Shown: piece by piece, positions 1-64,000 of the stretch | Layout of the letters: each line of letters starts with the position of its first letter | Position numbering within the stretch: position 1 is the stretch's first letter | Assembly: GCF_029360705.1 (NCBI RefSeq) | Contig: NZ_JARKMX010000008.1 | Location: 3,665,479-3,729,478, forward strand | Source of the DNA: Paraflavitalea pollutisoli | GTDB lineage: Bacteria > Bacteroidota > Bacteroidia > Chitinophagales > Chitinophagaceae | DNA: 64,000 bases | Direction: 5' to 3' | The notes under the pieces: generated by a model | Databases searched by the model: none | Seen by the model: the letters and a program-made list of their open reading frames with translations, nothing else | Told to the model about the DNA's origin: nothing | Position numbers and translations under genes: made by a program

Positions 1-23
1 CCCCTTGGCAGCCAGCCAAGGGG
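1..23 (-). terminator. Hairpin downstream of the DUF3467 gene
   Basis: A 9-bp inverted repeat (ccccttggc / gccaagggg) with a 5-base loop lies about 40 bases past the stop of the minus-strand gene that ends at 65. The position fits an intrinsic terminator. The T-tract that would follow on the minus strand lies beyond the window edge, so this is a positional call. Confidence 0.5.
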
Positions 24-64
24 TACAATATCAATGAGTTAAATAAATTATAGGTTTCACGTAG

Positions 65-379
65 CTACGCCTGTGCCGTAGGTCCACCGAAATTCATCGG
101 CAGCTGCACCTCTTCCAGGTCCTGGATCTTGCCATTCAGCGACTCGAAACGATTGACATTCTCAGTGAGCGCTTTCATGAACCGTTTAGCGTGCTGGGGA
201 GTCAAAATAATACGTGACTTCACGCGGCTTTTCGGAGTGCCGGGCATTACGTTTACAAAATCAATCACAAACTCAGCATGCGAATGCGTGATGATCGCCA
301 GGTTGGCGTAAACACCTTCTGCAATCTCTTCGCTGATCTCGATATTAAGCTGGTTTTGTTGTTGATCCTGATTGTCCAT
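65..379 (-). CDS. DUF3467 family protein
   Basis: This small cytoplasmic protein (104 aa) has no signal peptide or membrane segment. It begins with a Gln/Asn-rich stretch (MDNQDQQQNQ). It continues into the conserved DUF3467 pattern: a strand around EGVYANLAIITHSHAEFVIDF, then a small motif near MPGTPKSRVKSRIILTP, then a helix with the KRFMKAL motif. The family is widespread in Bacteroidota and has no established function. I start it at the ATG at 379 rather than the upstream in-frame codon at 412, because the family normally starts just before the Gln-rich stretch. It appears monocistronic, with the locus A terminator upstream and its own hairpin at the window edge. Confidence 0.85.
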   Translation of the reverse strand: MDNQDQQQNQLNIEISEEIAEGVYANLAIITHSHAEFVIDFVNVMPGTPKSRVKSRIILTPQHAKRFMKALTENVNRFESLNGKIQDLEEVQLPMNFGGPTAQA

Positions 380-447
380 TTGTACGCTTTTTGTGGGCAG
401 TAAAAGTAACATACATTCCTTAATACGCCTATTAATGTTTGAACAAA

Positions 448-476
448 AAAGGGCTACCGGTTGCTGGTAGCCCTTT
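448..476 (-). terminator. Intrinsic terminator of SusCD locus A
   Basis: The 8-bp stem gggctacc/ggtagccc has a 6-base loop and is followed on the minus strand by a run of T (the a-run at 445-450). It sits about 20 bases past the SusD stop at 495 and ends the locus A operon. Confidence 0.85.
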
Positions 477-494
477 CAATAGTAATAAGTTACA

Positions 495-1976
495 TTATTT
501 CAACCACCACATTTTGGCGTAGTTGTCATCTTTTCCACCCAAATCGGCCACCGCCTTGTCATAGTTCGCTTTGTTAAGCGAAGATTCGGTTGTCGGATAA
601 CCGATCCGCAATGGAATCCCCCGGGCATCCACCGCATCGGTCGCAGCCGTCAGTTTGGGAAAGCCGGTCCGGCGCCAGTCGTTCCAGGCTTCCCAGCTGT
701 TGAGATAGGCATGCACCCATTTTTCCGTCATGATCCGTTCATGCCCGGTTGCCGCGCTATACACTACTTCCGGCAAAGCGATATAGGCGTTGTATTTGGT
801 TTGGTCAAACACGCCATATTGCTCCCACGATGCCTTGATGGCATCCTTATACAAGGACTCTGCGCCAGCCTCGTCAACAGCACCGGTATACCCCAGCTTG
901 GCCGCCTCTGCCCGGCAAAACAATACCTGCGCATAGGTGAAGAGCGCCAAGGGCGATCCCTGATCTTTAAAATAGGCGCCGATACGGCTGTAAGCTGCCG
1001 GTATATTCACGGCTGCATTGCGGCCATAGGTCAATCCCTTCACGACTCCACCAGAAAGCACCTCACCATAGACCGGCAAGCGTGGGTCACTTTTAGCCGA
1101 CATATAACTCGTAAGCGTCGTGCTGATGGCATAGTCATTCCGGTTGCTGACGTTGTAATTATTGTACCACGGATTGTAGTTATTAGGATCACCGGCTACA
1201 AATTTATACAAGATGTTTTGACTATTGCTCGTAATGACGCCTGCTGCAATAGCAGCTGCATATTCCGTTTTTCCTTTCGCCGGATCAGCTTTCGACAAGC
1301 GAAGTGCCATCACCATCCGGATCGTATTGGCAAAACGTTTCCAACCATCATTATCGCCCTTAAACAGGAAATCCCCGGTCACATCCGATTCGTTGTCTTT
1401 GAATTGCGCCACCGCTTCGGTCAGCTCCTTGAACAAATCGGTATAGATCGCTTGTTGCTTATCATACGCAGGGGTAAAATTATCACTCCCCTTCAGTGCT
1501 TGTGAATAAGGGATATCGCCCCAACGATCCGTCATCAACAGATAAAAATAAGCCTTCAGGATACGCGCCACCGCAATCTGGTTATTCTTACCGCCATTGA
1601 TACTGGGGCTGGCGGCTTCATTCCCGTCATTGTTGTAATTGATGATCGTCTGCAAATTGTACAAAGGCCCATTGAGGTTGGAAGGAGGCGTTACGTTGCC
1701 GGATCCCGCATACCAGGCGGTAAACGACAAATTCCGGTCATTGTACAAAGAAGGTCCGGGATAAGGCCCTTCAGATAAATGTTGCACATACAAGGCAGCC
1801 AGGCGGCTCGATGCGATATTGCCAAACACAAGATCCGGCATCGCCTGCAGCGAATTGGTGAGCAAACTTTTGGTTGCCGCACTTTGCAATTGCGTAGGAT
1901 CGACATTTGTATCCTTGAACTTATTACAGCCTGCCAGCAGCAGGGTAATACACGATATGCTGAGTATTTTTTTCAT
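495..1976 (-). CDS. SusD/RagB-like nutrient-binding lipoprotein (locus A)
   Basis: This 493-aa protein is predicted to be the surface lipoprotein that caps the TonB-dependent transporter encoded just upstream. Its N-terminus is a lipoprotein signal peptide with the lipobox LLLAGC (Cys17). The body carries typical SusD-like (SusD-like_2 type) helical-repeat motifs such as ARILKAYFYLLMTDRWGDIPYSQAL around residues 140-165 and WEAWNDWRRTGFP near residue 430. The gene follows its SusC by 32 bases, so they are co-transcribed, and a terminator follows. No glycanase, protease or sulfatase is adjacent, so the ligand is unknown. By eye it is clearly related to the locus C SusD and only distantly to the locus B one. 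Confidence 0.93.
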   Translation of the reverse strand: MKKILSISCITLLLAGCNKFKDTNVDPTQLQSAATKSLLTNSLQAMPDLVFGNIASSRLAALYVQHLSEGPYPGPSLYNDRNLSFTAWYAGSGNVTPPSNLNGPLYNLQTIINYNNDGNEAASPSINGGKNNQIAVARILKAYFYLLMTDRWGDIPYSQALKGSDNFTPAYDKQQAIYTDLFKELTEAVAQFKDNESDVTGDFLFKGDNDGWKRFANTIRMVMALRLSKADPAKGKTEYAAAIAAGVITSNSQNILYKFVAGDPNNYNPWYNNYNVSNRNDYAISTTLTSYMSAKSDPRLPVYGEVLSGGVVKGLTYGRNAAVNIPAAYSRIGAYFKDQGSPLALFTYAQVLFCRAEAAKLGYTGAVDEAGAESLYKDAIKASWEQYGVFDQTKYNAYIALPEVVYSAATGHERIMTEKWVHAYLNSWEAWNDWRRTGFPKLTAATDAVDARGIPLRIGYPTTESSLNKANYDKAVADLGGKDDNYAKMWWLK

Positions 1977-2008
1977 CTTTATACACTTTAAGGTTTACAC
2001 CAGGACGT

Positions 2009-5000
2009 TTAGAAACTGACACGAAGATTGGCACCGATCTGGCGGGTAGCAGACAACTGCCCCCCCTCCCGATAAAACACTTCCAGCTCAGAAGGATCTA
2101 CACCGTACTTCTTGGTATTGGCCCAGATCAGCCAGGCGTTTTGTACGATGATCCCCAGATTAACACTCTTGGCAACCTTCAGGTGCCGCAACACGCTAAC
2201 GGGTAGACTGTAGCCAAATCTCACCTCACGCAGTTTGATATAAGAAGCATCGAGCAATACATTGCGCGCATCCATCTGGCGGGCAGTATACCAATAAGCG
2301 CGGGCTGCTACATACCGGTTGTTGACAGTTCCTTTACCATCATTGAATACACCGGGTATCAGGATGCCACCACTACCTGTGTTGCCATTGGCAAACGTCC
2401 AGGAGCCGGGATAGTCCCGCCAGTCATGTCCCTTGTCATTCAAACCAACGGTTTCCTCCGAAAGGCCCGCCCCGGTGTTGAAGTTCCTGGTCTCCGAATA
2501 GAAAAGGCCGCCGCTCTGAAAATCGATCGAGAAAGTAAGATCAAAGCCTTTAAACTTCATGGCATTGAACATACCTCCCGTCCACTCGGGTAATACCTGG
2601 CCGATATCCTGGTTGATATCATACTCAGGCAAGCCGGTAGATGTTTTTGTACCGGCGGAATTCACACTGTAATTGATCAACGTTTGCCCGGTGGCGGGAT
2701 CTGTACGCCATTTACGACCTACATACATGCCCCACTCAGCATCCACACGGTGTTCAAGTCTTGTATCGTATCGATTGGTAGCATACAGGTAAGTAGGCAA
2801 CCCGGGATAGAGCTCCTTTACCTTGTTGCTGTTACGCGCCCAGTTGAGCGTAATATCCCAGGAGAAATCCCTGGAAGCAACCGGCGTGGCGTTCAAGGAG
2901 ATTTCGATACCCTGACTTACAATCTTACCGGCATTGATCTGCACAGAAGAGAATCCACTGGAAGAGGAGACATCTACGGGCAGGATCTGATCGGTATTGT
3001 TGTTCTGGTACACGGCAACATCCAGTCCGAAACGGTTGAAGAACCGCAACTCAATCCCCGCCTCATAGGCACTCGTGAGTGAGGGCTTTATCTCTATCTT
3101 CCCACCACGCAGCCGGTCACCGATGGCTGTAGATGGATTGCTACCATAGAAAGATCCGATATTGATAGCTGTGTTCAATTGATGCGGGTCAAGATCCGAA
3201 CCCACCGATGCATAAGACAGCCGCAGCTTACCAAAGGTCAGCGTATTGGTTACGCCCGACGTCTTCAGCAATTCGGTAAAAATAAAGCTCGTGCTGACAG
3301 AAGGATACAGGTAAGAATTGTCATTGACCGGTAAAGCAGAAGACCAGTCGTTGCGCAAAGTACCTTCCAGGAAGATGATATCATCATACCCAACCGATAC
3401 CTTACCATAGATACTGTTCACCCGCTTCTTGGCGTAAGAACGCAGGGCCGTAGGCCGTGAAATTGACGCCCGCAGGTCAAAATAGTTGGGCGCACTCAAA
3501 CCACCAGCCGTCGCCTCCGACAACTGACTATAATATTCCTGGCGGATATTGCCCCCGACCAGACCATCCAGGGAGAAAACACCAAACTTGTTCTTGTAGT
3601 AGAGGTTCGACTCATAGTTCATTTCACGGTAGTTGTTTTGCAACAACTCGTAACCATCCAGGTTCAGGCCGCCGGTGGCTACCCGGAAGTCGTTTTCATT
3701 ACCATAGCTGTTGATACGGGCGTAAGACTGTAGGTTCCAGTGATTGTTGAACTTGATATTGAGCCCTACGTTACCGACCAGCCGGTTGTTACGCTGTGTG
3801 CCGTAATTTTCGTTGACGACAAAGTATGGATTGTCCCAATACTGCGGTACACTGTACTCGCTGAATACGCTGGTGGCATTGGGATCACCGATATTCCAGG
3901 AGTTGAGGCTGCCATCACTTTCCCGGTAGCGTTTCATACGCTTGATGTCCAGTTGACGCTGAAACCACTGGTTGAAGTTTTGCTGAATATTCAACCCGTC
4001 GAGCCGGTAGCCTTCCAATGGTTTACCTTTTGTATTGGAAGCACTGTAAGTGATGTCCGTCGATACGGTAATGTATTTACCTACATCAACGGCCCCGTTC
4101 ACCCCAAATTGGTTTTGGTCTCTTTTGGAGTTGGGCAATACCAGTGTTCTGTTTTGATTGCCATAGGTAGCCCGGAAGTTGTAGGTTTCACCACCGCTAT
4201 AGAAACTGATGCTATTGTTCAGGTTCACACCCGTTTCAAAGAAGTCTTTCACGTTGTTGGGCTGGGCCACCATCGCGAAGGTTTTGCCAAACTCATCACC
4301 GGGATACCAGCTGTAATAGGGCCGGTATTGCGATCCGTCGATCTTGGGTCCCCAGCTTTCATCTGCTCCGTACTCCAGCATCCTTTGTCCTTCAAAAGAG
4401 GCCCAGGAGGCAGGATGCTTCGATGGATCATAACGGAAAATATAATAGCCCTGGTCATCGAGGTAATCGCCGCCCGTCCAACCTGAGGGATTCAACGACC
4501 TTTTACTCGTGTAGTTCGACGAATAGCCACCTGCATATTGGTTTTGATAAGGTGGGATAATAGAAAGCTTCTCCATCGTGACACCCAGGTTCACGTCTAC
4601 TCCACTCACTCTTTTACGGGTGCCTTTTTTCGTTGTTATGATCACAGCGCCATTGGCAGCCCGCTGACCATACAGCGCCGTTGCTGCCGGCCCTTTCAGC
4701 ACAGATATATTGTCAATGTTATCCATGATCACAGCGCTTTGACTGGTGATGGTACCATCGACCACAAAAATGGGCGGTTGAGGACCAAGACCCGTAACAC
4801 CACGGATCAGGATCTCCGCATTGTCGTAGGTGGAACTGGGTGAACCTACGAGTTGCACACCCGCTACTTTACCCGCCAGCGAAGAGCTGACGTCGAGCGA
4901 TTTGGCAACCGTTACGTTCTCCCCTTTCACTTCCTGTACAGCGTACCCAAGGGCCTTCTTTTCCCTTCTGATACCCATGGCGGTAACAACCACCTCATCC

Positions 5001-5296
5001 ATGGCACTTACCCGCTCTACACGAATAGCCGCCATGTCGCCGGAGCCTACGGTATATTCGGCAGGCTTCATGCCGACCGCCGTAACGACCAATACGTCGC
5101 CGGAAGCAACATTGATCTTAAAACCGCCATTTTCGTCTGAGGTAGTTCCTACTTTGGAGCTTTTAACAACAACAGAGGCAAAGGCAACGGGACTGCCAGT
5201 GATGTCTGTGATTCGCCCGGTGAGTAACCGGGTTTGTGACAGTGCCGGATATGCAATACACACCAGCACCGCAAGCAGTGGAAGAATTTTTCTCAT
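2009..5296 (-). CDS. SusC/RagA-like TonB-dependent outer-membrane transporter (locus A)
   Basis: This 1095-aa protein is an outer-membrane nutrient importer energised by TonB. It has a signal peptide ending near PALSQ, then a carboxypeptidase-regulatory-like (CarboxypepD_reg-like) domain at about residues 25-105. A plug domain follows at about 110-230, with the SusC-type motifs EVVVTAMGIRREKKALGYA and LKGPAATALYGQRAANGAVIITTKKG. The rest is a beta-barrel ending in a C-terminal aromatic residue (LRVSF), typical of outer-membrane proteins. There is no N-terminal STN domain, so no sigma/anti-sigma signalling is expected. It is transcribed first and followed by its SusD. The start is ATG at 5296, preceded by the sequence aacaagtcac, which is similar to the locus B susC leader. 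Confidence 0.95.
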   Translation of the reverse strand: MRKILPLLAVLVCIAYPALSQTRLLTGRITDITGSPVAFASVVVKSSKVGTTSDENGGFKINVASGDVLVVTAVGMKPAEYTVGSGDMAAIRVERVSAMDEVVVTAMGIRREKKALGYAVQEVKGENVTVAKSLDVSSSLAGKVAGVQLVGSPSSTYDNAEILIRGVTGLGPQPPIFVVDGTITSQSAVIMDNIDNISVLKGPAATALYGQRAANGAVIITTKKGTRKRVSGVDVNLGVTMEKLSIIPPYQNQYAGGYSSNYTSKRSLNPSGWTGGDYLDDQGYYIFRYDPSKHPASWASFEGQRMLEYGADESWGPKIDGSQYRPYYSWYPGDEFGKTFAMVAQPNNVKDFFETGVNLNNSISFYSGGETYNFRATYGNQNRTLVLPNSKRDQNQFGVNGAVDVGKYITVSTDITYSASNTKGKPLEGYRLDGLNIQQNFNQWFQRQLDIKRMKRYRESDGSLNSWNIGDPNATSVFSEYSVPQYWDNPYFVVNENYGTQRNNRLVGNVGLNIKFNNHWNLQSYARINSYGNENDFRVATGGLNLDGYELLQNNYREMNYESNLYYKNKFGVFSLDGLVGGNIRQEYYSQLSEATAGGLSAPNYFDLRASISRPTALRSYAKKRVNSIYGKVSVGYDDIIFLEGTLRNDWSSALPVNDNSYLYPSVSTSFIFTELLKTSGVTNTLTFGKLRLSYASVGSDLDPHQLNTAINIGSFYGSNPSTAIGDRLRGGKIEIKPSLTSAYEAGIELRFFNRFGLDVAVYQNNNTDQILPVDVSSSSGFSSVQINAGKIVSQGIEISLNATPVASRDFSWDITLNWARNSNKVKELYPGLPTYLYATNRYDTRLEHRVDAEWGMYVGRKWRTDPATGQTLINYSVNSAGTKTSTGLPEYDINQDIGQVLPEWTGGMFNAMKFKGFDLTFSIDFQSGGLFYSETRNFNTGAGLSEETVGLNDKGHDWRDYPGSWTFANGNTGSGGILIPGVFNDGKGTVNNRYVAARAYWYTARQMDARNVLLDASYIKLREVRFGYSLPVSVLRHLKVAKSVNLGIIVQNAWLIWANTKKYGVDPSELEVFYREGGQLSATRQIGANLRVSF

Positions 5297-5533
5297 GTGA
5301 CTTGTTAATTTTGGTTTGAACTATACTAAATATAATAAAATTCAACGCCTTTAGCAAAAAATTAACAACTATTCCCTAACGCATATCCGCTGTCTACCCA
5401 AATGTGAGGAAATAATATATATTCCGTTAGTCTCTCTAACGCTTACACGCACGAATCGGGATATAACTCCTAATGGCGTCAGACCTTTGCAACAAACGTT
5501 CAATTCGCAGCGCCAACCTATGTTGTAACAACA

Positions 5534-5570
5534 AAAAGTCCCCGCTGACAGCCAGTCAGCGGGGACTTTT
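5534..5570 (-). terminator. Strong intrinsic terminator
   Basis: A 16-bp perfect inverted repeat (core gtccccgctgac / gtcagcggggac) has a 5-base loop and A/T-rich ends, giving a T-tract on the minus strand. It lies 18 bases past the stop of the 5588-6259 gene. It insulates that gene from the promoter region of locus A susC. Confidence 0.9.
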
Positions 5571-5587
5571 CAGCAGGCTTATCAGCG

Positions 5588-6259
5588 CTACTTCAATTGC
5601 GTGTTGCAATAAGCAACCAGCTTTACCAGATCTTCCTGTTTGTCAAAATCAATCTTGTTGTCGCTAATGTATTGCTTAATAGCATCGTTGTGTTTCATCG
5701 GATACACCTTCAGCAATTGCTTTTCATTATTGGCTTTATACAGGCTATTACCACGCTTTAACCAAAACTGGTTGAAGATATCAACGACAGAGTTTGACTG
5801 AAACGGCCTGCTTACATAAGCCGGTGCAACATTGTTGTTGGCCGCACTGCCTGCACTTCGCTTGGTACCGTCATGATCCGGGGAGGCCACCACCGGTTTC
5901 CGCTTATTGATATAAGATGCCAGCAAATCGATCCCACCATTGCTTAATACCTCATAGAATTTCTTATCGACAGGAACGAATTTCCGGCCCGCAATGACCA
6001 CCGTATCCACATCGCCAACATTGGTCAACGTCAACACCTGACCATGATTCTTAAAAACGATACTGTTGTCTTCGGTTTCATAGTTCAGTTCAGCTTCCTG
6101 CACCGAACCGTTCTTTAAATAGACATTCCCTTTCGAATACGAATTAAATAATTTCGTATTCAATTCCGATTTTTCGATGGATACAACCTGGGCAAGTGAC
6201 AGCAGAGACGAAAGGAATAGCAATAGCAGTAAGGAAAATGAAAAGACACACTTTCTCAT
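5588..6259 (-). CDS. Secreted protein of unknown function
   Basis: This 223-aa protein has a long Leu-rich signal peptide ending near LLSLAQ. The mature part has a beta-rich N-terminal half (NVYLKNGSVQEAELNYETEDNSIVFKNHG) followed by a motif like VVIAGRKFVPVDKKFYEVL. It ends in a charged helical C-terminus, with a Ser/Asn/Ala-rich linker around residues 128-150. Proteins of this look are common in Bacteroidota and carry no assigned function; I do not recognise a named domain. It lies between SusCD loci A and B, flanked by terminators at both ends, so it is probably transcribed alone. Whether it relates to the transporters is unknown. Confidence 0.75.
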   Translation of the reverse strand: MRKCVFSFSLLLLLFLSSLLSLAQVVSIEKSELNTKLFNSYSKGNVYLKNGSVQEAELNYETEDNSIVFKNHGQVLTLTNVGDVDTVVIAGRKFVPVDKKFYEVLSNGGIDLLASYINKRKPVVASPDHDGTKRSAGSAANNNVAPAYVSRPFQSNSVVDIFNQFWLKRGNSLYKANNEKQLLKVYPMKHNDAIKQYISDNKIDFDKQEDLVKLVAYCNTQLK

Positions 6260-6288
6260 AAAAAAGATTTAGCAGGTAATGGAAAAAT

Positions 6289-6322
6289 AAGAGCCAGCTA
6301 TAGAAATTATAGCTGGCTCTTT
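6289..6322 (-). terminator. Intrinsic terminator of SusCD locus B
   Basis: The inverted repeat agagccagctata / tatagctggctct has a short loop and a T-rich minus-strand continuation (aaaaat on the plus strand). It lies 24 bases past the stop of the DUF1735 lipoprotein gene and closes the locus B operon. Confidence 0.85.
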
Positions 6323-6345
6323 ATAAAGATCAAATAATCTTTGAA

Positions 6346-7245
6346 TTATCTGGGGCGTACATAAACCAATGTATCGGTAGCCAAACGTGAGGCAGGTCCC
6401 GCACCCCAGGTAAATGAAACGTAGAAGGTTTTGGTAGCAGGCTCGTACCGGCAATTGTAACCAGGAGCATTGATAGCACCACCATCGCTGCTTACAGTAA
6501 CGGTATTGTCGGCATTCACCGTTAGTATAGGGTTACCAATACCTACGCCGGTATTGTCGGCCCATACCTGCAGTTCAGCAAACTGCACCTTGTTGGCACC
6601 TACTGTAACCAGGTCCATGCCCGCTGCACGGTTCAGGTTACCGGTCTTTGCCGGATCACCACCGCGCAGTGAATAAAGACGGAGGGAGTAGTGACCATCA
6701 TAGTCATTACGCAGACCGAATGAATACACCGCCTTTCCAAAGTTTACGCTGATATTGCCTGTGGTAGCCGAAGTGATTTTTACCGGCAAGCCATAGCTTT
6801 TGGTAAAGTCGAAACCAGCAGAATAAGTTACCGTAACAGGAACCTGTACCATGCGGGTACCGGCTTTGATGACTGCACTCGTTGGCATGCTGTACACTGT
6901 GGTAGGAGGCATTTCATAATGCGTACCATTCACCGTATTATACTCTGTAAGCAGCGCATTGTCTAGTGCAAGACCTACAGTAATATCTGAAGGAGCATTT
7001 GCTGCACCAGAATAAGTAACGTTGACATTGAAGGTCGTGGACTGTCCTTTGGCCAACGTACCCAGGTCGGAATAAAACCCAGGATACTGTGAACGCGCAA
7101 CAGCCAGGTTATTACCGGTATTGGTGAAAGCGATAGTACTGCCAGCGGTATCGGGATCTATGTTCATGTCAGCCTTCTTCAAACAGCCAGCAAGTCCCAG
7201 TGCCAACATAGATAAGAGAACAGTATTTATAGTCAGTTTTTTCAT
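6346..7245 (-). CDS. DUF1735-domain lipoprotein of SusCD locus B
   Basis: This 299-aa predicted surface lipoprotein has the lipobox LGLAGC (Cys21). The N-terminal half (about residues 40-180) matches the DUF1735/BT_3987-type beta-sandwich: FNVNVTYSGA, LDNALLTEYNTVNGTHYEMPP, MVQVPVTVTYS, and SYGLPVKITSATTG. The C-terminal part is a second beta-rich module of unknown family (DYDGHYSLRLYSLRGG through TFYVSFTWGAG). DUF1735 proteins are usually encoded directly downstream of a SusC/SusD pair and are thought to be accessory surface glycan-binding proteins. Here it follows susD by 18 bases, which fits that role. The ligand is unknown. Confidence 0.85.
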   Translation of the reverse strand: MKKLTINTVLLSMLALGLAGCLKKADMNIDPDTAGSTIAFTNTGNNLAVARSQYPGFYSDLGTLAKGQSTTFNVNVTYSGAANAPSDITVGLALDNALLTEYNTVNGTHYEMPPTTVYSMPTSAVIKAGTRMVQVPVTVTYSAGFDFTKSYGLPVKITSATTGNISVNFGKAVYSFGLRNDYDGHYSLRLYSLRGGDPAKTGNLNRAAGMDLVTVGANKVQFAELQVWADNTGVGIGNPILTVNADNTVTVSSDGGAINAPGYNCRYEPATKTFYVSFTWGAGPASRLATDTLVYVRPR

Positions 7246-7263
7246 CTTGTAATTTTTAGAAGT

Positions 7264-8835
7264 TTATTTAGCCCAGAAGATCAGTGAAGAATACGGAGAA
7301 ATGTTCTTCGGAACATTAGCCGTATTGTAAGAACTTTCTGAACTTGGGTACAGAATGCGCGTTGGCAACCTGTCGGGACGCGTGCTTTCGGAAGAGACAG
7401 ATGCAAAAGTCTGCGAACCATTCGCTCCTGCAGTATTTACGACAGCAGGATAACCGGTTCTCCTGTATTCATTCCAGGCTTCGTCGCTGTTCACGAAATT
7501 CAGGGCAATATACTTCTGCGTGATGATGGCTTCAATCTTTTTCTCGTCAGACGCCGCCAGGTCAAAATTCACCAGCGGGCTGTCTTCATTGTCGTCCTGA
7601 TATTGCTGCGCTTCAGCAACAGGATCCCAACCTGTAGGATAAGTACCATCAGGCAGTTCGTCCAGGTATTTAAAGGAAGCCTCGATACCACTCAGGAACA
7701 AGTTCTTAGCGTTGCCAGTTGGAATGATACCACGCACAACGGCTTCAGACTGCAGCAGATAGCTTTCAGCTGCCGTAATTATTGGCATGCCAGCATCAGG
7801 TCCTTTCAAAACTCCAGTTGTATTGCCCGCAGATGTACCCGTACGGCTTGAGCTGGGATACCAGAAACTACCATCCGGGCTGGCCACCACTGAATTGTTT
7901 TCATAACCAAGACGGTTGGTAGGAGTAGAGGGAAACTGGTAATAAATGGCATAACCGCGGTTTACATCAGACAACTTGGTGCCATTATAGAAGGAATATA
8001 CAAAGGTATTAGGCATCCAGGACTTGCTGCCGGGTGAGCCAGTATACGAGAATGCCCAAGTATTCCATTTGGGATTTTGCTTGTTGTTGTCTCTGACATA
8101 GCCCGGATCCACCATGGCATCGTCGGTCAGGAAGCCAGCAGCATCAAAATTGCTGTTGGAGAAGGTAACCTTTCCACGACCGTGGATCAGTATCCGCAAT
8201 TTCAGTGTATTGGCAAATTGCTTCCATTTCGTCATATTACCGGCAAACATAACATCGGCAGTCGCGCTCAATTCGATGTTATTAGTAACACCAGGTGCAG
8301 CATTGATATCAGCGATGGCTTTATCGAGCTGATCAGCCAGGTCCTTATAGATCACCTTTGCATCTGTATAAGCAGGGGTCAGATTCTGCAACCCTTTCAG
8401 CGCTTCTTCATAAGGAATATCATTATAAGCATCTACCAGCAATTGGAAAGCGTGCGCTTTCATAATGCGGGCAACAGCGTTATAACGCTTCATTACGGGA
8501 AGGGTGTCGGTAGAATTCAGGATAGACTGGTAATCGTTCAGCACATCGTAGGCACTGGACCAACGGGCAGAGTTGTCATTGGTGGAGAAGTTGTAGGTAA
8601 CAGCAGTACCAAAGCCACCAAAACCGCCGGCATTTGCAGCATAACCTACCAACTGTGCGCCATAGGTATTGTAACCATTTACCATAGAGGCGGTCGCAGT
8701 CAGTACTTGTGGGAGGATCAACACAGGCGTTGCCGTTGTAGCACTGTTCGGGTTATCATTTATATCGAAGTATTTCTTACAGGAGGAGCTTAGCGTAACC
8801 GCCCCCATAAGACCAATTATAAGCGCTTTTTTCAT
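7264..8835 (-). CDS. SusD/RagB-like nutrient-binding lipoprotein (locus B)
   Basis: This 523-aa surface lipoprotein has the signal peptide MKKALIIGLMGAVTLSSSC, with the lipobox Cys at residue 19. Typical SusD features are the N-terminal DINDNPNSATTATP segment, the helical-repeat motif AHAFQLLVDAYNDIPYEEALKG, and the late motif NSDEAWNEYRRTGYP. Its partner is the SusC at 8933-12076; the two genes are separated by 97 bases. The downstream DUF1735 gene is 18 bases away, giving the order susC-susD-DUF1735. Its sequence differs clearly from the SusDs of loci A and C, so it probably binds a different ligand. Confidence 0.93.
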   Translation of the reverse strand: MKKALIIGLMGAVTLSSSCKKYFDINDNPNSATTATPVLILPQVLTATASMVNGYNTYGAQLVGYAANAGGFGGFGTAVTYNFSTNDNSARWSSAYDVLNDYQSILNSTDTLPVMKRYNAVARIMKAHAFQLLVDAYNDIPYEEALKGLQNLTPAYTDAKVIYKDLADQLDKAIADINAAPGVTNNIELSATADVMFAGNMTKWKQFANTLKLRILIHGRGKVTFSNSNFDAAGFLTDDAMVDPGYVRDNNKQNPKWNTWAFSYTGSPGSKSWMPNTFVYSFYNGTKLSDVNRGYAIYYQFPSTPTNRLGYENNSVVASPDGSFWYPSSSRTGTSAGNTTGVLKGPDAGMPIITAAESYLLQSEAVVRGIIPTGNAKNLFLSGIEASFKYLDELPDGTYPTGWDPVAEAQQYQDDNEDSPLVNFDLAASDEKKIEAIITQKYIALNFVNSDEAWNEYRRTGYPAVVNTAGANGSQTFASVSSESTRPDRLPTRILYPSSESSYNTANVPKNISPYSSLIFWAK

Positions 8836-8932
8836 ACTAGTTTATTTTGTTGTTGCTCCGTCATCCGCAAATCAGCTGAAATCACTGAACCAAATACGGG
8901 CAAACAGGCTCTTTAATAATTATCGTCTGCGA

Positions 8933-11900
8933 TTAGAATTTAAAGGTCACAGTACCACCATAATAGCGCGAAGGAGGTGTTTGCCCCAGACCGGTAAGTC
9001 CGATACCGTTGCTATCATTACCAGCATCACTGTACTCAGGATCAGTATAGTAGTTATCCTTCGCCATGAACAACAGCAGGTTACGGGCTTGTACACTCAA
9101 AGTGATCGCTTTAAAGGCCTTCAGCTTTTTAACAGCAGAAGTAGGTACGTTGTACGACAGTGCTACCTCACGCAATTTCCAGAAATCAGCAGAAGTTACA
9201 TAGTTGGAAGTAACATCACGGTTGATACCATCAGACCAGAAACCGGCATTACCATTCTGCGTCTTTACCATGTATTCTGTATTCGGGATATAAGTACCAG
9301 GCTTGGTCAGGTCTTCCACAACAGAGTTGGGGAATACAAAACGTTCGCGGTTATAAACGGCAGTTCTGTATCCGGTACCGGCCCAATCCAGTTCAGTACC
9401 CATCGCGTTGTAAGTTTGTGCACCACCACGGTATTCCCACAACATGCTCAACGTGAAGTTCTTGAAGCTAACAACGGCATCCAGGCTCAACCTGTTCTTG
9501 TAAACAGCATTGCCAAGAATAGAGATGGTATCAGATTTCGTAGGCAGACCAGTAAGACGATCTACGATCACACGACCTTGATTATCGCGCTTGTAGTCAT
9601 AACCCATGATCACCGGGAAGCTTTGACCGGCAACTGCATAAGAACCAGGACCGTCAGCACCATAAGTAGCAAGTGCCAGACGGGGCAGATCAGCAGTGAT
9701 AGTATTTACCTCATTGTTCAGGTAAGTATAGTTACCACCTACAGTAATATCCCAGTTATTATTTCTGAGTACATTGTAGTGGGCGGTTACTTCCAGACCC
9801 TGGCTCTGCGTTTCACCAGTATTTGTTCTCAGGTTGGTGTAACCAGTGGCATTCGAAATACGCGTGCTTACGGTTTGGTCATTGGTCTTTGTAGAATACC
9901 AGGTAACGTTCGAAGTGAAACGATTCTTGAACAAGTTCAGATCGAAACCTACTTCATAACCGCTGGTCAGCTCAGGTTTCAGCTCAGGAGATACGAGTGT
10001 ATTATCAACCGTATAACCAGGAAGTGTTCCATAAGGAAAACCAAAAGCATTACTGCTATAAGTAGGAACCAGTGAATAGGCACCAAAAGTACCAGCCAGG
10101 TTAACCTGACCAACTTTGGTCCATCCGCCACGTACTTTCAGATAGCTGACAGTGTTGGAGTTCTTCAGGAATTCCAATGCATCACTCGCAACGAACGAAA
10201 CGTCCACAGAAGGATACATGAAAGAACGGTTCGCTGAGTTCAGGATAGATACCCAGTCATTACGCAAGGTACCATGCAGGAACAGGTAATTCTTATAGCC
10301 AACGCGGAAGTCACCATAAGCACCGATCTGGCGGGCTTTGAAATTTGATTCGCCGGCATCAGGCGTACCAACACCATAACGAACGTTGAAGAGACCTGGG
10401 ATCATCAGACCACTGGCGCCAACATTCACGAACTTGGCTTCATCCTGGCGCCACTGACCACCAGCGATTAACTTGAAGTCAAAATCACCAGCGGTGGTAT
10501 TGTATTGGCCAAACAGGTCGGTCAACAATTGAGTTGTATAGTTGCTGGCATCAGACACTGAACCAGGAATATCCGATTTAGAGCTCTGATCAGTGTGCTT
10601 AGCCCAGTCGGTAAACAGGAACTCACCCACAGTATTCTTGTTGGAATAGTTTCTGGTTACAACACCCTGACGACCGATCAGGTCCAAGCCTTTGAGGGGG
10701 GAATACTTGATCTCCAGGCTACCAGTTAAATAATCATTCCGTTGTTTGGAACGATAGTTATCGGCAGTGAAATAAGGGTTTTGATACCAGGGGTTATAAA
10801 AACCATTGGGGTTGGCAAACTTGTCAGTACGCCAGTTCTTGTACTTGGTGATATCTACGTTCGCAGGCATATTCAGCATGTTAGCATACATGCTACCGGT
10901 TTGCGTAGTGATATCGTAGCGGTTCTGGATATAAGACACCGCATAAGTAGCCAGAAACTTAGTGCCAATTTTACGGGTACCATTCACACGCAGTGAACTA
11001 CGGTTGAATTTGTCACCAGGTGTAGTACCGGTTACATTGGCATATTGGCCAGAGAGGTAGAAAGTAGACACATCATCACCAGCAGCCAGCGAAAAATCGG
11101 TCTGATTGGTAACACCGGTTTCCCAGAATTTGTTATGACCATCATTGTAAGCATAGATAGCAGAATCCTGTGAACCATCTTCCAGCGCAGGTCCGAGAGG
11201 ACGCTTACTGCCATCGAACCGGGGACCATAAGATTGGTTCTCCAGGTAAGAGAACAGCGGCTGGCCATTTTCATCAACGCCATAAGTACTGCCGCCTGCA
11301 CCGAAGTCTTTCTGAATTTTCGGGAAGAAAGCTACCTGCTGAATCGTGGTTGTATTGCTAAGTGTAATAACCGGAGCACCACGCTTACCCTTTTTGGTAG
11401 TTACCACTACCGCTCCGTTAGAAGCTTGTGAACCGTACAGAGCGGCGCCACCGGCACCATTCAGTACTTGCACATCTTCAACATCTTCAGGGTTCAGGTT
11501 ACCCAGGATTTCGTTGGGCACGATCACGTTGTCCAACACCACCAGCGCCTGGTTGTTACCAGTCAAAGAACGCTGTCCACGAAGGATCAAACGATAGTTG
11601 GGGTTTACACCACCACCAGTCGCATTGATCTGCAGACCAGCCACTTTACCTTGCAGACCGCCGGCAACAGAAACCGACTTACCAGCTACCAGCGACTCAG
11701 CCTTGACCGTGGTAGTAGCAGTACCAATCTCCTTACGCTTTGATTTGATACCACCAGCCGTCACGATCACCTCTTCCATCACCTTGTCGGAGCTGGTAAG
11801 AGAAACGAATACGTTCGACTGATTTTGAACCTTTACGGTTGTGGAAGAAAATCCTACTGCGGAAACCACCAGCACGTCGCCTGGTTTGGATGTGATTTTG

Positions 11901-12076
11901 AAATTTCCGTCAGCATCTGCGACAGTTGCAATGTCGGATCCTTTAATAACGATGGAGGCATTCGGGACAGGTTGCTTGTCTTTGTCAACCACTTTGCCGG
12001 TGTACTGTTTTGTTTGCGCATACGATAGCGAAGCAAAACACACCAGCGCTGCGAGCAGCGATAGGAGTTTACTCAT
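8933..12076 (-). CDS. SusC/RagA-like TonB-dependent outer-membrane transporter (locus B)
   Basis: This 1047-aa importer has the signal peptide MSKLLSLLAALVCFASLSYAQ. A CarboxypepD_reg-like domain follows at about residues 22-105 (GKVVDKDKQPVPNASIVIKG). A plug domain follows at about 110-225 (MEEVIVTAGGIKSKRKEIG, VLNGAGGAALYGSQASNGAVVVTTKKG). The beta-barrel ends in VTFKF. The frame is open upstream to 12211, but those residues do not look like a signal peptide. The ATG at 12076 gives a clean signal peptide and shares the sequence gtcacATGAG with locus A susC, so I start there. It is first in the operon with susD and the DUF1735 gene. No STN domain is present. Confidence 0.94.
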   Translation of the reverse strand: MSKLLSLLAALVCFASLSYAQTKQYTGKVVDKDKQPVPNASIVIKGSDIATVADADGNFKITSKPGDVLVVSAVGFSSTTVKVQNQSNVFVSLTSSDKVMEEVIVTAGGIKSKRKEIGTATTTVKAESLVAGKSVSVAGGLQGKVAGLQINATGGGVNPNYRLILRGQRSLTGNNQALVVLDNVIVPNEILGNLNPEDVEDVQVLNGAGGAALYGSQASNGAVVVTTKKGKRGAPVITLSNTTTIQQVAFFPKIQKDFGAGGSTYGVDENGQPLFSYLENQSYGPRFDGSKRPLGPALEDGSQDSAIYAYNDGHNKFWETGVTNQTDFSLAAGDDVSTFYLSGQYANVTGTTPGDKFNRSSLRVNGTRKIGTKFLATYAVSYIQNRYDITTQTGSMYANMLNMPANVDITKYKNWRTDKFANPNGFYNPWYQNPYFTADNYRSKQRNDYLTGSLEIKYSPLKGLDLIGRQGVVTRNYSNKNTVGEFLFTDWAKHTDQSSKSDIPGSVSDASNYTTQLLTDLFGQYNTTAGDFDFKLIAGGQWRQDEAKFVNVGASGLMIPGLFNVRYGVGTPDAGESNFKARQIGAYGDFRVGYKNYLFLHGTLRNDWVSILNSANRSFMYPSVDVSFVASDALEFLKNSNTVSYLKVRGGWTKVGQVNLAGTFGAYSLVPTYSSNAFGFPYGTLPGYTVDNTLVSPELKPELTSGYEVGFDLNLFKNRFTSNVTWYSTKTNDQTVSTRISNATGYTNLRTNTGETQSQGLEVTAHYNVLRNNNWDITVGGNYTYLNNEVNTITADLPRLALATYGADGPGSYAVAGQSFPVIMGYDYKRDNQGRVIVDRLTGLPTKSDTISILGNAVYKNRLSLDAVVSFKNFTLSMLWEYRGGAQTYNAMGTELDWAGTGYRTAVYNRERFVFPNSVVEDLTKPGTYIPNTEYMVKTQNGNAGFWSDGINRDVTSNYVTSADFWKLREVALSYNVPTSAVKKLKAFKAITLSVQARNLLLFMAKDNYYTDPEYSDAGNDSNGIGLTGLGQTPPSRYYGGTVTFKF

Positions 12077-12497
12077 GTGACTGTTAGTTTTTAAAAGTCC
12101 GCTAAAATAGAGGAACTTTCTAATTCTGAAAAAAAATGTTAAAAACCTCGACCAAAAAGACAAAGGCCTCGACAAATATGCTGCAATTCCAGAAAAAAAT
12201 CCAAAAAACATTAGATATCAGTGTGATCTAATACGTTTTAGCAGGGATTTTCAATACACTTCAGTCTTTCTTTGAGCCATTTCAACTTCAAAAAAGTTTT
12301 ATTCAGCCGACGAAAAGCCGTTTTCAGCGAATAGACGTTTTTCACCTCAAACACCCGAACGAATTGTCCCTAAACGTTACACGAAAACCATCGTACATCA
12401 AATATCCTCCGAAGCAAACGTTTGCATAACGGCAGACCCTACGAAAAAAATGACATTTATCAAACACCCTGGGTATCTTCCCTACTCCATCGCCCAC
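12077..12497. other. Intergenic region upstream of locus B susC
   Basis: About 420 bases without a convincing gene separate the locus B susC start from the locus C terminator. The region is A/T-rich and has runs of A next to the susC start. It must contain the locus B promoter on the minus strand, but I do not see an unambiguous TAnnTTTG box at a sensible place. No repeats stand out. Confidence 0.6.
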
Positions 12498-12529
12498 AAA
12501 AAAAGCCGGCGTAGAGAATTACGCCGGCT
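12498..12529 (-). terminator. Intrinsic terminator of SusCD locus C
   Basis: The 10-bp stem agccggcgta / tacgccggct has a 6-base loop and is followed on the minus strand by seven T (the a-run at 12498-12504). It lies about 37 bases past the locus C susD stop. Confidence 0.9.
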
Positions 12530-12565
12530 GCATGTAGTTACAGTAGAAATTTATAGAAAACCTTT

Positions 12566-14056
12566 TTATTGCTTATCCACCCAGGTACGCGTTGTCAGTT
12601 CATCCGCACCCTGACGATCGATCACAGTATTGTAATTCACCGTATTAAGATCACGCTCTGTGGTAGGATATGCCTGACGGCGGGGGATCTGACCAGCAGA
12701 AACCGGGGCCGCATTGGGCGCAGGCGTCAGCACAGGAAACCCTGTTCTTCTCCACTCCGCCCACGCTTCATAACCATTACCCAGGTAGCTGGCGATCCAC
12801 TTTTGCGTTTGGATCAGCTCCACGGCTTTACCTGCATTGTAAACAACAGCGGGTTGTGCCACATACGTTGCATAAGCACTACCTACACCGAATTGCTCCA
12901 GCGACGCCTTGATACCTTCCAGGTAAAACGCTTCAGCCGCAGTTTCACCACCAGCTATCCATCCCAGGTGTGCAGCTTCCGCTTTCGTAAACTGCATTTG
13001 CGCATACGTCGTAACGGCAGCTTTTGAACCTTGCTGACGGAACGTGGAGCCGATCAGCGACACGGTACCTGGGTTATCGACCGTACCGGTAGAAACACCG
13101 GTGGGAGGAGATTTCAAACCATATGGCATACCAACATAGGTACCAGCGCCGGTCTTATCGGCAAAAACAGCCAGTCGCGCATCATTCAGGCTTTTCAGCG
13201 TACCCACCATTTTTTCACTGATCGCATAGTCGTAGCGTTTGCCAATGATATAGTTGTTGTACCAGGGATTCTGGTTGTTCGCATCGGCGAGGTATTGGTA
13301 AAATACAGAGTGATTGTTGCCCGACAAATCGCCCGCCGCAAAAGCATCTGCAAATTCAGCCTTAGCGGTCGCAGTAGAAGCCTTCTCCAAACGGAGCGCC
13401 ATGGTCATACGGATCGAGGCAGCCCATTCCTTCCACCAGGTGTTGTTTCCTTTCAACAGGATATCACCAGTCAGCGAAGCGCCATTGTCGAAACCGGCAG
13501 CTGCTTCCTTCAATTCTACGAACAACGCTTTGTACACATCTTCCTGCCGGTCAAACTCGGGCGTGATGTCTTCAATGCCTTTGAAAGCCGCCGAATAAGG
13601 GATATCACCCCAGCGATCGGCCATTTGCATAAAAATAAAAGCCTTCAGAATGCGGGCTGCCGACACCTGGTTGGCATTCGAACCACCAGCGAGTACATAA
13701 GCCTTCGACTTCGTGGTGGCATCGGTATTCAGGTTGATGATCGTTTGCAAATCATTCAGCGGGCCATTGTATAAACCGTTGTAATCGAAAATACGGCTGG
13801 TATAGGTAGAGGCTTGCGTATACACCACTTCCGACAGGTGCTGCACATACAGCAAGGGGTCAGCCGCCGTTACGGCACCAGTACCGGAGCTCAGGCTGGA
13901 GCGAATTGCATTCGTCAGCAACAAAGCAGTATTGGGGTCGGAAGGATTGTTGGGATCAATATTCGTATCCCCGAAGTCGCCCGGCTTGGTACAGGAAGCG
14001 GTAACAGCCACCACCAGCAAACAGGTCGATATATATTTAACAAAACTCGATGTCAT
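12566..14056 (-). CDS. SusD/RagB-like nutrient-binding lipoprotein (locus C)
   Basis: This 496-aa surface lipoprotein has the lipobox VTASC (Cys22). The mature start FGDTNIDPNNPSDPNTALLL parallels the locus A protein. It shares many motifs with that protein, including YVQHLSE, LNDLQTIIN, SAARILKAF, DRWGDIPYS and YEAWAEWRRTGFP. It follows its SusC by 18 bases. As for locus A, no catabolic enzyme is adjacent, so the substrate is unknown. The similarity suggests loci A and C arose by duplication. Confidence 0.93.
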   Translation of the reverse strand: MTSSFVKYISTCLLVVAVTASCTKPGDFGDTNIDPNNPSDPNTALLLTNAIRSSLSSGTGAVTAADPLLYVQHLSEVVYTQASTYTSRIFDYNGLYNGPLNDLQTIINLNTDATTKSKAYVLAGGSNANQVSAARILKAFIFMQMADRWGDIPYSAAFKGIEDITPEFDRQEDVYKALFVELKEAAAGFDNGASLTGDILLKGNNTWWKEWAASIRMTMALRLEKASTATAKAEFADAFAAGDLSGNNHSVFYQYLADANNQNPWYNNYIIGKRYDYAISEKMVGTLKSLNDARLAVFADKTGAGTYVGMPYGLKSPPTGVSTGTVDNPGTVSLIGSTFRQQGSKAAVTTYAQMQFTKAEAAHLGWIAGGETAAEAFYLEGIKASLEQFGVGSAYATYVAQPAVVYNAGKAVELIQTQKWIASYLGNGYEAWAEWRRTGFPVLTPAPNAAPVSAGQIPRRQAYPTTERDLNTVNYNTVIDRQGADELTTRTWVDKQ

Positions 14057-14074
14057 AGTACTTCTTTTTAAAGG

Positions 14075-17000
14075 TTAGAATTGCAGCTTCAGGTTAAAGC
14101 CCAGCGTACGGGTTGCAGGCAGCTGACCATTATCCATCCAGGGAGTCTGCAGCTGTGAAGGATCGATACCTTTCACGGTACTGTAGATCAGCCAGGGATT
14201 CTGCGCGATCACAGAGAAGTTGGCATTTTGCAGCGACAACTTCTGGATCCAGCGCTTAGGCAGATTATAACCAATACGGACCTCACGCAGCTTCACGAAT
14301 GTCGCATCATATACCCACTCTTCCCACAGCGAAGACAATACAGTCTGGTAGTAGGTCTTGGTATCGAGGTACACCTCATTGACCTTTCCGTCTGACGCAC
14401 GCACACCGTCAACACGCACACCACCACCATCTTCCACAGCATCGCGTTTAGGATTACCTTTGTCGTTATTACCAACTGTAACTGCCCCGAGACCAGCGCC
14501 TGCGTTGGCCATGCTCGTCAGCGACATCAGCTTACCACCCTTCTGGAAATCGATCGAAAAACCAAAAGTGAATCCTTTGTAAGTAAACTCGTTGTATACA
14601 CCACCGGTGAAATCGGGCAGAATAGAACCCAGTTCCTTATTTTGCTCCAATAAGGGAACACCTTTATCATCCACCAGGATCTTACCAGCTTCATTACGCT
14701 GGTAGCCGGTACCGATCAGCATGCCATAAGTTTGACCTACACGGGCATTCACACTGATACCGGGCGTACCCACAAAGCCGAAAGAAGAACCACCACCTGC
14801 AGGATTCACCGCCAGGTTCTTGCTCTCGCCATACAGCGACTTCACCTCGTTGCGGTTGTAACCCAGGTTGATGTCGATATCCCAGGTAAATTCCTTGTTG
14901 CGGATCGGCGTACCACCCAGATTCAGCTCGATACCATGGTTCGCAATATTACCGGCGTTAACCAGGGCAGCGCTGTAACCAGTGGTGCTGGGGATCGTCA
15001 GGTTGATGATCTGATCCTTCGCCTCGCGGCTGTAATAGTTGAAATCGAAACGAACACGATTCTTGAGGAAACGTAATTCAGTACCTACTTCATAGGAAGT
15101 TGACAAAGTCGGCTTCAACACATTGTTAGGGATCGTGTTGGGAACCGACAAGGTCGGATACGTATCATAAGGATTGCCCACGGTGTAGGTCTGATAAATA
15201 TTGTAGGCATCGATATCCGAACCTACACGAGCGAAAGAAGCCCGCAGTTTACCAAAGCTAAGGATATCGTTTTGTGGGATCAGTTCAGTAAATACAAACG
15301 AAGTAGCTACGCCACCGTACAGATAAGAGTTGTTACCAGCCGGCAGGGCAGAAGACCAGTCATTGCGCAGATTCAGGTCCAGGAACAGCATATTACGCCA
15401 GCCGAGCGACGCATAACCGTACGCCGATCTTACTTCCTTGCGCACTGTTGTATTGTTGGTGGTCGGGCGGTTCTTCGAAGCTGCGATATTGTAATAACCA
15501 GGGATGGTAAGACCACCCGCAGTTGCTTCATTCACGTAGTTACTATAATTGGTACGCTTTTCAGCATAAGCGCCACCACGCACTGTGAAATCGCCAAACT
15601 CGTTGTCGTATTCCACATTACCTACGAAGTTCAACTCACGTGTATTGTTCTGGTAAGTACGGAACGCATCCAGGTTCAGGGTACCGGAAGCTACCCGGCT
15701 GTCATAATTCTGGTTGTACACATCTGCCCGTGCCAGCACCGACGCTTTCAAGTGAGAAGTAATCTTATACGTACCGGCAATATTACCATAGATACGCTGA
15801 CGCTTGTTGTTGCTGATGTTCTCATATACTTCCGTATACGGATTATCCCAGTACTTGGGAGAAAGATCGCGCGGATCATTCATATTCCAGGAAGTATAAG
15901 AACCGTCAGATCTTTTATAACGCTTCAGCTTGTCCATCTCCAGGTTGCGCTGGAACCACTGATTGAAAGAACCCGCAGTCTGTGTACCATATCCTTCGGA
16001 AGGAACGTTGAACAGGTATTCGTACACATAGTTGATATTGGTAGCCAGGGTGAACTTCTTGGTCAGGTCGATCGAATTATTGATCGATAACCAATTCTTC
16101 GACTGGCGGCTGTTGGGGCTTACACCCGTCCGGCTCAGGTTGGTGAAAGACACCCGCGTATTGGAGTTGTCAGTTACCTTCGAAAAAGCCACGTTGGTAT
16201 TGTAAGCAACACCGGTATTGTAAAAGTCACGAATATTGTTTTTTTGCGCTACAAAGGGCTTTTGCTTGGCATAGTCAGGATCTTCAGGATCCCAGGCATA
16301 CCAGGGGGCATACATCGTGCCGTCCATTTTGGGTCCCCAGCTTTCATCCGCAAAATAGTCATAGTATTTGGCGCCGTCCATAGCCGCCAATGCCGGTGCA
16401 TCTTTCGTAGGGTCATATTTGAAAGTGTACCAGTCCTGGTAATAACCGCCGCCATACTCGTTTTGGTATTTGGGCAGGGTCGATACGCGTTCGAAAGTAG
16501 TGCTATGGTTGAATTCCAGACCAATGCCTGCATTCTTCCTGCCTTTCTTGGTAGTGATGACGATCACACCTTCCGAGCCACGCTGACCATACAATGAAGT
16601 GGCAGCAGGTCCTTTCAGGATCGAAACATTCTCCACATCATCCATGTTGATATCCCGGCCATCGGTAGGCACTCCATTCACTACATACAATGGATTGCCG
16701 GTACCCAGTGTATTCACACCGCGGATACGCACGGAAGAAGTACCGAATTTGGCACCCGAACCGCCCAACACCTGCACACCAGCCACACGGCCGGCCAATG
16801 CCGTATTGAGGTCCGTTTGCTTGGTGGCCATCAGCTTGTCGCCCTGAATGTCCTGCACAGCTACACCCACAGCTCTTTTGGATTTGGTAACGCCCATAGC
16901 GGTCACCACCACCTCCTGCATAGAGCTATTCTCCTGTAACACAGCATTCAGTGTGCTACCTGATCCTACAGGTACTTCTTTCACACCGAATCCGGTTGCA

Positions 17001-17215
17001 CTGATCACCAGGATAGCGCCATCTTGAACGTTGAGGGAGAATTTGCCATTGGCATCAGCAGCCGCACCAATATCGGTGCCTTTGATCTTGATGCTAGCAA
17101 AAGGAACGGGAATCCCCTTGCTATCATTTACCTGGCCGGTCAATGGACGGGATTGACCATAGGCCATTACAGCACACGTCACCAGCGCCGTAAACAGCGA
17201 TAGAATCTTTCTCAT
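14075..17215 (-). CDS. SusC/RagA-like TonB-dependent outer-membrane transporter (locus C)
   Basis: This 1046-aa TonB-dependent importer has the signal peptide MRKILSLFTALVTCAVMAYGQ. It has a CarboxypepD_reg-like domain (GQVNDSKGIPVPFASIKIKG) and a plug with MQEVVVTAMGVTKSKRAVGVA and LKGPAATSLYGQRGSEGVIVITTKKG. The barrel ends in LKLQF. The barrel shares long motifs with the locus A SusC (LRNDWSSALP, NSYLYG, ESWGPK, TRELNF-like), whereas locus B differs. It is the first gene of the susC-susD pair and has no STN domain. About 380 bases upstream separate it from the next gene and should contain its promoter. Confidence 0.95.
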   Translation of the reverse strand: MRKILSLFTALVTCAVMAYGQSRPLTGQVNDSKGIPVPFASIKIKGTDIGAAADANGKFSLNVQDGAILVISATGFGVKEVPVGSGSTLNAVLQENSSMQEVVVTAMGVTKSKRAVGVAVQDIQGDKLMATKQTDLNTALAGRVAGVQVLGGSGAKFGTSSVRIRGVNTLGTGNPLYVVNGVPTDGRDINMDDVENVSILKGPAATSLYGQRGSEGVIVITTKKGRKNAGIGLEFNHSTTFERVSTLPKYQNEYGGGYYQDWYTFKYDPTKDAPALAAMDGAKYYDYFADESWGPKMDGTMYAPWYAWDPEDPDYAKQKPFVAQKNNIRDFYNTGVAYNTNVAFSKVTDNSNTRVSFTNLSRTGVSPNSRQSKNWLSINNSIDLTKKFTLATNINYVYEYLFNVPSEGYGTQTAGSFNQWFQRNLEMDKLKRYKRSDGSYTSWNMNDPRDLSPKYWDNPYTEVYENISNNKRQRIYGNIAGTYKITSHLKASVLARADVYNQNYDSRVASGTLNLDAFRTYQNNTRELNFVGNVEYDNEFGDFTVRGGAYAEKRTNYSNYVNEATAGGLTIPGYYNIAASKNRPTTNNTTVRKEVRSAYGYASLGWRNMLFLDLNLRNDWSSALPAGNNSYLYGGVATSFVFTELIPQNDILSFGKLRASFARVGSDIDAYNIYQTYTVGNPYDTYPTLSVPNTIPNNVLKPTLSTSYEVGTELRFLKNRVRFDFNYYSREAKDQIINLTIPSTTGYSAALVNAGNIANHGIELNLGGTPIRNKEFTWDIDINLGYNRNEVKSLYGESKNLAVNPAGGGSSFGFVGTPGISVNARVGQTYGMLIGTGYQRNEAGKILVDDKGVPLLEQNKELGSILPDFTGGVYNEFTYKGFTFGFSIDFQKGGKLMSLTSMANAGAGLGAVTVGNNDKGNPKRDAVEDGGGVRVDGVRASDGKVNEVYLDTKTYYQTVLSSLWEEWVYDATFVKLREVRIGYNLPKRWIQKLSLQNANFSVIAQNPWLIYSTVKGIDPSQLQTPWMDNGQLPATRTLGFNLKLQF

Positions 17216-17599
17216 GTGAAAATTAAATAGTTAAAAAAAGTTTGGTTGTGACCCGAAGGAATATTGATGTGACAGAAACGAGGTCATACAATGTAGGTTC
17301 CTTCCATTTTCTCTAAATAAGGTGGTGCAATCTAATTAAATCAGCAGGCAATTAAAGATTCCTTAACACATATTTAAGCGCATTTTAATGCAGGTTAACC
17401 GTTAGTTAACATGGATTAACAAACGAAAACTCACTATGACAGTACAACACGACCAAACCGTTGCAAGCTGCATTATTTTTTACACAGATTAACAAACAAC
17501 AACTGATACGACAGGCAAGTATCCACAAACGATACTACCTGACAACTGCACCACATAACTCACTGCATTAATCGCTTTAATGAGAACTTAATGTTTTTG
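17216..17599. other. A/T-rich intergenic region upstream of locus C susC
   Basis: This 384-base A/T-rich stretch has several runs resembling ttaac/gttaac (for example gttaaccgttagttaacatgg around 17394-17414). It should hold the minus-strand promoter of locus C. I see no complete promoter box that I would defend, no gene and no terminator hairpin with a T-tract for the gene ending at 17600. Confidence 0.55.
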
Positions 17600-19663
17600 C
17601 TAACGGCTCGTTAACAGCAACTGAATACGCACCTCTCTCTTTTGTTTGCCCGTCATTTCATCCAGCCCACTGCCCGTTGTGGTCGTCGCCGGAAACACGA
17701 AGGAGGCAAACCGAACCGCCAGCGTACAGTCCAATTTTCCAGATCGCCGCCGGTTTATCAACCCAGAGAGCGACCGTCGTACATTAATATAATACCGCCA
17801 ACCTTTGCCATTGAAAACCGGGATCGAAAAATAGTACGGCACATCCTGCTCATAGGCATACACGCGCGCATCGTAACTATCGGTTTCAAAAAAATGCAGG
17901 CGTGCATTCGCTGTAAAAGATGCGGGAGAAGAATAGAAAACCTCGGTAAAGGCGGAGAAACCTTTTTCCCGCGCAGCCTCCGCACTGCTGCGAAACCATA
18001 CCAACTCAAACCGACTCCTGAGCAAAACAGCTGTGCTGACCTGGTAGCTGAACTGCGTTCGCCAGTTCTGCCGCGCACCGGTCAATACCGGTTTCAAGGG
18101 TCCTTCTACCACCGTACTGTTCGCCGGTTTCTGCTCAACCCGGAAACGACTTACCAACTCGACCTGCTTATTAGGTTTGTGCGTCACTTGCAACAAGTAG
18201 TCGCTGCCATGTCCCGGTGCATTGATCCGGTACCGTAGCCAGGGAAAGCGAAACAGGTCAGCATAAGCATCCAGTTGCCAACCGGCAACAGGTCGCACGG
18301 TGAGTCCGGTAAAAATGCCTTCCTCATTGCCTGGCAGATAACTTTCGGTGAAGGCATTGCCCTGCAAGGCCTGGTATCCCTTCGCGATATTCCGGTACAG
18401 CAACGACAGATCGATCCTGCTGTCGAGACTCATCATCAGACCCTGCACGATCGCCTTATTCATCCGGTGATCGACAGCCGCTTCTCCAAACAGGTGAAGG
18501 TTATTCACCGTAAGGCTGTAGTCCGCACTGTAATTACTCCACCGCTCGCCGGTCATCGCAAAAAGATCATAAGGCTCACCCGACCGTACGAAAGGCCTGG
18601 AAAACCGGTATTGTAGTGAATTGACGCCTACCTGCCAACGGTCACGCCGGTAAGCAACCCGCGCGCCGGCCGTAAGCCGGTTCAGGTTATAACGCTCCGC
18701 CAACTCTGCTTCGGTACGGTGGTAACCCATCGTCAGCAAAGAAGTCACACTATCATTGTACAGATTGGCATCCAGCTGCCTGTGCGATACAAAAGCGGTA
18801 GCCTCCCAGTGGCGGTGCTGCAACGTGATACCGCCCCCCCGGTGAAACAGGTACTCGCCTGCCGCGCTGTAGGGTTTCAACACCGGCCCCTGCCGCTTGA
18901 TCTGTACCACGGCAGCACTTTTCTTAAAAGCAAGACTTTGCCAATGGATCAGCCCCTGTCCCATATTCACCGAAAAATCGCCAAGTGCCAACGCTTTCAC
19001 GGTTCCTTTGCCACGGATAAAGAAGTGAAAAGAATAGAAATCGAAACCCGCACGCCTGGGTGCCGTAAAAAAAGGTTCACCCGCATCTTTGTCGGCCGTA
19101 ACGCCATACTGCAATACGTTGCCATAGCTATAGCGGTATCGCGCAAACAACCGGTAGGGATCACCCTGGTAATGATCTTTATCTGGAGTGGCAGGAGCCT
19201 GATACCCCGTAGCTTGTTCCAGCACCTTCGATGCCCGCAGCAACAAACTATGATTACCCATATACAATCGCCTGCTCCACGAATTGGGATCAGCCTTTCC
19301 ATCACCTGCCGTTACAAAGGGCAACAGCAGCCGGATGGTTACCAGATCCCAGCCAGGTATGGCTTGCAGTTCCTGCAAACCGGACAGCTTACCCAATAAC
19401 TTACGGTAACTGAAGAATGCGTCGATCTGCAAGGCACTTAACATCGGTAACCCTTCAAGATCTTCCCGGCTGGCCCGATTGAGGTCGAGCGGATGGCGCC
19501 GCAGCGACTCCAGTTGTTGCCAGTAACCATCGTCTTCGGTGGCTTCCTCGTTCAACTCGGTCAGATTTTCCAGTTGTTGTTCTGTAAGGGGATTACGCAC
19601 CGGTTCCTGGGCGGCTACCCACCGGGCAACCAACAACCAGATCACACACAACAGCATTCTCAT
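17600..19663 (-). CDS. Helix-hairpin-helix domain protein with outer-membrane barrel-like body
   Basis: This 687-aa exported protein has a signal peptide ending near RWVAAQ. Residues about 50-115 hold ComEA-like helix-hairpin-helix motifs (LDLNRASREDLEGLPMLSALQ, then LSGLQELQAIPGW). The long C-terminal part alternates Tyr/Phe/Arg-rich strands like an outer-membrane beta-barrel (FDFYSFHFFIRG, WQVGVNSLQYRFSRPF). Proteins with this combination occur across Bacteroidota and are usually labelled only by the helix-hairpin-helix domain. In a periplasmic/outer-membrane setting the motif need not bind DNA. It overlaps the upstream barrel gene by 4 bases (19660-19663), so the two are translationally coupled. 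The function is unknown. Confidence 0.8.
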   Translation of the reverse strand: MRMLLCVIWLLVARWVAAQEPVRNPLTEQQLENLTELNEEATEDDGYWQQLESLRRHPLDLNRASREDLEGLPMLSALQIDAFFSYRKLLGKLSGLQELQAIPGWDLVTIRLLLPFVTAGDGKADPNSWSRRLYMGNHSLLLRASKVLEQATGYQAPATPDKDHYQGDPYRLFARYRYSYGNVLQYGVTADKDAGEPFFTAPRRAGFDFYSFHFFIRGKGTVKALALGDFSVNMGQGLIHWQSLAFKKSAAVVQIKRQGPVLKPYSAAGEYLFHRGGGITLQHRHWEATAFVSHRQLDANLYNDSVTSLLTMGYHRTEAELAERYNLNRLTAGARVAYRRDRWQVGVNSLQYRFSRPFVRSGEPYDLFAMTGERWSNYSADYSLTVNNLHLFGEAAVDHRMNKAIVQGLMMSLDSRIDLSLLYRNIAKGYQALQGNAFTESYLPGNEEGIFTGLTVRPVAGWQLDAYADLFRFPWLRYRINAPGHGSDYLLQVTHKPNKQVELVSRFRVEQKPANSTVVEGPLKPVLTGARQNWRTQFSYQVSTAVLLRSRFELVWFRSSAEAAREKGFSAFTEVFYSSPASFTANARLHFFETDSYDARVYAYEQDVPYYFSIPVFNGKGWRYYINVRRSLSGLINRRRSGKLDCTLAVRFASFVFPATTTTGSGLDEMTGKQKREVRIQLLLTSR

Positions 19664-20508
19664 GGCTCACGCGTTTTACCGGTTTCAAAGAGCAACAACA
19701 CCCCCGGTGTAAAACCCAGCTGCGGGTGATAGGTACCCGTTACATCCACCCGCACCTGTTTCCATGCCCACCCGGCGCCGACCCACGGCGATGCTGTAGC
19801 CGAAACGATGCCCAGCCGGGCAAAGAAGCGTTTATCGAGCACGTATTGAATACCTGCCACCACATTGACGTCCCGGTTCTCTTCCTTTACCCATTCGGCG
19901 CTCACCAGCACCTGCTGCGACAATTCATACCCCAAACCCATCTTATATCCCCATGCCATTTTCTCCCCGCCTTGCTTTCCATATTTTCCACCATAAGGAT
20001 TGAAAACATGGACACCCGCATGCACCTGATCTGTAATATGCCAGATCGTTCCTACCTCCACCACCGCAGTACCATCACCCCCATAACCGGCGGCACGCAT
20101 CATGGCATAATTGAACTGCACCCCCAGGTCGATCCGCCCCAATTGCCGGGCATAGGCTATACCGGCCATCGACTCGTTGTAATCGGCCGAGCCAAAATAA
20201 TGGGCAGCGATGCCCCAGCCGCCATGACCGGCTGGCACCCCGATCATCACCTGGTAATTGTTGAGTTTTTCCTGCATAAAACGCCGCTCGGCGTACACGC
20301 CAGCGGCCGTTCTGGTCAACCGGGCCAATGCAGCCTGGTTGGCTACTGCAGAAAAAACATCTGTAAAATGCGTACTGTAAGCGCCCAGTCCAGGGTAACG
20401 GGCAGCCTGGGGATAGCGAAGCGATTGAGCGCCGACCGTCAAGGTGGCGAAGACGAAAAAGGCGAGCAGATAAGGACTGATGGCCTTTGACAAGCGTAGT
20501 TTTTCCAA
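19660..20508 (-). CDS. PorV/PorQ-like outer-membrane beta-barrel protein
   Basis: This 282-aa protein has a signal peptide ending near LTVGAQ. It then shows the pattern seen in PorV/PorQ-family barrels: RYPGLGAYSTHFTDVFSAVANQAALARL near the N-terminus, followed by repeating amphipathic strands (GGWGIAAHYFGSADYNESMAGIAYARQLG, VHAGVHVFNPYGG, RFFARLGIVSATASPWVGAGW). PorV and PorQ are T9SS-associated outer-membrane proteins; this one may be a member or only a structural relative. It is the first gene of a two-gene minus-strand unit with the helix-hairpin-helix protein, whose start overlaps its stop. It diverges from folD, with 71 bases between them. Confidence 0.7.
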   Translation of the reverse strand: MEKLRLSKAISPYLLAFFVFATLTVGAQSLRYPQAARYPGLGAYSTHFTDVFSAVANQAALARLTRTAAGVYAERRFMQEKLNNYQVMIGVPAGHGGWGIAAHYFGSADYNESMAGIAYARQLGRIDLGVQFNYAMMRAAGYGGDGTAVVEVGTIWHITDQVHAGVHVFNPYGGKYGKQGGEKMAWGYKMGLGYELSQQVLVSAEWVKEENRDVNVVAGIQYVLDKRFFARLGIVSATASPWVGAGWAWKQVRVDVTGTYHPQLGFTPGVLLLFETGKTREP

Positions 20509-20544
20509 AGGAATAGTTTTGGTTAGGAAAAACTAACGTAAAAA

Positions 20545-20575
20545 TTTACCAGACGGATTACCGATAGTACCTTTG
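20545..20575 (+). promoter_or_regulatory. folD promoter, Bacteroidota type
   Basis: A TTTA element (20545-20548) is separated by 19 bases from a TACCTTTG box (20568-20575), matching the Bacteroidota consensus TTTG-N19-21-TAnnTTTG apart from one base of the first element. The folD ATG starts only 4 bases after the box, so the message should be leaderless or nearly so. Confidence 0.7.
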
Positions 20576-20579
20576 CGCC

Positions 20580-21455
20580 ATGCAAATTTTAGATGGGCAG
20601 CTTGTATCACAGGCTACAAAAGATGAACTGCGCCTCAATGTGGGCCAGTTAAGGACCGAAGGCAAAAAGATCCCCCACCTCGCCGCCGTACTGGTTGGCA
20701 ACAACGGGGCCAGCGAAACCTATGTAGGCTCCAAAGTAAGGACCTGCGAAGAAATAGGTTTCAAATCCACGCTCATCCGCCTCGAAGAGGAGATCAGCGA
20801 GTTCAAATTGCTCGAGGTCATCAAGGAACTCAACAATGACCCCGATATCGACGGTATCCTGGTTCAATTGCCACTTCCCAAGCACATCTCCGACGAAGAA
20901 GTGATCAACGCCATCGATCCTTCCAAAGACGTAGATGGCTTTCATCCCATCAGTGTAGGTAAACTGGTACAGGGGCTCCCCTCTTTCGTATCAGCTACCC
21001 CCCACGGCATTATGCTCATGCTGGAGCATTACAAGATCGACACCAAAGGCAAACATGCCGTGGTGATCGGCCGCAGCAATATCGTTGGCCGCCCCATGAG
21101 CATCCTGCTCAGCGCCAATACTACGCCCGGCAACTGCACCGTAACGCTCTGCCACTCGCAGACCAAAAACCTGAAAGAACTTTGCCTGCAGGCCGACATC
21201 ATTGTGGCAGCCCTCGGCAAACCCGAATTCCTCACGGCCGATATGGTCAAAGAAGGAGCTATCATCATCGACGTAGGTATCACCCGCGTAGCCGATCCCT
21301 CCAAGAAACGTGGCTACAGCATCAAAGGCGACGTTGATTTTACCAACGTATCACCCAAAGCGAGCTATATTACGCCCGTGCCCGGTGGTGTAGGTCCCAT
21401 GACCATCGCCGCATTGATGAAGAACACCTACGCAGCCTGTATCGCCAAGAACTAA
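20580..21455 (+). CDS. folD: Bifunctional methylenetetrahydrofolate dehydrogenase / methenyltetrahydrofolate cyclohydrolase
   Basis: This 291-aa cytoplasmic enzyme interconverts 5,10-methylene- and 10-formyl-tetrahydrofolate for one-carbon metabolism. The length is normal for FolD. Recognisable motifs are [15 protein letters not shown] (with the catalytic Lys region near residue 54), [29 protein letters not shown], the nucleotide-binding [14 protein letters not shown], and the C-terminal [17 protein letters not shown] signature. The ATG at 20580 gives the standard FolD N-terminus ([10 protein letters not shown]) and sits immediately after the promoter box. A hairpin follows the stop. Confidence 0.98.
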
Positions 21456-21467
21456 TCGATCAATAGC

Positions 21468-21516
21468 AAAGGCCCCTCAGCAGTGTATGTATCATATATT
21501 GTGGAGGGGCTTTCGC
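21468..21516 (+). terminator. Probable intrinsic terminator of folD
   Basis: The arms aaaggcccctc and gaggggcttt pair with one bulged G around a 25-base loop and end in a short T run. It lies 13 bases past the folD stop. The loop is long, so confidence is moderate. Confidence 0.6.
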
Positions 21517-21584
21517 ATTTACCTCCCAACACGCCCGTTCCCACCTACCAACCTCCCACATTACCCCAGCTCGTGCTATTTTCG

Positions 21585-21592
21585 TAAATTTG
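21585..21592 (+). promoter_or_regulatory. queE promoter -7 box
   Basis: TAAATTTG is a perfect match to TAnnTTTG and lies 6 bases before the queE ATG at 21599. A clear TTTG element at the expected distance upstream is not visible. The spacing implies a leaderless or ultra-short-leader message. Confidence 0.6.
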
Positions 21593-21598
21593 CGCCCT

Positions 21599-22222
21599 AT
21601 GGAACTAAGTGCAGCACCGGTGGTCACCAGTTTGCCCGTGATGGAATCCTTCTATACCATTCAGGGAGAAGGCTTTTACCAGGGAAAAGCAGCTTATTTT
21701 ATCCGCCTCGGCGGATGCGATGTCGGCTGCGTATGGTGCGATGTGAAGGAAAGCTGGGATGCGTCCAAACACCCGCAGCATACCATCGAAGAGATCGTGG
21801 CCGCCGCAGCAGCCCACCCTGGCCGCATGGCGGTGGTAACCGGCGGCGAACCCCTGATGCACAACCTGGACGAATTGACGGACGCCCTGCATCAAGCTGG
21901 TTTTCAAACAAATATCGAAACTTCCGGCTCCTCCCCCCTGAGCGGCAACTGGGATTGGATCTGCCTGTCCCCCAAGAAATTTAAACTTCCGGTACCCGAG
22001 ATCCTGCCCGTAGCCAATGAGCTGAAAGTTGTCATATTCAATAAAAGCGATTTTGCCTGGGCCGAAAAATACGCCGCCCAGGTATCCCCCGACTGCAAAT
22101 TGTACCTGGCCCCCGAGTGGGACAAGTCAAAAGAGATGAACCCCCTCATCATTGAATACATCAAAGCGAATCCACGCTGGGAGCTATCACTCCAGATCCA
22201 TAAGTATATCAATGTACCTTAG
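21599..22222 (+). CDS. queE: 7-carboxy-7-deazaguanine synthase (radical SAM)
   Basis: This 207-aa enzyme converts 6-carboxy-tetrahydropterin to 7-carboxy-7-deazaguanine in the queuosine (preQ0) pathway. It has the radical-SAM cysteine motif GGCDVGCVWCD (Cys40, Cys44, Cys47) with the CxxxCxxC spacing. It also has FYTIQGEGFYQGKAAYFIRLGG just before it and VVTGGEPLMH for SAM binding. I start at the ATG at 21599; the frame is open a few codons further, but those bases form the promoter box. The QueD-type enzymes that would make its substrate are elsewhere in the window (47935-48872). Confidence 0.93.
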   Translation: MELSAAPVVTSLPVMESFYTIQGEGFYQGKAAYFIRLGGCDVGCVWCDVKESWDASKHPQHTIEEIVAAAAAHPGRMAVVTGGEPLMHNLDELTDALHQAGFQTNIETSGSSPLSGNWDWICLSPKKFKLPVPEILPVANELKVVIFNKSDFAWAEKYAAQVSPDCKLYLAPEWDKSKEMNPLIIEYIKANPRWELSLQIHKYINVP

Positions 22223-22328
22223 AATAAACCCCGGCCTTTTACGTTTTTAACAATTGCATACTATCTTACGCGAACGAAATAGCGTCTTGATAGGAAGTAT
22301 CGACTGAAACATCACAAAAAAGGTTAGC

Positions 22329-24248
22329 ATGGGCATCAAGCAGTTTTGTACCATATTGGCACTCTTCATAGCACCCGTATTCGTATCGGCACAACAATAT
22401 GATCCGGCCAAAGTAAACAAGAAGGCTGCCGCCCTCTACGAAAAAGCCATCAACAAAGCCCAGGATGATGATTTCAAAGGAGGCATAGAATTGCTGAAGG
22501 AAGCGGTAAAGATCGATCCCCGTTTTCTCGATGGTTACCTCTCCATCGCCGGCATGTACGGCGAAATGAAAGACTACCAGAACGCGATCGACTACTACCT
22601 GAAAGCGAAAGCCGTCGATGCCGACTATTTCAAAGACTACAACCTCCCCTACTCCATCAACCTCGCGGGAAAAGGACTCTTTGCAGAAGCACTGACAGCC
22701 GTGACCGAATTCCTGACCATTACCAACCTCAATGCGAAAAGCCGCAGTGCCGGCGAATTCCGTCAGAAGAGCTACCAGTTTGCCGTAGACTATGCCAAAC
22801 AGAAACCGCTATCCGAATACAAGTTCCAGCCACAGAATATGGGCGATAGCATCAACTCTATCTATTCCGAGTATTTCCCGGCCCTCACCATCGATGGCAA
22901 CGAACTCGTCATCACCCGCCGGGTAAAACACTACAACGAAGATTTCTTCGGCTCCCGTCGAATCGGTGGTCAATGGTCCAAGGCCTTGCCGCTGCCCGGC
23001 GATATCAATACCGACGCCAACGAAGGCGCACAGACCATCTCACAGGATGGACAGTGGCTTATCTTTACCGGCTGTAATTTCCGCGACGGGTTCGGCAGTT
23101 GTGACCTCTATATTTCCTACCTCACCCTCGATGGATGGAGTGCTCCTACCAACCTCGGCCCCCGCATCAACAGCGGCGGTTGGGATTCTGCCCCCACCCT
23201 ATCACCCGATAAACGCGACCTGTATTTTGCCAGCAGCCGCAACGACGGTTACGGAGGCAGCGACATATACGTAAGCCACTACCTGCCCAATGGCCAATGG
23301 AGCATGGCCGAAAACCTCGGACCAGAAGTCAACACGGCCGGCGATGAAAGCTGCCCGTTCATCCACGCCGATAACCAGACCCTGTACTTTACATCCAACG
23401 GACACCTGGGTTATGGCGGCGATGATCTCTTCGTTATCAAAAAAGGTCCCAACAAAACCTGGGGCAAGGCCACCAACCTCGGCTTTCCCATCAATACCAT
23501 CGAAAACGAAGGCAGCCTGATCATTGCGGCAGATGGCAAAACAACCTATTACGCCAGCGACCGCAGCGATAGCAAAGGTGGTCTCGATATCTATACCTTT
23601 GAATTGCGCGACGATATCCGTCCCGCCCGCACCCTGTGGGTAAAGGGTAAAGTGTTTGACAAGAAAACGAGCAAAGGACTACCCTCCGCCATCGAATTGA
23701 CCGACCTGGCCTCGCAGGAAGTAGTCAGCAAGGTCCAGACCGACGAAACCGGCAATTACCTGGTCACCCTGCCCATTGGAAAGGACTATGCCTTCAACGT
23801 AAACCGCAAAGGCTACCTGTTCTACTCCGAGAATTTTCCGCTGAGTCAGAAAGCACCTGATTCCACTTACCACATCGATATCCCCTTGCAGCCCCTCGAA
23901 GCCAATGCTTCGATCGTGCTGAAGAACATCTTCTTCGACTCGAAAGAGTTTAGCCTGAAACCCGAGTCCACCTCCGAGCTGGACAAACTGTTTGTGCTGC
24001 TGCGCGACAATGCCACCATCAAGGTCCAGATCAGCGGCCACACCGACAATATAGGCAAGGCCGAAGACAACCTGCTGCTTTCGCAAAACCGGGCGCAGGC
24101 CGTAGTCAAATACCTGGTCGGTAAAGGCATTAACCAGGCCAGGCTGACGGCCAAAGGATTGGGAGCTACGCAACCCATTGCCGACAACAATACAGAAGAG
24201 GGTCGGGCCCAGAATCGCCGCACGGAGATGAAAGTGATCAGCTTCTAG
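22329..24248 (+). CDS. PorE-like OmpA-family protein (TPR, beta-propeller, OmpA)
   Basis: This 639-aa exported protein has a signal peptide ending near PVFVSAQ. Its domains in order are TPR-like helices (about 30-150: YEKAINKAQDDDFKGGIELLKEAV, YQNAIDYYLKAKAVD) and a PD40/WD40-like propeller (about 185-430). The propeller repeats are of the type SQDGQWLIFTGC, SPDKRDLYFASSRNDGYGGSDIYV and HADNQTLYFTSNGHLGYGGDDLFV. A carboxypeptidase-regulatory-like module follows (about 435-520), then a C-terminal OmpA domain (about 530-639) with the peptidoglycan-binding motif GHTDNIGKAEDNLLLSQNRA. This is the domain order known for PorE, a T9SS component that anchors to peptidoglycan. Many Bacteroidota have several paralogs, so a T9SS role is an inference. 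Confidence 0.87.
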   Translation: MGIKQFCTILALFIAPVFVSAQQYDPAKVNKKAAALYEKAINKAQDDDFKGGIELLKEAVKIDPRFLDGYLSIAGMYGEMKDYQNAIDYYLKAKAVDADYFKDYNLPYSINLAGKGLFAEALTAVTEFLTITNLNAKSRSAGEFRQKSYQFAVDYAKQKPLSEYKFQPQNMGDSINSIYSEYFPALTIDGNELVITRRVKHYNEDFFGSRRIGGQWSKALPLPGDINTDANEGAQTISQDGQWLIFTGCNFRDGFGSCDLYISYLTLDGWSAPTNLGPRINSGGWDSAPTLSPDKRDLYFASSRNDGYGGSDIYVSHYLPNGQWSMAENLGPEVNTAGDESCPFIHADNQTLYFTSNGHLGYGGDDLFVIKKGPNKTWGKATNLGFPINTIENEGSLIIAADGKTTYYASDRSDSKGGLDIYTFELRDDIRPARTLWVKGKVFDKKTSKGLPSAIELTDLASQEVVSKVQTDETGNYLVTLPIGKDYAFNVNRKGYLFYSENFPLSQKAPDSTYHIDIPLQPLEANASIVLKNIFFDSKEFSLKPESTSELDKLFVLLRDNATIKVQISGHTDNIGKAEDNLLLSQNRAQAVVKYLVGKGINQARLTAKGLGATQPIADNNTEEGRAQNRRTEMKVISF

Positions 24249-24326
24249 CGACCGCTTACAGGCATAATGTTCTGTGCCTGTTCGAGGTTGATGGAACAAA
24301 CACATTAGTCATATTATACACAACAC

Positions 24327-24346
24327 TAAAATGTCATGACATTTTA
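24327..24346. promoter_or_regulatory. Perfect 20-bp palindrome, candidate operator
   Basis: The sequence TAAAATGTCATGACATTTTA is its own reverse complement over all 20 bases. Perfect symmetry of this length in an A/T-rich intergenic region suggests a binding site for a dimeric regulator. It is about 300 bases upstream of dprA and 79 bases past the PorE-like stop. No regulator gene is nearby. Confidence 0.45.
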
Positions 24347-24440
24347 AAATTAGTCGTCACCCAATTTGGAATCGCGGGTTGCACAACTGTAAGTTTGTAG
24401 CAGGCAAAAGGGGTTCGATCCGGTATGCTGAAGGGTACCC

Positions 24441-24482
24441 CTCCCCACTCGCTTCCATGCCGCTCCCTACTCGCTCCCATGG
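24441..24482 (+). repeat. Two imperfect copies of a C-rich 20-mer
   Basis: CTCCCCACTCGCTTCCATGC (24441-24460) is repeated as CTCCCTACTCGCTCCCATGG (24463-24482), with 17 of 20 bases identical and a 2-base spacer. The plus strand is strongly pyrimidine-rich here. The role is unknown. Confidence 0.5.
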
Positions 24483-24649
24483 AAGTGTAATGAAAATAGC
24501 ACAACTTTTCTAAATCAATCTCTTACACCAAAAGCGAGAGGGTCCGGCGTGTCCCGGCAAAAAGAGCTGCCGGTAAATCGGACAAACAAAGCAGGCAGCA
24601 GCGCAACAGCTATTGAAATATTATTTATTTTCATGCTGCGAACACATCC

Positions 24650-25771
24650 ATGAAAAGTGACCTACTCTATCAGCTTGCCCTGGCCCATGTGCCACATATC
24701 GGACCGATACATGCCAAAACCCTGGTGGAACATTTTGGCAGCGCTACGGCCATTTTTAAGGCTACCAGAACACAGTTGGAAGCCATCGAAGGCATAGGCC
24801 CTGCAAGAGCCGTCGCCATCCTCTCGTACCATGATTACGACGCCGCCGAAAAAGAGATCCAATTCATGGAAAAGTACCGGATCAGGCCGCTATTCCTCAC
24901 CGATCCCGACTATCCCCAACGCCTCTTACATTGCTACGATGCCCCGGTGCTACTCTTTTACAAAGGCCAGGCAGACCTCAACAAAACCCGCATCCTGTCT
25001 GTGATCGGTACACGTAGCCATACACCCTATGGCAAGCACCTTACCGAAACACTGATCGCCGATTTGGCCAACTACGATGTACTCATCCTGAGCGGGCTTG
25101 CCTTCGGCATAGATGTACTGGCACACAAGTCAGCCATGAAGCACGCATTGCCCACGGTTGGTGTACTTGCTCATGGCCTCGATACCCTATATCCGGCACA
25201 ACACAAAGCCATCGCCAAAGAGATCGTGGCATCTGCTGGTGGATTGCTCACAGAATTTCCCAGTCAGACGGCCCCCGACAAACACAATTTCCCCGCACGC
25301 AACCGTATTGTCGCTGGCATGAGTGATGCCGTCGTAGTCATAGAGACCGGCGTAAAAGGCGGCAGCATGATCACTGCCGAACTCGGCAACAGTTACCACA
25401 AAGAAGTATTCGCTTTCCCCGGTAAGACTACCGACACCAAAAGTGCCGGCTGCAACCAGCTGATCCGGCACAACAAAGCCATGTTACTCACCGATACGCA
25501 ACAACTGATCGATTGCATGGGCTGGGAACCTGGCAACAAAAAAACAACCGTCGCTGCCTCCGGCTGGACGCCCACAGCCACGGAACAACAACTCATGCAT
25601 TGTTTCGCTACCAGCGACACCGTACACATCGATGAACTCAATACGCATAGCAAACTCGGTGGCAGCACCCTGGCCGCCACCATACTAAACCTTGAGTTGC
25701 AGGGCATCGTACAAAGCTTGCCTGGTAAACGTTACAAATTGCTGCTGCAGGCTTCCCCGGCGGGTGAATGA
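24650..25771 (+). CDS. dprA: DNA-processing protein DprA
   Basis: This 373-aa cytoplasmic protein loads RecA on incoming single-stranded DNA during natural transformation. It has an N-terminal helix-hairpin-helix/SAM-like region (about 10-65, IEGIGPARAVAIL). It then has the Rossmann-like DNA_processg_A domain with VIGTRSHTPYG (GTR at 120-122), ILSGLAFGIDVLAHKSAM, GVLAHGLDTLYPAQHK, FPARNRIVAGMSDAVVVIE and GSMITAELG. A C-terminal winged-helix-like (DML1-type) segment at about 305-370 completes it. The length is normal. No other competence gene is adjacent. Confidence 0.96.
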   Translation: MKSDLLYQLALAHVPHIGPIHAKTLVEHFGSATAIFKATRTQLEAIEGIGPARAVAILSYHDYDAAEKEIQFMEKYRIRPLFLTDPDYPQRLLHCYDAPVLLFYKGQADLNKTRILSVIGTRSHTPYGKHLTETLIADLANYDVLILSGLAFGIDVLAHKSAMKHALPTVGVLAHGLDTLYPAQHKAIAKEIVASAGGLLTEFPSQTAPDKHNFPARNRIVAGMSDAVVVIETGVKGGSMITAELGNSYHKEVFAFPGKTTDTKSAGCNQLIRHNKAMLLTDTQQLIDCMGWEPGNKKTTVAASGWTPTATEQQLMHCFATSDTVHIDELNTHSKLGGSTLAATILNLELQGIVQSLPGKRYKLLLQASPAGE

Positions 25772-26038
25772 CGTATTTATTCTTTTTTACAGGCAGCCAT
25801 CAACGATATAGTAGCGACAACAAAGAACTATACAGAAACATTTTTCATCTCGGTGGGTTATAGTAGATAATTAAAACGTAAAGATTGTACGGGAAACATT
25901 GCTTCGAAATACCCTTTATGTGTTATTCCCACATGGAAACAACAGCCATTTTCGAACTCAATTGTTAAAATGCTTTTGCAAATTCATGAACGGTATACAA
26001 CGCAGTAAACGAATGTGACTGAAGCAGCTAAAAAATCT
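25772..26038. other. Intergenic region between dprA and guaB
   Basis: About 270 bases of A/T-rich sequence precede the guaB promoter. I see no gene, riboswitch or repeat. Because the guaB message appears to start at its ATG, this region is upstream of transcription. A short T-rich stretch just after the dprA stop (attcttttttac) may help end dprA transcription, but it has no clear stem. Confidence 0.5.
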
Positions 26039-26071
26039 TTTGGAGCGTATTGAACTGTTACCCTACCTTTG
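26039..26071 (+). promoter_or_regulatory. guaB promoter, full Bacteroidota consensus
   Basis: TTTG (26039-26042), a 21-base spacer and TACCTTTG (26064-26071) match both conserved elements exactly. The guaB ATG (26075) begins 3 bases after the box, so the transcript is predicted to be leaderless. Confidence 0.8.
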
Positions 26072-26074
26072 CAC

Positions 26075-27571
26075 ATGGCAACAAGAAATTCTTCCCTCAG
26101 GACAAAATCCCCCAGTTCAAGTAAGTTTTTTGGTGAAGGTTTAACGTTCGATGACGTTTTACTGGTCCCTGCCTATTCGCAAGTACTCCCCCGCGAAGTA
26201 GACATCCGTACCAAGCTTACCAAAAGTATTACCCTCAATGTTCCCTTACTTTCTTCCGCCATGGATACGGTTACAGAAGCCAACCTGGCCATTGCTTTGG
26301 CCCGTCAGGGTGGTCTCGGTATCCTGCACAAGAATATGAGCATCGAGCAACAGGTGGAGCAGGTACGCAAAGTGAAGCGCAGTGAAAGCGGTCTTATTCT
26401 TGACCCCATCACGCTGCATGAAGACGCAACGATCGGCGACGCACTCCGCCTCATGAAAGACAACAAGATCGGTGGTATTCCCATTGTCGATGCAGGCAAG
26501 AAACTCGTTGGCATCCTGACCAATCGTGACCTTCGTTTCGAAACGGCTCCCGACCGTAAAGTAAGCGAGCTGATGACCAAACAACTCATCACCGCTCCTG
26601 AAGGCACAGACATGAAAAAAGCAGGCACCATTCTCCGCCAGCACAGAATTGAAAAGCTCCCGGTGATCCGCAAAGATGGTACCCTTATCGGACTGATCAC
26701 CTACCGCGATATACTCCAGCTGAAAAGCCACCCCAACGCTGTAAAAGATGGCTACGGCCGTCTCCTCACAGGTGCAGCACTCGGTATTACCCGCGACCTG
26801 CTCGACAGGGCCGGTGCCCTGCAACAGATCGGTGTGGACATCGTTTGCCTCGATAGCGCCCACGGACACAGCAAAGGCGTGATCGAAGCGCTGAAAGCTG
26901 TGAAGAAGAACTTCAAGAAACTACAGGTAATAGCAGGTAATATCGGTACCGCTGCAGGCGCCAAAGCGCTCGCCGAAGCAGGAGCAGATGCCGTGAAGGT
27001 GGGTATCGGACCAGGTTCTATCTGTACCACCCGCATCGTGGCCGGTGCAGGTATGCCACAGATCACCGCCATCATGGAAGCAGCTTCCGTATTGCACAAA
27101 ATGGGGGTTCCGCTGATAGCAGATGGTGGTATCCGTTATACAGGTGATATGGTAAAGGCCCTCGCAGCAGGCGCCAACCTCGTCATGATGGGTAGCGTAT
27201 TTGCCGGAACAGAAGAAAGCCCCGGCGAAACCATCATCTACGAAGGAAGAAAGTTCAAACAATACCGCGGTATGGGTTCCATCGGTGCCATGAGCCAGGG
27301 TAGCGGCGATCGTTACTTCCAGGATGTAGAAGATGATGTAAAGAAATTCGTACCGGAAGGTATCGAAGGCCGTGTTGCCTTCAAAGGCAACCTCAGCGAG
27401 ATCGTGTACCAATACGTAGGTGGTCTCCGCTCCGGTATGGGATACTGCGGTGCCAAAGATATCAAAGCATTGCAACAGGCACAATTTGTCCGCATCACCA
27501 ATGCAGGTATGAAAGAAAGCCACGCACACGATATCGAGATCACCAAAGAAGCCCCCAACTACAGCAGATAA
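26075..27571 (+). CDS. guaB: Inosine-5'-monophosphate dehydrogenase
   Basis: This 498-aa enzyme oxidises IMP to XMP with NAD, the committed step of GTP synthesis. It has the TIM-barrel start [13 protein letters not shown] and a pair of CBS domains (about 105-225, [22 protein letters not shown] and [13 protein letters not shown]). The active-site loop [12 protein letters not shown] carries the catalytic Cys317, and the flap has the GMGSIGAM motif. I choose the ATG at 26075; the in-frame TTG at 26069 overlaps the promoter box. An intrinsic terminator follows. Confidence 0.98.
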
Positions 27572-27585
27572 TAAAAACTTCATAC

Positions 27586-27645
27586 ACGGGCTAAGCGTGA
27601 CAGGGATGAGCCATCACCCAACACGCTTAGCCCGTTTTCTTTTCA
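27586..27645 (+). terminator. Intrinsic terminator of guaB
   Basis: The 14-bp arms acgggctaagcgtg and cacgcttagcccgt enclose a loop of about 22 bases and are followed by a T-rich run (tttcttttc). It lies 14 bases past the guaB stop. Confidence 0.85.
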
Positions 27646-27685
27646 ACTTCCTCTCGTTGCCGTTTTCTCCCGCAGAATGGCGGGA

Positions 27686-27717
27686 TTGCCTCGATGCCTC
27701 TTTGCCCCGATGCCTTT
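27686..27717 (+). repeat. Four 8-bp repeat units, WTGCCTCN family
   Basis: Units ttgcctcg, atgcctct, ttgccccg and atgccttt follow each other without gaps. The first 14 bases (ttgcctcgatgcct) recur exactly at 34131-34144, where five units of the same kind occur. The array sits between the guaB terminator and the next gene. Confidence 0.65.
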
Positions 27718-27747
27718 CTTTCGCTATCTTACGAAAAAATAGGTTCC

Positions 27748-28902
27748 ATGCGAATTGTACGGGTCATTGCAGCACTTTTATTGTTCCTGTTCCTGAAGTG
27801 GACACCTGTTCAGGCACAGACAGATTCCTGCAACCTGCGCATCAGCCTCCTTACCTGCAGCCCTGGCGAAGAGCTTTACTCTGCATTCGGCCATACCGCC
27901 ATTCGTGTTGTCGACAATGCCACCGGCGCCGACATCGTATTCAACTACGGCACCTTCGACGACGCCGACCCCATACAGTTCTACAAAGATTTTACCAAAG
28001 GCCTCATGTATTATGAGCTGTCCGTATCGACCTACAACGAATTTGCTTACGAATACAGCTATTTCAAACGCAGCGTGGTAGAGCAGGTACTGCAACTGAG
28101 CTGTGCTGAAAAAACAGCCATGTTCGACGCCCTGCACCAAAACGTGCGGCCAGAAAACAAGAACTATTACTATTATTTTCACCAGGACAACTGTACCACC
28201 CGCGCAAGAGACATGATCGTGCGTCATGCAACCCGTGGCGTACAGTTTCCCAATATACTGACCGATCAGTCGCCCTCCTACCGCAACCTCATACATGAAT
28301 ACCTGGACAAAGGACACCAGCCCTGGAGCAAGTTTGGTATCGACATCCTGCTAGGCGCCAACATCGATAAAAAAGTGACCAACGACCAGGCCATGTTCCT
28401 ACCCGATTACCTCAAAAAAGCATTCGACAATGCCAGTACAGGCGGACAAAAACTGGTCATCGAAGAACGGACTTTGCTACCTGCTGCACCTTCGGCAGAA
28501 ACAGGCAGCTGGTTCACCCCCTTTACACTATTTACCACCCTGTTCCTACTCATTGCAGCCCTGTCGTTCACCCAAAAAGCACCCGGCTTTTTGCGCATCT
28601 TCGATATCGGCTTTTTTCTGCTGCTGGGATTGTTGGGTACACTCTTACTCGTACTCTGGATCATCCGCGTAGATGATGTTTGCCGCAACAACTGGAACCT
28701 GCTCTGGGCCCTCCCTACCCACCTGCCGGTCGTATTCCTCCTGCACCGCAAAAAACAATGGATCAAAACCTATTTCACGATAGTTTTCGTAATTACCCTG
28801 CTATTGGCAGGCACCTGGTTTGTAATACCCCAATCGCTGAATATAGCCATAGCCCCGGTGCTGGGCATCATACTGGTACGCAGCTGGTTTCGCCGCCGGT
28901 AA
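27748..28902 (+). CDS. Membrane protein with Lnb N-terminal periplasmic domain (DUF4105)
   Basis: This protein of about 384 aa has a signal peptide ending near WTPVQAQ. The first about 250 mature residues match the Lnb N-terminal periplasmic (DUF4105) domain: ISLLTCSPGEELYSAFGHTAIRV, FNYGTFDDADPIQFYKDFTKGLMYYEL and YYYYFHQDNCTTRARDMI. The His and Cys in these motifs resemble a hydrolase-like active site. After a linker come about five hydrophobic segments (from WFTPFTLFTTLFLLIAAL to the end), so the domain faces the periplasm or cell surface and is membrane-anchored. The function is not established. I start at the ATG at 27748, because residues encoded upstream do not look like a signal peptide. 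Confidence 0.85.
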   Translation: MRIVRVIAALLLFLFLKWTPVQAQTDSCNLRISLLTCSPGEELYSAFGHTAIRVVDNATGADIVFNYGTFDDADPIQFYKDFTKGLMYYELSVSTYNEFAYEYSYFKRSVVEQVLQLSCAEKTAMFDALHQNVRPENKNYYYYFHQDNCTTRARDMIVRHATRGVQFPNILTDQSPSYRNLIHEYLDKGHQPWSKFGIDILLGANIDKKVTNDQAMFLPDYLKKAFDNASTGGQKLVIEERTLLPAAPSAETGSWFTPFTLFTTLFLLIAALSFTQKAPGFLRIFDIGFFLLLGLLGTLLLVLWIIRVDDVCRNNWNLLWALPTHLPVVFLLHRKKQWIKTYFTIVFVITLLLAGTWFVIPQSLNIAIAPVLGIILVRSWFRRR

Positions 28903-28999
28903 CACAGCCAACCCGATAACCCCTGCCGACCACAGAAAACAACTGGTAAAGCCTGCAGCCTGATCCTGCAGCCATTCTATTATTCAAAACAACAGGATT

Positions 29000-29806
29000 A
29001 TGTCAGCAACGGAGAAATTCATAGACATCGACGGCCATGCATTGTTTTATAAAGTCACCGGCAGCGGGAAACCCGTTGTGCTGTTGCATGGATTCGCTGA
29101 AGACAACACCATTTGGCAATACCAGATCGAAACATTGCAACACCGGTATACATTGATCATCCCGGACTTGCCTGGCAGCGGTCGCTCGGCACAAACCACC
29201 GACATGAGCATGGAAGGACTGGCTGCGTCCGTAAAACAAATACTGACCGCAGAATTATTGGAAAACGAGACCGTCGCCATGATCGGGCATAGCATGGGCG
29301 GCTATATCACCCTCGCCTTTGCCGAAAAATATCCCGAACAACTCAATGCCATCGGTTTGTTCCACTCCACCGCCTATGCCGATAATGAGGAAAAAAAGGC
29401 AACCCGGCAAAAAGGTATAGAGTTTATGCTGCAACATGGAGCCGCCAAATTTATCCAGCAAACCACCCCCAATATGTTTGCCCCGGCCTATAAAAAGGCT
29501 CATCCCGAAGTCGTACAGGAAATAGTCGACAGATATTCCAACTTTTCCACCGAATCACTCGTACGTTACTACGAGTCCATGATGTCGCGACCCGACCGCA
29601 CCGACATCCTGAAAAAAACCGCCCTGCCGGTGTTACTGATTGCTGGTGAATACGATACGGCGATACCAAAAGAACACACGATGCAACAGAGTTACCTCCC
29701 CGCATTGTCATACATACACCTGCTGCAGTACGCCGGTCATATGGGAATGCTGGAAGAGCCTACCAGGTCCAACAGCATCCTGGCGGATTTTCTGGAAGAC
29801 ATCTGA
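29000..29806 (+). CDS. Alpha/beta hydrolase
   Basis: This 268-aa cytoplasmic protein has the complete alpha/beta-hydrolase triad. Ser98 lies in the nucleophile elbow GHSMGG, Asp219 in GEYDTAIP and His247 in YAGHMGM. The oxyanion region VVLLHGFAEDNTIW and the strand LIIPDLPGSGRS are also typical. A cap region lies at about 125-195. The family includes esterases, lactonases and haloperoxidase-like enzymes. Nothing here identifies the substrate. It appears to stand alone, with no signal peptide. Confidence 0.9.
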   Translation: MSATEKFIDIDGHALFYKVTGSGKPVVLLHGFAEDNTIWQYQIETLQHRYTLIIPDLPGSGRSAQTTDMSMEGLAASVKQILTAELLENETVAMIGHSMGGYITLAFAEKYPEQLNAIGLFHSTAYADNEEKKATRQKGIEFMLQHGAAKFIQQTTPNMFAPAYKKAHPEVVQEIVDRYSNFSTESLVRYYESMMSRPDRTDILKKTALPVLLIAGEYDTAIPKEHTMQQSYLPALSYIHLLQYAGHMGMLEEPTRSNSILADFLEDI

Positions 29807-29845
29807 CCGACATTCATTCAACTGCGGTAGTACTTAATTGGTTAC

Positions 29846-32512
29846 ATGAAGAGATTACTACTAATATTTTTTCTGTGCTCGTTATTCATTACCTCCCTGC
29901 AAGCCGCCCACGTACGAGGGGGCGAAATGTATTATATCTACGATAGCGTCAACTCGACGGCCACGATGTCCCGGTACATTGTAACGCTCAAACTGTATGT
30001 TGACTGTAATTCACAGGCCGGACAGCTGGAAGGTACCGCCCCCTTTACCGTATTTGACCGGTCTAATAATATGCAACTGCGGAATATCATCGTCCAACTC
30101 GACGAAACCCGGCGCATAGAATACGACCCCAGGACCAATCCCTGTATCACCAATGCCCCCAACGACGTTTGTTACCTGCTCCGGTATTTTACCACCACCA
30201 TCGATCTGCCCGTTTCCAGCGCAGGATACGTCATCTCCTACCAGCGCTGCTGCCGTATAGAAAATATACAGAATATGACGGCGCGCAGCAATGATTACGG
30301 CGCCACGTACATGTGTACCATACCTGGTACCGTGGCTGGAGTTGCAAAACCAGCCTACAAAAACTCGAGCCCCCAGTTCAACCCCAATGACGCCGTAGCC
30401 ATCTGTTATGGCTCCAACTTCACTTTCAATTTCGGCGCACAGGATCTCGATGGCGATTCCATCGTTTACCAGCTCTGCAATGCTTACAATGGCGGTGGTC
30501 CCGGCAGCACCAGCCCCAGCTGTTATACCTGTGCACAGCCCAGCCCGGCAGCGCCGCCCCCTTATAACTCCATTCCCTACCGATCCCCTTACAGCGGCAC
30601 CAACCCGCTGGGCATCCAGGCCAGTATCAATTCCCACACCGGTATCATATCCGGGATCGCCCCCAGCACGGAGGGACAATATGTGGTCACCGTCTGTGCA
30701 TACGAATACCGTGATCAGCAACTCATCAACATACACCGCAAAGACATCCATATACGCGTATCCGATTGTATACCACTCAAGGCAGCGCTCGACCCGAATT
30801 ATTCCTTTTGCGATGACTTCAATGTCACTTTCAGAAACCAGCAGGTGAACCCTCCCAACACCCAGTATATCTGGAGTTACGGCGATGGCTCAAAACCAGA
30901 TACCACCATGGACCCCGAAGGCCGTATGCAACACCAATTTGCTGTTGCCGGTACGTATATGATCAAACTCAAAGTGATCCTCGCCGGCCAGTGCGTCGAC
31001 TCAGCAACCGCAAGAGCCGCCGTATACCCTGGTTTCTTCCCCAATTTCGATGTGATTGGCACCTGCGTACTGCAACCGATCAATTTTGTCGACAAGTCGA
31101 GGTCGACCTATGGCGTGATCAATAAATGGTCCTGGAACTTTGGCGATGAAATGAGTGTTGGCGATACATCGCACCTCAATACCCCCTCCTGGAAGTATAG
31201 CACGACCGGGCTCAAAGACGTACAGTTGATCGTGGAAAGCAATGTTGGCTGTATCGATACGCTGATCCTGAAAGCCGATGTGCGCGACAAGCCACCTATT
31301 ACCCTGGCCTTTAAAGATACCCTCATTTGCAGCAATGCCCTGGTACAGGATACCCTGCAACTGCATGCGGCCGGTAATGGCGTCTTTTCGTGGTCGCCCA
31401 CCGCGAGGATGCTGGATAGCGATAAACCCGATCCCCTGGTCTTTCCACAATCGACCACTACCTATACGGTACAGCTCGATGAGAATGGCTGCGTGAGTCA
31501 GGACAACGTTACGGTACGTGTTGTAGGCTTTGTAACCCTCGAGGCCGGCCCGGATGGCATCATTTGCCTCACCGATACCACACAACTGCGACCGGCCACA
31601 GATGGGCTTAAATTCACCTGGACCACCAACCCTGCACCGAGCCCCATCAACGATATCCATGTCAGGAACCCGTTGGTATCACCGACGGATCAGTTTACTA
31701 CCTATTCCGTCCTGGCAGAAATTGGTAAGTGCTCGGCACGCGATGCCCTGCAGCTCAAAACAGTACCCTACCCCACGGCGCGTGCCGGCGACGATATCAT
31801 CATTTGTTATGATGATACAGCCAGCATCGATGCATCGATCGTCGGCTTCCGGTTCGAATGGAACCCCATCAGTACACTGAGCAATCCGACGGTACTTAAC
31901 CCGCTGGCCTGGCCGTTGCGCACGACCAATTACGTGCTGACGGTATGGGATACGCTGGGCTGCCCAAAACCTAAACGCGACACCATAAAGGTCATCGTAC
32001 GTGACCAGATACATGCCTTTGCCGGCAACGATACCGCCGTCGTCATCAATGAACCTTTACAACTGAATGGCCGCGGATCCGACTTCTATGAATGGACACC
32101 CGCCACCTACCTCAACCGCACAGATATCGCCAACCCCATCGCCAACCTGCCCGATTCCTTCAAATATCAGTTGAGGGCTTACACGGCAGATGGCTGCTAC
32201 GATCTCGACACCATCAACATCAAAGTCTTCTATACCAAACCGGAGATCTTTGTGCCCAATGCCTTCCGGCCCGATGGGCACCAGAACAACCGGTTGATGC
32301 CGATCCCTGTGGGTATCACCCGCCTCGAATATTTCAGGGTATACAACCGCTGGGGCCAGCAGGTATTCCAAACGGCCCAGCATGGCCTTGGCTGGGATGG
32401 AAAGATTGGCGGCAAAACACAGGACAGCGGTATGTACGTTTGGGAAGTAAAGGGCCTCGACTACACCGGTAAAATGGTCGTAAAAAAAGGGGTCGCTGTA
32501 CTGCTCCGGTAA
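29846..32512 (+). CDS. Large secreted T9SS type B substrate with PKD-like domains
   Basis: This 888-aa protein has a signal peptide ending near ITSLQA. The N-terminal part (about 20-310) is a Cys-containing beta-rich region common in cell-surface proteins of the phylum (AHVRGGEMYYIYDS, VISYQRCCRIENIQN). PKD-like domains follow (IWSYGDGSKPD around 345 and KWSWNFGDEMSVG around 430), then several Ig-like repeats with phrases such as AGDDIIICYDDTA. The last about 85 residues form the gliding-motility-associated C-terminal (CHU_C) domain: EIFVPNAFRPDG, YFRVYNRWGQQVF, GWDGKIGGK, SGMYVWEVKGLDY. That domain directs export by T9SS and attachment to the surface. Role: adhesin or matrix protein by inference. 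Confidence 0.9.
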   Translation: MKRLLLIFFLCSLFITSLQAAHVRGGEMYYIYDSVNSTATMSRYIVTLKLYVDCNSQAGQLEGTAPFTVFDRSNNMQLRNIIVQLDETRRIEYDPRTNPCITNAPNDVCYLLRYFTTTIDLPVSSAGYVISYQRCCRIENIQNMTARSNDYGATYMCTIPGTVAGVAKPAYKNSSPQFNPNDAVAICYGSNFTFNFGAQDLDGDSIVYQLCNAYNGGGPGSTSPSCYTCAQPSPAAPPPYNSIPYRSPYSGTNPLGIQASINSHTGIISGIAPSTEGQYVVTVCAYEYRDQQLINIHRKDIHIRVSDCIPLKAALDPNYSFCDDFNVTFRNQQVNPPNTQYIWSYGDGSKPDTTMDPEGRMQHQFAVAGTYMIKLKVILAGQCVDSATARAAVYPGFFPNFDVIGTCVLQPINFVDKSRSTYGVINKWSWNFGDEMSVGDTSHLNTPSWKYSTTGLKDVQLIVESNVGCIDTLILKADVRDKPPITLAFKDTLICSNALVQDTLQLHAAGNGVFSWSPTARMLDSDKPDPLVFPQSTTTYTVQLDENGCVSQDNVTVRVVGFVTLEAGPDGIICLTDTTQLRPATDGLKFTWTTNPAPSPINDIHVRNPLVSPTDQFTTYSVLAEIGKCSARDALQLKTVPYPTARAGDDIIICYDDTASIDASIVGFRFEWNPISTLSNPTVLNPLAWPLRTTNYVLTVWDTLGCPKPKRDTIKVIVRDQIHAFAGNDTAVVINEPLQLNGRGSDFYEWTPATYLNRTDIANPIANLPDSFKYQLRAYTADGCYDLDTINIKVFYTKPEIFVPNAFRPDGHQNNRLMPIPVGITRLEYFRVYNRWGQQVFQTAQHGLGWDGKIGGKTQDSGMYVWEVKGLDYTGKMVVKKGVAVLLR

Positions 32513-32569
32513 TCCCCCATCCTGGTCACTAATTTTATTAGTAGCTTGCAGCCACTAAAAAGTAAGCAC

Positions 32570-33334
32570 ATGTCTACCCCCATCGCCATGATCACCGGAG
32601 CCACTTCCGGTTTTGGAAAAGCCATCTCCATCAAGTTTGCTTCCAACAGGTACAACCTGATCATTACCGGCCGTCGTGCCGATCGCCTGCAGCAGTTGAA
32701 GGATAACCTCAGCAATACCTATGGTATCGAAGTAATGGCGCTGGTATTCGATGTGCGGAGCAGAAAGGCTGCATTCGACGCCATCGGACAACTGCCCGAT
32801 GCATGGAAAGCCATCGACGTACTCGTCAACAATGCAGGGCTGGCACTAGGCAGGGATTATTTTGACGATGCCTCGCTCGACGATTGGGATACGATGATCG
32901 ATACCAATCTGAAAGGACTGCTCTATGTCACCAAAGCAGTACTGCCCGGCATGATCCCACAGGGCAAAGGACATATCATCAATATCGGCTCCACAGCGGG
33001 AAAAGAAGTCTACGAAAAAGGCAATACGTATTGTGCCACCAAACATGCCGTTAACGCCATTTCACAATCCATGCGCATCGACCTGCTGCGCCACAAGATC
33101 AAAGTGACCGCTATTCACCCCGGTGCAGCAGATACCGAGTTCTCCAATGTCCGCTTCAAGGGCGATGACGACCAGGCACGAAAAGTGTACGAAGGATATG
33201 AACCGCTTACTGCCGGCGATGTGGCAGACGTCGTGTACTACACGACCACCTTGCCACCACATGTGTGCATCAATGACCTCGTATTGACCTGCACCGCGCA
33301 GGCCAATTCAATGTATCTGTATAAAGATCATTGA
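32570..33334 (+). CDS. Short-chain dehydrogenase, YdfG-like 3-hydroxy acid dehydrogenase
   Basis: This 254-aa enzyme has the classical SDR fold. The cofactor motif TGATSGFG is at 9-16, with VNNAG at 86-90, and the catalytic Ser141, Tyr154 and Lys158 (YCATK). It resembles the E. coli YdfG family closely in several diagnostic stretches (VNNAGLALG, TEFSNVRFKGDD, TLPPHVCIN). YdfG reduces malonic semialdehyde and oxidises L-allo-threonine and related 3-hydroxy acids with NADP. The Arg pair in TGRRADRL fits NADP preference. I start at the ATG at 32570; the upstream in-frame codon gives a poor N-terminus. Confidence 0.9.
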   Translation: MSTPIAMITGATSGFGKAISIKFASNRYNLIITGRRADRLQQLKDNLSNTYGIEVMALVFDVRSRKAAFDAIGQLPDAWKAIDVLVNNAGLALGRDYFDDASLDDWDTMIDTNLKGLLYVTKAVLPGMIPQGKGHIINIGSTAGKEVYEKGNTYCATKHAVNAISQSMRIDLLRHKIKVTAIHPGAADTEFSNVRFKGDDDQARKVYEGYEPLTAGDVADVVYYTTTLPPHVCINDLVLTCTAQANSMYLYKDH

Positions 33335-33461
33335 TTATCAGTTGATAAATAGGCAGTTTGGCGATGCGAACCAAAAATATGGGGTGGGGTTGTGATTGCT
33401 CGATGATTTGATTATTTTGTGTGTCGATCATAATCCACATCCCTAACAAAAACCGTTCGTT

Positions 33462-33962
33462 ATGGTTAAATCCCTATGTAAAGCCATACTATCATTCAGT
33501 CTGCTCATTATTTCCAACAACCTACTGGCACAAGATGTAATCCGGCAGCAAAGCTGCGAAGGCGGTAATCCTTATCAGCAAACAGTCGATAGCCTCAAAC
33601 AGGCCTTCACCGCACAAGGCTTCACCGTGTTGCGCGAAGCATCGATGATCATGGAAAGCGAATTTGAAATGCCCATCGTCATGCCCATGAACCAGGGTAC
33701 AGGGTATCAATTTGTATTTATTGGAGATCCCAGTTCACGCCTGTACGAAGTACGCATGTACGACTGGAATGAAAAACAGGTGATCTATAAGCGTGTGCAG
33801 CTGGGCGATACAGAAGGCAATATCGTTACCTACAGCTATGTGCCACAATTCACCGAATACCATATGATCAAGCCGGTACAGGTCAACAAGAAGAAAAAGA
33901 AAATCTGCGGCTATGTCATGATGCTGAAGAAGAATGGTACTGGCGACCAGGCTGCACGATAA
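33462..33962 (+). CDS. Small secreted protein of unknown function
   Basis: This 166-aa protein has a signal peptide ending near NNLLAQ. The mature region has two Cys (in RQQSCEGG and KKICGY) and a central beta-rich part (GYQFVFIGDPSSRLYEVRMYDWNEKQV). A Lys-rich stretch (KKKKK) lies near the end. I recognise no domain. It is followed by a clear terminator, so it ends this plus-strand run. It may be a periplasmic protein. Confidence 0.75.
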   Translation: MVKSLCKAILSFSLLIISNNLLAQDVIRQQSCEGGNPYQQTVDSLKQAFTAQGFTVLREASMIMESEFEMPIVMPMNQGTGYQFVFIGDPSSRLYEVRMYDWNEKQVIYKRVQLGDTEGNIVTYSYVPQFTEYHMIKPVQVNKKKKKICGYVMMLKKNGTGDQAAR

Positions 33963-34020
33963 CAACAACAATCACACAAACGAAGCTTATTGAATATATC
34001 TACACTTCTATCAAATAACA

Positions 34021-34052
34021 AGCGGGGACCTTCTGGGGTCCCCGCTTCTTTA
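34021..34052 (+). terminator. Intrinsic terminator
   Basis: The 10-bp stem agcggggacc / ggtccccgct has a 6-base loop followed by tctttatt. It lies 59 bases past the stop at 33962 and ends that gene's transcript. Confidence 0.85.
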
Positions 34053-34130
34053 TTGTATAGACGCTAAACTAAGCATTTGGCTGATAGCAAGTGGCTACCT
34101 ATTTTTTTACCTGCGTAACTCATAGCCTCT

Positions 34131-34170
34131 TTGCCTCGATGCCTAGATGCCTCGTTGCCTCCTTGCCTAC
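34131..34170 (+). repeat. Five 8-bp repeat units, WTGCCTNN family
   Basis: Units ttgcctcg, atgcctag, atgcctcg, ttgcctcc and ttgcctac run without gaps and include the stop codon of the minus-strand gene ending at 34167. The first 14 bases match 27686-27699 exactly. Confidence 0.65.
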
Positions 34171-34757
34171 TTATCCCTGTTATTATTGAACAAAGTGTAG
34201 AATAAACTCACCTGAATAACACCATTGCGGAAATCGGGATCGATATTGCTCGCGTCGAAATCACCTACTTTAGAAATACCCGCTGTATAACGGGCCCCAA
34301 TACCCAGGCCCATATCGCTATGCCAGCCCAGACCACCCGCTACCGACAGGTCCGTACTCTTGGCAAACGTGTTGATGGGCAGGTTATCGGTGTTCTCGCT
34401 TACTTTAAAACCGATCTGCGGACCCGCTTCGAGATAGAATCCACCATTGAATCGGTATTTCGCCAATACAGGGATATTGATATAAGATACCTTCAGGTTC
34501 TCTTTATTACCGGCATTGTCTACTTTAGCCCCCTGGGAAGAGAACAATACTTCCGGCGCAATGGCAAAATGGTCACCCAGAAAGAAGTTTACAAAAGCGC
34601 CGGCGTGAAAGCCTACCAACGACTGCTTATCGAGATCTTTAAAATCACCACCAGTGAAATTGCTCACATTCACCCCACCTTTTACACCCAGTTGAAAGGT
34701 TTGACCAAAACTTGTAGCGCTCACCAACACCAGTGCCGCAACGAATAACTTTTTCAT
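34167..34757 (-). CDS. Small outer-membrane beta-barrel protein (porin-like)
   Basis: This 196-aa protein has the signal peptide MKKLFVAALVLVSATSFGQ. It then shows the pattern of the OMP_b-brl family: FQLGVKGGVNVSNFTGG at the mature start, LVGFHAGAFVNFFLGDHFAIAPEVLFSSQGAK, YINIPVLAKYRFNGGFYLEAGPQIGFKV, and GLGIGARYTAGISKVG. Eight strands are expected. These small barrels are abundant in Bacteroidota and their individual functions are mostly unknown. It stands alone on the minus strand, 168 bases downstream of sprA's end. Confidence 0.88.
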   Translation of the reverse strand: MKKLFVAALVLVSATSFGQTFQLGVKGGVNVSNFTGGDFKDLDKQSLVGFHAGAFVNFFLGDHFAIAPEVLFSSQGAKVDNAGNKENLKVSYINIPVLAKYRFNGGFYLEAGPQIGFKVSENTDNLPINTFAKSTDLSVAGGLGWHSDMGLGIGARYTAGISKVGDFDASNIDPDFRNGVIQVSLFYTLFNNNRDK

Positions 34758-34857
34758 ACACGAGTTTTTAATGTTAAATACTTTTTGTTGTCATGACCAG
34801 CCAATATGGCTACAGTCATCCCCCTTGCAATTCTTGTGCTCGGGGATGCCACGCAAC

Positions 34858-34890
34858 AAAAAAGCCGCGCACCAATCGTGCACGGCTTCG
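34858..34890 (-). terminator. Intrinsic terminator of sprA
   Basis: The arms aagccgcgcac and gtgcacggctt pair with one mismatch around a 5-base loop, and the minus strand continues into T's (a-run at 34858-34863). It lies 35 bases past the sprA stop. Confidence 0.8.
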
Positions 34891-34924
34891 TATAAAATAT
34901 TGTTTTTAAGCCAATTCCGGATTT

Positions 34925-37900
34925 TTATTGGGCCAACGAGATCCGTATTTGAACCCCCGCCTTGGTATTAGTGATCGGCGGTGAAGTAGAAATTTTGGGG
35001 ATCACCCGACGTTGATCGAAGTACAGCTTGATGCTGACGCGGTTGCTGATCACGTAATCGATCGTTGGGTTGATGGTGATCACCTTCTGACCAGCCGTTG
35101 GTAACACCTGCGTTTGATCGAGACGACTATTGGAAGTGATATCATCCTGGATACTGAAGTCAAGACGGAAGCTCGCATCGTTGTCCAGCGGTTTGCCCTT
35201 CCATTTAATAAAGGAGAACAGGCCACGCTTACGGTAACCCGCACCTATATCAAATCCGGTAGAACGTGTTTCACTCAACTGGAAGTCGATCAGGCTAAGA
35301 CTCAGCATCCTTGACTTCTTATACCCAAACCTGGCCGTAACCTGGTTGGTGAACTGCATATCGAAATCGATCAACGGTTCAAACTTCTCACTGATCGAGA
35401 TATTCGGCACCAGGAAGTAAGGAACATAGTTGCCCGAAGTAGAGTCGATGAACGAGGGGAACGACGGCGCAATCATGTTCTCCTGGTACAATAACGCTGA
35501 GTTGTAACTGTTCATGCTCAGCTGGCTGTTGTACCGGTGTGTCAGGGTAAAGCTGGTGAATATCTTTTCCATCGCAGGAATACGTGTTAAACCCGTGTAA
35601 CTGATATCCCAGTTGGGTTTGGGAATATAACCAGAGAAAGGATTAGAACGGATATTCGGATTGCTTTGCTTCAGCAACGAAACGCTATTGGGGTCCTTGC
35701 CGGTGTAGGCAGCGATGAACGCAGGGATCAACACATCCTGTGCATAACGATTGTAACCGGTATAGAAACCATCAGGCTGGAACTTTTCACCAGCAGGTAG
35801 CCCCTGCCAGTTCGGGTTACTTTCAGCCAGTCTTTTCGACAGTACGATCCGGTTGTTCTCAAACTTCTGGAAGGTCTCCGATACCTCATTCGGATTAACC
35901 GGTGTAAAGAGGGTATTGAAAGAGATCCAACTGATGCTGAAACTACCACCGGTATACGGAGCCAGCCGTGCAAAATGATTGCCCGTGCCCGTTGTATCCT
36001 TGTACAATTCACGGTAGTTCTTACCAAACGACTTATCGAGATTGACGCGGATGGTCAGGTCGCGCACCGGCATCAGATCGGCAGTGATCGACAACTTCTG
36101 GTTGTAATCCTGCATATTCTGAAAGTTGAACAGCGAATCGGCCGTGAGCCATCCCTTCTTCGCCATAGTATTGATGAAGGTGGTATCGGGCTGCTTGCCA
36201 AACACAAAGCCCAGGCCCGGTGCCATCGACTTGAAGTTCATACCGATCAACCGGGAACTGTCTGTATAACCGAATATATTGGCGCTGGCATTCTCCGTAT
36301 ACAGTATGTTCATCCGCTTGACCATCGTGAGCAGACGGCCGGCAAACTTCACCGGACCACTCAGGCGGATGGGCTCATTCGGGTCACGCTTCAGTTTTTT
36401 GTTCTTGGCGGTATCCTGGCGCCGGGCATTCGGATCGGGCGGCGGCGCACCTTGTACACTCTCCTCATCCAATGCACGCAACCAACGCGACTTGCTGTAC
36501 AAACGGGTAAAGTCCAGGTCACCGGTCAATCCCTTTTGTTGCGTATTCGAAATATTGTTGCCCAGGTTACGTGCGATCAATGAAGCACCAATCCAGTTAA
36601 ACGTAGCCACATAATTGGCCCGGATATTCATCCAGTCCAGGAAAGGTATTTTGCTGGTCGGCAGGGTGTACGAGAAATTGGCCGTTTGGTTATAGGCAAT
36701 GGTTCTACCGCCTTTCAGCAGGTTATCCCAGGCACGCTTTTTACCCTGGCTGCTCAACCGGCCGCTGTCTTCATCGATCCATGCCTTATTGGTCGCCTGG
36801 AAATCAACGTTGAAAGAACGGGTAAGGTCCCAACGCAGGTTATAGATGCGGTCAAATGTAAAATACTTATCGTAGGTCTCTGGCAAAGTGCCTTTCGGCT
36901 CACCCACATTACGCGGACGGAAAGCACCAAACTGCCGGTTCACGTCGGCCCGGAAGCCAAGCAGGGACGGCAGGTAGTTGATATTGAAATCCCGCACCAG
37001 GGCCAGCCATGGCGACCTTGATTTGAACAGGCGCTTCGCAGGTTCCCAATACACCGGGGTAGAGGTATAATTATAACCCAACCCTGCACGGTGCCGTTCT
37101 ACCGAATTGTTTTCGATCAGCGGGTTGTGCTGCTCTTCTTTATAATAGGAATAGCTGACATCGATATTCTCGATGCTCCAGATCTGCTGTTTCTTACCAC
37201 TGGTATTCATTTTCTTCACATTCGTGAAGTTGATCGTCCTGATGGTGCGCACATCCACAGCGTCATTCCGGATCGAATCCCGCTGGCTGCTGGGCGCTCC
37301 CTTCAATTTATCTTTCAGTTCGATATCGAGATCATAAGGATCGTATTGAGGAGCACTGGTCGTTTTGGAGTAGCTGGCATAGAAAGGAATGGAGATGCCG
37401 GCTTTCTGCGGCAACAGTTTACCCAACTCCAATTGCGCCGCTACATCAAACTGGTTATAGTCATCGCGCGAGCGTTCATTGATCCGCTGCTCGAGCGTAC
37501 CGAAACCTGTACTGTGTGCACTACCCGATACATATAAGGTACCCAGGTCGGCCAGTTTGAAGTCGATACGGCCGGTGGCAGCCCAGGCGCCTTTTTCATT
37601 CAGCTCACTCAACCGGAGCTCATTGATCCACACTTCCGTACAGGCATTATTACTCAGGCGGTTTTCGACACCCGCAAACATCACCCGCAATTCACCGAGG
37701 TTTGGGTTACCGAGGATACCGTACTCCTTGCCATCAGCATCGATCTGCCGGTAATAAGTGGCATTGTTACCACCGTTGTTGCGCGCTACTTTCAACTGCG
37801 TCAGCCTGTCGAGCTGCAGGTCCAGTTCATTCTGCAAAGGCCAGATAAGTCCATCATCCTTCGTATACCACGGCGTTATTTTCAGCGGAATACGGATCTC

Positions 37901-40900
37901 GTAATAGTTATTGATCAGGTCATTCCCCAACCGCACGACGCCATACAGTTCACCATCTTTCATGTCGGTACTCGACCTGACCGATTCGGCGTGAATATAC
38001 ATTTGCAACCGTCCATACTGACGCAGGTCGAGGTTCATGGTTTTGAACACACCACGGGTCGTCTTGATCGGCAGATCACAGATCTGCATACTCAACGACT
38101 GCTCGTTCAGCAGGATGTTGACATTGTTATTGCTCAGCTGCTGTTGACGGATCACACCGGGAGGTGTTCTGTAGTTGATCGGCTCACGGGCAGCGTTCTC
38201 TTCGATATTAACGGCCAGTTGCTTGAAAGAAGTGGGCGAAGTTGCCGGGATCTGCACATACTGCCCCGTTGTATCCAGCTCGTAATTGAAACGGCGCCAG
38301 GTGTTACGCACCAGTTCCAGCTTGGCAAAACGCAGTACCACAGAATCGGAGAAACCAGTCAGGTACATACGGATAAAGCGGATCGATTTGAAGTCTTCGA
38401 TATTACCCACCTTTTGCTGGTAGTTGGCAACAGGAATACGGAACAGGTACCAGGTCTCGCGACTGCCCCCACTGGGCGTGACGCTGATACTGTCGGTAAT
38501 GAAATTATTACCCACCTGAAACTGGCTGGGCTTCAGATCAACCTTATACTCGAAGTATTCTTCCAGTTCATTGAGGGTATTATCCCGGTTAAATTCTTCC
38601 TGGTCGGGATACAGCGTAAACGCACTCACGAATTCGGAACCACTGCTGGCCACGGGCGAGTTGCCTTGCGGGCTGTTGATATTTTTATAACGGGCAAGGA
38701 TCCCATCTTTGTCATAAGAAGCATCCCGGTAGTTCCGGAAGTTATCGGCAGCGGGATCCTGCAAGGCCTGTTGATAGATCGCCGAGTTGGTACCAAAATT
38801 GGCGGCCAGCTGGCTCAGGAAGTTCTGGTACTTCCTGCGTTCTGCTTCATCGTCGAGACCATCGAAGCCCGCATCCTGCAAAGGCCGGTCGGCAGGATCG
38901 TTACTGAAGGCCTGTGTTACCTGGATCGGGTTGGCGGGCACCTTACCCCATTTGGTAGCAGAATCTTCCAGGGCCCTGGTCACATTACCACTGATACCGT
39001 TTTCAAAGAAACGCTTACCATCCTTCAATACATCTTCTGATATATTACCGAGGTTGAAATACAGTTCACCACCCGAGCTGCCGGGATTTCTAACATAGGG
39101 ATCCTGCAACCAGAACTCGATAAACTCGACGTTACCCGTCTCGAAGTCGACCTGGTCGATACCCCGCATGATTCCCCCCCAGCGTTTTTGCGGGTTGAGC
39201 AGCTTACCATCCGCCGCAACATTCACCGCATCGAAGTTATAAGGACCACGGTTCTCAGGATAATAAGCCATATCGAAGGTCACCAGCTGCGCCTGTCCAA
39301 AATCAGGCGTCCGGTTGGGATAGATCTGCGTAACAGTCACCGGGCGGATTCGTGGATCGGTAAAATCCTCATTTCCTCTCACAGGGTTGCCCGGAGCACG
39401 CCTGTCCTGCAATACAGGTTCAATATTGTACCAGGCGATCTTGGCGCGGTTGTACCCATAAGGCAGCGAGTCACGCAATTCAGCCTCGGGGAACAATCCA
39501 TTGCCGGCGGGCGTAGACGACAGGCCCCAGTTGTTGAGCGGGAACCGGAGGTCGATCGCATTACGGGCGCCTTCAAAATCATCGATAAAGATCAAACCAC
39601 TACGTCCCTCCCCGATCTGCTTCGGGTGGCCGGGTTTCAGGTAAGCCGCCTCACCATAAGCGGTGATCGTACTCATCTCGGTGGTATTATAAAATGGTAA
39701 CTTATCGAGCCAGCGTGTAAGTCGTGGCGCTTCCGTACGGTAGTTGAAGTCGACCCCATACATGGTATTGCGGATGGGATCTTCGTTGTAGGCTGTTTTG
39801 GTCGAGAAAGGTCGTTCGCCCAGTTTTACCAACGTAGCACCGATCTGCAATGATTCACGCGCCGTCTGTTTGGCCATATAGTCGAGCCGTAGCCCGAGGA
39901 AGTTTCGTTGCTGAATACCGAACCCTCCGTTGTTCTCGAATTGTACGTTGACGGGCACACCCGAACTGAGGATGGCCTGGTTAATGACTTTTACGGTACC
40001 CAGGTTGTAGTCTACCACATAGTCGACGTTCTCACGCAGGGTTTGACCACCTGCCAGCACACTCACCGATCCCTGCGGGATGTTGAAAGCGCCCAGCTGA
40101 ATATCGGTACTGGAACTGCCTTTGGCAGAACCCTGGATAATGAACCGGTCGAGGTTGGCGTAGGTCTTGGCAATTTCCTTGATCGTATCGTACAGGGGAT
40201 AATAGAGATACCGGTCTTTGAGTTCCTGCGGACTGGTGGCAAAGGCCTGTGTTTCCAGGTCACGGCCAAAAGGCTCCAGGAACGGGAAGATGATACGGGC
40301 CTGCTGCGAGATCACTGTAAAACCTTCAATATAGTCGAATACCCCATCGGGTAACGGGTCATTGCGGGCGTTGAGCCGGTCGAGGTTCAATACCGTGATC
40401 AGCGGCACCCCCGATTTGTCGCCTTCGGGTAGGAAACGCTTTTTACCCAGGCTCGGCTGTTCGTACAGTACATTCAACTTGAAGTCGCCAGGCTGAATAC
40501 TGGACAGATAACTTCCATCGGGAGATTTAAGGGAATACACGTTCTTCATCATCAGGTCCCACAGGGGCAACTGCGTACGTTGAGCAGTGGCTTTCAGCAA
40601 TTTGAGGAACAGTACTTTTTGCGTTCCGGAAACTGCTGCGGTAGTATCCGGCGGCACATCCTGCGAGAACTCACCCACCTGGTAGATCTTACCATTATAT
40701 TGGTATTGAAAAGCAACACCCAGCACCTCATCGGGCTGCAGGGGCTGACTTAACGACAAAAATCCCACCTGGGGATTGAAGTAATAATCAGTAGGACTCA
40801 GTTTGCGGGCGAATGTCTTTTCGAAATCCTGCACCGCCCGTAACCCCATCGACCCCAGTTTACCGGTTACCGTAGAGGAACCACGGCTCGATGGATCAGA

Positions 40901-42097
40901 GGCCAGTTGCTGATAAGCGTTGTTGTTCCGGTTATCGGGCAGCCCGTTGGGGGCATAAGGGGTTGGTAGGATAGCGTTGTTAAAGGGGGCCGGTTCGGCC
41001 AGGTCCATCAGGCCCACGATATCGCGGGTTTCTGTGGTAGAACCGTTGCGGTTGGTGACCCACACCTCCACCCGTAAGATCTGTACCTGCGAGTTGACCA
41101 CCGGCAAGTTCGACATGGCCCTGTTATAGTTGTTGCGGAAATATTGCGCCATGAGGAAGTGCCGGTTCTCTTCGTAATCGTTGGCTTTGAACTCGAACGA
41201 CATGTTGGAAGAGCCGCCCTGCATGGCCACGGATTGCCGCTGGGATCGCTGGTTGGCCAATACACCCGTCACAAACAGCTTTCCAAACTGCAGTTGGGTC
41301 TTGATACCAAACAGTTGTTGAGCACCGGGGATCAATGAGCCTTTGGAAGAGAAAGCGACATTACCGGCTTCGATACGTTTGATGATCTCATCGTCGGTAC
41401 CGGTATAATCCAGCTTCAGTTGATTCTCGAAGTCGAAGTTGGCCAGGGTATTATAGTTGATCGGCAGTTTGAGTTTATCGCCGATATTACCGATCACGCT
41501 CAGGTTGGCGTTCATATCGAAATCGAAGCCGCCATTGCGACGGGCTCTTTCCGGCAGTGCCGGATTCTTGATATTCTGGCCCTGGTAACCGGCGAGGATA
41601 TTGACCTCGCCCTGAGGCCTGATCTCCACCTTACCATTACCGAAAATACGATTGAAGAGGTTATCGGTGACCGATAGCTTGGGCTGTACCAGCTTTTTAT
41701 TGAGGTTGCTGAGGATGTTGGAGCGCTTCTTGAAATAGTCCTGCTCCATTTTCCGGGCCTGCAGCTGCATAAACTCATCGAAAGTGAGGTACGTAGGCTT
41801 CCGGTAATAGAAACCGCCGACCTTTTCAATGATATAGTACCGTTTTGTTTTAGGATCGTAAACGACCGAATCGGTGATGTTCACAGGGTCTTTCAGATCG
41901 AAGGAAGAGCGGGTAGGGTTCGAGAACCTGTCGCCACGGCGATCATGAATGGGATACTTCAGTGTGTCTGTAGTAGCACCCTGTGGTTGGTTGGCCTGGG
42001 TAGGTGCCTGAAATGCCCATGCCGATGAACAGCAAAGTACAAGCAGAGCAGCGCTACATAAGGCTGTTAGGCTAATGTGGTTGAATGTGGGGACCAA
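34925..42097 (-). CDS. sprA: T9SS outer-membrane translocon SprA (SOV)
   Basis: This 2390-aa protein is the very large beta-barrel through which type IX secretion exports its substrates. The size and sequence are typical of SprA: an N-terminal GDRFSNPTRSSFDLKDP segment, the DYFKKRSNIL region, repeated NYNTLANFDFENQLKLDYTG and GNVAFSSKGSLIPGAQQLFGIKTQLQFG blocks, and the FIDDFEGARNAIDLRFP motif. The long C-terminal barrel ends RISLAQ. No ATG is available at the 5' end. The frame closes upstream at 42131-42133, and TTG at 42097 is preceded by a GGAG-type ribosome-binding site and followed by a signal peptide (LCSAALLVLCCSSAWAFQA). It follows ruvA by 48 bases, an arrangement also seen in other Bacteroidota. 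Confidence 0.95.
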   Translation of the reverse strand: MVPTFNHISLTALCSAALLVLCCSSAWAFQAPTQANQPQGATTDTLKYPIHDRRGDRFSNPTRSSFDLKDPVNITDSVVYDPKTKRYYIIEKVGGFYYRKPTYLTFDEFMQLQARKMEQDYFKKRSNILSNLNKKLVQPKLSVTDNLFNRIFGNGKVEIRPQGEVNILAGYQGQNIKNPALPERARRNGGFDFDMNANLSVIGNIGDKLKLPINYNTLANFDFENQLKLDYTGTDDEIIKRIEAGNVAFSSKGSLIPGAQQLFGIKTQLQFGKLFVTGVLANQRSQRQSVAMQGGSSNMSFEFKANDYEENRHFLMAQYFRNNYNRAMSNLPVVNSQVQILRVEVWVTNRNGSTTETRDIVGLMDLAEPAPFNNAILPTPYAPNGLPDNRNNNAYQQLASDPSSRGSSTVTGKLGSMGLRAVQDFEKTFARKLSPTDYYFNPQVGFLSLSQPLQPDEVLGVAFQYQYNGKIYQVGEFSQDVPPDTTAAVSGTQKVLFLKLLKATAQRTQLPLWDLMMKNVYSLKSPDGSYLSSIQPGDFKLNVLYEQPSLGKKRFLPEGDKSGVPLITVLNLDRLNARNDPLPDGVFDYIEGFTVISQQARIIFPFLEPFGRDLETQAFATSPQELKDRYLYYPLYDTIKEIAKTYANLDRFIIQGSAKGSSSTDIQLGAFNIPQGSVSVLAGGQTLRENVDYVVDYNLGTVKVINQAILSSGVPVNVQFENNGGFGIQQRNFLGLRLDYMAKQTARESLQIGATLVKLGERPFSTKTAYNEDPIRNTMYGVDFNYRTEAPRLTRWLDKLPFYNTTEMSTITAYGEAAYLKPGHPKQIGEGRSGLIFIDDFEGARNAIDLRFPLNNWGLSSTPAGNGLFPEAELRDSLPYGYNRAKIAWYNIEPVLQDRRAPGNPVRGNEDFTDPRIRPVTVTQIYPNRTPDFGQAQLVTFDMAYYPENRGPYNFDAVNVAADGKLLNPQKRWGGIMRGIDQVDFETGNVEFIEFWLQDPYVRNPGSSGGELYFNLGNISEDVLKDGKRFFENGISGNVTRALEDSATKWGKVPANPIQVTQAFSNDPADRPLQDAGFDGLDDEAERRKYQNFLSQLAANFGTNSAIYQQALQDPAADNFRNYRDASYDKDGILARYKNINSPQGNSPVASSGSEFVSAFTLYPDQEEFNRDNTLNELEEYFEYKVDLKPSQFQVGNNFITDSISVTPSGGSRETWYLFRIPVANYQQKVGNIEDFKSIRFIRMYLTGFSDSVVLRFAKLELVRNTWRRFNYELDTTGQYVQIPATSPTSFKQLAVNIEENAAREPINYRTPPGVIRQQQLSNNNVNILLNEQSLSMQICDLPIKTTRGVFKTMNLDLRQYGRLQMYIHAESVRSSTDMKDGELYGVVRLGNDLINNYYEIRIPLKITPWYTKDDGLIWPLQNELDLQLDRLTQLKVARNNGGNNATYYRQIDADGKEYGILGNPNLGELRVMFAGVENRLSNNACTEVWINELRLSELNEKGAWAATGRIDFKLADLGTLYVSGSAHSTGFGTLEQRINERSRDDYNQFDVAAQLELGKLLPQKAGISIPFYASYSKTTSAPQYDPYDLDIELKDKLKGAPSSQRDSIRNDAVDVRTIRTINFTNVKKMNTSGKKQQIWSIENIDVSYSYYKEEQHNPLIENNSVERHRAGLGYNYTSTPVYWEPAKRLFKSRSPWLALVRDFNINYLPSLLGFRADVNRQFGAFRPRNVGEPKGTLPETYDKYFTFDRIYNLRWDLTRSFNVDFQATNKAWIDEDSGRLSSQGKKRAWDNLLKGGRTIAYNQTANFSYTLPTSKIPFLDWMNIRANYVATFNWIGASLIARNLGNNISNTQQKGLTGDLDFTRLYSKSRWLRALDEESVQGAPPPDPNARRQDTAKNKKLKRDPNEPIRLSGPVKFAGRLLTMVKRMNILYTENASANIFGYTDSSRLIGMNFKSMAPGLGFVFGKQPDTTFINTMAKKGWLTADSLFNFQNMQDYNQKLSITADLMPVRDLTIRVNLDKSFGKNYRELYKDTTGTGNHFARLAPYTGGSFSISWISFNTLFTPVNPNEVSETFQKFENNRIVLSKRLAESNPNWQGLPAGEKFQPDGFYTGYNRYAQDVLIPAFIAAYTGKDPNSVSLLKQSNPNIRSNPFSGYIPKPNWDISYTGLTRIPAMEKIFTSFTLTHRYNSQLSMNSYNSALLYQENMIAPSFPSFIDSTSGNYVPYFLVPNISISEKFEPLIDFDMQFTNQVTARFGYKKSRMLSLSLIDFQLSETRSTGFDIGAGYRKRGLFSFIKWKGKPLDNDASFRLDFSIQDDITSNSRLDQTQVLPTAGQKVITINPTIDYVISNRVSIKLYFDQRRVIPKISTSPPITNTKAGVQIRISLAQ

Positions 42098-42103
42098 TCT
42101 TTT

Positions 42104-42109
42104 TTCTCC
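42104..42109 (-). promoter_or_regulatory. Purine-rich ribosome-binding site for the TTG start of sprA
   Basis: The minus strand reads GGAGAAAAAAGA directly before TTG. Shine-Dalgarno-like sequences are uncommon in this phylum. Its presence together with the absence of any in-frame ATG supports translation from TTG. Confidence 0.5.
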
Positions 42110-42145
42110 AAGAATTAGTAAGGTAGAGTTCTAATTGCGATAGGC

Positions 42146-42730
42146 TTAGAGTGTTTTTAACGCTTTCTTGATTATGTCTTCTACTACGGCGAGGTCTGGC
42201 TGTGCTTTCAGGACTTTTTGAACAGCTTGTTCACCGGCTGACCGGGGTATACCCAACGCCATAAGAGCATTTAACGCATCCTGTTCCAACGTATTGTTTT
42301 TCAATGTGGGAATATTTGCATCCAGGGCGGTTTTACCAATTTTATCCCTCAGTTCCAACACGATACGTTCGGCAGATTTCCGTCCAATGCCTTTGATACT
42401 TTCCAATTGCTTGGTATTTCCATTGGCAATGGCCCGGACGATCTCTTCAGGCTTCAACGAAGACAACATCATACGGGCAGTTGCTGCTCCCACTCCCGAC
42501 ACACTGATCAGCATCAGGAACAGCTCTTTTTCCGTAACCTCCGAAAAGCCAAAGAGAATATGAGCGTCTTCACGAATATGCAGGTGCGTATACAACAATC
42601 CTTTATCCAGTTCCTGGATCGCAGAATAGGTGTTGAGGCTGATCAACAGCTCATAACCTACCCCGTTTGCTTCCACATGTACTACGGTCGGAGTCTTGTA
42701 AACGAAATTGCCACGTATAAACGCAATCAT
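42146..42730 (-). CDS. ruvA: Holliday junction branch migration protein RuvA
   Basis: This 194-aa protein binds Holliday junctions and recruits the RuvB motor. It has the N-terminal OB-fold (MIAFIRGNFVYKTPTVVHVEANGVGYEL), two helix-hairpin-helix motifs (LLMLISVSGVGAATARMML and LESIKGIGRKSAERIVLELRDKI), and the C-terminal RuvB-binding three-helix domain (ALMALGIPRSAGEQAVQKVL). Length is normal. A box resembling the -7 consensus with one mismatch (minus-strand TATTTTCG, 42736-42743) lies 5 bases before the ATG. It is first in a unit with sprA. Confidence 0.97.
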   Translation of the reverse strand: MIAFIRGNFVYKTPTVVHVEANGVGYELLISLNTYSAIQELDKGLLYTHLHIREDAHILFGFSEVTEKELFLMLISVSGVGAATARMMLSSLKPEEIVRAIANGNTKQLESIKGIGRKSAERIVLELRDKIGKTALDANIPTLKNNTLEQDALNALMALGIPRSAGEQAVQKVLKAQPDLAVVEDIIKKALKTL

Positions 42731-43296
42731 GGCTGCGAAAATAGGGAATTAAAGTAAAATGTCGTTTTCGGTTTTTTCTTTATCGGTCTGGATTACAAGC
42801 TACTTGGAATGCCCGTTTCAGGCCGTTTTATAAAAACCACTTCCATTTGTCAAAGCCTGTGCCAATTGGATCCCCAAACCTTTTCCAGCCAACAGAGTTT
42901 CGAAAATAAGCGTTCACCGGGCCGTTCCGCAGCCTTTGGCGTTACGGGTTTATTATGTTTACACACCGATACCCGCAACAGGCCAGACACTCCACCCAAC
43001 CGGTTACCACAGCCTTGTTCAGCAGTATTATTTTTTTGTTCGATCCGCCCCGTTCCCGAACAGGGCTTCCCCACCAACCGGTACCGCCCGCAGCCAACCC
43101 GGCTTCTACCCTGGGCATTTTCCGGCTTCCTGCCCATCCCCACCATGCCTGGCGGGCATTCTATGCCCCCGGCTATCCTATCCAATAGACCGAAGCAGAC
43201 CTGCTCCCTGCCCAACACCAGCTTTCCGCCAGGTCGCCCTCCCAGCCGCCCATCCCACCCTCACCCGCTGAATTCCAGAGTTTTGAACCTTTTCAC
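42731..43296. other. Gene-poor C-rich region between ruvA and fabH
   Basis: About 565 bases hold no gene I can support. The first part is the divergent ruvA upstream region. From about 42830 to 43275 the plus strand is strikingly rich in C and poor in G (many ccc, cccac and ccgg runs). Several overlapping frames are open through it, but their translations are Pro/Arg/Ser-rich and unlike any family I know. Small inverted repeats occur (atgcc-tggc-gggcat near 43145). Confidence 0.6.
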
Positions 43297-43304
43297 TAAT
43301 TTTG
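43297..43304 (+). promoter_or_regulatory. Probable fabH promoter -7 box
   Basis: TAATTTTG matches TAnnTTTG exactly. It precedes the fabH ATG (43356) by 51 bases, giving a conventional leader. No TTTG is found at the usual 19-21 base distance upstream, so the call is tentative. Confidence 0.45.
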
Positions 43305-43355
43305 CCCACTCTTGAATGTCCATATTCAATATCTATAAAGCGATTAAATAGTAGC

Positions 43356-44348
43356 ATGAGTCAAAAAATCACGGCTGCCATCACTGCGGTGGGCGGCTAT
43401 GTTCCCGAAGACAGGCTGACGAACTTCGACCTGGAAAAGATGGTAGATACCAACGACGAGTGGATCCGCTCGCGTACCGGCATTAGTGAACGCAGGATCC
43501 TGAAAGGTGATGGCCTGGCCACTTCCGACATGGTTGTACCCGCTGTTAGGCAATTGTGCGAGAAAAGAGGCATCGATCCATCCGAGATCGACGCGATGAT
43601 CGTAGGCACCGTTACCCCCGATATGATGTTCCCTTCCACGGCCAACCTGGCCTGCCACAAGCTGGGCGCTACCAACGCCTGGGGTTTTGATCTGCTGGCA
43701 GCCTGCTCTGGTTTCCTCTACTCGCTTACTACCGGCGCAGCCCTTATCGAAAGCGGCCGCTATAAAAAAGTGGTAGTAGTAGGTGCCGATAAGATGAGCT
43801 CCATCATTAATTATAACGACCGCGCCACCTGTATCATTTTCGGCGACGGCGCCGGCGCCGTATTGCTGGAACCCAGCACAGACGGCAACGGAATCCAGGA
43901 CAGCATCCTGCGCAGCGATGGTTCCGGAGGCAATTACCTCAATATGAAAGCTGGTGGTTCGCTGAAACCCGCTTCGTATGAGACCGTAGCCGCCAACGAA
44001 CACTACGCTTACCAGGAAGGACAAACGGTGTTTAAATTTGCCGTAAAAGGTATGGCAGACGTAAGCGCCGAACTGCTCGACCGCAACCAACTTACCGGGG
44101 CCGATATCGCCTGGCTGGTACCTCACCAGGCCAACAAACGCATCATCGACGCTACCGCCGACCGCATGGGTCTTTCACACGACAAAGTAATGCTCAACAT
44201 ACAGCGTTATGGCAATACCACCGCGGCTACCATTCCGCTTTGCCTGTGGGATTATGAGAAGGATATGAAGAAGGGCGACAACATCGTGCTGGCAGCATTC
44301 GGTGGTGGCTTTACCTGGGGTGCTACCCTGGTCAAGTGGGCTTACTAG
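43356..44348 (+). CDS. fabH: Beta-ketoacyl-ACP synthase III (FabH)
   Basis: This 330-aa enzyme condenses acyl-CoA with malonyl-ACP to start fatty acid synthesis. The triad is complete: Cys117 in AACSGF, His257 in VPHQANKRI and Asn287 in RYGNTTAATIP. TNDEWIRSRTGI near the N-terminus and FGGGFTWGA at the end are diagnostic. I start at the ATG at 43356, which gives the usual FabH N-terminus; the frame extends back to 43302 but overlaps the promoter box. Many Bacteroidota carry several FabH copies, and this one has no rpmF/plsX neighbour. Confidence 0.95.
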   Translation: MSQKITAAITAVGGYVPEDRLTNFDLEKMVDTNDEWIRSRTGISERRILKGDGLATSDMVVPAVRQLCEKRGIDPSEIDAMIVGTVTPDMMFPSTANLACHKLGATNAWGFDLLAACSGFLYSLTTGAALIESGRYKKVVVVGADKMSSIINYNDRATCIIFGDGAGAVLLEPSTDGNGIQDSILRSDGSGGNYLNMKAGGSLKPASYETVAANEHYAYQEGQTVFKFAVKGMADVSAELLDRNQLTGADIAWLVPHQANKRIIDATADRMGLSHDKVMLNIQRYGNTTAATIPLCLWDYEKDMKKGDNIVLAAFGGGFTWGATLVKWAY

Positions 44349-44377
44349 CGCCTATTCCCCTACTTTAAAATACTCCC

Positions 44378-45604
44378 ATGCCTGATCAAGAATTTCCCTA
44401 CACTGGGTTCAGCTCGTTGGCCATCCACGGTGGCCACGAGCAGGATCCCCGGTACGCGCACCTCACGCCGATCTATGCAGCCTCTACGTTCGTGTATGAC
44501 TCTGCCGAGCAGGGTATGCGCCGGTTCAGTGGCGAAGAACAGGGTTATATCTATTCTCGCTGGGGCAATCCTACCATGACCGAAGCAGCTGCCAAGATCG
44601 CTGCCATGGAAAGCTTTGGTATCAAAGATGCACAAGGCAATGCCATTCCGGTCAAGGGATACCTCCAGTCATCGGGCATGGCCGCCATCAGTGCACTCTT
44701 CATGAGTACCCTGAAGACCGGCGACAAGATCCTCTCCCACTACTCCCTGTACGGAGGCTCACAGGAACTGATGGACCGACTGATGCCTGATTTTGGTATC
44801 AGCGCCATCATTGCCGACCTGCGCGATCTTAACAAGGCGGAAGAAGCCCTCAAAGCCGATCCCGCCATACGGATGATCTATATCGAGACGCCAGCCAACC
44901 CAACCTTGCAGTGCGTCGATATCGAAGCACTCACGAAGCTGGGCAAACAATATGGTAAGATCATCGCCTGCGACAATACGTTTGCCACGCCTTACCTGCA
45001 GCAACCTTTTCGCTTTGGTGTCGATTTCGTGATCCACTCCACGACCAAGTTCCTCAACGGACATGGTACTTCTATAGGCGGTGTATTTCTCGGCAAAGAC
45101 CCTGCCTTCATGGACGGCAAAGCTTACAAAGTACACAAGGTGCTGGGTGGCAACAGCAATCCTTTCGATGCCTTCCTGCTCACCAATGGCATGAAGACGC
45201 TCGAAGTAAGAATGGACCGCCATTGCAGCAATGCCATGCAGGTAGCCCAATACTTCAACAGCCACCAGGCTGTCGCCAAAGTAAACTATACCGGCTTGCC
45301 TGCCCACCCCGATCACGCCCTGGCAGCAAAACAGATGCGCCATCCCGGCGCCATGCTCAGCATTGAACTGAAAGGTGGACTGCCTGCAGGCGTAAACATG
45401 ATGAACAAGCTGAAAATGTGCACCCGTACGGTATCCCTGGGTACCTGCGATACCCTCATGTGCCATCCGGCCTCCATGACCCACTACAGCGTACCCAAAG
45501 AAAAGCGGGAACAATATGGCATCACGGACGGCCTTATCCGCATCAGCGTAGGCATGGAAAACATCGACGATATTATTGCCGATATCAACCAGGCCCTGCA
45601 ATAA
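44378..45604 (+). CDS. PLP-dependent Cys/Met metabolism enzyme, methionine gamma-lyase-like
   Basis: This 408-aa enzyme belongs to the cystathionine gamma-synthase/methionine gamma-lyase family. It shows SLAIHGGHEQDP, the cofactor motif SSGMAAISALF, IETPANPTLQ, the pyridine-nitrogen Asp199 in CDNTFATP and the Schiff-base Lys224 in HSTTKFLNGHGT. The C-terminal VSLGTCDTLMCHPASMTH is typical of the gamma-lyase side. Distinguishing gamma-lyase, gamma-synthase and O-acetylhomoserine sulfhydrylase needs a phylogeny. It lies 29 bases after fabH and may be co-transcribed. A GNAT gene follows 27 bases later. Confidence 0.85.
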   Translation: MPDQEFPYTGFSSLAIHGGHEQDPRYAHLTPIYAASTFVYDSAEQGMRRFSGEEQGYIYSRWGNPTMTEAAAKIAAMESFGIKDAQGNAIPVKGYLQSSGMAAISALFMSTLKTGDKILSHYSLYGGSQELMDRLMPDFGISAIIADLRDLNKAEEALKADPAIRMIYIETPANPTLQCVDIEALTKLGKQYGKIIACDNTFATPYLQQPFRFGVDFVIHSTTKFLNGHGTSIGGVFLGKDPAFMDGKAYKVHKVLGGNSNPFDAFLLTNGMKTLEVRMDRHCSNAMQVAQYFNSHQAVAKVNYTGLPAHPDHALAAKQMRHPGAMLSIELKGGLPAGVNMMNKLKMCTRTVSLGTCDTLMCHPASMTHYSVPKEKREQYGITDGLIRISVGMENIDDIIADINQALQ

Positions 45605-45631
45605 CTTATTACAGTATAACCAGCAACCAAT

Positions 45632-46099
45632 ATGAACATTCACATCAGAAAGGCTGTGCGGGAAGATTGTCCCCGGTTAATGGAACTCATCCAGGAACTG
45701 GCCGTGTTTGAAAAAGCCCCCGATGAAGTAACCGTCAGTATGGAGCATTTCGCTGATAGCGGTTTTGGTCCCAATCCGGTATGGTGGGCCTTTGTGGCCG
45801 AAACACCTGCCACTGCCGATCAACCGGCACAGGTACACGGGATGGCCTTGTATTATATCCGATATTCTACGTGGAAAGGACAACGCATTTACCTCGAAGA
45901 CCTGCTGGTCAGTGAAGCCATGCGCGGACAAGGACTGGGCAAACTACTCTTCGAACGTGTACTGCAGGAAGCCAAAGACGGTAACTACAGTGGTATGGTG
46001 TGGCAGGTGCTCGACTGGAACGAGCCCGCCATCAAATTCTACCAGAAATACCAGGCGGCCCTCGATGGCGAGTGGATCAATTGCTCCATCAGCTTCTAG
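45632..46099 (+). CDS. GNAT N-acetyltransferase, SSAT/thialysine acetyltransferase-like
   Basis: This 155-aa protein has the GNAT acetyl-CoA loop MRGQGLGKLLFERVL and the pattern of the diamine/thialysine acetyltransferase subgroup: IRKAVREDCPRLMELIQELAVFEKAPDEV at the start, YYIRYSTWKGQRIYLEDLLV in the middle and WNEPAIKFYQKYQA at the end. Relatives acetylate polyamines or thialysine-like amines. It follows the PLP enzyme closely and ends before a shared bidirectional terminator. Confidence 0.87.
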   Translation: MNIHIRKAVREDCPRLMELIQELAVFEKAPDEVTVSMEHFADSGFGPNPVWWAFVAETPATADQPAQVHGMALYYIRYSTWKGQRIYLEDLLVSEAMRGQGLGKLLFERVLQEAKDGNYSGMVWQVLDWNEPAIKFYQKYQAALDGEWINCSISF

Positions 46100-46163
46100 C
46101 CAGCAGATGCGCTGGCAACGGCTATCGAACTACACCTTCCGCCTGCACAGGGGGGTAACAATA

Positions 46164-46198
46164 AAAAAGCGGCTGCTCCACGGGAACAGCCGCTTTTT
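46164..46198. terminator. Bidirectional intrinsic terminator
   Basis: The 12-bp arms aaaaagcggctg and cagccgcttttt surround an 11-base loop, with A-tract on the left and T-tract on the right. The stem therefore works for the GNAT gene on the plus strand and for fabD on the minus strand. Confidence 0.9.
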
Positions 46199-46215
46199 CT
46201 TATTAAGAAGTATAC

Positions 46216-47106
46216 CTAATCTACATGCTCGGTCTCTACTTTCTTGTCGATCTTACCGATCAGGCCTTGTAATACCTTACCGGGTCCTACTTCCGTAAAG
46301 CGGTAAGCACCATCGGCAATCATCGCCTGTACGCTTTGCGTCCAACGAACAGCACCAGTCAATTGCTCGATCAGATTCTTTTTGATCTCTTCTTTATTGA
46401 TCACAGCCTTCGCCACCACATTCTGATAGATGGGACAGGTGGGGTTGTAGAAAGTGATCGATTCGATGGCCGACGTCAGCTCTTCACGGGCAGGCGCCAT
46501 CAGGGGAGAATGGAAAGCTCCGCTAACCGGCAATACCAGGGCACGTTTGGCACCGGCAGCCTTCATCTTTTCTACAGCGATCTCGATACCTTTTACAGAT
46601 CCGCTGATCACCAGTTGACCCGGGCAATTGTAGTTGGCCGGTACCACGATCTCACCAGACTCCTTTTGAATGGCTGCACAGATCTCTTCTACTTTCGCAT
46701 CCTCCAACGCCAGCACGGCGGCCATGGTAGAGGGGGTCAGTTCACAGGCCTTCTGCATGGCTTGTGCCCGAACACTCACCAGCTTCAATCCATCTTCAAA
46801 ACTCAGAGCGCCACTGGCTACCAGGGCAGAGAACTCACCCAGCGAATGCCCGGCCATCATATCCGGACGGCCCGCATCGATACCCTTATAGGCGATCACC
46901 GAATGAAGAAAAACGGCCGGTTGTGTAACCTTGGTTTGTTTCAGTTCCTCTTCACTGCCTTCAAACATGACATCAGAGATCCGGAAACCCAGTATCTCAT
47001 TGGCCTGCTCGAATAACTTTTTAGCAAAAACACTCAGGCGGTAAAGATCTTTTCCCATACCCGGAAACTGTGAACCCTGGCCAGGAAATACGTAAGCATG
47101 CATCAT
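46216..47106 (-). CDS. fabD: Malonyl CoA-acyl carrier protein transacylase
   Basis: This 296-aa enzyme loads malonate onto ACP for fatty acid synthesis. The N-terminal VFPGQGSQFPGMGKDL is diagnostic, Ser88 in GHSLGEFSAL is the nucleophile, Arg113 in SVRAQAMQ binds the malonyl carboxylate and His199 in GAFHSPLM completes the active site. Two adjacent ATGs (47106 and 47103) are possible starts. It is on the strand opposite fabH, 188 bases downstream of folE, and ends at the bidirectional terminator. Confidence 0.96.
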   Translation of the reverse strand: MMHAYVFPGQGSQFPGMGKDLYRLSVFAKKLFEQANEILGFRISDVMFEGSEEELKQTKVTQPAVFLHSVIAYKGIDAGRPDMMAGHSLGEFSALVASGALSFEDGLKLVSVRAQAMQKACELTPSTMAAVLALEDAKVEEICAAIQKESGEIVVPANYNCPGQLVISGSVKGIEIAVEKMKAAGAKRALVLPVSGAFHSPLMAPAREELTSAIESITFYNPTCPIYQNVVAKAVINKEEIKKNLIEQLTGAVRWTQSVQAMIADGAYRFTEVGPGKVLQGLIGKIDKKVETEHVD

Positions 47107-47294
47107 ATATAGCTATAGAGGTTTAGACGAACAAAAATGCCACAAAGACACTAACTAACCAAAACCCATACCTTTTTATTGTACTAACGTCGACTTTTGA
47201 AATATTAATTAACGTACCGGTCATTTAGTACAGTAACCAGCCCATTGCTCCCGGTGGTACAAAGCCTGCCGGGATATATAATGACCACAGCACA

Positions 47295-47891
47295 TCAGTG
47301 CAGGTCGGAGGAGATCAGCTTCATGAACTCGCTGCGTGTTTCGTTCTTTTCAAACTCGCCCCAGAAAGCGGAGGTCGTGGTGACCGAGTTCTGCTTTTGT
47401 ACCCCCCGCATCATCATGCACAGGTGCGACGCTTCGATCACGACCGCTACGCCCAGTGGATGCAAGGTTTCTTTCAGTGCATCCCGGATCTGCGTGGTGA
47501 GGCGTTCCTGCACCTGCAAACGGCGTGCATATACATCCACCACCCGGGCAATCTTACTAAGGCCCGTAATGTAACCATTGGGAATATAGGCCACATGCGC
47601 CTTGCCATAGAAAGGCAACATATGGTGTTCACACATACTGTACAACTCGATATCCTTTACCACGATCATTTCGCTCACCGACTCATGAAACTTCGCCGAG
47701 TTGAGGATGGCATGTGCATCCTGTCCATACCCTTGTGTCAGGAACTGCATGGCCTTGGCCATCCGTTCAGGCGTTTTGACCAACCCTTCCCGGTTCGCAT
47801 CTTCCCCCAGTAGGGTCAGGGCATTGCGATAGTTTTCAACGAGACCTAAGGTCACTTGTTCGTCGTATTCTTCTGTTTTACTATATGCCAT
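47295..47891 (-). CDS. folE: GTP cyclohydrolase I
   Basis: This 198-aa type I enzyme converts GTP to 7,8-dihydroneopterin triphosphate, the entry compound for folate, queuosine and tetrahydrobiopterin pathways. Zinc ligands are visible as Cys87 and His90 in [12 protein letters not shown] and Cys158 in [48 protein letters not shown] is the core signature. It lies 43 bases after the first of two PTPS/QueD-type genes on the same strand, and its product is their substrate, so these genes form a functional cluster. Confidence 0.97.
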
Positions 47892-47934
47892 ACTATATTA
47901 TTTCAGTTTCGAATATACTGATGCCGGTTTGGTG

Positions 47935-48351
47935 TTACCCAACAGGATATTCTACAAAGTTCCTTTCAGTTTCATACAGCCTCACCTGCAGGTCGTATTG
48001 CACATCTATCTTCGGTCGCAACAATTCATAGATCAGTATGCAGATATTTTCGGCAGTAGGATTGACGGTTTTGAAAAACGGGGTATCGAGGTTCAGGTTC
48101 TTGTGGTCCAGGTGTTCCAGCACTTCTGCCTTGATCAGATCGCTCAGCAGCTTCAGATCCATCACATAGCCGGTCACCGGATCGGGCTCACCCACCAGCT
48201 TAACGATCACCTCATAATTATGACCATGAAAATTAGGATTGTTACACTTGCCAAACACGGCATCATTCTTCGCCATATCCCATTGGGGATTATACAACCG
48301 ATGCGCTGCGTTGAAATGCTCCTTCCGGTAAACTGCTACTTTCTTGCTCAT
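47935..48351 (-). CDS. 6-pyruvoyl-tetrahydropterin synthase / QueD family protein (copy 1)
   Basis: This 138-aa enzyme acts on dihydroneopterin triphosphate. Zinc-binding His17 (FNAAHRLY), His42 and His44 (FHGHNYE) and the catalytic residues Cys36 (FGKCNNPN), Asp82-His83 (LDHKNLNLD) and Glu127 (YETER) are all present. The FGKCNNPN..HGHNY and DHKNL stretches look like animal-type PTPS as well as QueD, so it could make either 6-carboxy-tetrahydropterin (queuosine) or 6-pyruvoyl-tetrahydropterin. It is followed by folE and preceded by a paralog 110 bases upstream, with about half of the aligned residues the same by eye. Confidence 0.9.
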   Translation of the reverse strand: MSKKVAVYRKEHFNAAHRLYNPQWDMAKNDAVFGKCNNPNFHGHNYEVIVKLVGEPDPVTGYVMDLKLLSDLIKAEVLEHLDHKNLNLDTPFFKTVNPTAENICILIYELLRPKIDVQYDLQVRLYETERNFVEYPVG

Positions 48352-48461
48352 GTTTCAAAATACTAATATAAGAATAGTATGGGGTGCAACAATGATTCAG
48401 ACCGGACTTAACAGGCTGGCCGACTATTTGTTCAACCTGATCATAGCCTGTCCTATCCAAT

Positions 48462-48872
48462 TTATTCGCCAAAATACTCCACGTAGATCCGTGGCGTTTC
48501 ATAGAGTTTGATACAATGCAATTGCACAGCAGCAGGCAGGTGCGGCTGAAGCTGTTGCCAGATAGCAATAGCGAGGTTCTCCGTAGAGCACATCTGCCCC
48601 TGCATGAAATCTACATCCAGGTTCAGGTTTTTGTGGTCCAGCTTATCGAGTACATGCTGTTCGATGAGCTTGCTCAGGGCTTTTACATCATATAAAAAGC
48701 CGGTATCCGGATCGGGGTTTCCTTTGATCGTTACCAGCAGCTCATAGTTATGGCCATGCCAATGCTCATTGGCGCATTTACCAAATACGGTTTCGTTCTT
48801 CTCTTTACTCCACTTAGGGTTATACAGCTTATGCGCTGCATTAAAATGTTCAACACGGGTGAGATACACCAT
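48462..48872 (-). CDS. 6-pyruvoyl-tetrahydropterin synthase / QueD family protein (copy 2)
   Basis: This 136-aa paralog of the next gene also keeps every key residue. His14, His39 and His41 bind zinc, Cys33 lies in FGKCANEH, Asp79-His80 in LDHKNLNLD and Glu125 in YETPR. It differs from copy 1 around the Cys (CANEHWHGH against CNNPNFHGH) and around residues 88-97. One copy may serve queuosine synthesis and the other a pterin pathway; the sequence alone does not tell which. It is first in the putative unit copy 2 - copy 1 - folE, with a promoter box about 80 bases upstream. Confidence 0.9.
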   Translation of the reverse strand: MVYLTRVEHFNAAHKLYNPKWSKEKNETVFGKCANEHWHGHNYELLVTIKGNPDPDTGFLYDVKALSKLIEQHVLDKLDHKNLNLDVDFMQGQMCSTENLAIAIWQQLQPHLPAAVQLHCIKLYETPRIYVEYFGE

Positions 48873-48912
48873 AATCCTCCATTATCAATTCAAAAAGCAC
48901 AGGAATAAAATT

Positions 48913-48935
48913 CCCGGGCACCAACCGTACCCGGG
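48913..48935 (-). promoter_or_regulatory. GC-rich hairpin in the leader of the pterin genes
   Basis: Two cccggg blocks separated by 11 bases form a 6-bp GC stem, and the minus strand continues as aattttatt. It lies between the predicted start of transcription and the copy 2 start codon, where an attenuator would be. It may only be a chance hairpin. Confidence 0.35.
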
Positions 48936-48952
48936 CTTCACAAAATCAGGCG

Positions 48953-48960
48953 CAAAGGTA
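48953..48960 (-). promoter_or_regulatory. -7 box upstream of the pterin gene cluster
   Basis: The minus strand reads TACCTTTG, an exact TAnnTTTG match, 80 bases before the copy 2 ATG. A clear TTTG element at the expected distance is not visible. Confidence 0.5.
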
Positions 48961-48992
48961 ATATATGATGGGGATTTCAGGATATTTGCACC

Positions 48993-49646
48993 ATGCATAT
49001 CCTGTTGACAGCGGCCACAACCTTTGAGATACAGCCAGTTACAGACTATTTGAAACAACCTGACCAACAAGGCCGGTCCCACACCTTCCATACCTGTATT
49101 ACCGGTATCGGCATGATGGCCACCACCTGGCAATTGGCCCAAAGCATCCGCCAGCAACGTCCTGACTATATTATCCAGGCGGGCATCGCAGGCAGCTTTT
49201 CTCCCCATTTTCCACCTGGCAGGGTCGTCATCGTAGAAAGAGAGATCGTCGGCGACCTGGGTGTGGAAGAGAACGGCCGTTTCAAAGATATTTTCGAAAT
49301 GGGCCTGCAGCGGGAAGGCAACGATCCTGCAGCCGCACAATGGCTGATCAATCCTACAGCCTCCAATTGGGAGGGACAGGGGCTCGCGCTCGTCAGGGGC
49401 GTCACCATCAACGAGATCAGCACCCGGCCCGCCCGTATTGAACATTTTCAACAAAATCTGTCGGCAACTGTTGAAACCATGGAAGGTGCGGCCTTGCATT
49501 ATGTAGGCCTGCAGGAAGACATCCCTTTCGTGCAGCTGAGAAGTATCTCCAACTTTGTGGGCATACGTGACAAGCAGCAGTGGAAAATGAAAGAAGCCAT
49601 CACCGCCCTCAATGAACAATTGATCAATATACTGAAGACTTTATGA
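48993..49646 (+). CDS. mqnB: Futalosine hydrolase
   Basis: This 217-aa nucleosidase belongs to the phosphorylase/MTA-SAH nucleosidase fold. It splits futalosine into dehypoxanthinylfutalosine and hypoxanthine in the alternative menaquinone pathway. Features are MHILLTAATTFEIQPV, CITGIGMMATTWQLA, IIQAGIAGSF, VVIVEREIVGDLG and the purine/ribose-binding ATVETMEGAALHYV. The final SISNFVGIRDKQQWKMKEAI is typical of MqnB. Its stop overlaps the mqnD start by 4 bases, giving translational coupling and supporting the pathway assignment. Confidence 0.93.
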   Translation: MHILLTAATTFEIQPVTDYLKQPDQQGRSHTFHTCITGIGMMATTWQLAQSIRQQRPDYIIQAGIAGSFSPHFPPGRVVIVEREIVGDLGVEENGRFKDIFEMGLQREGNDPAAAQWLINPTASNWEGQGLALVRGVTINEISTRPARIEHFQQNLSATVETMEGAALHYVGLQEDIPFVQLRSISNFVGIRDKQQWKMKEAITALNEQLINILKTL

Positions 49647-50476
49647 AACTGACCATAGGTTATTCTCCCTGCCCCAACGATACTTTTATTTTCGACGCCC
49701 TCGTCAATAAGAAGATCGACACGGGTGATATCGACGTAGAAGTAGTATTGGAAGACGTGCAAACCCTCAACGAGTGGGCCCTGCAGGGCAAGCTGGACGC
49801 TACCAAGATCAGCTATGGCGTACTGCCACTCGTGCTGGATCATTATATCGTGCTGCCCGCCGGCGGCGCTTTGGGCAAAGGTGTAGGCCCTCTATTGATT
49901 ACCCGCCAGAATGGGATCGATACGGATGCCGTACACGAAAGCAGCATCGCTATTCCTGGCGAAAACACCACGGCGCATATGCTGTTCTCCCTGGCCTTTC
50001 CCGATGCAGCCCATAAAAAATTTACCCTGTTCTCGAAAATTGAAGAGTCGGTGACCAATGCCAGTGTAGATGCCGGCGTGATCATTCATGAAAACCGCTT
50101 TACCTACCAGGACAAAGGCCTGGTAAAACTGATGGACCTCGGCGAGTACTGGGAAACGCAAACCGGCAGCCCCATCCCCCTCGGTGGGATCGTGATGAAA
50201 CGTACGTTGGGCCACGAACTGCAAACCAGGTTCAATACACTGATTCGCCGGAGTGTGGAGTATGCATTCGCCCATTACCCGGCCGTTACCGATTACGTAA
50301 AGGAACACGCGCAGGAAATGAGCGAGCAGGTCATGCGCCAGCATATCGACCTGTATGTAAACAACTATTCTATCGACCTCGGTGAGGAAGGCAGATCAGC
50401 AGTGGAAGTGTTGCTCGATGTGTACAGCAACCTGCATGGCACGACGGTAGATAAGCAGCAGGTCTTCCTGACGTAG
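49643..50476 (+). CDS. mqnD: 1,4-dihydroxy-6-naphthoate synthase
   Basis: This 277-aa enzyme forms 1,4-dihydroxy-6-naphthoate from cyclic dehypoxanthinylfutalosine. It has the periplasmic-binding-protein-like fold with the MqnD start IGYSPCPNDTFIFDALV, then EDVQTLNEWALQGKLDATKISYGVLP, GKGVGPLLI and IPGENTTAHMLF. Its start overlaps mqnB. The stop TAG at 50474-50476 is immediately followed by the stop of the convergent photolyase gene, with no spacer. Confidence 0.95.
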   Translation: MKLTIGYSPCPNDTFIFDALVNKKIDTGDIDVEVVLEDVQTLNEWALQGKLDATKISYGVLPLVLDHYIVLPAGGALGKGVGPLLITRQNGIDTDAVHESSIAIPGENTTAHMLFSLAFPDAAHKKFTLFSKIEESVTNASVDAGVIIHENRFTYQDKGLVKLMDLGEYWETQTGSPIPLGGIVMKRTLGHELQTRFNTLIRRSVEYAFAHYPAVTDYVKEHAQEMSEQVMRQHIDLYVNNYSIDLGEEGRSAVEVLLDVYSNLHGTTVDKQQVFLT

Positions 50477-51793
50477 CTATTTCTTCAATGCCTTGGCATA
50501 TGCTTCCAGGCAACGCTTGCGCGCTTCTTCATGTACCACAATGGGCTTGGCATAGGTCAGCTCTTCCAGCTCCGGCACCCATTTGCGGATGTATTTCAGA
50601 TCGGGGTCAAACTTCTGGGTTTGCAGGTGCGGATTGAAAACGCGGAAATAGGGTGCCGCATCGCAACCACTGCCTGCGGCCCATTGCCAGCCGCCATTGT
50701 TGGCCGCCAGGTCGAAGTCGAGTAGTTTTTCCGCGAAATAAGCCTCTCCCCAACGCCAGTCGATCAGCAGGTGCTTCGCCAAAAAAGAAGCCACGATCAT
50801 CCGCACCCGGTTGTGCATAAAACCAGTCGTATTCAGCTCGCGCATACCCGCATCCACAATAGGATAACCTGTTTGTCCCTGGCACCAGCGTTCAAATTCC
50901 TGCTCATTGTTGCGCCAGCGTATCTGCTCATACTCCGGCTTAAAGGCATGCCCCTTACCTACCTGGGGAAAATGCCAGAGGATCGCGTGGTAAAAGTCGC
51001 GCCAGATCAGTTCATTCAAAAACGTTTCATTCGCCTCCTTCGCTTTGGTCGCCAGTTTACGAATGCTGATGGTGCCGAAACGCAGGTGCACGCCCAGGTG
51101 AGAAGTACCATGAATAGCCGGATAATCTCGCTGCTCCTGGTATTTGCTTAACAACTCTTCACGCACCGTTTTGGCGGGAAAATCATGGTCCGTTTCTTTA
51201 AATCCCATCGAAGCAAGCGACGGTATACGCCTGGGTGACTGCTGGTAAAAGTGCTTGTGGTATTCTTTAGTGGGATAAGACTGCAGGTAAAACTCCGTGA
51301 GCGTGGCCTTCCAACGTTTGCTATAGGGCGTGAAGACGGTATATGGCTTTCCGTCATCTTTCACCACTTCTCCTTTTTCAAAGATCACCTGATCCTTGTA
51401 CGTATGAAAAGAGATGCCATGGTCATTGAACAGCTCGCTCATGGCCTGATCGCGCTCCCGCGCATAGGGCTCGTAGTCGTGGTTGGTATACACCCGTTGT
51501 ACCGGATACTTGTCAATTAATTGGGTGAACACTTCAGCCGGTGTACCATAATGCACTTCCAGGGAACTGCCCAGTTTCTCCAATTGTTCCTGCATCCCCA
51601 CCAACGCTTCGCGTATGAAGCTGACCCGGCGATCGGCTTTTTCCTCCAGCTGATCCAGGATGTTACGGTCGAAAATAAAGATGGGTATCACCGGCGCTCC
51701 CTGCTTAAGGGCGTGGTAAAGGCCCGCATTGTCATCCAGGCGCAGGTCGCGCCGGAACCAGAACAGGTTGACAGCTGTTTGTTTTTTACTCAT
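50477..51793 (-). CDS. Deoxyribodipyrimidine photolyase (cryptochrome/photolyase family)
   Basis: This 438-aa flavoprotein repairs cyclobutane pyrimidine dimers with blue light. The N-terminal photolyase alpha/beta domain (VNLFWFRRDLRLDDNAGLYHAL to about residue 130) is followed by the helical FAD domain. That domain carries the signatures TGYPIVDAGMRELNTTGFMHNRVRM, LLIDWRWGEAYFAEKLLDFD and NNGGWQWAAGSGCDAAPYFRVFNP. These fit class I CPD photolyases, though cryptochrome function cannot be excluded. I use the ATG at 51793, which places the start directly before the photolyase domain. The stop abuts mqnD's stop. Confidence 0.92.
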   Translation of the reverse strand: MSKKQTAVNLFWFRRDLRLDDNAGLYHALKQGAPVIPIFIFDRNILDQLEEKADRRVSFIREALVGMQEQLEKLGSSLEVHYGTPAEVFTQLIDKYPVQRVYTNHDYEPYARERDQAMSELFNDHGISFHTYKDQVIFEKGEVVKDDGKPYTVFTPYSKRWKATLTEFYLQSYPTKEYHKHFYQQSPRRIPSLASMGFKETDHDFPAKTVREELLSKYQEQRDYPAIHGTSHLGVHLRFGTISIRKLATKAKEANETFLNELIWRDFYHAILWHFPQVGKGHAFKPEYEQIRWRNNEQEFERWCQGQTGYPIVDAGMRELNTTGFMHNRVRMIVASFLAKHLLIDWRWGEAYFAEKLLDFDLAANNGGWQWAAGSGCDAAPYFRVFNPHLQTQKFDPDLKYIRKWVPELEELTYAKPIVVHEEARKRCLEAYAKALKK

Positions 51794-52020
51794 GCGTTGC
51801 CAAGATAGCAACAAACGCTGTGCATCAACCCTTTGTGTAGTTGAATTGGAACGAACCATGCAAACCCTTAAACAGTCGACACCCCAGCTTTCGATGGTCC
51901 TCCTTGGCCTCTTTCAGCTGCCTTTCGGCACACTGACGCTACTTATACATTGCCCGAAATCATACCCCGGATCGCCAGGCAACCGGCTTTAACGCCGTTT
52001 CCGATGCAGGGATAATTGGA

Positions 52021-52060
52021 GGATAACCCGTAGATAAGCCGTAGATAACCCGTATATGAC
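52021..52060 (-). repeat. Left array of 11-bp repeats, inverted relative to the right array
   Basis: Units ccgtagataag (52028-52038), ccgtagataac (52039-52049) and ccgtatatgac (52050-52060) are preceded by a partial unit (ggataac). Each is the reverse complement of the unit in the right array, with decay towards the centre. Confidence 0.8.
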
Positions 52061-52075
52061 CTGATTTTTAATAAG

Positions 52076-52146
52076 TACGGCTTATCTACAGCTTATCTAC
52101 GGCTTATCTACGGCTTATCTACGGCTTATCTACGGCTTATCTATCT
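52076..52146 (+). repeat. Right array of 11-bp repeats
   Basis: A partial tacgg is followed by cttatctacag (52081-52091), four identical cttatctacgg units (52092-52135) and a degenerate last unit cttatctatct (52136-52146). The period of 11 is close to one helical turn. The core ttatctac differs at two of nine places from a DnaA box. It can pair with the left array across a 15-base spacer. Confidence 0.9.
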
Positions 52147-52229
52147 ATTCAACAAGAAGTTTCCCCCTGCGGAGGCGCATTGTTCACCGTTTTTGGTAGC
52201 TGTTGTCGGTTAAAAGTGCTGGCGGCGTG

Positions 52230-53072
52230 TTACGCCCAAAGTGGAAGGATATATTGCTGGTACAAGGCGGCGGCCATGGTATTGCCGTAGCGGGTGTCGC
52301 GCAGTTGGCCCACCCATTTAATGCCCTGGATGGCATTGGTAAGAAAGAGTTCGTCGGCAGTTGCCAGCAGCTCGGGGGTGAGCGGGGCTTCCTGGATGGG
52401 ATGAGGACCTGCCGCGGTTTCCTGCAGCAGGAACTGGCGCATCACACCAGCAATGCCGCCTTCAGTCAGTGGCGGCGTATAAATGGATCCGTCTTTCACC
52501 CAAAATACGTTGGCAATCGTCGCATCGCAGATGCGGCCCTCCGTATTCAATAGCAAACAGTCATTGAGCCTGTTTTCCTTTACGTGTAGGGCTGCCAGTA
52601 CATAGGGCAGGTAATTGTTCGACTTGAGGTTGGCCAGTACATCATAGTGCTTACGCGCCTCCTCATAGATATCGACAACCAGGCCATTTTCGTTTAGTTG
52701 GCGGGGCAGCTCCAGCGGCCAGGCTTCGATCACCACGTGCGGATGGTGGCTTTCCGGATCGTACAATCCACCCGGGCCACGGGTAATGTTGAGCCGTATC
52801 CGGGCCGATGCCGTGAAGCTCATTTTATCGCACAGGCGCAGGATATCGCTCTCCAGTTTCGCAGCGGTGAAATGGGGACCGGGCTGAAATTTCAGCACCG
52901 ACAGACCATGGAACAACCGCCCGAAATGAAGATCGCGCAGCACCAAACGCCCTTTCACGACCCGCAGGGTTTCGAACAGCCCATCGGCGTAGCGGAAGCC
53001 TCGACTGGCCGCCGGCACCACCGGTGTGTTGGCTGGCATGATCTTACCATCGTAATGAATAAATAGCTCCAT
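52230..53072 (-). CDS. Class IV aminotransferase, aminodeoxychorismate lyase-like
   Basis: This 280-aa PLP enzyme belongs to fold type IV. Markers are RGFRYADGLFETLRVVKGRLVLRDLHFGRLF, the Schiff-base Lys150 in VLANLKSNNYLPYVLAAL and GRICDATIANVFWVKDG. The family contains branched-chain aminotransferases, D-amino acid aminotransferases and aminodeoxychorismate lyase (PabC). The short length and the NLKSNNYLP motif favour a PabC-like role in folate synthesis, but pabA/pabB are not nearby. I use the ATG at 53072; residues encoded upstream are not part of the family. Confidence 0.85.
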   Translation of the reverse strand: MELFIHYDGKIMPANTPVVPAASRGFRYADGLFETLRVVKGRLVLRDLHFGRLFHGLSVLKFQPGPHFTAAKLESDILRLCDKMSFTASARIRLNITRGPGGLYDPESHHPHVVIEAWPLELPRQLNENGLVVDIYEEARKHYDVLANLKSNNYLPYVLAALHVKENRLNDCLLLNTEGRICDATIANVFWVKDGSIYTPPLTEGGIAGVMRQFLLQETAAGPHPIQEAPLTPELLATADELFLTNAIQGIKWVGQLRDTRYGNTMAAALYQQYILPLWA

Positions 53073-53124
53073 GGTCACTGTAGTTACTGACAAGAGGTGG
53101 CATTGCCCCTGATTCAGCCTTAAT

Positions 53125-53153
53125 AAAAAAGAGCCGACCGAATTGGTCAGCTC
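53125..53153 (-). terminator. Intrinsic terminator of the response regulator gene
   Basis: The arms gagccgacc and ggtcagctc form a 9-bp stem with one G-T pair and a 5-base loop, followed on the minus strand by six T's. It lies 55 bases past the stop at 53208 and before the aminotransferase start. Confidence 0.8.
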
Positions 53154-53207
53154 CACAAAAATATAGTATGATCCCTGTACGACCGGCAAATCCGGTCTGA
53201 TAAGTTT

Positions 53208-53876
53208 TTACTGTGGTTGATCGATGATGCCGTTCTTCACGGCATACATCACCAGGCCTGCCATGGATTTGGCGCCCGTTTTCGTTTTAAGCTTGTCCCG
53301 GATGGCTTCCACCGTACGGGGACTGATCTCGACAATATCGGCGATCTCCTTGGTGGTTTTTTCTTCACACATCAACTTCAACACACGGGTCTCTTTGTCT
53401 GACAGGTTTACTTCCTGTGGGCTCGCCAGGTCGGTACGTTTGGTACGTAAGCCGGTCAGCAACGCCTTATTGGTAAGTTCATTGAAGAAGAATTCCTGTT
53501 CGTAGCAGGTCCGGATGGCCTGGTAGATCGTTTCCGAATCAGAATTTTTGGTGAGGTAGGAGTTGGCACCGATCTCCATCAGTTTGCTGATCATCGAATG
53601 ATCGTTGTGCATGGACAGGATGATCACTTTCGCATCGGGGCGTGCCTTCCGGATCTCTGGCAGGGTTTGGATGCCATCCATGATCGGCATCTGAATATCC
53701 AATAAAATGACGTCGGGTTCAATGTGTTTGAGCAGATTCAGCAGTTGCATGCCATTGTCTGCCTCGGCGATCAATTCCACGTCCCTTCTGGAAGAAAGGG
53801 ATGTTTTGACCCCTGCTCTGAAAAGAGCATGGTCATCCGCAATAGCTACTTTGATCACCTTATCAATGTTTTTCAT
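53208..53876 (-). CDS. NarL/LuxR-family response regulator
   Basis: This 222-aa DNA-binding regulator has an N-terminal receiver domain with Asp14-Asp15, the phosphoacceptor Asp60 (DVILLDIQMPIMDG) and Lys110 (YLTKNSD). The C-terminal LuxR-type helix-turn-helix (about 160-215) has LSDKETRVLKLMCEEKTTKEIADIVEIS and PRTVEAIRDKLKTKTGAKSMAGLV. No histidine kinase gene is adjacent, so it is an orphan regulator here. I start at the ATG at 53876. A TATCTTTA sequence 20 bases upstream on the minus strand resembles the -7 box with one mismatch. Confidence 0.92.
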   Translation of the reverse strand: MKNIDKVIKVAIADDHALFRAGVKTSLSSRRDVELIAEADNGMQLLNLLKHIEPDVILLDIQMPIMDGIQTLPEIRKARPDAKVIILSMHNDHSMISKLMEIGANSYLTKNSDSETIYQAIRTCYEQEFFFNELTNKALLTGLRTKRTDLASPQEVNLSDKETRVLKLMCEEKTTKEIADIVEISPRTVEAIRDKLKTKTGAKSMAGLVMYAVKNGIIDQPQ

Positions 53877-54109
53877 TGGGGTTGTAATTTTAAAGATATA
53901 AGGGGTACACTTCAATCAGCGAACAAAATGCGAATTTTTCGCGAGAAATACTATAGGGCAAGTACGAAATTATACTAATTGCTAATATAGTCGAAACTAT
54001 TTTCACTTCGCACTATTACGATGGGCTGCAACGGTGTTTTTCGGGCCTTCATAGGTTTATTACGATGAGATTAGTAAAAACTGCAATGTTAAAATGAAGC
54101 ATTACTGCG

Positions 54110-54141
54110 CTTGTCCACATAGTTATCCACATTTATTTTTG
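54110..54141 (+). promoter_or_regulatory. Consensus-type promoter with no gene downstream
   Basis: CTTG (54110-54113), a 20-base spacer and TATTTTTG (54134-54141) match the Bacteroidota consensus in all but one base. The spacer contains ttgtccaca (54111-54119) and a perfect DnaA-box sequence ttatccaca (54123-54131). The nearest plus-strand protein gene is about 2 kb away. Confidence 0.55.
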
Positions 54142-54147
54142 CTTCAG

Positions 54148-54511
54148 AAGTTGATTGACGAGGATTAGCAACCTCAGACCATCCAATGTCCTAGCTGATA
54201 ACCGTCCAGAACGAATTCCAATATCCGAGAGAAGCCAGCTAAAATCCAATGTCAGTCAACTTTCTTTTTCCGTACACCCATTCATTTGTAACCCATACCT
54301 AAACAATAAGGTAATCACACCCTTTGAAAGCGACCACTTTTGTCTTTTTCTGAAACCATGACGATAATTTGCCATAGCACCCCTACCCGAAATCCATTCC
54401 TGTGAAGGTAGCTGTTTAAGATCCAGGTAATCCGGGAAAAACCAAACTGTTAACGAGCCCCGAGATTAATTTTTTTTTGCGTGAGGAGGCGATACTGAAT
54501 AAGTGTCGCCT
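54148..54511 (+). ncRNA. Candidate non-coding RNA, family unknown
   Basis: The proposed transcript starts about 7 bases after the promoter box. Its first bases, aagttgattgac (54148-54159), pair with gtcagtcaactt (54251-54262) with one G-U pair. Inside that closing helix tagctg (54192-54197) pairs with cagcta (54236-54241). A T-rich run follows the closing helix (54260-54269), so a short form of about 120 bases is possible; otherwise transcription runs to the terminator near 54511. A 10-base sequence atccaatgtc occurs twice (54181, 54244). I do not see the signatures of tmRNA, RNase P RNA or SRP RNA. No conservation data were available. Confidence 0.35.
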
Positions 54512-54520
54512 TTTTGTTTT
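54487..54520 (+). terminator. Intrinsic terminator on the plus strand
   Basis: The arms aggcgatact and agtgtcgcct pair fully with one G-T pair and a 5-base loop, followed by ttttgtttt. No plus-strand protein gene precedes it for more than 3 kb, so it supports a separate transcript. Confidence 0.7.
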
Positions 54521-54653
54521 GTCTGGTTACTTCAGGGGCCAGCAAGGGTCCCACCCGGCTATCGGGTGGGACTGCTGACTATTCTAAATAAGGTAGAAAT
54601 TATGCTGTATACGCAGAATGTTTAATGAGCTTTAAGTAGTGTTTCTTTCTTGC

Positions 54654-55946
54654 TTACTGGACAACAATCCGTTTGCGCTCTACTACAACACCAGCGGCGT
54701 TGCGCACGGCCAAGACATATAAACCTGCTGCCCGGGTTACGGGCAAATCAACCTGGAGAGCATTGTAACCAGCCTGTGCAGCAAAGTTATTTGTGCTCAC
54801 CACCATGCCCTGGCTATTGTATAAAGTGAAGCGATAGGTTTCACTGGCAACAGTTTCCAGTTTGATCGGGATACTGTTCTTCACGAGTGTAGGCATGGTA
54901 ATGGTCAATGCCTTGTTGCCCTGGGTGAGGCGTACGATGTTGGAAAATCCTACCCCACCATTCACGCCCAATTGTATAAGCCGGTAATACGCGGTAGAAA
55001 AATTACCGCCTTTATCCGAGAAGGAATAATTGCGCACGCCTTCCGTCACCGCCGTTTTTCCTACAGCCTCCCAACTATAGCCATCATAGCTTCGTTGTAT
55101 GGCATATTCCTTCAGGTTTCTTTCATCGGCAACCGACCAATTGAGGGTATTGACATGGGCGGCTGTTTTGCCGGTAAACGATACCAACTCCATCGGCAGG
55201 GTAATAAGGCCCGATTCGAAGAAGGATTTGAAGTATATACAAGTGTGCCTGGTATCAGTTGGATTGTTAGTTTTGTCCTGCGATCCATTTCGGTAGTAGA
55301 TGGTACTTACATCGCTGAAGTTCATTTGAAACATGTATTTCTTTTCCGCGGTATCGACCCGGTCTACAGCATAGCTAGGCCCAACTGCTTTGGAGTTGAC
55401 ACCATCAAACGATACGTTGAGCAGCGTATTCGGATGCACTGCGTAGGCACCGGGTGTAGAAGCAACGATAAATTCTCGCAGGCCACCTGAACCGCCGTCG
55501 ATATCAACAGCCGTAATAGACAGACAGGGCAACGCGGTATCTATGGACGTACCCGCTTTTTTAAAGGTGATCTTCCAATCTAGCCAGGTTTCTCCTTTTA
55601 ATGCATTAACGTATGGTTGCCAGGCATCATCATAGCCCATTACATTCCCTATTATATCCATATCATAGAGCGTTGCACCACCCTTCAGGTCCATAATCTG
55701 GATATGACAGTCTACGCCGGTGGTCACGTTGGCAAACCTATAGATCGCACCGATCTTCTTTTCAGTCGAGAGTGGCGTCAACCGCACAGGGTTTCTGAAG
55801 GTCAACGATGGCGGTTGGCACTGGGCCCAGACATCGGTGGTAACGAGGAATGCGATTGCGCAGGCAATGCATATGCGAACAATGCGACTAACATGGTCGC
55901 GCCAGGATACAATAGGTGTATCGACATAGGTAGAGTTTGGGTACAT
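54654..55946 (-). CDS. Secreted T9SS type A substrate
   Basis: This protein of about 430 aa has an N-terminal hydrophobic segment ending near TTDVWAQ, preceded by an unusually long polar stretch. The body (about 45-250) is a beta-rich region with no domain I recognise. From LPMELVSFTGKTAAHVNTLNWSVADERNLKEYAIQRS it enters the fibronectin-like module that commonly precedes T9SS sorting signals. The last about 80 residues (IKLETVASETYRFTLYNSQGMVVST to KRIVVQ) form a type A C-terminal sorting domain. It is expected to be exported and attached to the surface. The ATG at 55946 is preferred to an upstream in-frame GTG. Confidence 0.85.
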   Translation of the reverse strand: MYPNSTYVDTPIVSWRDHVSRIVRICIACAIAFLVTTDVWAQCQPPSLTFRNPVRLTPLSTEKKIGAIYRFANVTTGVDCHIQIMDLKGGATLYDMDIIGNVMGYDDAWQPYVNALKGETWLDWKITFKKAGTSIDTALPCLSITAVDIDGGSGGLREFIVASTPGAYAVHPNTLLNVSFDGVNSKAVGPSYAVDRVDTAEKKYMFQMNFSDVSTIYYRNGSQDKTNNPTDTRHTCIYFKSFFESGLITLPMELVSFTGKTAAHVNTLNWSVADERNLKEYAIQRSYDGYSWEAVGKTAVTEGVRNYSFSDKGGNFSTAYYRLIQLGVNGGVGFSNIVRLTQGNKALTITMPTLVKNSIPIKLETVASETYRFTLYNSQGMVVSTNNFAAQAGYNALQVDLPVTRAAGLYVLAVRNAAGVVVERKRIVVQ

Positions 55947-56150
55947 AGGGTTGAATTTAAACACGGATTCAAGGACAAGAATAGAAAAAAGTATTTACTA
56001 ATGAAAGCAAATCTTGATAAATGTTAACAACTGTTTTCAAACGTTGATAAACAACTTCACCTGATCATGTATGTTTAATATCTAATACTGTTAGTTACAA
56101 TAGTTATTACAAAAACTTTCCTGCTGTTTTTCCGTTAGTAACTTTACGAT

Positions 56151-56678
56151 ATGCTGGTACAAATACAATCTCAACAAGATGCAGCTATTCCATTTATACA
56201 ACAATTGTATGAAACATCTTTCCCGCAGCACGAACGCAGGGACTGGATGCAGGTGATGTACCTGCTGGCGCATCCACCCATGCAGTTGCACTTGATCCGC
56301 GACGGCCTTCAAAAGGTTGGCTTTGCTATCCGATGGCAACTCGGCGCTGCCTGGTACCTGGAACATTTTGCGGTCGATGCCGCCTTGCGCGGACAGCAAT
56401 ATGGCAGCCGGGTATTGCGGGAGATCTTGGCTGCGTCGCCGGACCAACTGGTACTGGAGGTAGAACCACCCTTCGATGACATGAGCCAACGGCGTATCCG
56501 GTTCTATGAACGACATGGCCTCCTGCTGGCTCCTTTTACTTACCATCAGCCACCCTACCGCCGCCAGGAACCTCCGGTACTCATGAGACTCATGAGCCGG
56601 CCGGCGATCGTGCTGGAAGCCGAGATGGCACTGATTGCCCGTACCATCAGCGAAACTGTTTACGAGCCCTACCAATGA
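56151..56678 (+). CDS. GNAT family N-acetyltransferase
   Basis: This 175-aa protein has a GNAT-type core: FPQHERRDWMQVMYLL near the N-terminus, the strand AWYLEHFAVDAALRGQQYGSRVLREIL with the acetyl-CoA loop (RGQQYGS), LVLEVEPPFDD and the late strand RIRFYERHGLLLAPFTYHQPPY. The substrate is unknown. A TAACTTTA sequence that matches the -7 consensus except for one base lies 8 bases before the ATG. It stands about 100 bases before two small membrane protein genes. Confidence 0.87.
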   Translation: MLVQIQSQQDAAIPFIQQLYETSFPQHERRDWMQVMYLLAHPPMQLHLIRDGLQKVGFAIRWQLGAAWYLEHFAVDAALRGQQYGSRVLREILAASPDQLVLEVEPPFDDMSQRRIRFYERHGLLLAPFTYHQPPYRRQEPPVLMRLMSRPAIVLEAEMALIARTISETVYEPYQ

Positions 56679-56775
56679 CAACAACAGCACCAACCTGCCG
56701 GTCAGGAAATACCGACCGCATTGATCCGCCACGCGATCCGGTCGTGTATTGCCGTGGTTTTTATATCTTGTGCTG

Positions 56776-57273
56776 ATGAATAGCCTTACGATGCCCTGGA
56801 AATTGTTTCGACTGCTGAGTGTGGTGCAGTTGATCGTTGTGTTGTATCTATTGGTGCTGAATACCGCCAGGTTGTTCGGCGCTGCCAGGACCTGGACAGA
56901 TCTGATAGGCGTCATCTCTTACCTGGCAGTGTTTCTATTCGTATGCCAGGGGCTTGCCATCCTGAGTGAAAATTATCCCAATACACCGCTCACCCAACCT
57001 CAGAAACGCCGGTTCAACCTGTTGTTCCTGGTTAACTTTCTGCTGATCGCTTTCCTGTTTGCAAAAACCGTGGATATCTGGAGAACGTTGCCTTTGGTAA
57101 GTATCGGATTGTTGATCAAGAATAACCTGTTCATCAATTTCATTTTCATTTTGCTGCAAACGGTCTTCGTATTCCTGTGTCACCTGGTATTCCTGTATGG
57201 CATGTATCGGCTGCGCCAACAAATACACACGAACACGGTGAATGATTGGGTGCAGCAATTTGACCAGCCTTAA
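56776..57273 (+). CDS. Small four-helix membrane protein (paralog 1)
   Basis: This 165-aa protein has four predicted membrane spans (VVQLIVVLYLLVLNTARLF, VISYLAVFLFVCQGLAIL, FLVNFLLIAFLFAKTV and FINFIFILLQTVFVFLCHLVFLYGM) and short charged loops. It starts WKLFRLLSV, much like the next gene (KWKIFRIMT), and both have about the same length and topology. I recognise no family. The ATG at 56776 is chosen because a TATCTTGT box lies just before it and the earlier in-frame codon adds nothing convincing. The next gene starts 18 bases after its stop. Confidence 0.75.
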   Translation: MNSLTMPWKLFRLLSVVQLIVVLYLLVLNTARLFGAARTWTDLIGVISYLAVFLFVCQGLAILSENYPNTPLTQPQKRRFNLLFLVNFLLIAFLFAKTVDIWRTLPLVSIGLLIKNNLFINFIFILLQTVFVFLCHLVFLYGMYRLRQQIHTNTVNDWVQQFDQP

Positions 57274-57290
57274 CCCCCAACTACTCCTCT

Positions 57291-57797
57291 ATGCTACCGT
57301 TGAAATGGAAAATATTCCGCATCATGACCTACCTGCACATGACCTGCACATCCATCCTGGCGGCTGTTGCCATCATAGGTGTGTTGCAAACCGGTATCCG
57401 CTTTTTTACACTGGAGAATATATTAGCGCTTCTTGCAGTGATGTGTGTGCCCCTTGTATTGCTTTCCAACAGCAGCATCAACCTCGTATTACTGGAAAGA
57501 TATTACCCCGACAGACTACCTGGCAAAGTACTGGTGCGGTTTAGCAATACCTTGTTCGTACTCTCAACCGTAGTGGTCCTATTAATGTTAGCGGCCACGG
57601 CGTCGGTCTTCGTAAATCTCTTCGGAGCGGAAAGCAGGAGCCGCTATTCAACATTCTCGACCCTATATGCCCTCTCCCTGGCCACCATCACCCTAACCGG
57701 TTGTTATATCGTATGGTGCCAGATAAGCCTCCGGAAAACCATCCGGCGCAACCACGACGCTACCATCAACAATTTCCTGGCCGGCGACGAGCTATAA
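57291..57797 (+). CDS. Small four-helix membrane protein (paralog 2)
   Basis: This 168-aa integral membrane protein has four hydrophobic segments: MTCTSILAAVAIIGVL, ILALLAVMCVPLVLL, FVLSTVVVLLMLAATASVFV and YALSLATITLTGCYIVW. A basic tail (SLRKTIRRNHD) follows. It matches the preceding gene in layout, including the N-terminal K-W-K-I-F-R-type motif, a Tyr-Tyr-Pro (YYPDRLPGK) against Tyr-Pro-Asn (NYPNTPLTQ) loop, and the position of the spans. The two are probably tandem duplicates co-transcribed with rarA, which begins 24 bases later. Function unknown. Confidence 0.75.
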   Translation: MLPLKWKIFRIMTYLHMTCTSILAAVAIIGVLQTGIRFFTLENILALLAVMCVPLVLLSNSSINLVLLERYYPDRLPGKVLVRFSNTLFVLSTVVVLLMLAATASVFVNLFGAESRSRYSTFSTLYALSLATITLTGCYIVWCQISLRKTIRRNHDATINNFLAGDEL

Positions 57798-57821
57798 TTC
57801 GTTTTTCCTTACCTTGTCGGC

Positions 57822-59102
57822 ATGAAAAGCACATTGCCGCCATTGGCAGAGCGTATGCGTCCGGAAAGCCTGGACGAACTGGTGGGTCAGGAGCATCTTG
57901 CCGGCAAAGGAAGTATTTTACGCACAGCGATCGAGCAGGGAAAAGTACCCTCGATGATCTTATGGGGACCACCCGGCACGGGGAAAACCACCATCGCCAA
58001 TATTATTGCCCATACTTTACAAACGCCCTTCTTTACCCTCAGTGCGATCAGCTCAGGCGTCAAGGATGTGCGGGAGGCCATTGAAAAAGCCAGGATGCTG
58101 CAGAAGGGCATTTTGTTTATCGACGAAATTCATCGCTTCAATAAAGGCCAGCAAGATGCCTTGCTGGCGGCAGTAGAACGCGGTACGATCACCCTGATCG
58201 GTGCTACTACCGAGAATCCCTCATTTGAAGTCAACAGCGCCTTACTGAGCCGATCGCAGGTGTATGTATTAAAAGCGCTGGAAGACAAGGACCTCATCAA
58301 ACTATTGAAGCAGGCCATGGAGCGCGACGAAGTCCTTGCTAAAAAAAAGATCGACCTGCGCGAAACGGAAGCACTCATTAACATTTCCGGCGGCGATGCA
58401 CGCAAGCTGCTGAACCTGTTTGAACTGGTCATCGACACCCTCAGCACCGCCGACAACGACGCCGTCATCACCATCACCGATGAGCAGGTCATGAGTATTG
58501 CGCAGCAACGCATAGCCTTATACGATAAGTCGGGCGAGCAACATTATGATATCATTTCCGCTTTCATCAAATCGATCCGTGGCAGCGATCCCAATGGGGC
58601 TGTTTACTGGCTGGCCCGTATGCTGGAGGGAGGTGAAGACATCAAGTTCATTGCCCGGCGGCTGGTGATACTGGCCAGCGAAGACATCGGCAATGCCAAC
58701 CCCACCGCACTGGTGATGGCCAACACTACTTTCGACGCTGTTAATAAGATCGGCAATCCGGAAGCACGGATCATTCTATCGCAGTGTGCCGTATACCTGG
58801 CAGCCTCTGCCAAAAGCAATGCTTCTTACATGGCTATCGATGCGGCCATCGCTGCCGTTCGTCAACATGGTGACCTGCCCGTGCCGTTGCATATACGCAA
58901 TGCTCCTACCACGCTCATGAAGAATATGGGGTATGGTAAGAACTATCAGTATTCACACAGCTATGAAAACAATTTCGCTGCACAAGAATACCTCCCTTCC
59001 GATATAGCGGGCACGAAATTCTATGAACCCGGCCGTAATGCCCGCGAAGAAGAATTGCGTCGTTACCTGAAAGGCCTTTGGAAAGATAAATACGGTTATT
59101 GA
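57822..59102 (+). CDS. rarA: Replication-associated recombination protein RarA (MgsA)
   Basis: This 426-aa AAA+ ATPase acts at stalled replication forks. It opens with PLAERMRPESLDELVGQEHLAG. Walker A is GPPGTGKTT (49-57), Walker B is LFIDEIHRFN (Asp101-Glu102), and sensor 1 is in TLIGATTENPSFEVNSALLSR. The C-terminal clamp-loader-like oligomerisation domain has FIKSIRGSDPNGAVYWLARMLEGGEDI and NIGNPEARIILSQCAVYLAASAKSNASY-type motifs. Length is normal. The start ATG at 57822 follows a TACCTTGT box that matches the -7 consensus except for one base. The next gene begins 20 bases downstream. Confidence 0.96.
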   Translation: MKSTLPPLAERMRPESLDELVGQEHLAGKGSILRTAIEQGKVPSMILWGPPGTGKTTIANIIAHTLQTPFFTLSAISSGVKDVREAIEKARMLQKGILFIDEIHRFNKGQQDALLAAVERGTITLIGATTENPSFEVNSALLSRSQVYVLKALEDKDLIKLLKQAMERDEVLAKKKIDLRETEALINISGGDARKLLNLFELVIDTLSTADNDAVITITDEQVMSIAQQRIALYDKSGEQHYDIISAFIKSIRGSDPNGAVYWLARMLEGGEDIKFIARRLVILASEDIGNANPTALVMANTTFDAVNKIGNPEARIILSQCAVYLAASAKSNASYMAIDAAIAAVRQHGDLPVPLHIRNAPTTLMKNMGYGKNYQYSHSYENNFAAQEYLPSDIAGTKFYEPGRNAREEELRRYLKGLWKDKYGY

Positions 59103-59122
59103 TCATTCACAGCCATCCTGAT

Positions 59123-59596
59123 ATGCAGCAAGAAATTACCTGGACAATAAAGCAGTTCAACGAGTTATCCCTTACCGAACTATACGCTATCCTGCAACTG
59201 AGAAGCGAAGTTTTCGTAGTAGAACAGAACTGCGTGTTTCAGGACATGGACAATAAAGATAGCTACTGCCACCACCTGATGGGATGGCAGGGTGATGTAT
59301 TGGCCGCCTATACACGTATTGTGCCACCTGGTATTTCTTTTGAGGAAATGTCCATTGGCCGTGTCGTCACCTCTCCCAAAATGAGAAAATCAGGTATCGG
59401 CAGAATACTCATGAACAGATCGATAGCTGCCTGCTATACTATATATGGTGAAGCCCCCATTCGCATCGGAGCGCAGCTATACCTCCAATCATTTTATGAA
59501 TCGCTTGGTTTTCAACAGTCCAGCGAAGTTTATCTCGAAGACAATATCGAGCACATCGAAATGTTACGATCTCCCCTCCACGCTAAAGCACAATAG
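59123..59596 (+). CDS. ElaA-like GNAT acetyltransferase
   Basis: This 157-aa protein matches the ElaA subgroup of GNAT enzymes: ELYAILQLRSEVFVVEQNCVFQDMDNKD near the start, YTRIVPPGISFEEMSIGRVV, and the acetyl-CoA loop MRKSGIGRILMNRSI. Then comes IRIGAQLYLQSFYESLGFQ. The function of ElaA is not established. The ATG at 59123 is preferred; an upstream TTG at 59099 would overlap the rarA stop and adds residues unlike the family. Confidence 0.9.
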   Translation: MQQEITWTIKQFNELSLTELYAILQLRSEVFVVEQNCVFQDMDNKDSYCHHLMGWQGDVLAAYTRIVPPGISFEEMSIGRVVTSPKMRKSGIGRILMNRSIAACYTIYGEAPIRIGAQLYLQSFYESLGFQQSSEVYLEDNIEHIEMLRSPLHAKAQ

Positions 59597-59734
59597 TATA
59601 TTTACTTTTATTATTTATTTTTTCCACAGCACACACAAAAAGAAATATTTCTTCGTTTTCTTGTAAGGAACTTCAGCGCCTATTATTTTAGACGCCGGAT
59701 CCATAGACCATCTGAAAACTAAATCTGATATTCA

Positions 59735-60685
59735 ATGAAACAGTTTCTACACGCTTCTGTGCGGAAGTGTTGTGCATTGGCACTTATTGCCCTTTCTGCA
59801 AGTACCACTTCCTTTGGACAGGAACAATACGAATCCTACTGGGAAATGGGTATGACACTGGGACCGAGCAACTTCCTCGGTGACCTCGGTGGAACCCAGG
59901 GCAAAGGCACTACCTTCCTGAAAGACAACAACTTTTCCATGACCAAGATTGCAGTTGGCGCATTTGCCCAATATACCTGGAGACAGACTATTGGACTAAG
60001 GCTTGCTGTTAATTTCGGATCACTGGAAGGTGATGACGCTGCTATTAAAGGCAAAGGTGGATTGGAAGAAGCACGTAAGATCCGCAACTCCAATTTCAAA
60101 TCGCCGCTGACAGAAGCCATGGCGTTGCTGGAAGTATATCCTACTGTTTTCCTGGAAGGTGATGCAGATGATACCTGGTTGAAGTTCCGTCCCTACCTCG
60201 TAGGTGGTGTCGGCGTATTCAAGTTCAAACCCAAGGGACAACATCCTGTAACCGGCGAGTGGGTTGAATTACAGCCGCTGAGTACAGAAGGCCAGGGCTT
60301 CCCCGAATACCCCGACAGAAAGCCTTACAAACTCACGCAACTGAATATCCCCATGGGATTTGGTGTTAAATACTTTGTCTCAGAAAACGTGCACCTGGCG
60401 CTGGAAGTGCTGCACCGGAAAACATTCACCGATTATATCGATGATGTAAGCTCTAACTATATTGATCCTACGCTGTTCTATAATTACCTGGGCAGTAAAG
60501 CTGATCTAGCGGCTACTATGGCCAATAAGAGCTTATTTCAGGCCAACCCTACCAGGTTTGGTGCTGGTGATAAGCGTGGAACACCATCCAACAATGATGG
60601 CTATTATTCATTCAACTTAAAGTTTGGATTCCGGTTGGTTAGTAACCGATTTGGTAACTCTACCCGTTGTCCGATCGTGTTTTAA
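59735..60685 (+). CDS. PorG/DUF6089-like outer-membrane beta-barrel protein
   Basis: This 316-aa protein has a signal peptide ending near TTSFGQ. It has the pattern of T9SS PorG-type barrels: WEMGMTLGPSNFLGDLGG, a central FRPYLVGGVGVFKFKP, IPMGFGVKYFVSENVHLALEVLHRKTFTDYIDDVSSNYIDP and a final strand GYYSFNLKFGFRL. PorG is an outer-membrane T9SS component, and the family also contains relatives without proven function, so the role here is inferred. It probably has its own promoter in the 138-base gap upstream. Confidence 0.8.
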   Translation: MKQFLHASVRKCCALALIALSASTTSFGQEQYESYWEMGMTLGPSNFLGDLGGTQGKGTTFLKDNNFSMTKIAVGAFAQYTWRQTIGLRLAVNFGSLEGDDAAIKGKGGLEEARKIRNSNFKSPLTEAMALLEVYPTVFLEGDADDTWLKFRPYLVGGVGVFKFKPKGQHPVTGEWVELQPLSTEGQGFPEYPDRKPYKLTQLNIPMGFGVKYFVSENVHLALEVLHRKTFTDYIDDVSSNYIDPTLFYNYLGSKADLAATMANKSLFQANPTRFGAGDKRGTPSNNDGYYSFNLKFGFRLVSNRFGNSTRCPIVF

Positions 60686-60762
60686 TAGTTAAGAAGTTTC
60701 GCTGTAGTGTAGTTTCGTGTTCTCTTTTTAGTTGTTGATCCGTACCCTTTTAAACTAATCCT

Positions 60763-60782
60763 GCCTTCCCGCACGGGAAGGC
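60763..60782 (+). promoter_or_regulatory. Hairpin upstream of the mini sorting-domain gene
   Basis: The arms gccttccc and gggaaggc with a 4-base loop form an 8-bp perfect stem 19 bases before the start codon at 60801. No T-tract follows. It could affect translation or be a weak terminator of the preceding gene. Confidence 0.35.
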
Positions 60783-60800
60783 TACCTTATTCGAAAACTT

Positions 60801-61199
60801 ATGGCTGAGAGCAATCTTCATGGCCTAACTATGCCCTTGCTGGTGGCAGGCACACTGATGCTGTCTGCCCCCGGCGCAGACGCTAAGCCGGTATTTTCCT
60901 CGTCGACCATCCATTCGTCCAGGGATACCATCCTTGTTCAAAAATCGCTGAATACCAAAAAGCACAAGATCAAGCTGGATCCCGATGCCAATCACCGCGT
61001 GTTGTTTTTCAACGTGACTGGCATCGATGGCAAAGTATACCAATTGTTTATTTTCGATATCGATGGAAAACTGGTCAAGCAGACGAATATCCGTAACAAA
61101 GAAACTACGGTTGTTAATATTGGAGGTAAAGGGAATTACGTGTATGAGGTTTTCACAGACGATGAGCGGATAGAAAATGGTCAGGTGATCATTCGGTGA
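60801..61199 (+). CDS. Small secreted protein resembling a lone sorting domain
   Basis: This 132-aa protein has a weak signal peptide (MPLLVAGTLMLSAPGADA). The last about 55 residues follow the layout of a T9SS type A C-terminal domain: VYQLFIFDIDGKLVKQTNI, KETTVVNIGGKGNYVYEVF, then RIENGQVIIR. In true substrates this module follows a large passenger; here almost nothing precedes it. It may be a small surface protein, or a carrier or regulator of the export machinery. The start ATG at 60801 is supported by the signal peptide but other starts are possible. Confidence 0.65.
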   Translation: MAESNLHGLTMPLLVAGTLMLSAPGADAKPVFSSSTIHSSRDTILVQKSLNTKKHKIKLDPDANHRVLFFNVTGIDGKVYQLFIFDIDGKLVKQTNIRNKETTVVNIGGKGNYVYEVFTDDERIENGQVIIR

Positions 61200-61401
61200 T
61201 CCTGCTGAAATGGAAATTTGTTTTCAAATTATAACCAATAAGCAGCAGGGAAATTAGTAAAATCCAGATATCCGGTTGAGTCAAAAACCAGATCCGTTCC
61301 CTATAGTTTCCAAGTACCCTGATAAAAAAGATTTTATTGATCATTCCCTGCCCCCGCTTATTGGAAGGCACTAACTAATTCTGGTCAACCCAGTATCCTA
61401 C

Positions 61402-61440
61402 GACAGCCGGTTATGAAAAATGGCCGGCTGTCTGTTTTTT
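61402..61440 (+). terminator. Intrinsic terminator
   Basis: The 9-bp arms gacagccgg and ccggctgtc surround a 13-base loop and are followed by gtttttt. It faces the plus strand and ends any transcript from the gene at 60801-61199 about 200 bases upstream. A second, weaker stem (cctgctg/cagcagg, 61202-61250) lies just past that stop. Confidence 0.8.
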
Positions 61441-61442
61441 GA

Positions 61443-61964
61443 TCATAGGAACATTTTACCTGCTTCTTCCCAACTTCCTAATCTTCTGTATTCCGTCTCC
61501 GACAGGTTATGTGCAGCTGTATAGAGCAGTTTCTGCCCCTTAAAATGCACCAGGTTGCGGGTGTGGTCATCGATCATGTAATCGCCGGCAACCAGCCGCT
61601 TATCGCCGCAGAACATGATCTGCCGCCAGGTAAAGAAAGGAAAATGATCCTGCAGCCATTCGTATTTATCTTTCAGCGAGTTGGGAAACTCCATAGCTGC
61701 CGACACGATAAAGATCTCGTACTTCTTGTTCATTTCACGTAACACGTCTACACTGTCTTTCATCACCGTCAGGTGGCGGAAAAAACCCGGCGCCCTGAGC
61801 CTGTCCCATACCAACGAATGATGCTCTTCCGGAAATCCTTTTACCCAGGAGCCCGTCATTTTACCATAATCCACTTTAGCCGGATAGTTCGATTCATACC
61901 AGTTGATCATATCACCCATTGGGTCGGCGATCACTTCGTCCATGTCGATGATTACTCGTTCCAT
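61443..61964 (-). CDS. 5'(3')-deoxyribonucleotidase (NT5C family)
   Basis: This 173-aa HAD-superfamily phosphatase removes phosphate from deoxyribonucleotides. It has the catalytic motif DMDEVIADP, with nucleophile Asp7 and acid/base Asp9, the second HAD motif in FIVSAAMEFPNS, a Lys in FCGDKRLV and the metal-binding DYMIDDHTRNL. YEWLQDHFPFF is typical of the NT5C family. It starts at the ATG at 61964, and its stop is close to the plus-strand terminator. Confidence 0.9.
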   Translation of the reverse strand: MERVIIDMDEVIADPMGDMINWYESNYPAKVDYGKMTGSWVKGFPEEHHSLVWDRLRAPGFFRHLTVMKDSVDVLREMNKKYEIFIVSAAMEFPNSLKDKYEWLQDHFPFFTWRQIMFCGDKRLVAGDYMIDDHTRNLVHFKGQKLLYTAAHNLSETEYRRLGSWEEAGKMFL

Positions 61965-61982
61965 ATACCTGTTTTAAATGGG

Positions 61983-62043
61983 AGCGGGCTATATGGTATG
62001 GAGTTGCGGGACAACGAGCCCCTTCCACAACACATAGCCCGCT
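61983..62043 (-). terminator. Possible terminator hairpin after uvrA
   Basis: The arms agcgggctat and atagcccgct are fully complementary but enclose a 41-base loop. On the minus strand the stem is followed by cccatttaaaa. It lies just past the uvrA stop. The long loop makes it a tentative call. Confidence 0.35.
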
Positions 62044-62051
62044 ATGATTTA

Positions 62052-64000
62052 TTACTTCAATTCTTCTTTCAGGAACTTCGCGGTATGGCTTTCCTTCACC
62101 TTTAGCAGATCTTCCGGCGTACCTTCAAACAAGATCCTGCCACCGCCATCGCCCCCTTCCGGGCCGAGATCGATGATATGATCGGCTACTTTGATCACAT
62201 CCATATTGTGTTCGATCACCAGTACCGTATTGCCCCGGTCTACCAGTTTATACAGTACCGTCAGCAGGTGCTGAATATCTTCGAAGTGAAGGCCGGTCGT
62301 AGGCTCATCGAGGATGTAGAATGTTTTACCGGTATCCTTTTTCGATAGTTCGGTAGCCAGCTTCACCCGCTGTGCCTCTCCGCCACTCAGGGTTACCGCA
62401 CTTTGACCGAGGGTAATGTAACCAAGTCCTACCTCTTCCAGCACTTTGATCTTCCTGTAGATGTAGGGTACGTTCTGGAAAAACTCCACGGCATCTTCTA
62501 CCGTCATATCCAGCACATCACTGATGGATTTTCCCTTGTACCGTATCTCCAGTGTTTCGCGATTGTAGCGCTTGCCCTGGCATTTCTCACAGTGTACATA
62601 TACATCGGGCAGGAAATTCATTTCTATGACGCGCATGCCGCCCCCTTCACATACATCGCAACGACCATTCTTCACATTGAAGGAGAATCGACCTGCATTG
62701 TAGCCCCTGATCTTGGCTTCGGGCACCGACGCAAACAAGGTTCTGATATCGGTGAAGAAACCACAATAAGTGGCCGGATTGCTGCGTGGTGTACGCCCAA
62801 TCGGCGACTGGTCGATCTCGATCACCTTATCGACATGCTCCAGTCCCTTGATGCTTTTGTACTCCAACGGATTCATCTTGGAGTTGTACGCATGTTTGCT
62901 CAGGATGGGGTACAGTGTTTCATTGATCAGCGTCGACTTGCCGCTACCGCTTACGCCGGTTACTACAATGAGTTTACCGAGCGGGAATTTGGTATCGACT
63001 CCTTTCAGGTTATTGCCTTTGGCGCCTTTCAGTTCGAGGAACTTGCCATTTCCCTTCCTTCTTTCTTTCGGCACTACAATGGCCCTGTGTCCATTGATAT
63101 AAGAAGACGTGAGCGTATCGAGCTTCAGCAGTGCAGCAGGATCACCTTGTGCCACTACCCTACCTCCATGAAATCCGGCCTTGGGCCCGATATCCACCAG
63201 GTGGTCGGCAGCCAGCATGATGTCTTTATCGTGCTCCACCACCAATACGCTATTACCGATATTACGCAGGTTCTTCAGTGCTTCAATCAGCCGCATGTTA
63301 TCGCGTTGGTGCAAACCGATGCTCGGCTCATCGAGGATATAAGTAATACCCTGCAACTGAGACCCGATCTGCGTCGCCAACCGGATACGCTGCGACTCAC
63401 CTCCACTAAGGGTACGTGACGCGCGGTTCATGGTCAGGTAAGTGAGCCCTACATCGAGCAGGAACTGCAGGCGCTCCCGGATCTCCTTCAGCACATCCTT
63501 GGCAATGGCATTTTGCTTGGTGCTAAGCCGCTTTTCTATACCGACAAACCATTTGATCAGTTTATCGAGGTTCATCTCACTGAGTTCGGAAATATTCTTT
63601 TCATCGACCTTGAACCACAGGCTTTCTTTTTTGAGGCGTGCCCCGTTGCAGGAGCTACAGATTTTCAGCTCCATAAACTGCTCCACCCAATCGCGCAAAG
63701 CATCTGTATTGCCACCGGCAAACCAACGCTTCAATTGCGGGATCACCCCTTCGTATTCCGTTTGATAGAGGGGACCTGCGGTAGCCGTATCATCAAAATC
63801 AACCTGCTCCTCTTCTTCGGGAGGTGTTTCGGCCCCGTACAATACCAGGTTCAACGCTTTTTTCGGCAGATCCTTGATAGGTGCATCGAGGCTGAACTTG
63901 TTCTTGCGGGCCAGCTGCTGCACCTGCTTGAACACATGTGCATCCCGTTCTGCCCCCAGCGGCGCGATGGCACCTTCATTGATAGATAGGTTCTTATCGG
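62052..64000 (-). CDS. uvrA: Excinuclease ABC subunit A (3' part, cut by the window edge)
   Basis: UvrA is the damage-recognition ATPase of nucleotide excision repair. Nearly 650 C-terminal residues are in the window; the frame stays open to the right edge, so the start is outside. The visible part has the first ABC signature TLSGGESQRIRLATQIGSQ with Walker B ILDEPSIGLHQRDN, and the second Walker A GVSGSGKST. The zinc finger CDVCEGGG ... CEKCQGKRYN follows, then the second signature TLSGGEAQRVKLATEL and ILDEPTTGLHFEDI. The end EGTPEDLLKVKESHTAKFLKEEL is typical. It ends 87 bases upstream of the nucleotidase gene start. Confidence 0.97.
   Translation of the reverse strand, partial: DKNLSINEGAIAPLGAERDAHVFKQVQQLARKNKFSLDAPIKDLPKKALNLVLYGAETPPEEEEQVDFDDTATAGPLYQTEYEGVIPQLKRWFAGGNTDALRDWVEQFMELKICSSCNGARLKKESLWFKVDEKNISELSEMNLDKLIKWFVGIEKRLSTKQNAIAKDVLKEIRERLQFLLDVGLTYLTMNRASRTLSGGESQRIRLATQIGSQLQGITYILDEPSIGLHQRDNMRLIEALKNLRNIGNSVLVVEHDKDIMLAADHLVDIGPKAGFHGGRVVAQGDPAALLKLDTLTSSYINGHRAIVVPKERRKGNGKFLELKGAKGNNLKGVDTKFPLGKLIVVTGVSGSGKSTLINETLYPILSKHAYNSKMNPLEYKSIKGLEHVDKVIEIDQSPIGRTPRSNPATYCGFFTDIRTLFASVPEAKIRGYNAGRFSFNVKNGRCDVCEGGGMRVIEMNFLPDVYVHCEKCQGKRYNRETLEIRYKGKSISDVLDMTVEDAVEFFQNVPYIYRKIKVLEEVGLGYITLGQSAVTLSGGEAQRVKLATELSKKDTGKTFYILDEPTTGLHFEDIQHLLTVLYKLVDRGNTVLVIEHNMDVIKVADHIIDLGPEGGDGGGRILFEGTPEDLLKVKESHTAKFLKEELK

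Follow-up and report, generated by a model that had tools for sequence, protein, structure and literature searches.

An array of inverted 11-bp repeats in Paraflavitalea pollutisoli belongs to a dispersed hairpin family associated with genes of an undescribed protein family

Results

Inverted 11-bp repeat arrays between photolyase-like and aminotransferase-like genes

The window, i.e. the whole stretch of 64,000 nucleotides of Paraflavitalea pollutisoli DNA analysed here, contains two facing arrays of an 11-bp repeat in the interval (51860-52229) between a photolyase-like ORF (50477-51859, minus strand) and an aminotransferase-like ORF (from 52230, minus strand). The long arm (52080-52144, minus strand) is the direct-repeat arm of what is described below as a subfamily A element. 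Its unit reads GSTTATCTAC, and its six units, as read from the sequence, lie at 52080-52089, 52091-52100, 52102-52111, 52113-52122, 52124-52133 and, as a variant last unit, 52135-52144. The short inverted arm (52019-52061, minus strand) comprises three units (52030-52039, 52041-52050 and 52052-52061) and one partial outer unit (52019-52028), likewise read from the sequence. The spacer between the arms (52062-52079, minus strand) has the length typical of the family, 18 bp, and a diverged sequence. A preliminary description of this DNA had reported facing arrays of six and three units, which was borne out; its spacer of 15 bases has to be corrected to 18, and it missed the partial fourth unit on the left.

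Tandem Repeats Finder, shuffles and direct reading agree that the arrays are real. The program delimited the left arm at 52022-52054 (period 11, 3.0 copies, 90% matches) and the right arm at 52076-52143 (period 11, 6.2 copies, 96%). With at most one mismatch, CTTATCTACGG occurs eight times in the window, seven of them within the array, a number reached in none of 100 dinucleotide shuffles of the window (mean 0.72). Folded as single-stranded DNA, positions 51990-52160 yield -34.4 kcal/mol compared to -15.2 (sd 2.96) for shuffled sequences (z -6.49); none of 200 shuffles equalled this stability. An Rfam search of the window gave no matches at gathering score, and no records matching the window array were found in plasmid and phage collections.

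Two further features of the window were recorded. A tandem 8-bp unit, GCCTCGTT, is present in 5.5 copies at 34125-34168, and the region 47295-48872 harbours what we take to be a GTP cyclohydrolase I-like ORF beside two tandem 6-pyruvoyl-tetrahydropterin synthase-like ORFs (47935-48351 and 48462-48872).

Genomic distribution of the arrays

A search of the genome and its relatives for the 11-mer in tandem, proposed as a check in the preliminary description, returned matches at many dispersed places. Five places of genome G000, to which the window belongs (8.76 Mb, 16 contigs), carry the plain pattern, and a covariance model built from 57 aligned copies (R1) detected at least about a dozen copies, the added ones being more diverged. 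R1 recognised the window array on the minus strand (52041-52122, E 1.6e-9) and also on the plus strand (52019-52089, E 7.9e-8). The four congeners (G001-G004) matched R1 as well, G002 with at least eight strong copies and G003 weakly. As the best 150 candidates were scored per genome, all R1 counts are lower bounds. A two-unit pattern matched 7 of 195 genomes of a family-wide sample. In a scan of named genome contigs, 65 stretches matched, every one of them from a record titled as a member of Bacteroidota; among these are many Chitinophaga as well as Chryseosolibacter indicus, Paraflavitalea sp. CAU 1676 and MAGs. In C. pinensis YS-16 a single query retrieved 20 places, its own place included.

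None of 81 distinct elements lies inside an ORF (ORFs of at least 80 aa, picked longest-first). No functional theme emerged among the 25 commonest Pfam families listed for 135 flanking ORFs (145 listed minus ten short ones). Targeting of terminators was considered and rejected. Terminator-like hairpins point in at 17 of 90 elements on the left and 13 of 90 on the right, and point away at 7 and 4, respectively; these counts were read as ordinary intergenic geometry. GC skew, calculated for 20 stretches of 20 kb from G002, gave no clean switch with respect to origin and terminus.

Anatomy and subfamilies

The 81 distinct elements share a common plan: often about five direct 11-bp units, a spacer, usually of 16-18 bp and of the type GTaCCTATAgagaTAC, and one or two inverted units. 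The direct unit of the common type is GTAKATAASC+y. The long and the short arm are arranged the same way relative to the spacer in most of 57 copies, this set being those with a GTaCCTATAgagaTAC-type spacer and sufficiently long flanks; C. pinensis-like copies are nearly symmetric. The number of units differs between copies, and the window copy, with six and three units, is among the less typical ones. It is an ordinary gene-less member, of subfamily A, of this dispersed family of polar hairpin elements.

Relaxed searches revealed subfamilies with other units and the same plan: B (GTAKATRTCYc), C (GCGTAGATACa), D (GAGATAATCCa) and E (GTAGATATTCc). An inverted match of at least 10/11 was found in 43 of 48 elements of the genus, across all subfamilies, compared to 9 of 240 shuffles. 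In alignment A1 the innermost arms co-vary: 34 cells are changed on both sides, where shuffles have 21.8, and pairing extends to 89.4% of cells (85.8% when shuffled, at most 46% when slid); neither pairs altered on both sides (5 vs 4.2) nor further pair types outnumbered those of shuffles. The preliminary description had envisaged either a hairpin or cruciform or a set of helically phased protein sites. The co-variation of the inverted unit with the adjoining direct unit, and the inverted match kept in all subfamilies despite their differing units, lend support to both ideas. A base-4 pattern (G,T,T,G in units 1-4) was set aside: the window's genus has it, Chryseosolibacter has it for the most part, and Chitinophaga does not.

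A gene family adjoining the arrays

All-against-all comparison of the 135 array-flanking ORFs disclosed a family of genes, hereafter partner genes, which encode proteins of about 265 aa. A partner gene adjoins an array in G000, G002, G004, G153, G165 and Chryseosolibacter (twice, one of them cut), and also in Chitinophaga sp. SYP-B3965, a Chitinophaga MAG and C. pinensis. The earlier statement that no adjacent gene explains the array holds for the window copy; a gene with an upstream array of the window type lies elsewhere in the same genome (G000:C14:48403-49200). At E <=0.001, a partner profile (alignment A3, nine sequences) matched each genus genome 13 to 40 times, some of these matches being halves of one gene or N-terminal pieces alone.

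Arrays were scored as tandem identity at a lag of 11 bases (out of 33) within at most 350 bases upstream of the start codon. Among the 30 best partner loci, 23 reached 20/33 and 16 reached 24/33, compared to six and three, respectively, of 179 control ORFs taken from 20 stretches of G002. For the 17 closest paralogs in the genus (E <1e-60) the respective numbers were 16 and 11, and the single exception, L294, lies at a contig end that leaves only 84 bases upstream. The profile had been seeded with three of the 17; all 13 non-seed paralogs with enough upstream sequence reached 20/33. In the 16 close paralogs the array starts 174-208 bp before the ATG, and by eye it points towards the gene in every case. 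In a phylum-wide protein search, for which the best eight candidates were scored in most genomes, at least 26 of 296 genomes matched at E <=1e-10; among the distant relatives 9 of 28 loci reached 20/33 and five reached 24/33. The association of array and gene is therefore strong, being well established among close relatives and uneven among distant ones.

A more distant second tier of the partner superfamily (MAKQ...GTIDDISFYK...) was noted with several genes per genome (L300, L304, L308 and L317), which have 11-bp arrays of their own upstream. Another distant member, L327 (G486:C54), is preceded by a perfect 11-bp array (33/33 at lag 11).

Gene-less arrays match the gene-linked arrays of their own genome

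Gene-less arrays of the genus were compared with 16 gene-linked arrays as targets. The best match fell into the array's own genome for 23 of 32 (6.4 expected), and for 28 of 35 (7.4 expected) in an extended set to which L349-L352 had been added and in which one array was reclassified as gene-linked. L255, which carries a broken gene, was among the arrays scored. G002 has one close paralog, of type A, and all its eight arrays are of type A; the paralogs of G000 have arrays A (L293), B (L298) and C-like (L303), and G000 possesses arrays A, B and C; two C-type paralogs in G003 go along with C arrays. Of the nine misses, six were within 4.5 score units of the best own-genome array, and one (G000 C11) scored better by 9 against C arrays of other genomes. 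The remaining two, both of type A, belong to G001, in which the upstream part of the A-type gene L294 is cut off; the array at the start of contig C9 of G001 is probably the missing upstream array of this gene.

Signs of copying

Three 70-bp cores at different sites of G002 (L071-L073) are identical. In G001, two array-plus-gene units (L306 and L311) share 88.6% identity over a block that begins about 40 bp to the left of the array and ends with the stop codon, outside of which they are unrelated; units L307 and L312 of G004 have the same right limit, the stop codon. In this one genus, array and gene thus duplicate as one block ending at the stop codon. L255 consists of an array, the leader and the first 28 codons followed by the last codons in another frame, the middle of the gene being gone; it is the only one of 19 gene-less arrays tested that has clear gene remnants beside it. 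Leader-like similarity was clearly above 40 shuffles at G000 C15:4101 and at 7.83 Mb in G002, and slightly above shuffles at four further gene-less arrays; the gene end was absent in all six.

At the site of the window array, the corresponding intervals of G002 and G004 (L244 and L245) have no array. Gene order beside this site differs in G003, which makes the comparison uninformative there, and the photolyase had no match in G001. In Chitinophaga, the L153 interval is by eye about 0.93 kb shorter in strain S165, and YR627 has at this interval an array-like run with other units, likewise judged by eye. The arms of the elements are inverted; at the duplicated blocks and the L153 interval, neither a target-site duplication nor a clean empty site could be delimited. 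Nine sets of arrays, one of them consisting of gene-linked copies, occupy corresponding places in two or three species, as judged by homologous flanks on at least one side. Gene-linked type A copies of G000, G002 and G004 share flanks, as do type B copies of G000 and G004, which indicates that the gene seldom moves. Arrays of G002 showed 0.93-0.96 identity to copies of their own genome and 0.78-0.92 to orthologs. In the other genomes this difference was small or absent, i.e. homogenisation is clear in G002 only.

Sequence and predicted structure of the partner protein

The partner had no match over cut-off in Pfam (two sub-threshold hits in one search), NCBIfam (sub-threshold matches), PHROGs, PADLOC or PDB sequences. 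The G002 protein was not matched in plasmid or phage collections, nor the family profile in viral contigs. The predicted structure (pLDDT 85.0, pTM 0.76) comprises an N-terminal beta hairpin with helices and a C-terminal beta sandwich. Fold searches with VIA-align/Foldseek gave middling matches for the C-terminal half (best Z 5.2, 3.4 A, 103 residues); the best match of the N-terminal half had Z 3.3 at 7.6 A over 55 residues, and Foldseek returned none at E <=0.001. This lack of a structural match is no proof of a new fold. Among 53 partner relatives, D97 and R105 are invariant, E56, F57, G12 and G103 are kept in 52, and D79 in 49. No catalytic motif was recognised.

Discussion

Several hairpin types, each present also ahead of a cognate gene whose product belongs to no known kind of protein, suggest a repeat-and-protein system that has not been recognised so far. 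No description of the arrays or of the partner family was found in the literature searched, which was mostly open-access, and by title or abstract nothing on Bacteroidota was found for the unit GTAGATAAGC. We consider it somewhat probable that the window array is a gene-less copy of a two-part system composed of a partner gene with an upstream array and gene-less arrays elsewhere. The best-supported reading is that the partner binds the arrays and spreads or homogenises them. It builds on the array family and its anatomy, the association with the gene, the cognate matching, the block duplication in one genus and the lack of the array at the corresponding site of two congeners. A chromosomal gene of this undescribed family, with one array copy directly upstream, would encode a protein of about 265 aa specific for the 11-bp units of the cognate array type, which it would recognise either phased along one face of the helix or in the form of a folded strand. 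Through the upstream array the protein might control its own gene, and in trans it might help array copies to multiply or stay alike. The less common unit of array plus gene would duplicate as a block that extends from the array to the stop codon. Several observations speak against this reading. The partner lacks a known family, fold or recognised catalytic motif, neither a target-site duplication nor a clean empty site was delimited, the gene seldom moves, homogenisation is clear in G002 only, gene remnants are rare beside gene-less arrays, and the distant relatives mostly lack a clear array; the persistence of arrays at corresponding places in related species fits kept binding sites too.

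RAYT/REP (PMC6006769, PMC3733652) is the closest known system in way of life. Like the arrays, REP/REPIN sequences are short, dispersed, intergenic palindromes of several types per genome, each type with a gene that lies beside one copy and mostly stays at a stable place. They differ in being 20-40-bp stem-loops with a 5' GTAG foot instead of 11-bp direct units plus an inverted unit; in addition, the array described here lies upstream of its gene at a nearly fixed distance, and unlike RAYT (TnpA_REP) the partner has no Y1/HUH match. The system is therefore best read as REPtron-like with an unrelated partner protein, for which DNA binding and mobility are presumed. Array-plus-gene units, gene-less copies and one internally deleted copy (L255) are also reminiscent of MITEs and their parent transposons; however, no known transposase, no target-site duplication and, just 3' of the stop codon, no matching repeat were seen. 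Plasmid iterons and parC-type centromeres likewise consist of direct repeats of about 11 bp beside a gene for a small protein. In contrast to these, the arrays are chromosomal and dispersed and possess an inverted unit and a spacer, and plasmid, phage and viral collections contained no counterpart of the window array, the G002 protein or the family profile.

A bolder version of the favoured reading, which we put forward tentatively, sees here a new class of mobile or self-maintaining element in Bacteroidota. Its protein, which lacks a known fold and a recognised catalytic motif, would recognise the polar hairpins with their 11-bp units and either spread them or keep them homogeneous. The autonomous unit would then extend from the array to the stop codon, and each paralog would have its own array type, as in RAYT/REP, with unrelated descent. 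The Bacteroidota superfamily concerned, which is unannotated in the libraries searched, would acquire a DNA partner and with it functions open to experiment. Should array copies be multiplied in trans, a protein unlike known transposases would have arrived independently at the lifestyle of REP-RAYT. The pairing of paralogs and array types offers a ready-made system for the study of co-evolution between a protein and its DNA sites.

The foremost alternative, which we regard as unlikely, is a static network in which the partner is a DNA-binding protein for chromosome structure or expression, gene-less arrays are kept sites, and arrays change in step with the protein as its binding specificity co-evolves. 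The nine sets of arrays at corresponding places agree with such a network, as does the core of L121/L172, which among the positions listed is better conserved than the adjoining bases. At one C. pinensis/YR627 site, arrays with different units seem by eye to be present in both. Against kept sites, placement is not significantly promoter-like: 35 of 60 downstream genes are co-oriented with the array (two-sided p 0.25; ten gene-linked copies excluded), and of 66 copies for which both neighbours and a polarity are available, 13 sit between convergent genes. Moreover, copying or loss is needed to account for cores that are identical at different sites and for corresponding sites that lack an array.

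Type III toxin-antitoxin systems (ToxIN, CptIN, TenpIN) consist of tandem repeats, a hairpin and then one protein gene. The same succession in one direction is found here, and a similar system, in which transcripts of the upstream repeats would bind the protein, was considered; we judge it improbable. Pairing of the innermost arms above the shuffled level would suit an RNA, as would the excess of G-T over A-C departures on the gene-sense strand (34 vs 21), yet subfamily B has, by eye, A-C departures on its sense strand. The unit of only 11 bases, the inverted units and the many gene-less arrays, which have no significant strand preference towards their neighbours, also set the family apart from type III systems. 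The partner gave no match over cut-off in Pfam, NCBIfam or PADLOC and no clear one in the fold searches.

A satellite formed by slippage and devoid of function is a very improbable origin; the number of units does vary between copies, but spacer length, polarity and the inverted unit recur in two bacterial orders, and the distance to the cognate gene is nearly fixed. Identical unordered arrays scattered at random, named in the preliminary description as the case that would speak for such a satellite, were not what was found: although scattered, the copies have an ordered and mostly polar build and are linked to a cognate gene.

The same description had likened the repeat to a DnaA box, the consensus of which is TTATCCACA. 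A cluster of such boxes comparable to datA or DARS is extremely unlikely. TTATCTACA differs from the consensus by one base and TTATCTACG by two, and the window array is located about 84 kb from dnaA; however, the window units read TTATCTACG/A and not TTATCCACA, copies are spread over the genome, and the units of other subfamilies with this anatomy differ considerably (GAGATAATCCA, GCGTAGATACA, GTAGATATCCC).

Mobilisation of the arrays as REP elements by a Y1 (RAYT) transposase is hardly credible and is refuted as a general explanation. The arrays are dispersed intergenic palindromes with GTAG, and Y1 genes exist in all five genus genomes, but two adjacent A-type units were found near none of the 12 Y1 loci of the genus and none of 24 Y1 loci elsewhere (about 1.5-3 kb on each side where available), and six array-bearing Chitinophaga genomes had no PF01797 matches, while 6 of 12 searched genomes do match.

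Among the Y1 genes of the genus, those at L177-L180 and L187 (five genus genomes) encode a Y1/HUH protein of about 142 aa and are not linked to arrays. At L177 and L179 this gene lies between ORFs that are presumably DAHP-synthase-like and 3-dehydroquinate-synthase-like. The protein looks domesticated and resembles subclass 1.2 as defined in PMC6006769. At L183 (around 2300-3250; G001:C4) a Y1 gene is flanked on both sides by a palindrome of the GAGGCTTGCAGCCTCG type, and the two likely form a true RAYT-REP pair in the same genus.
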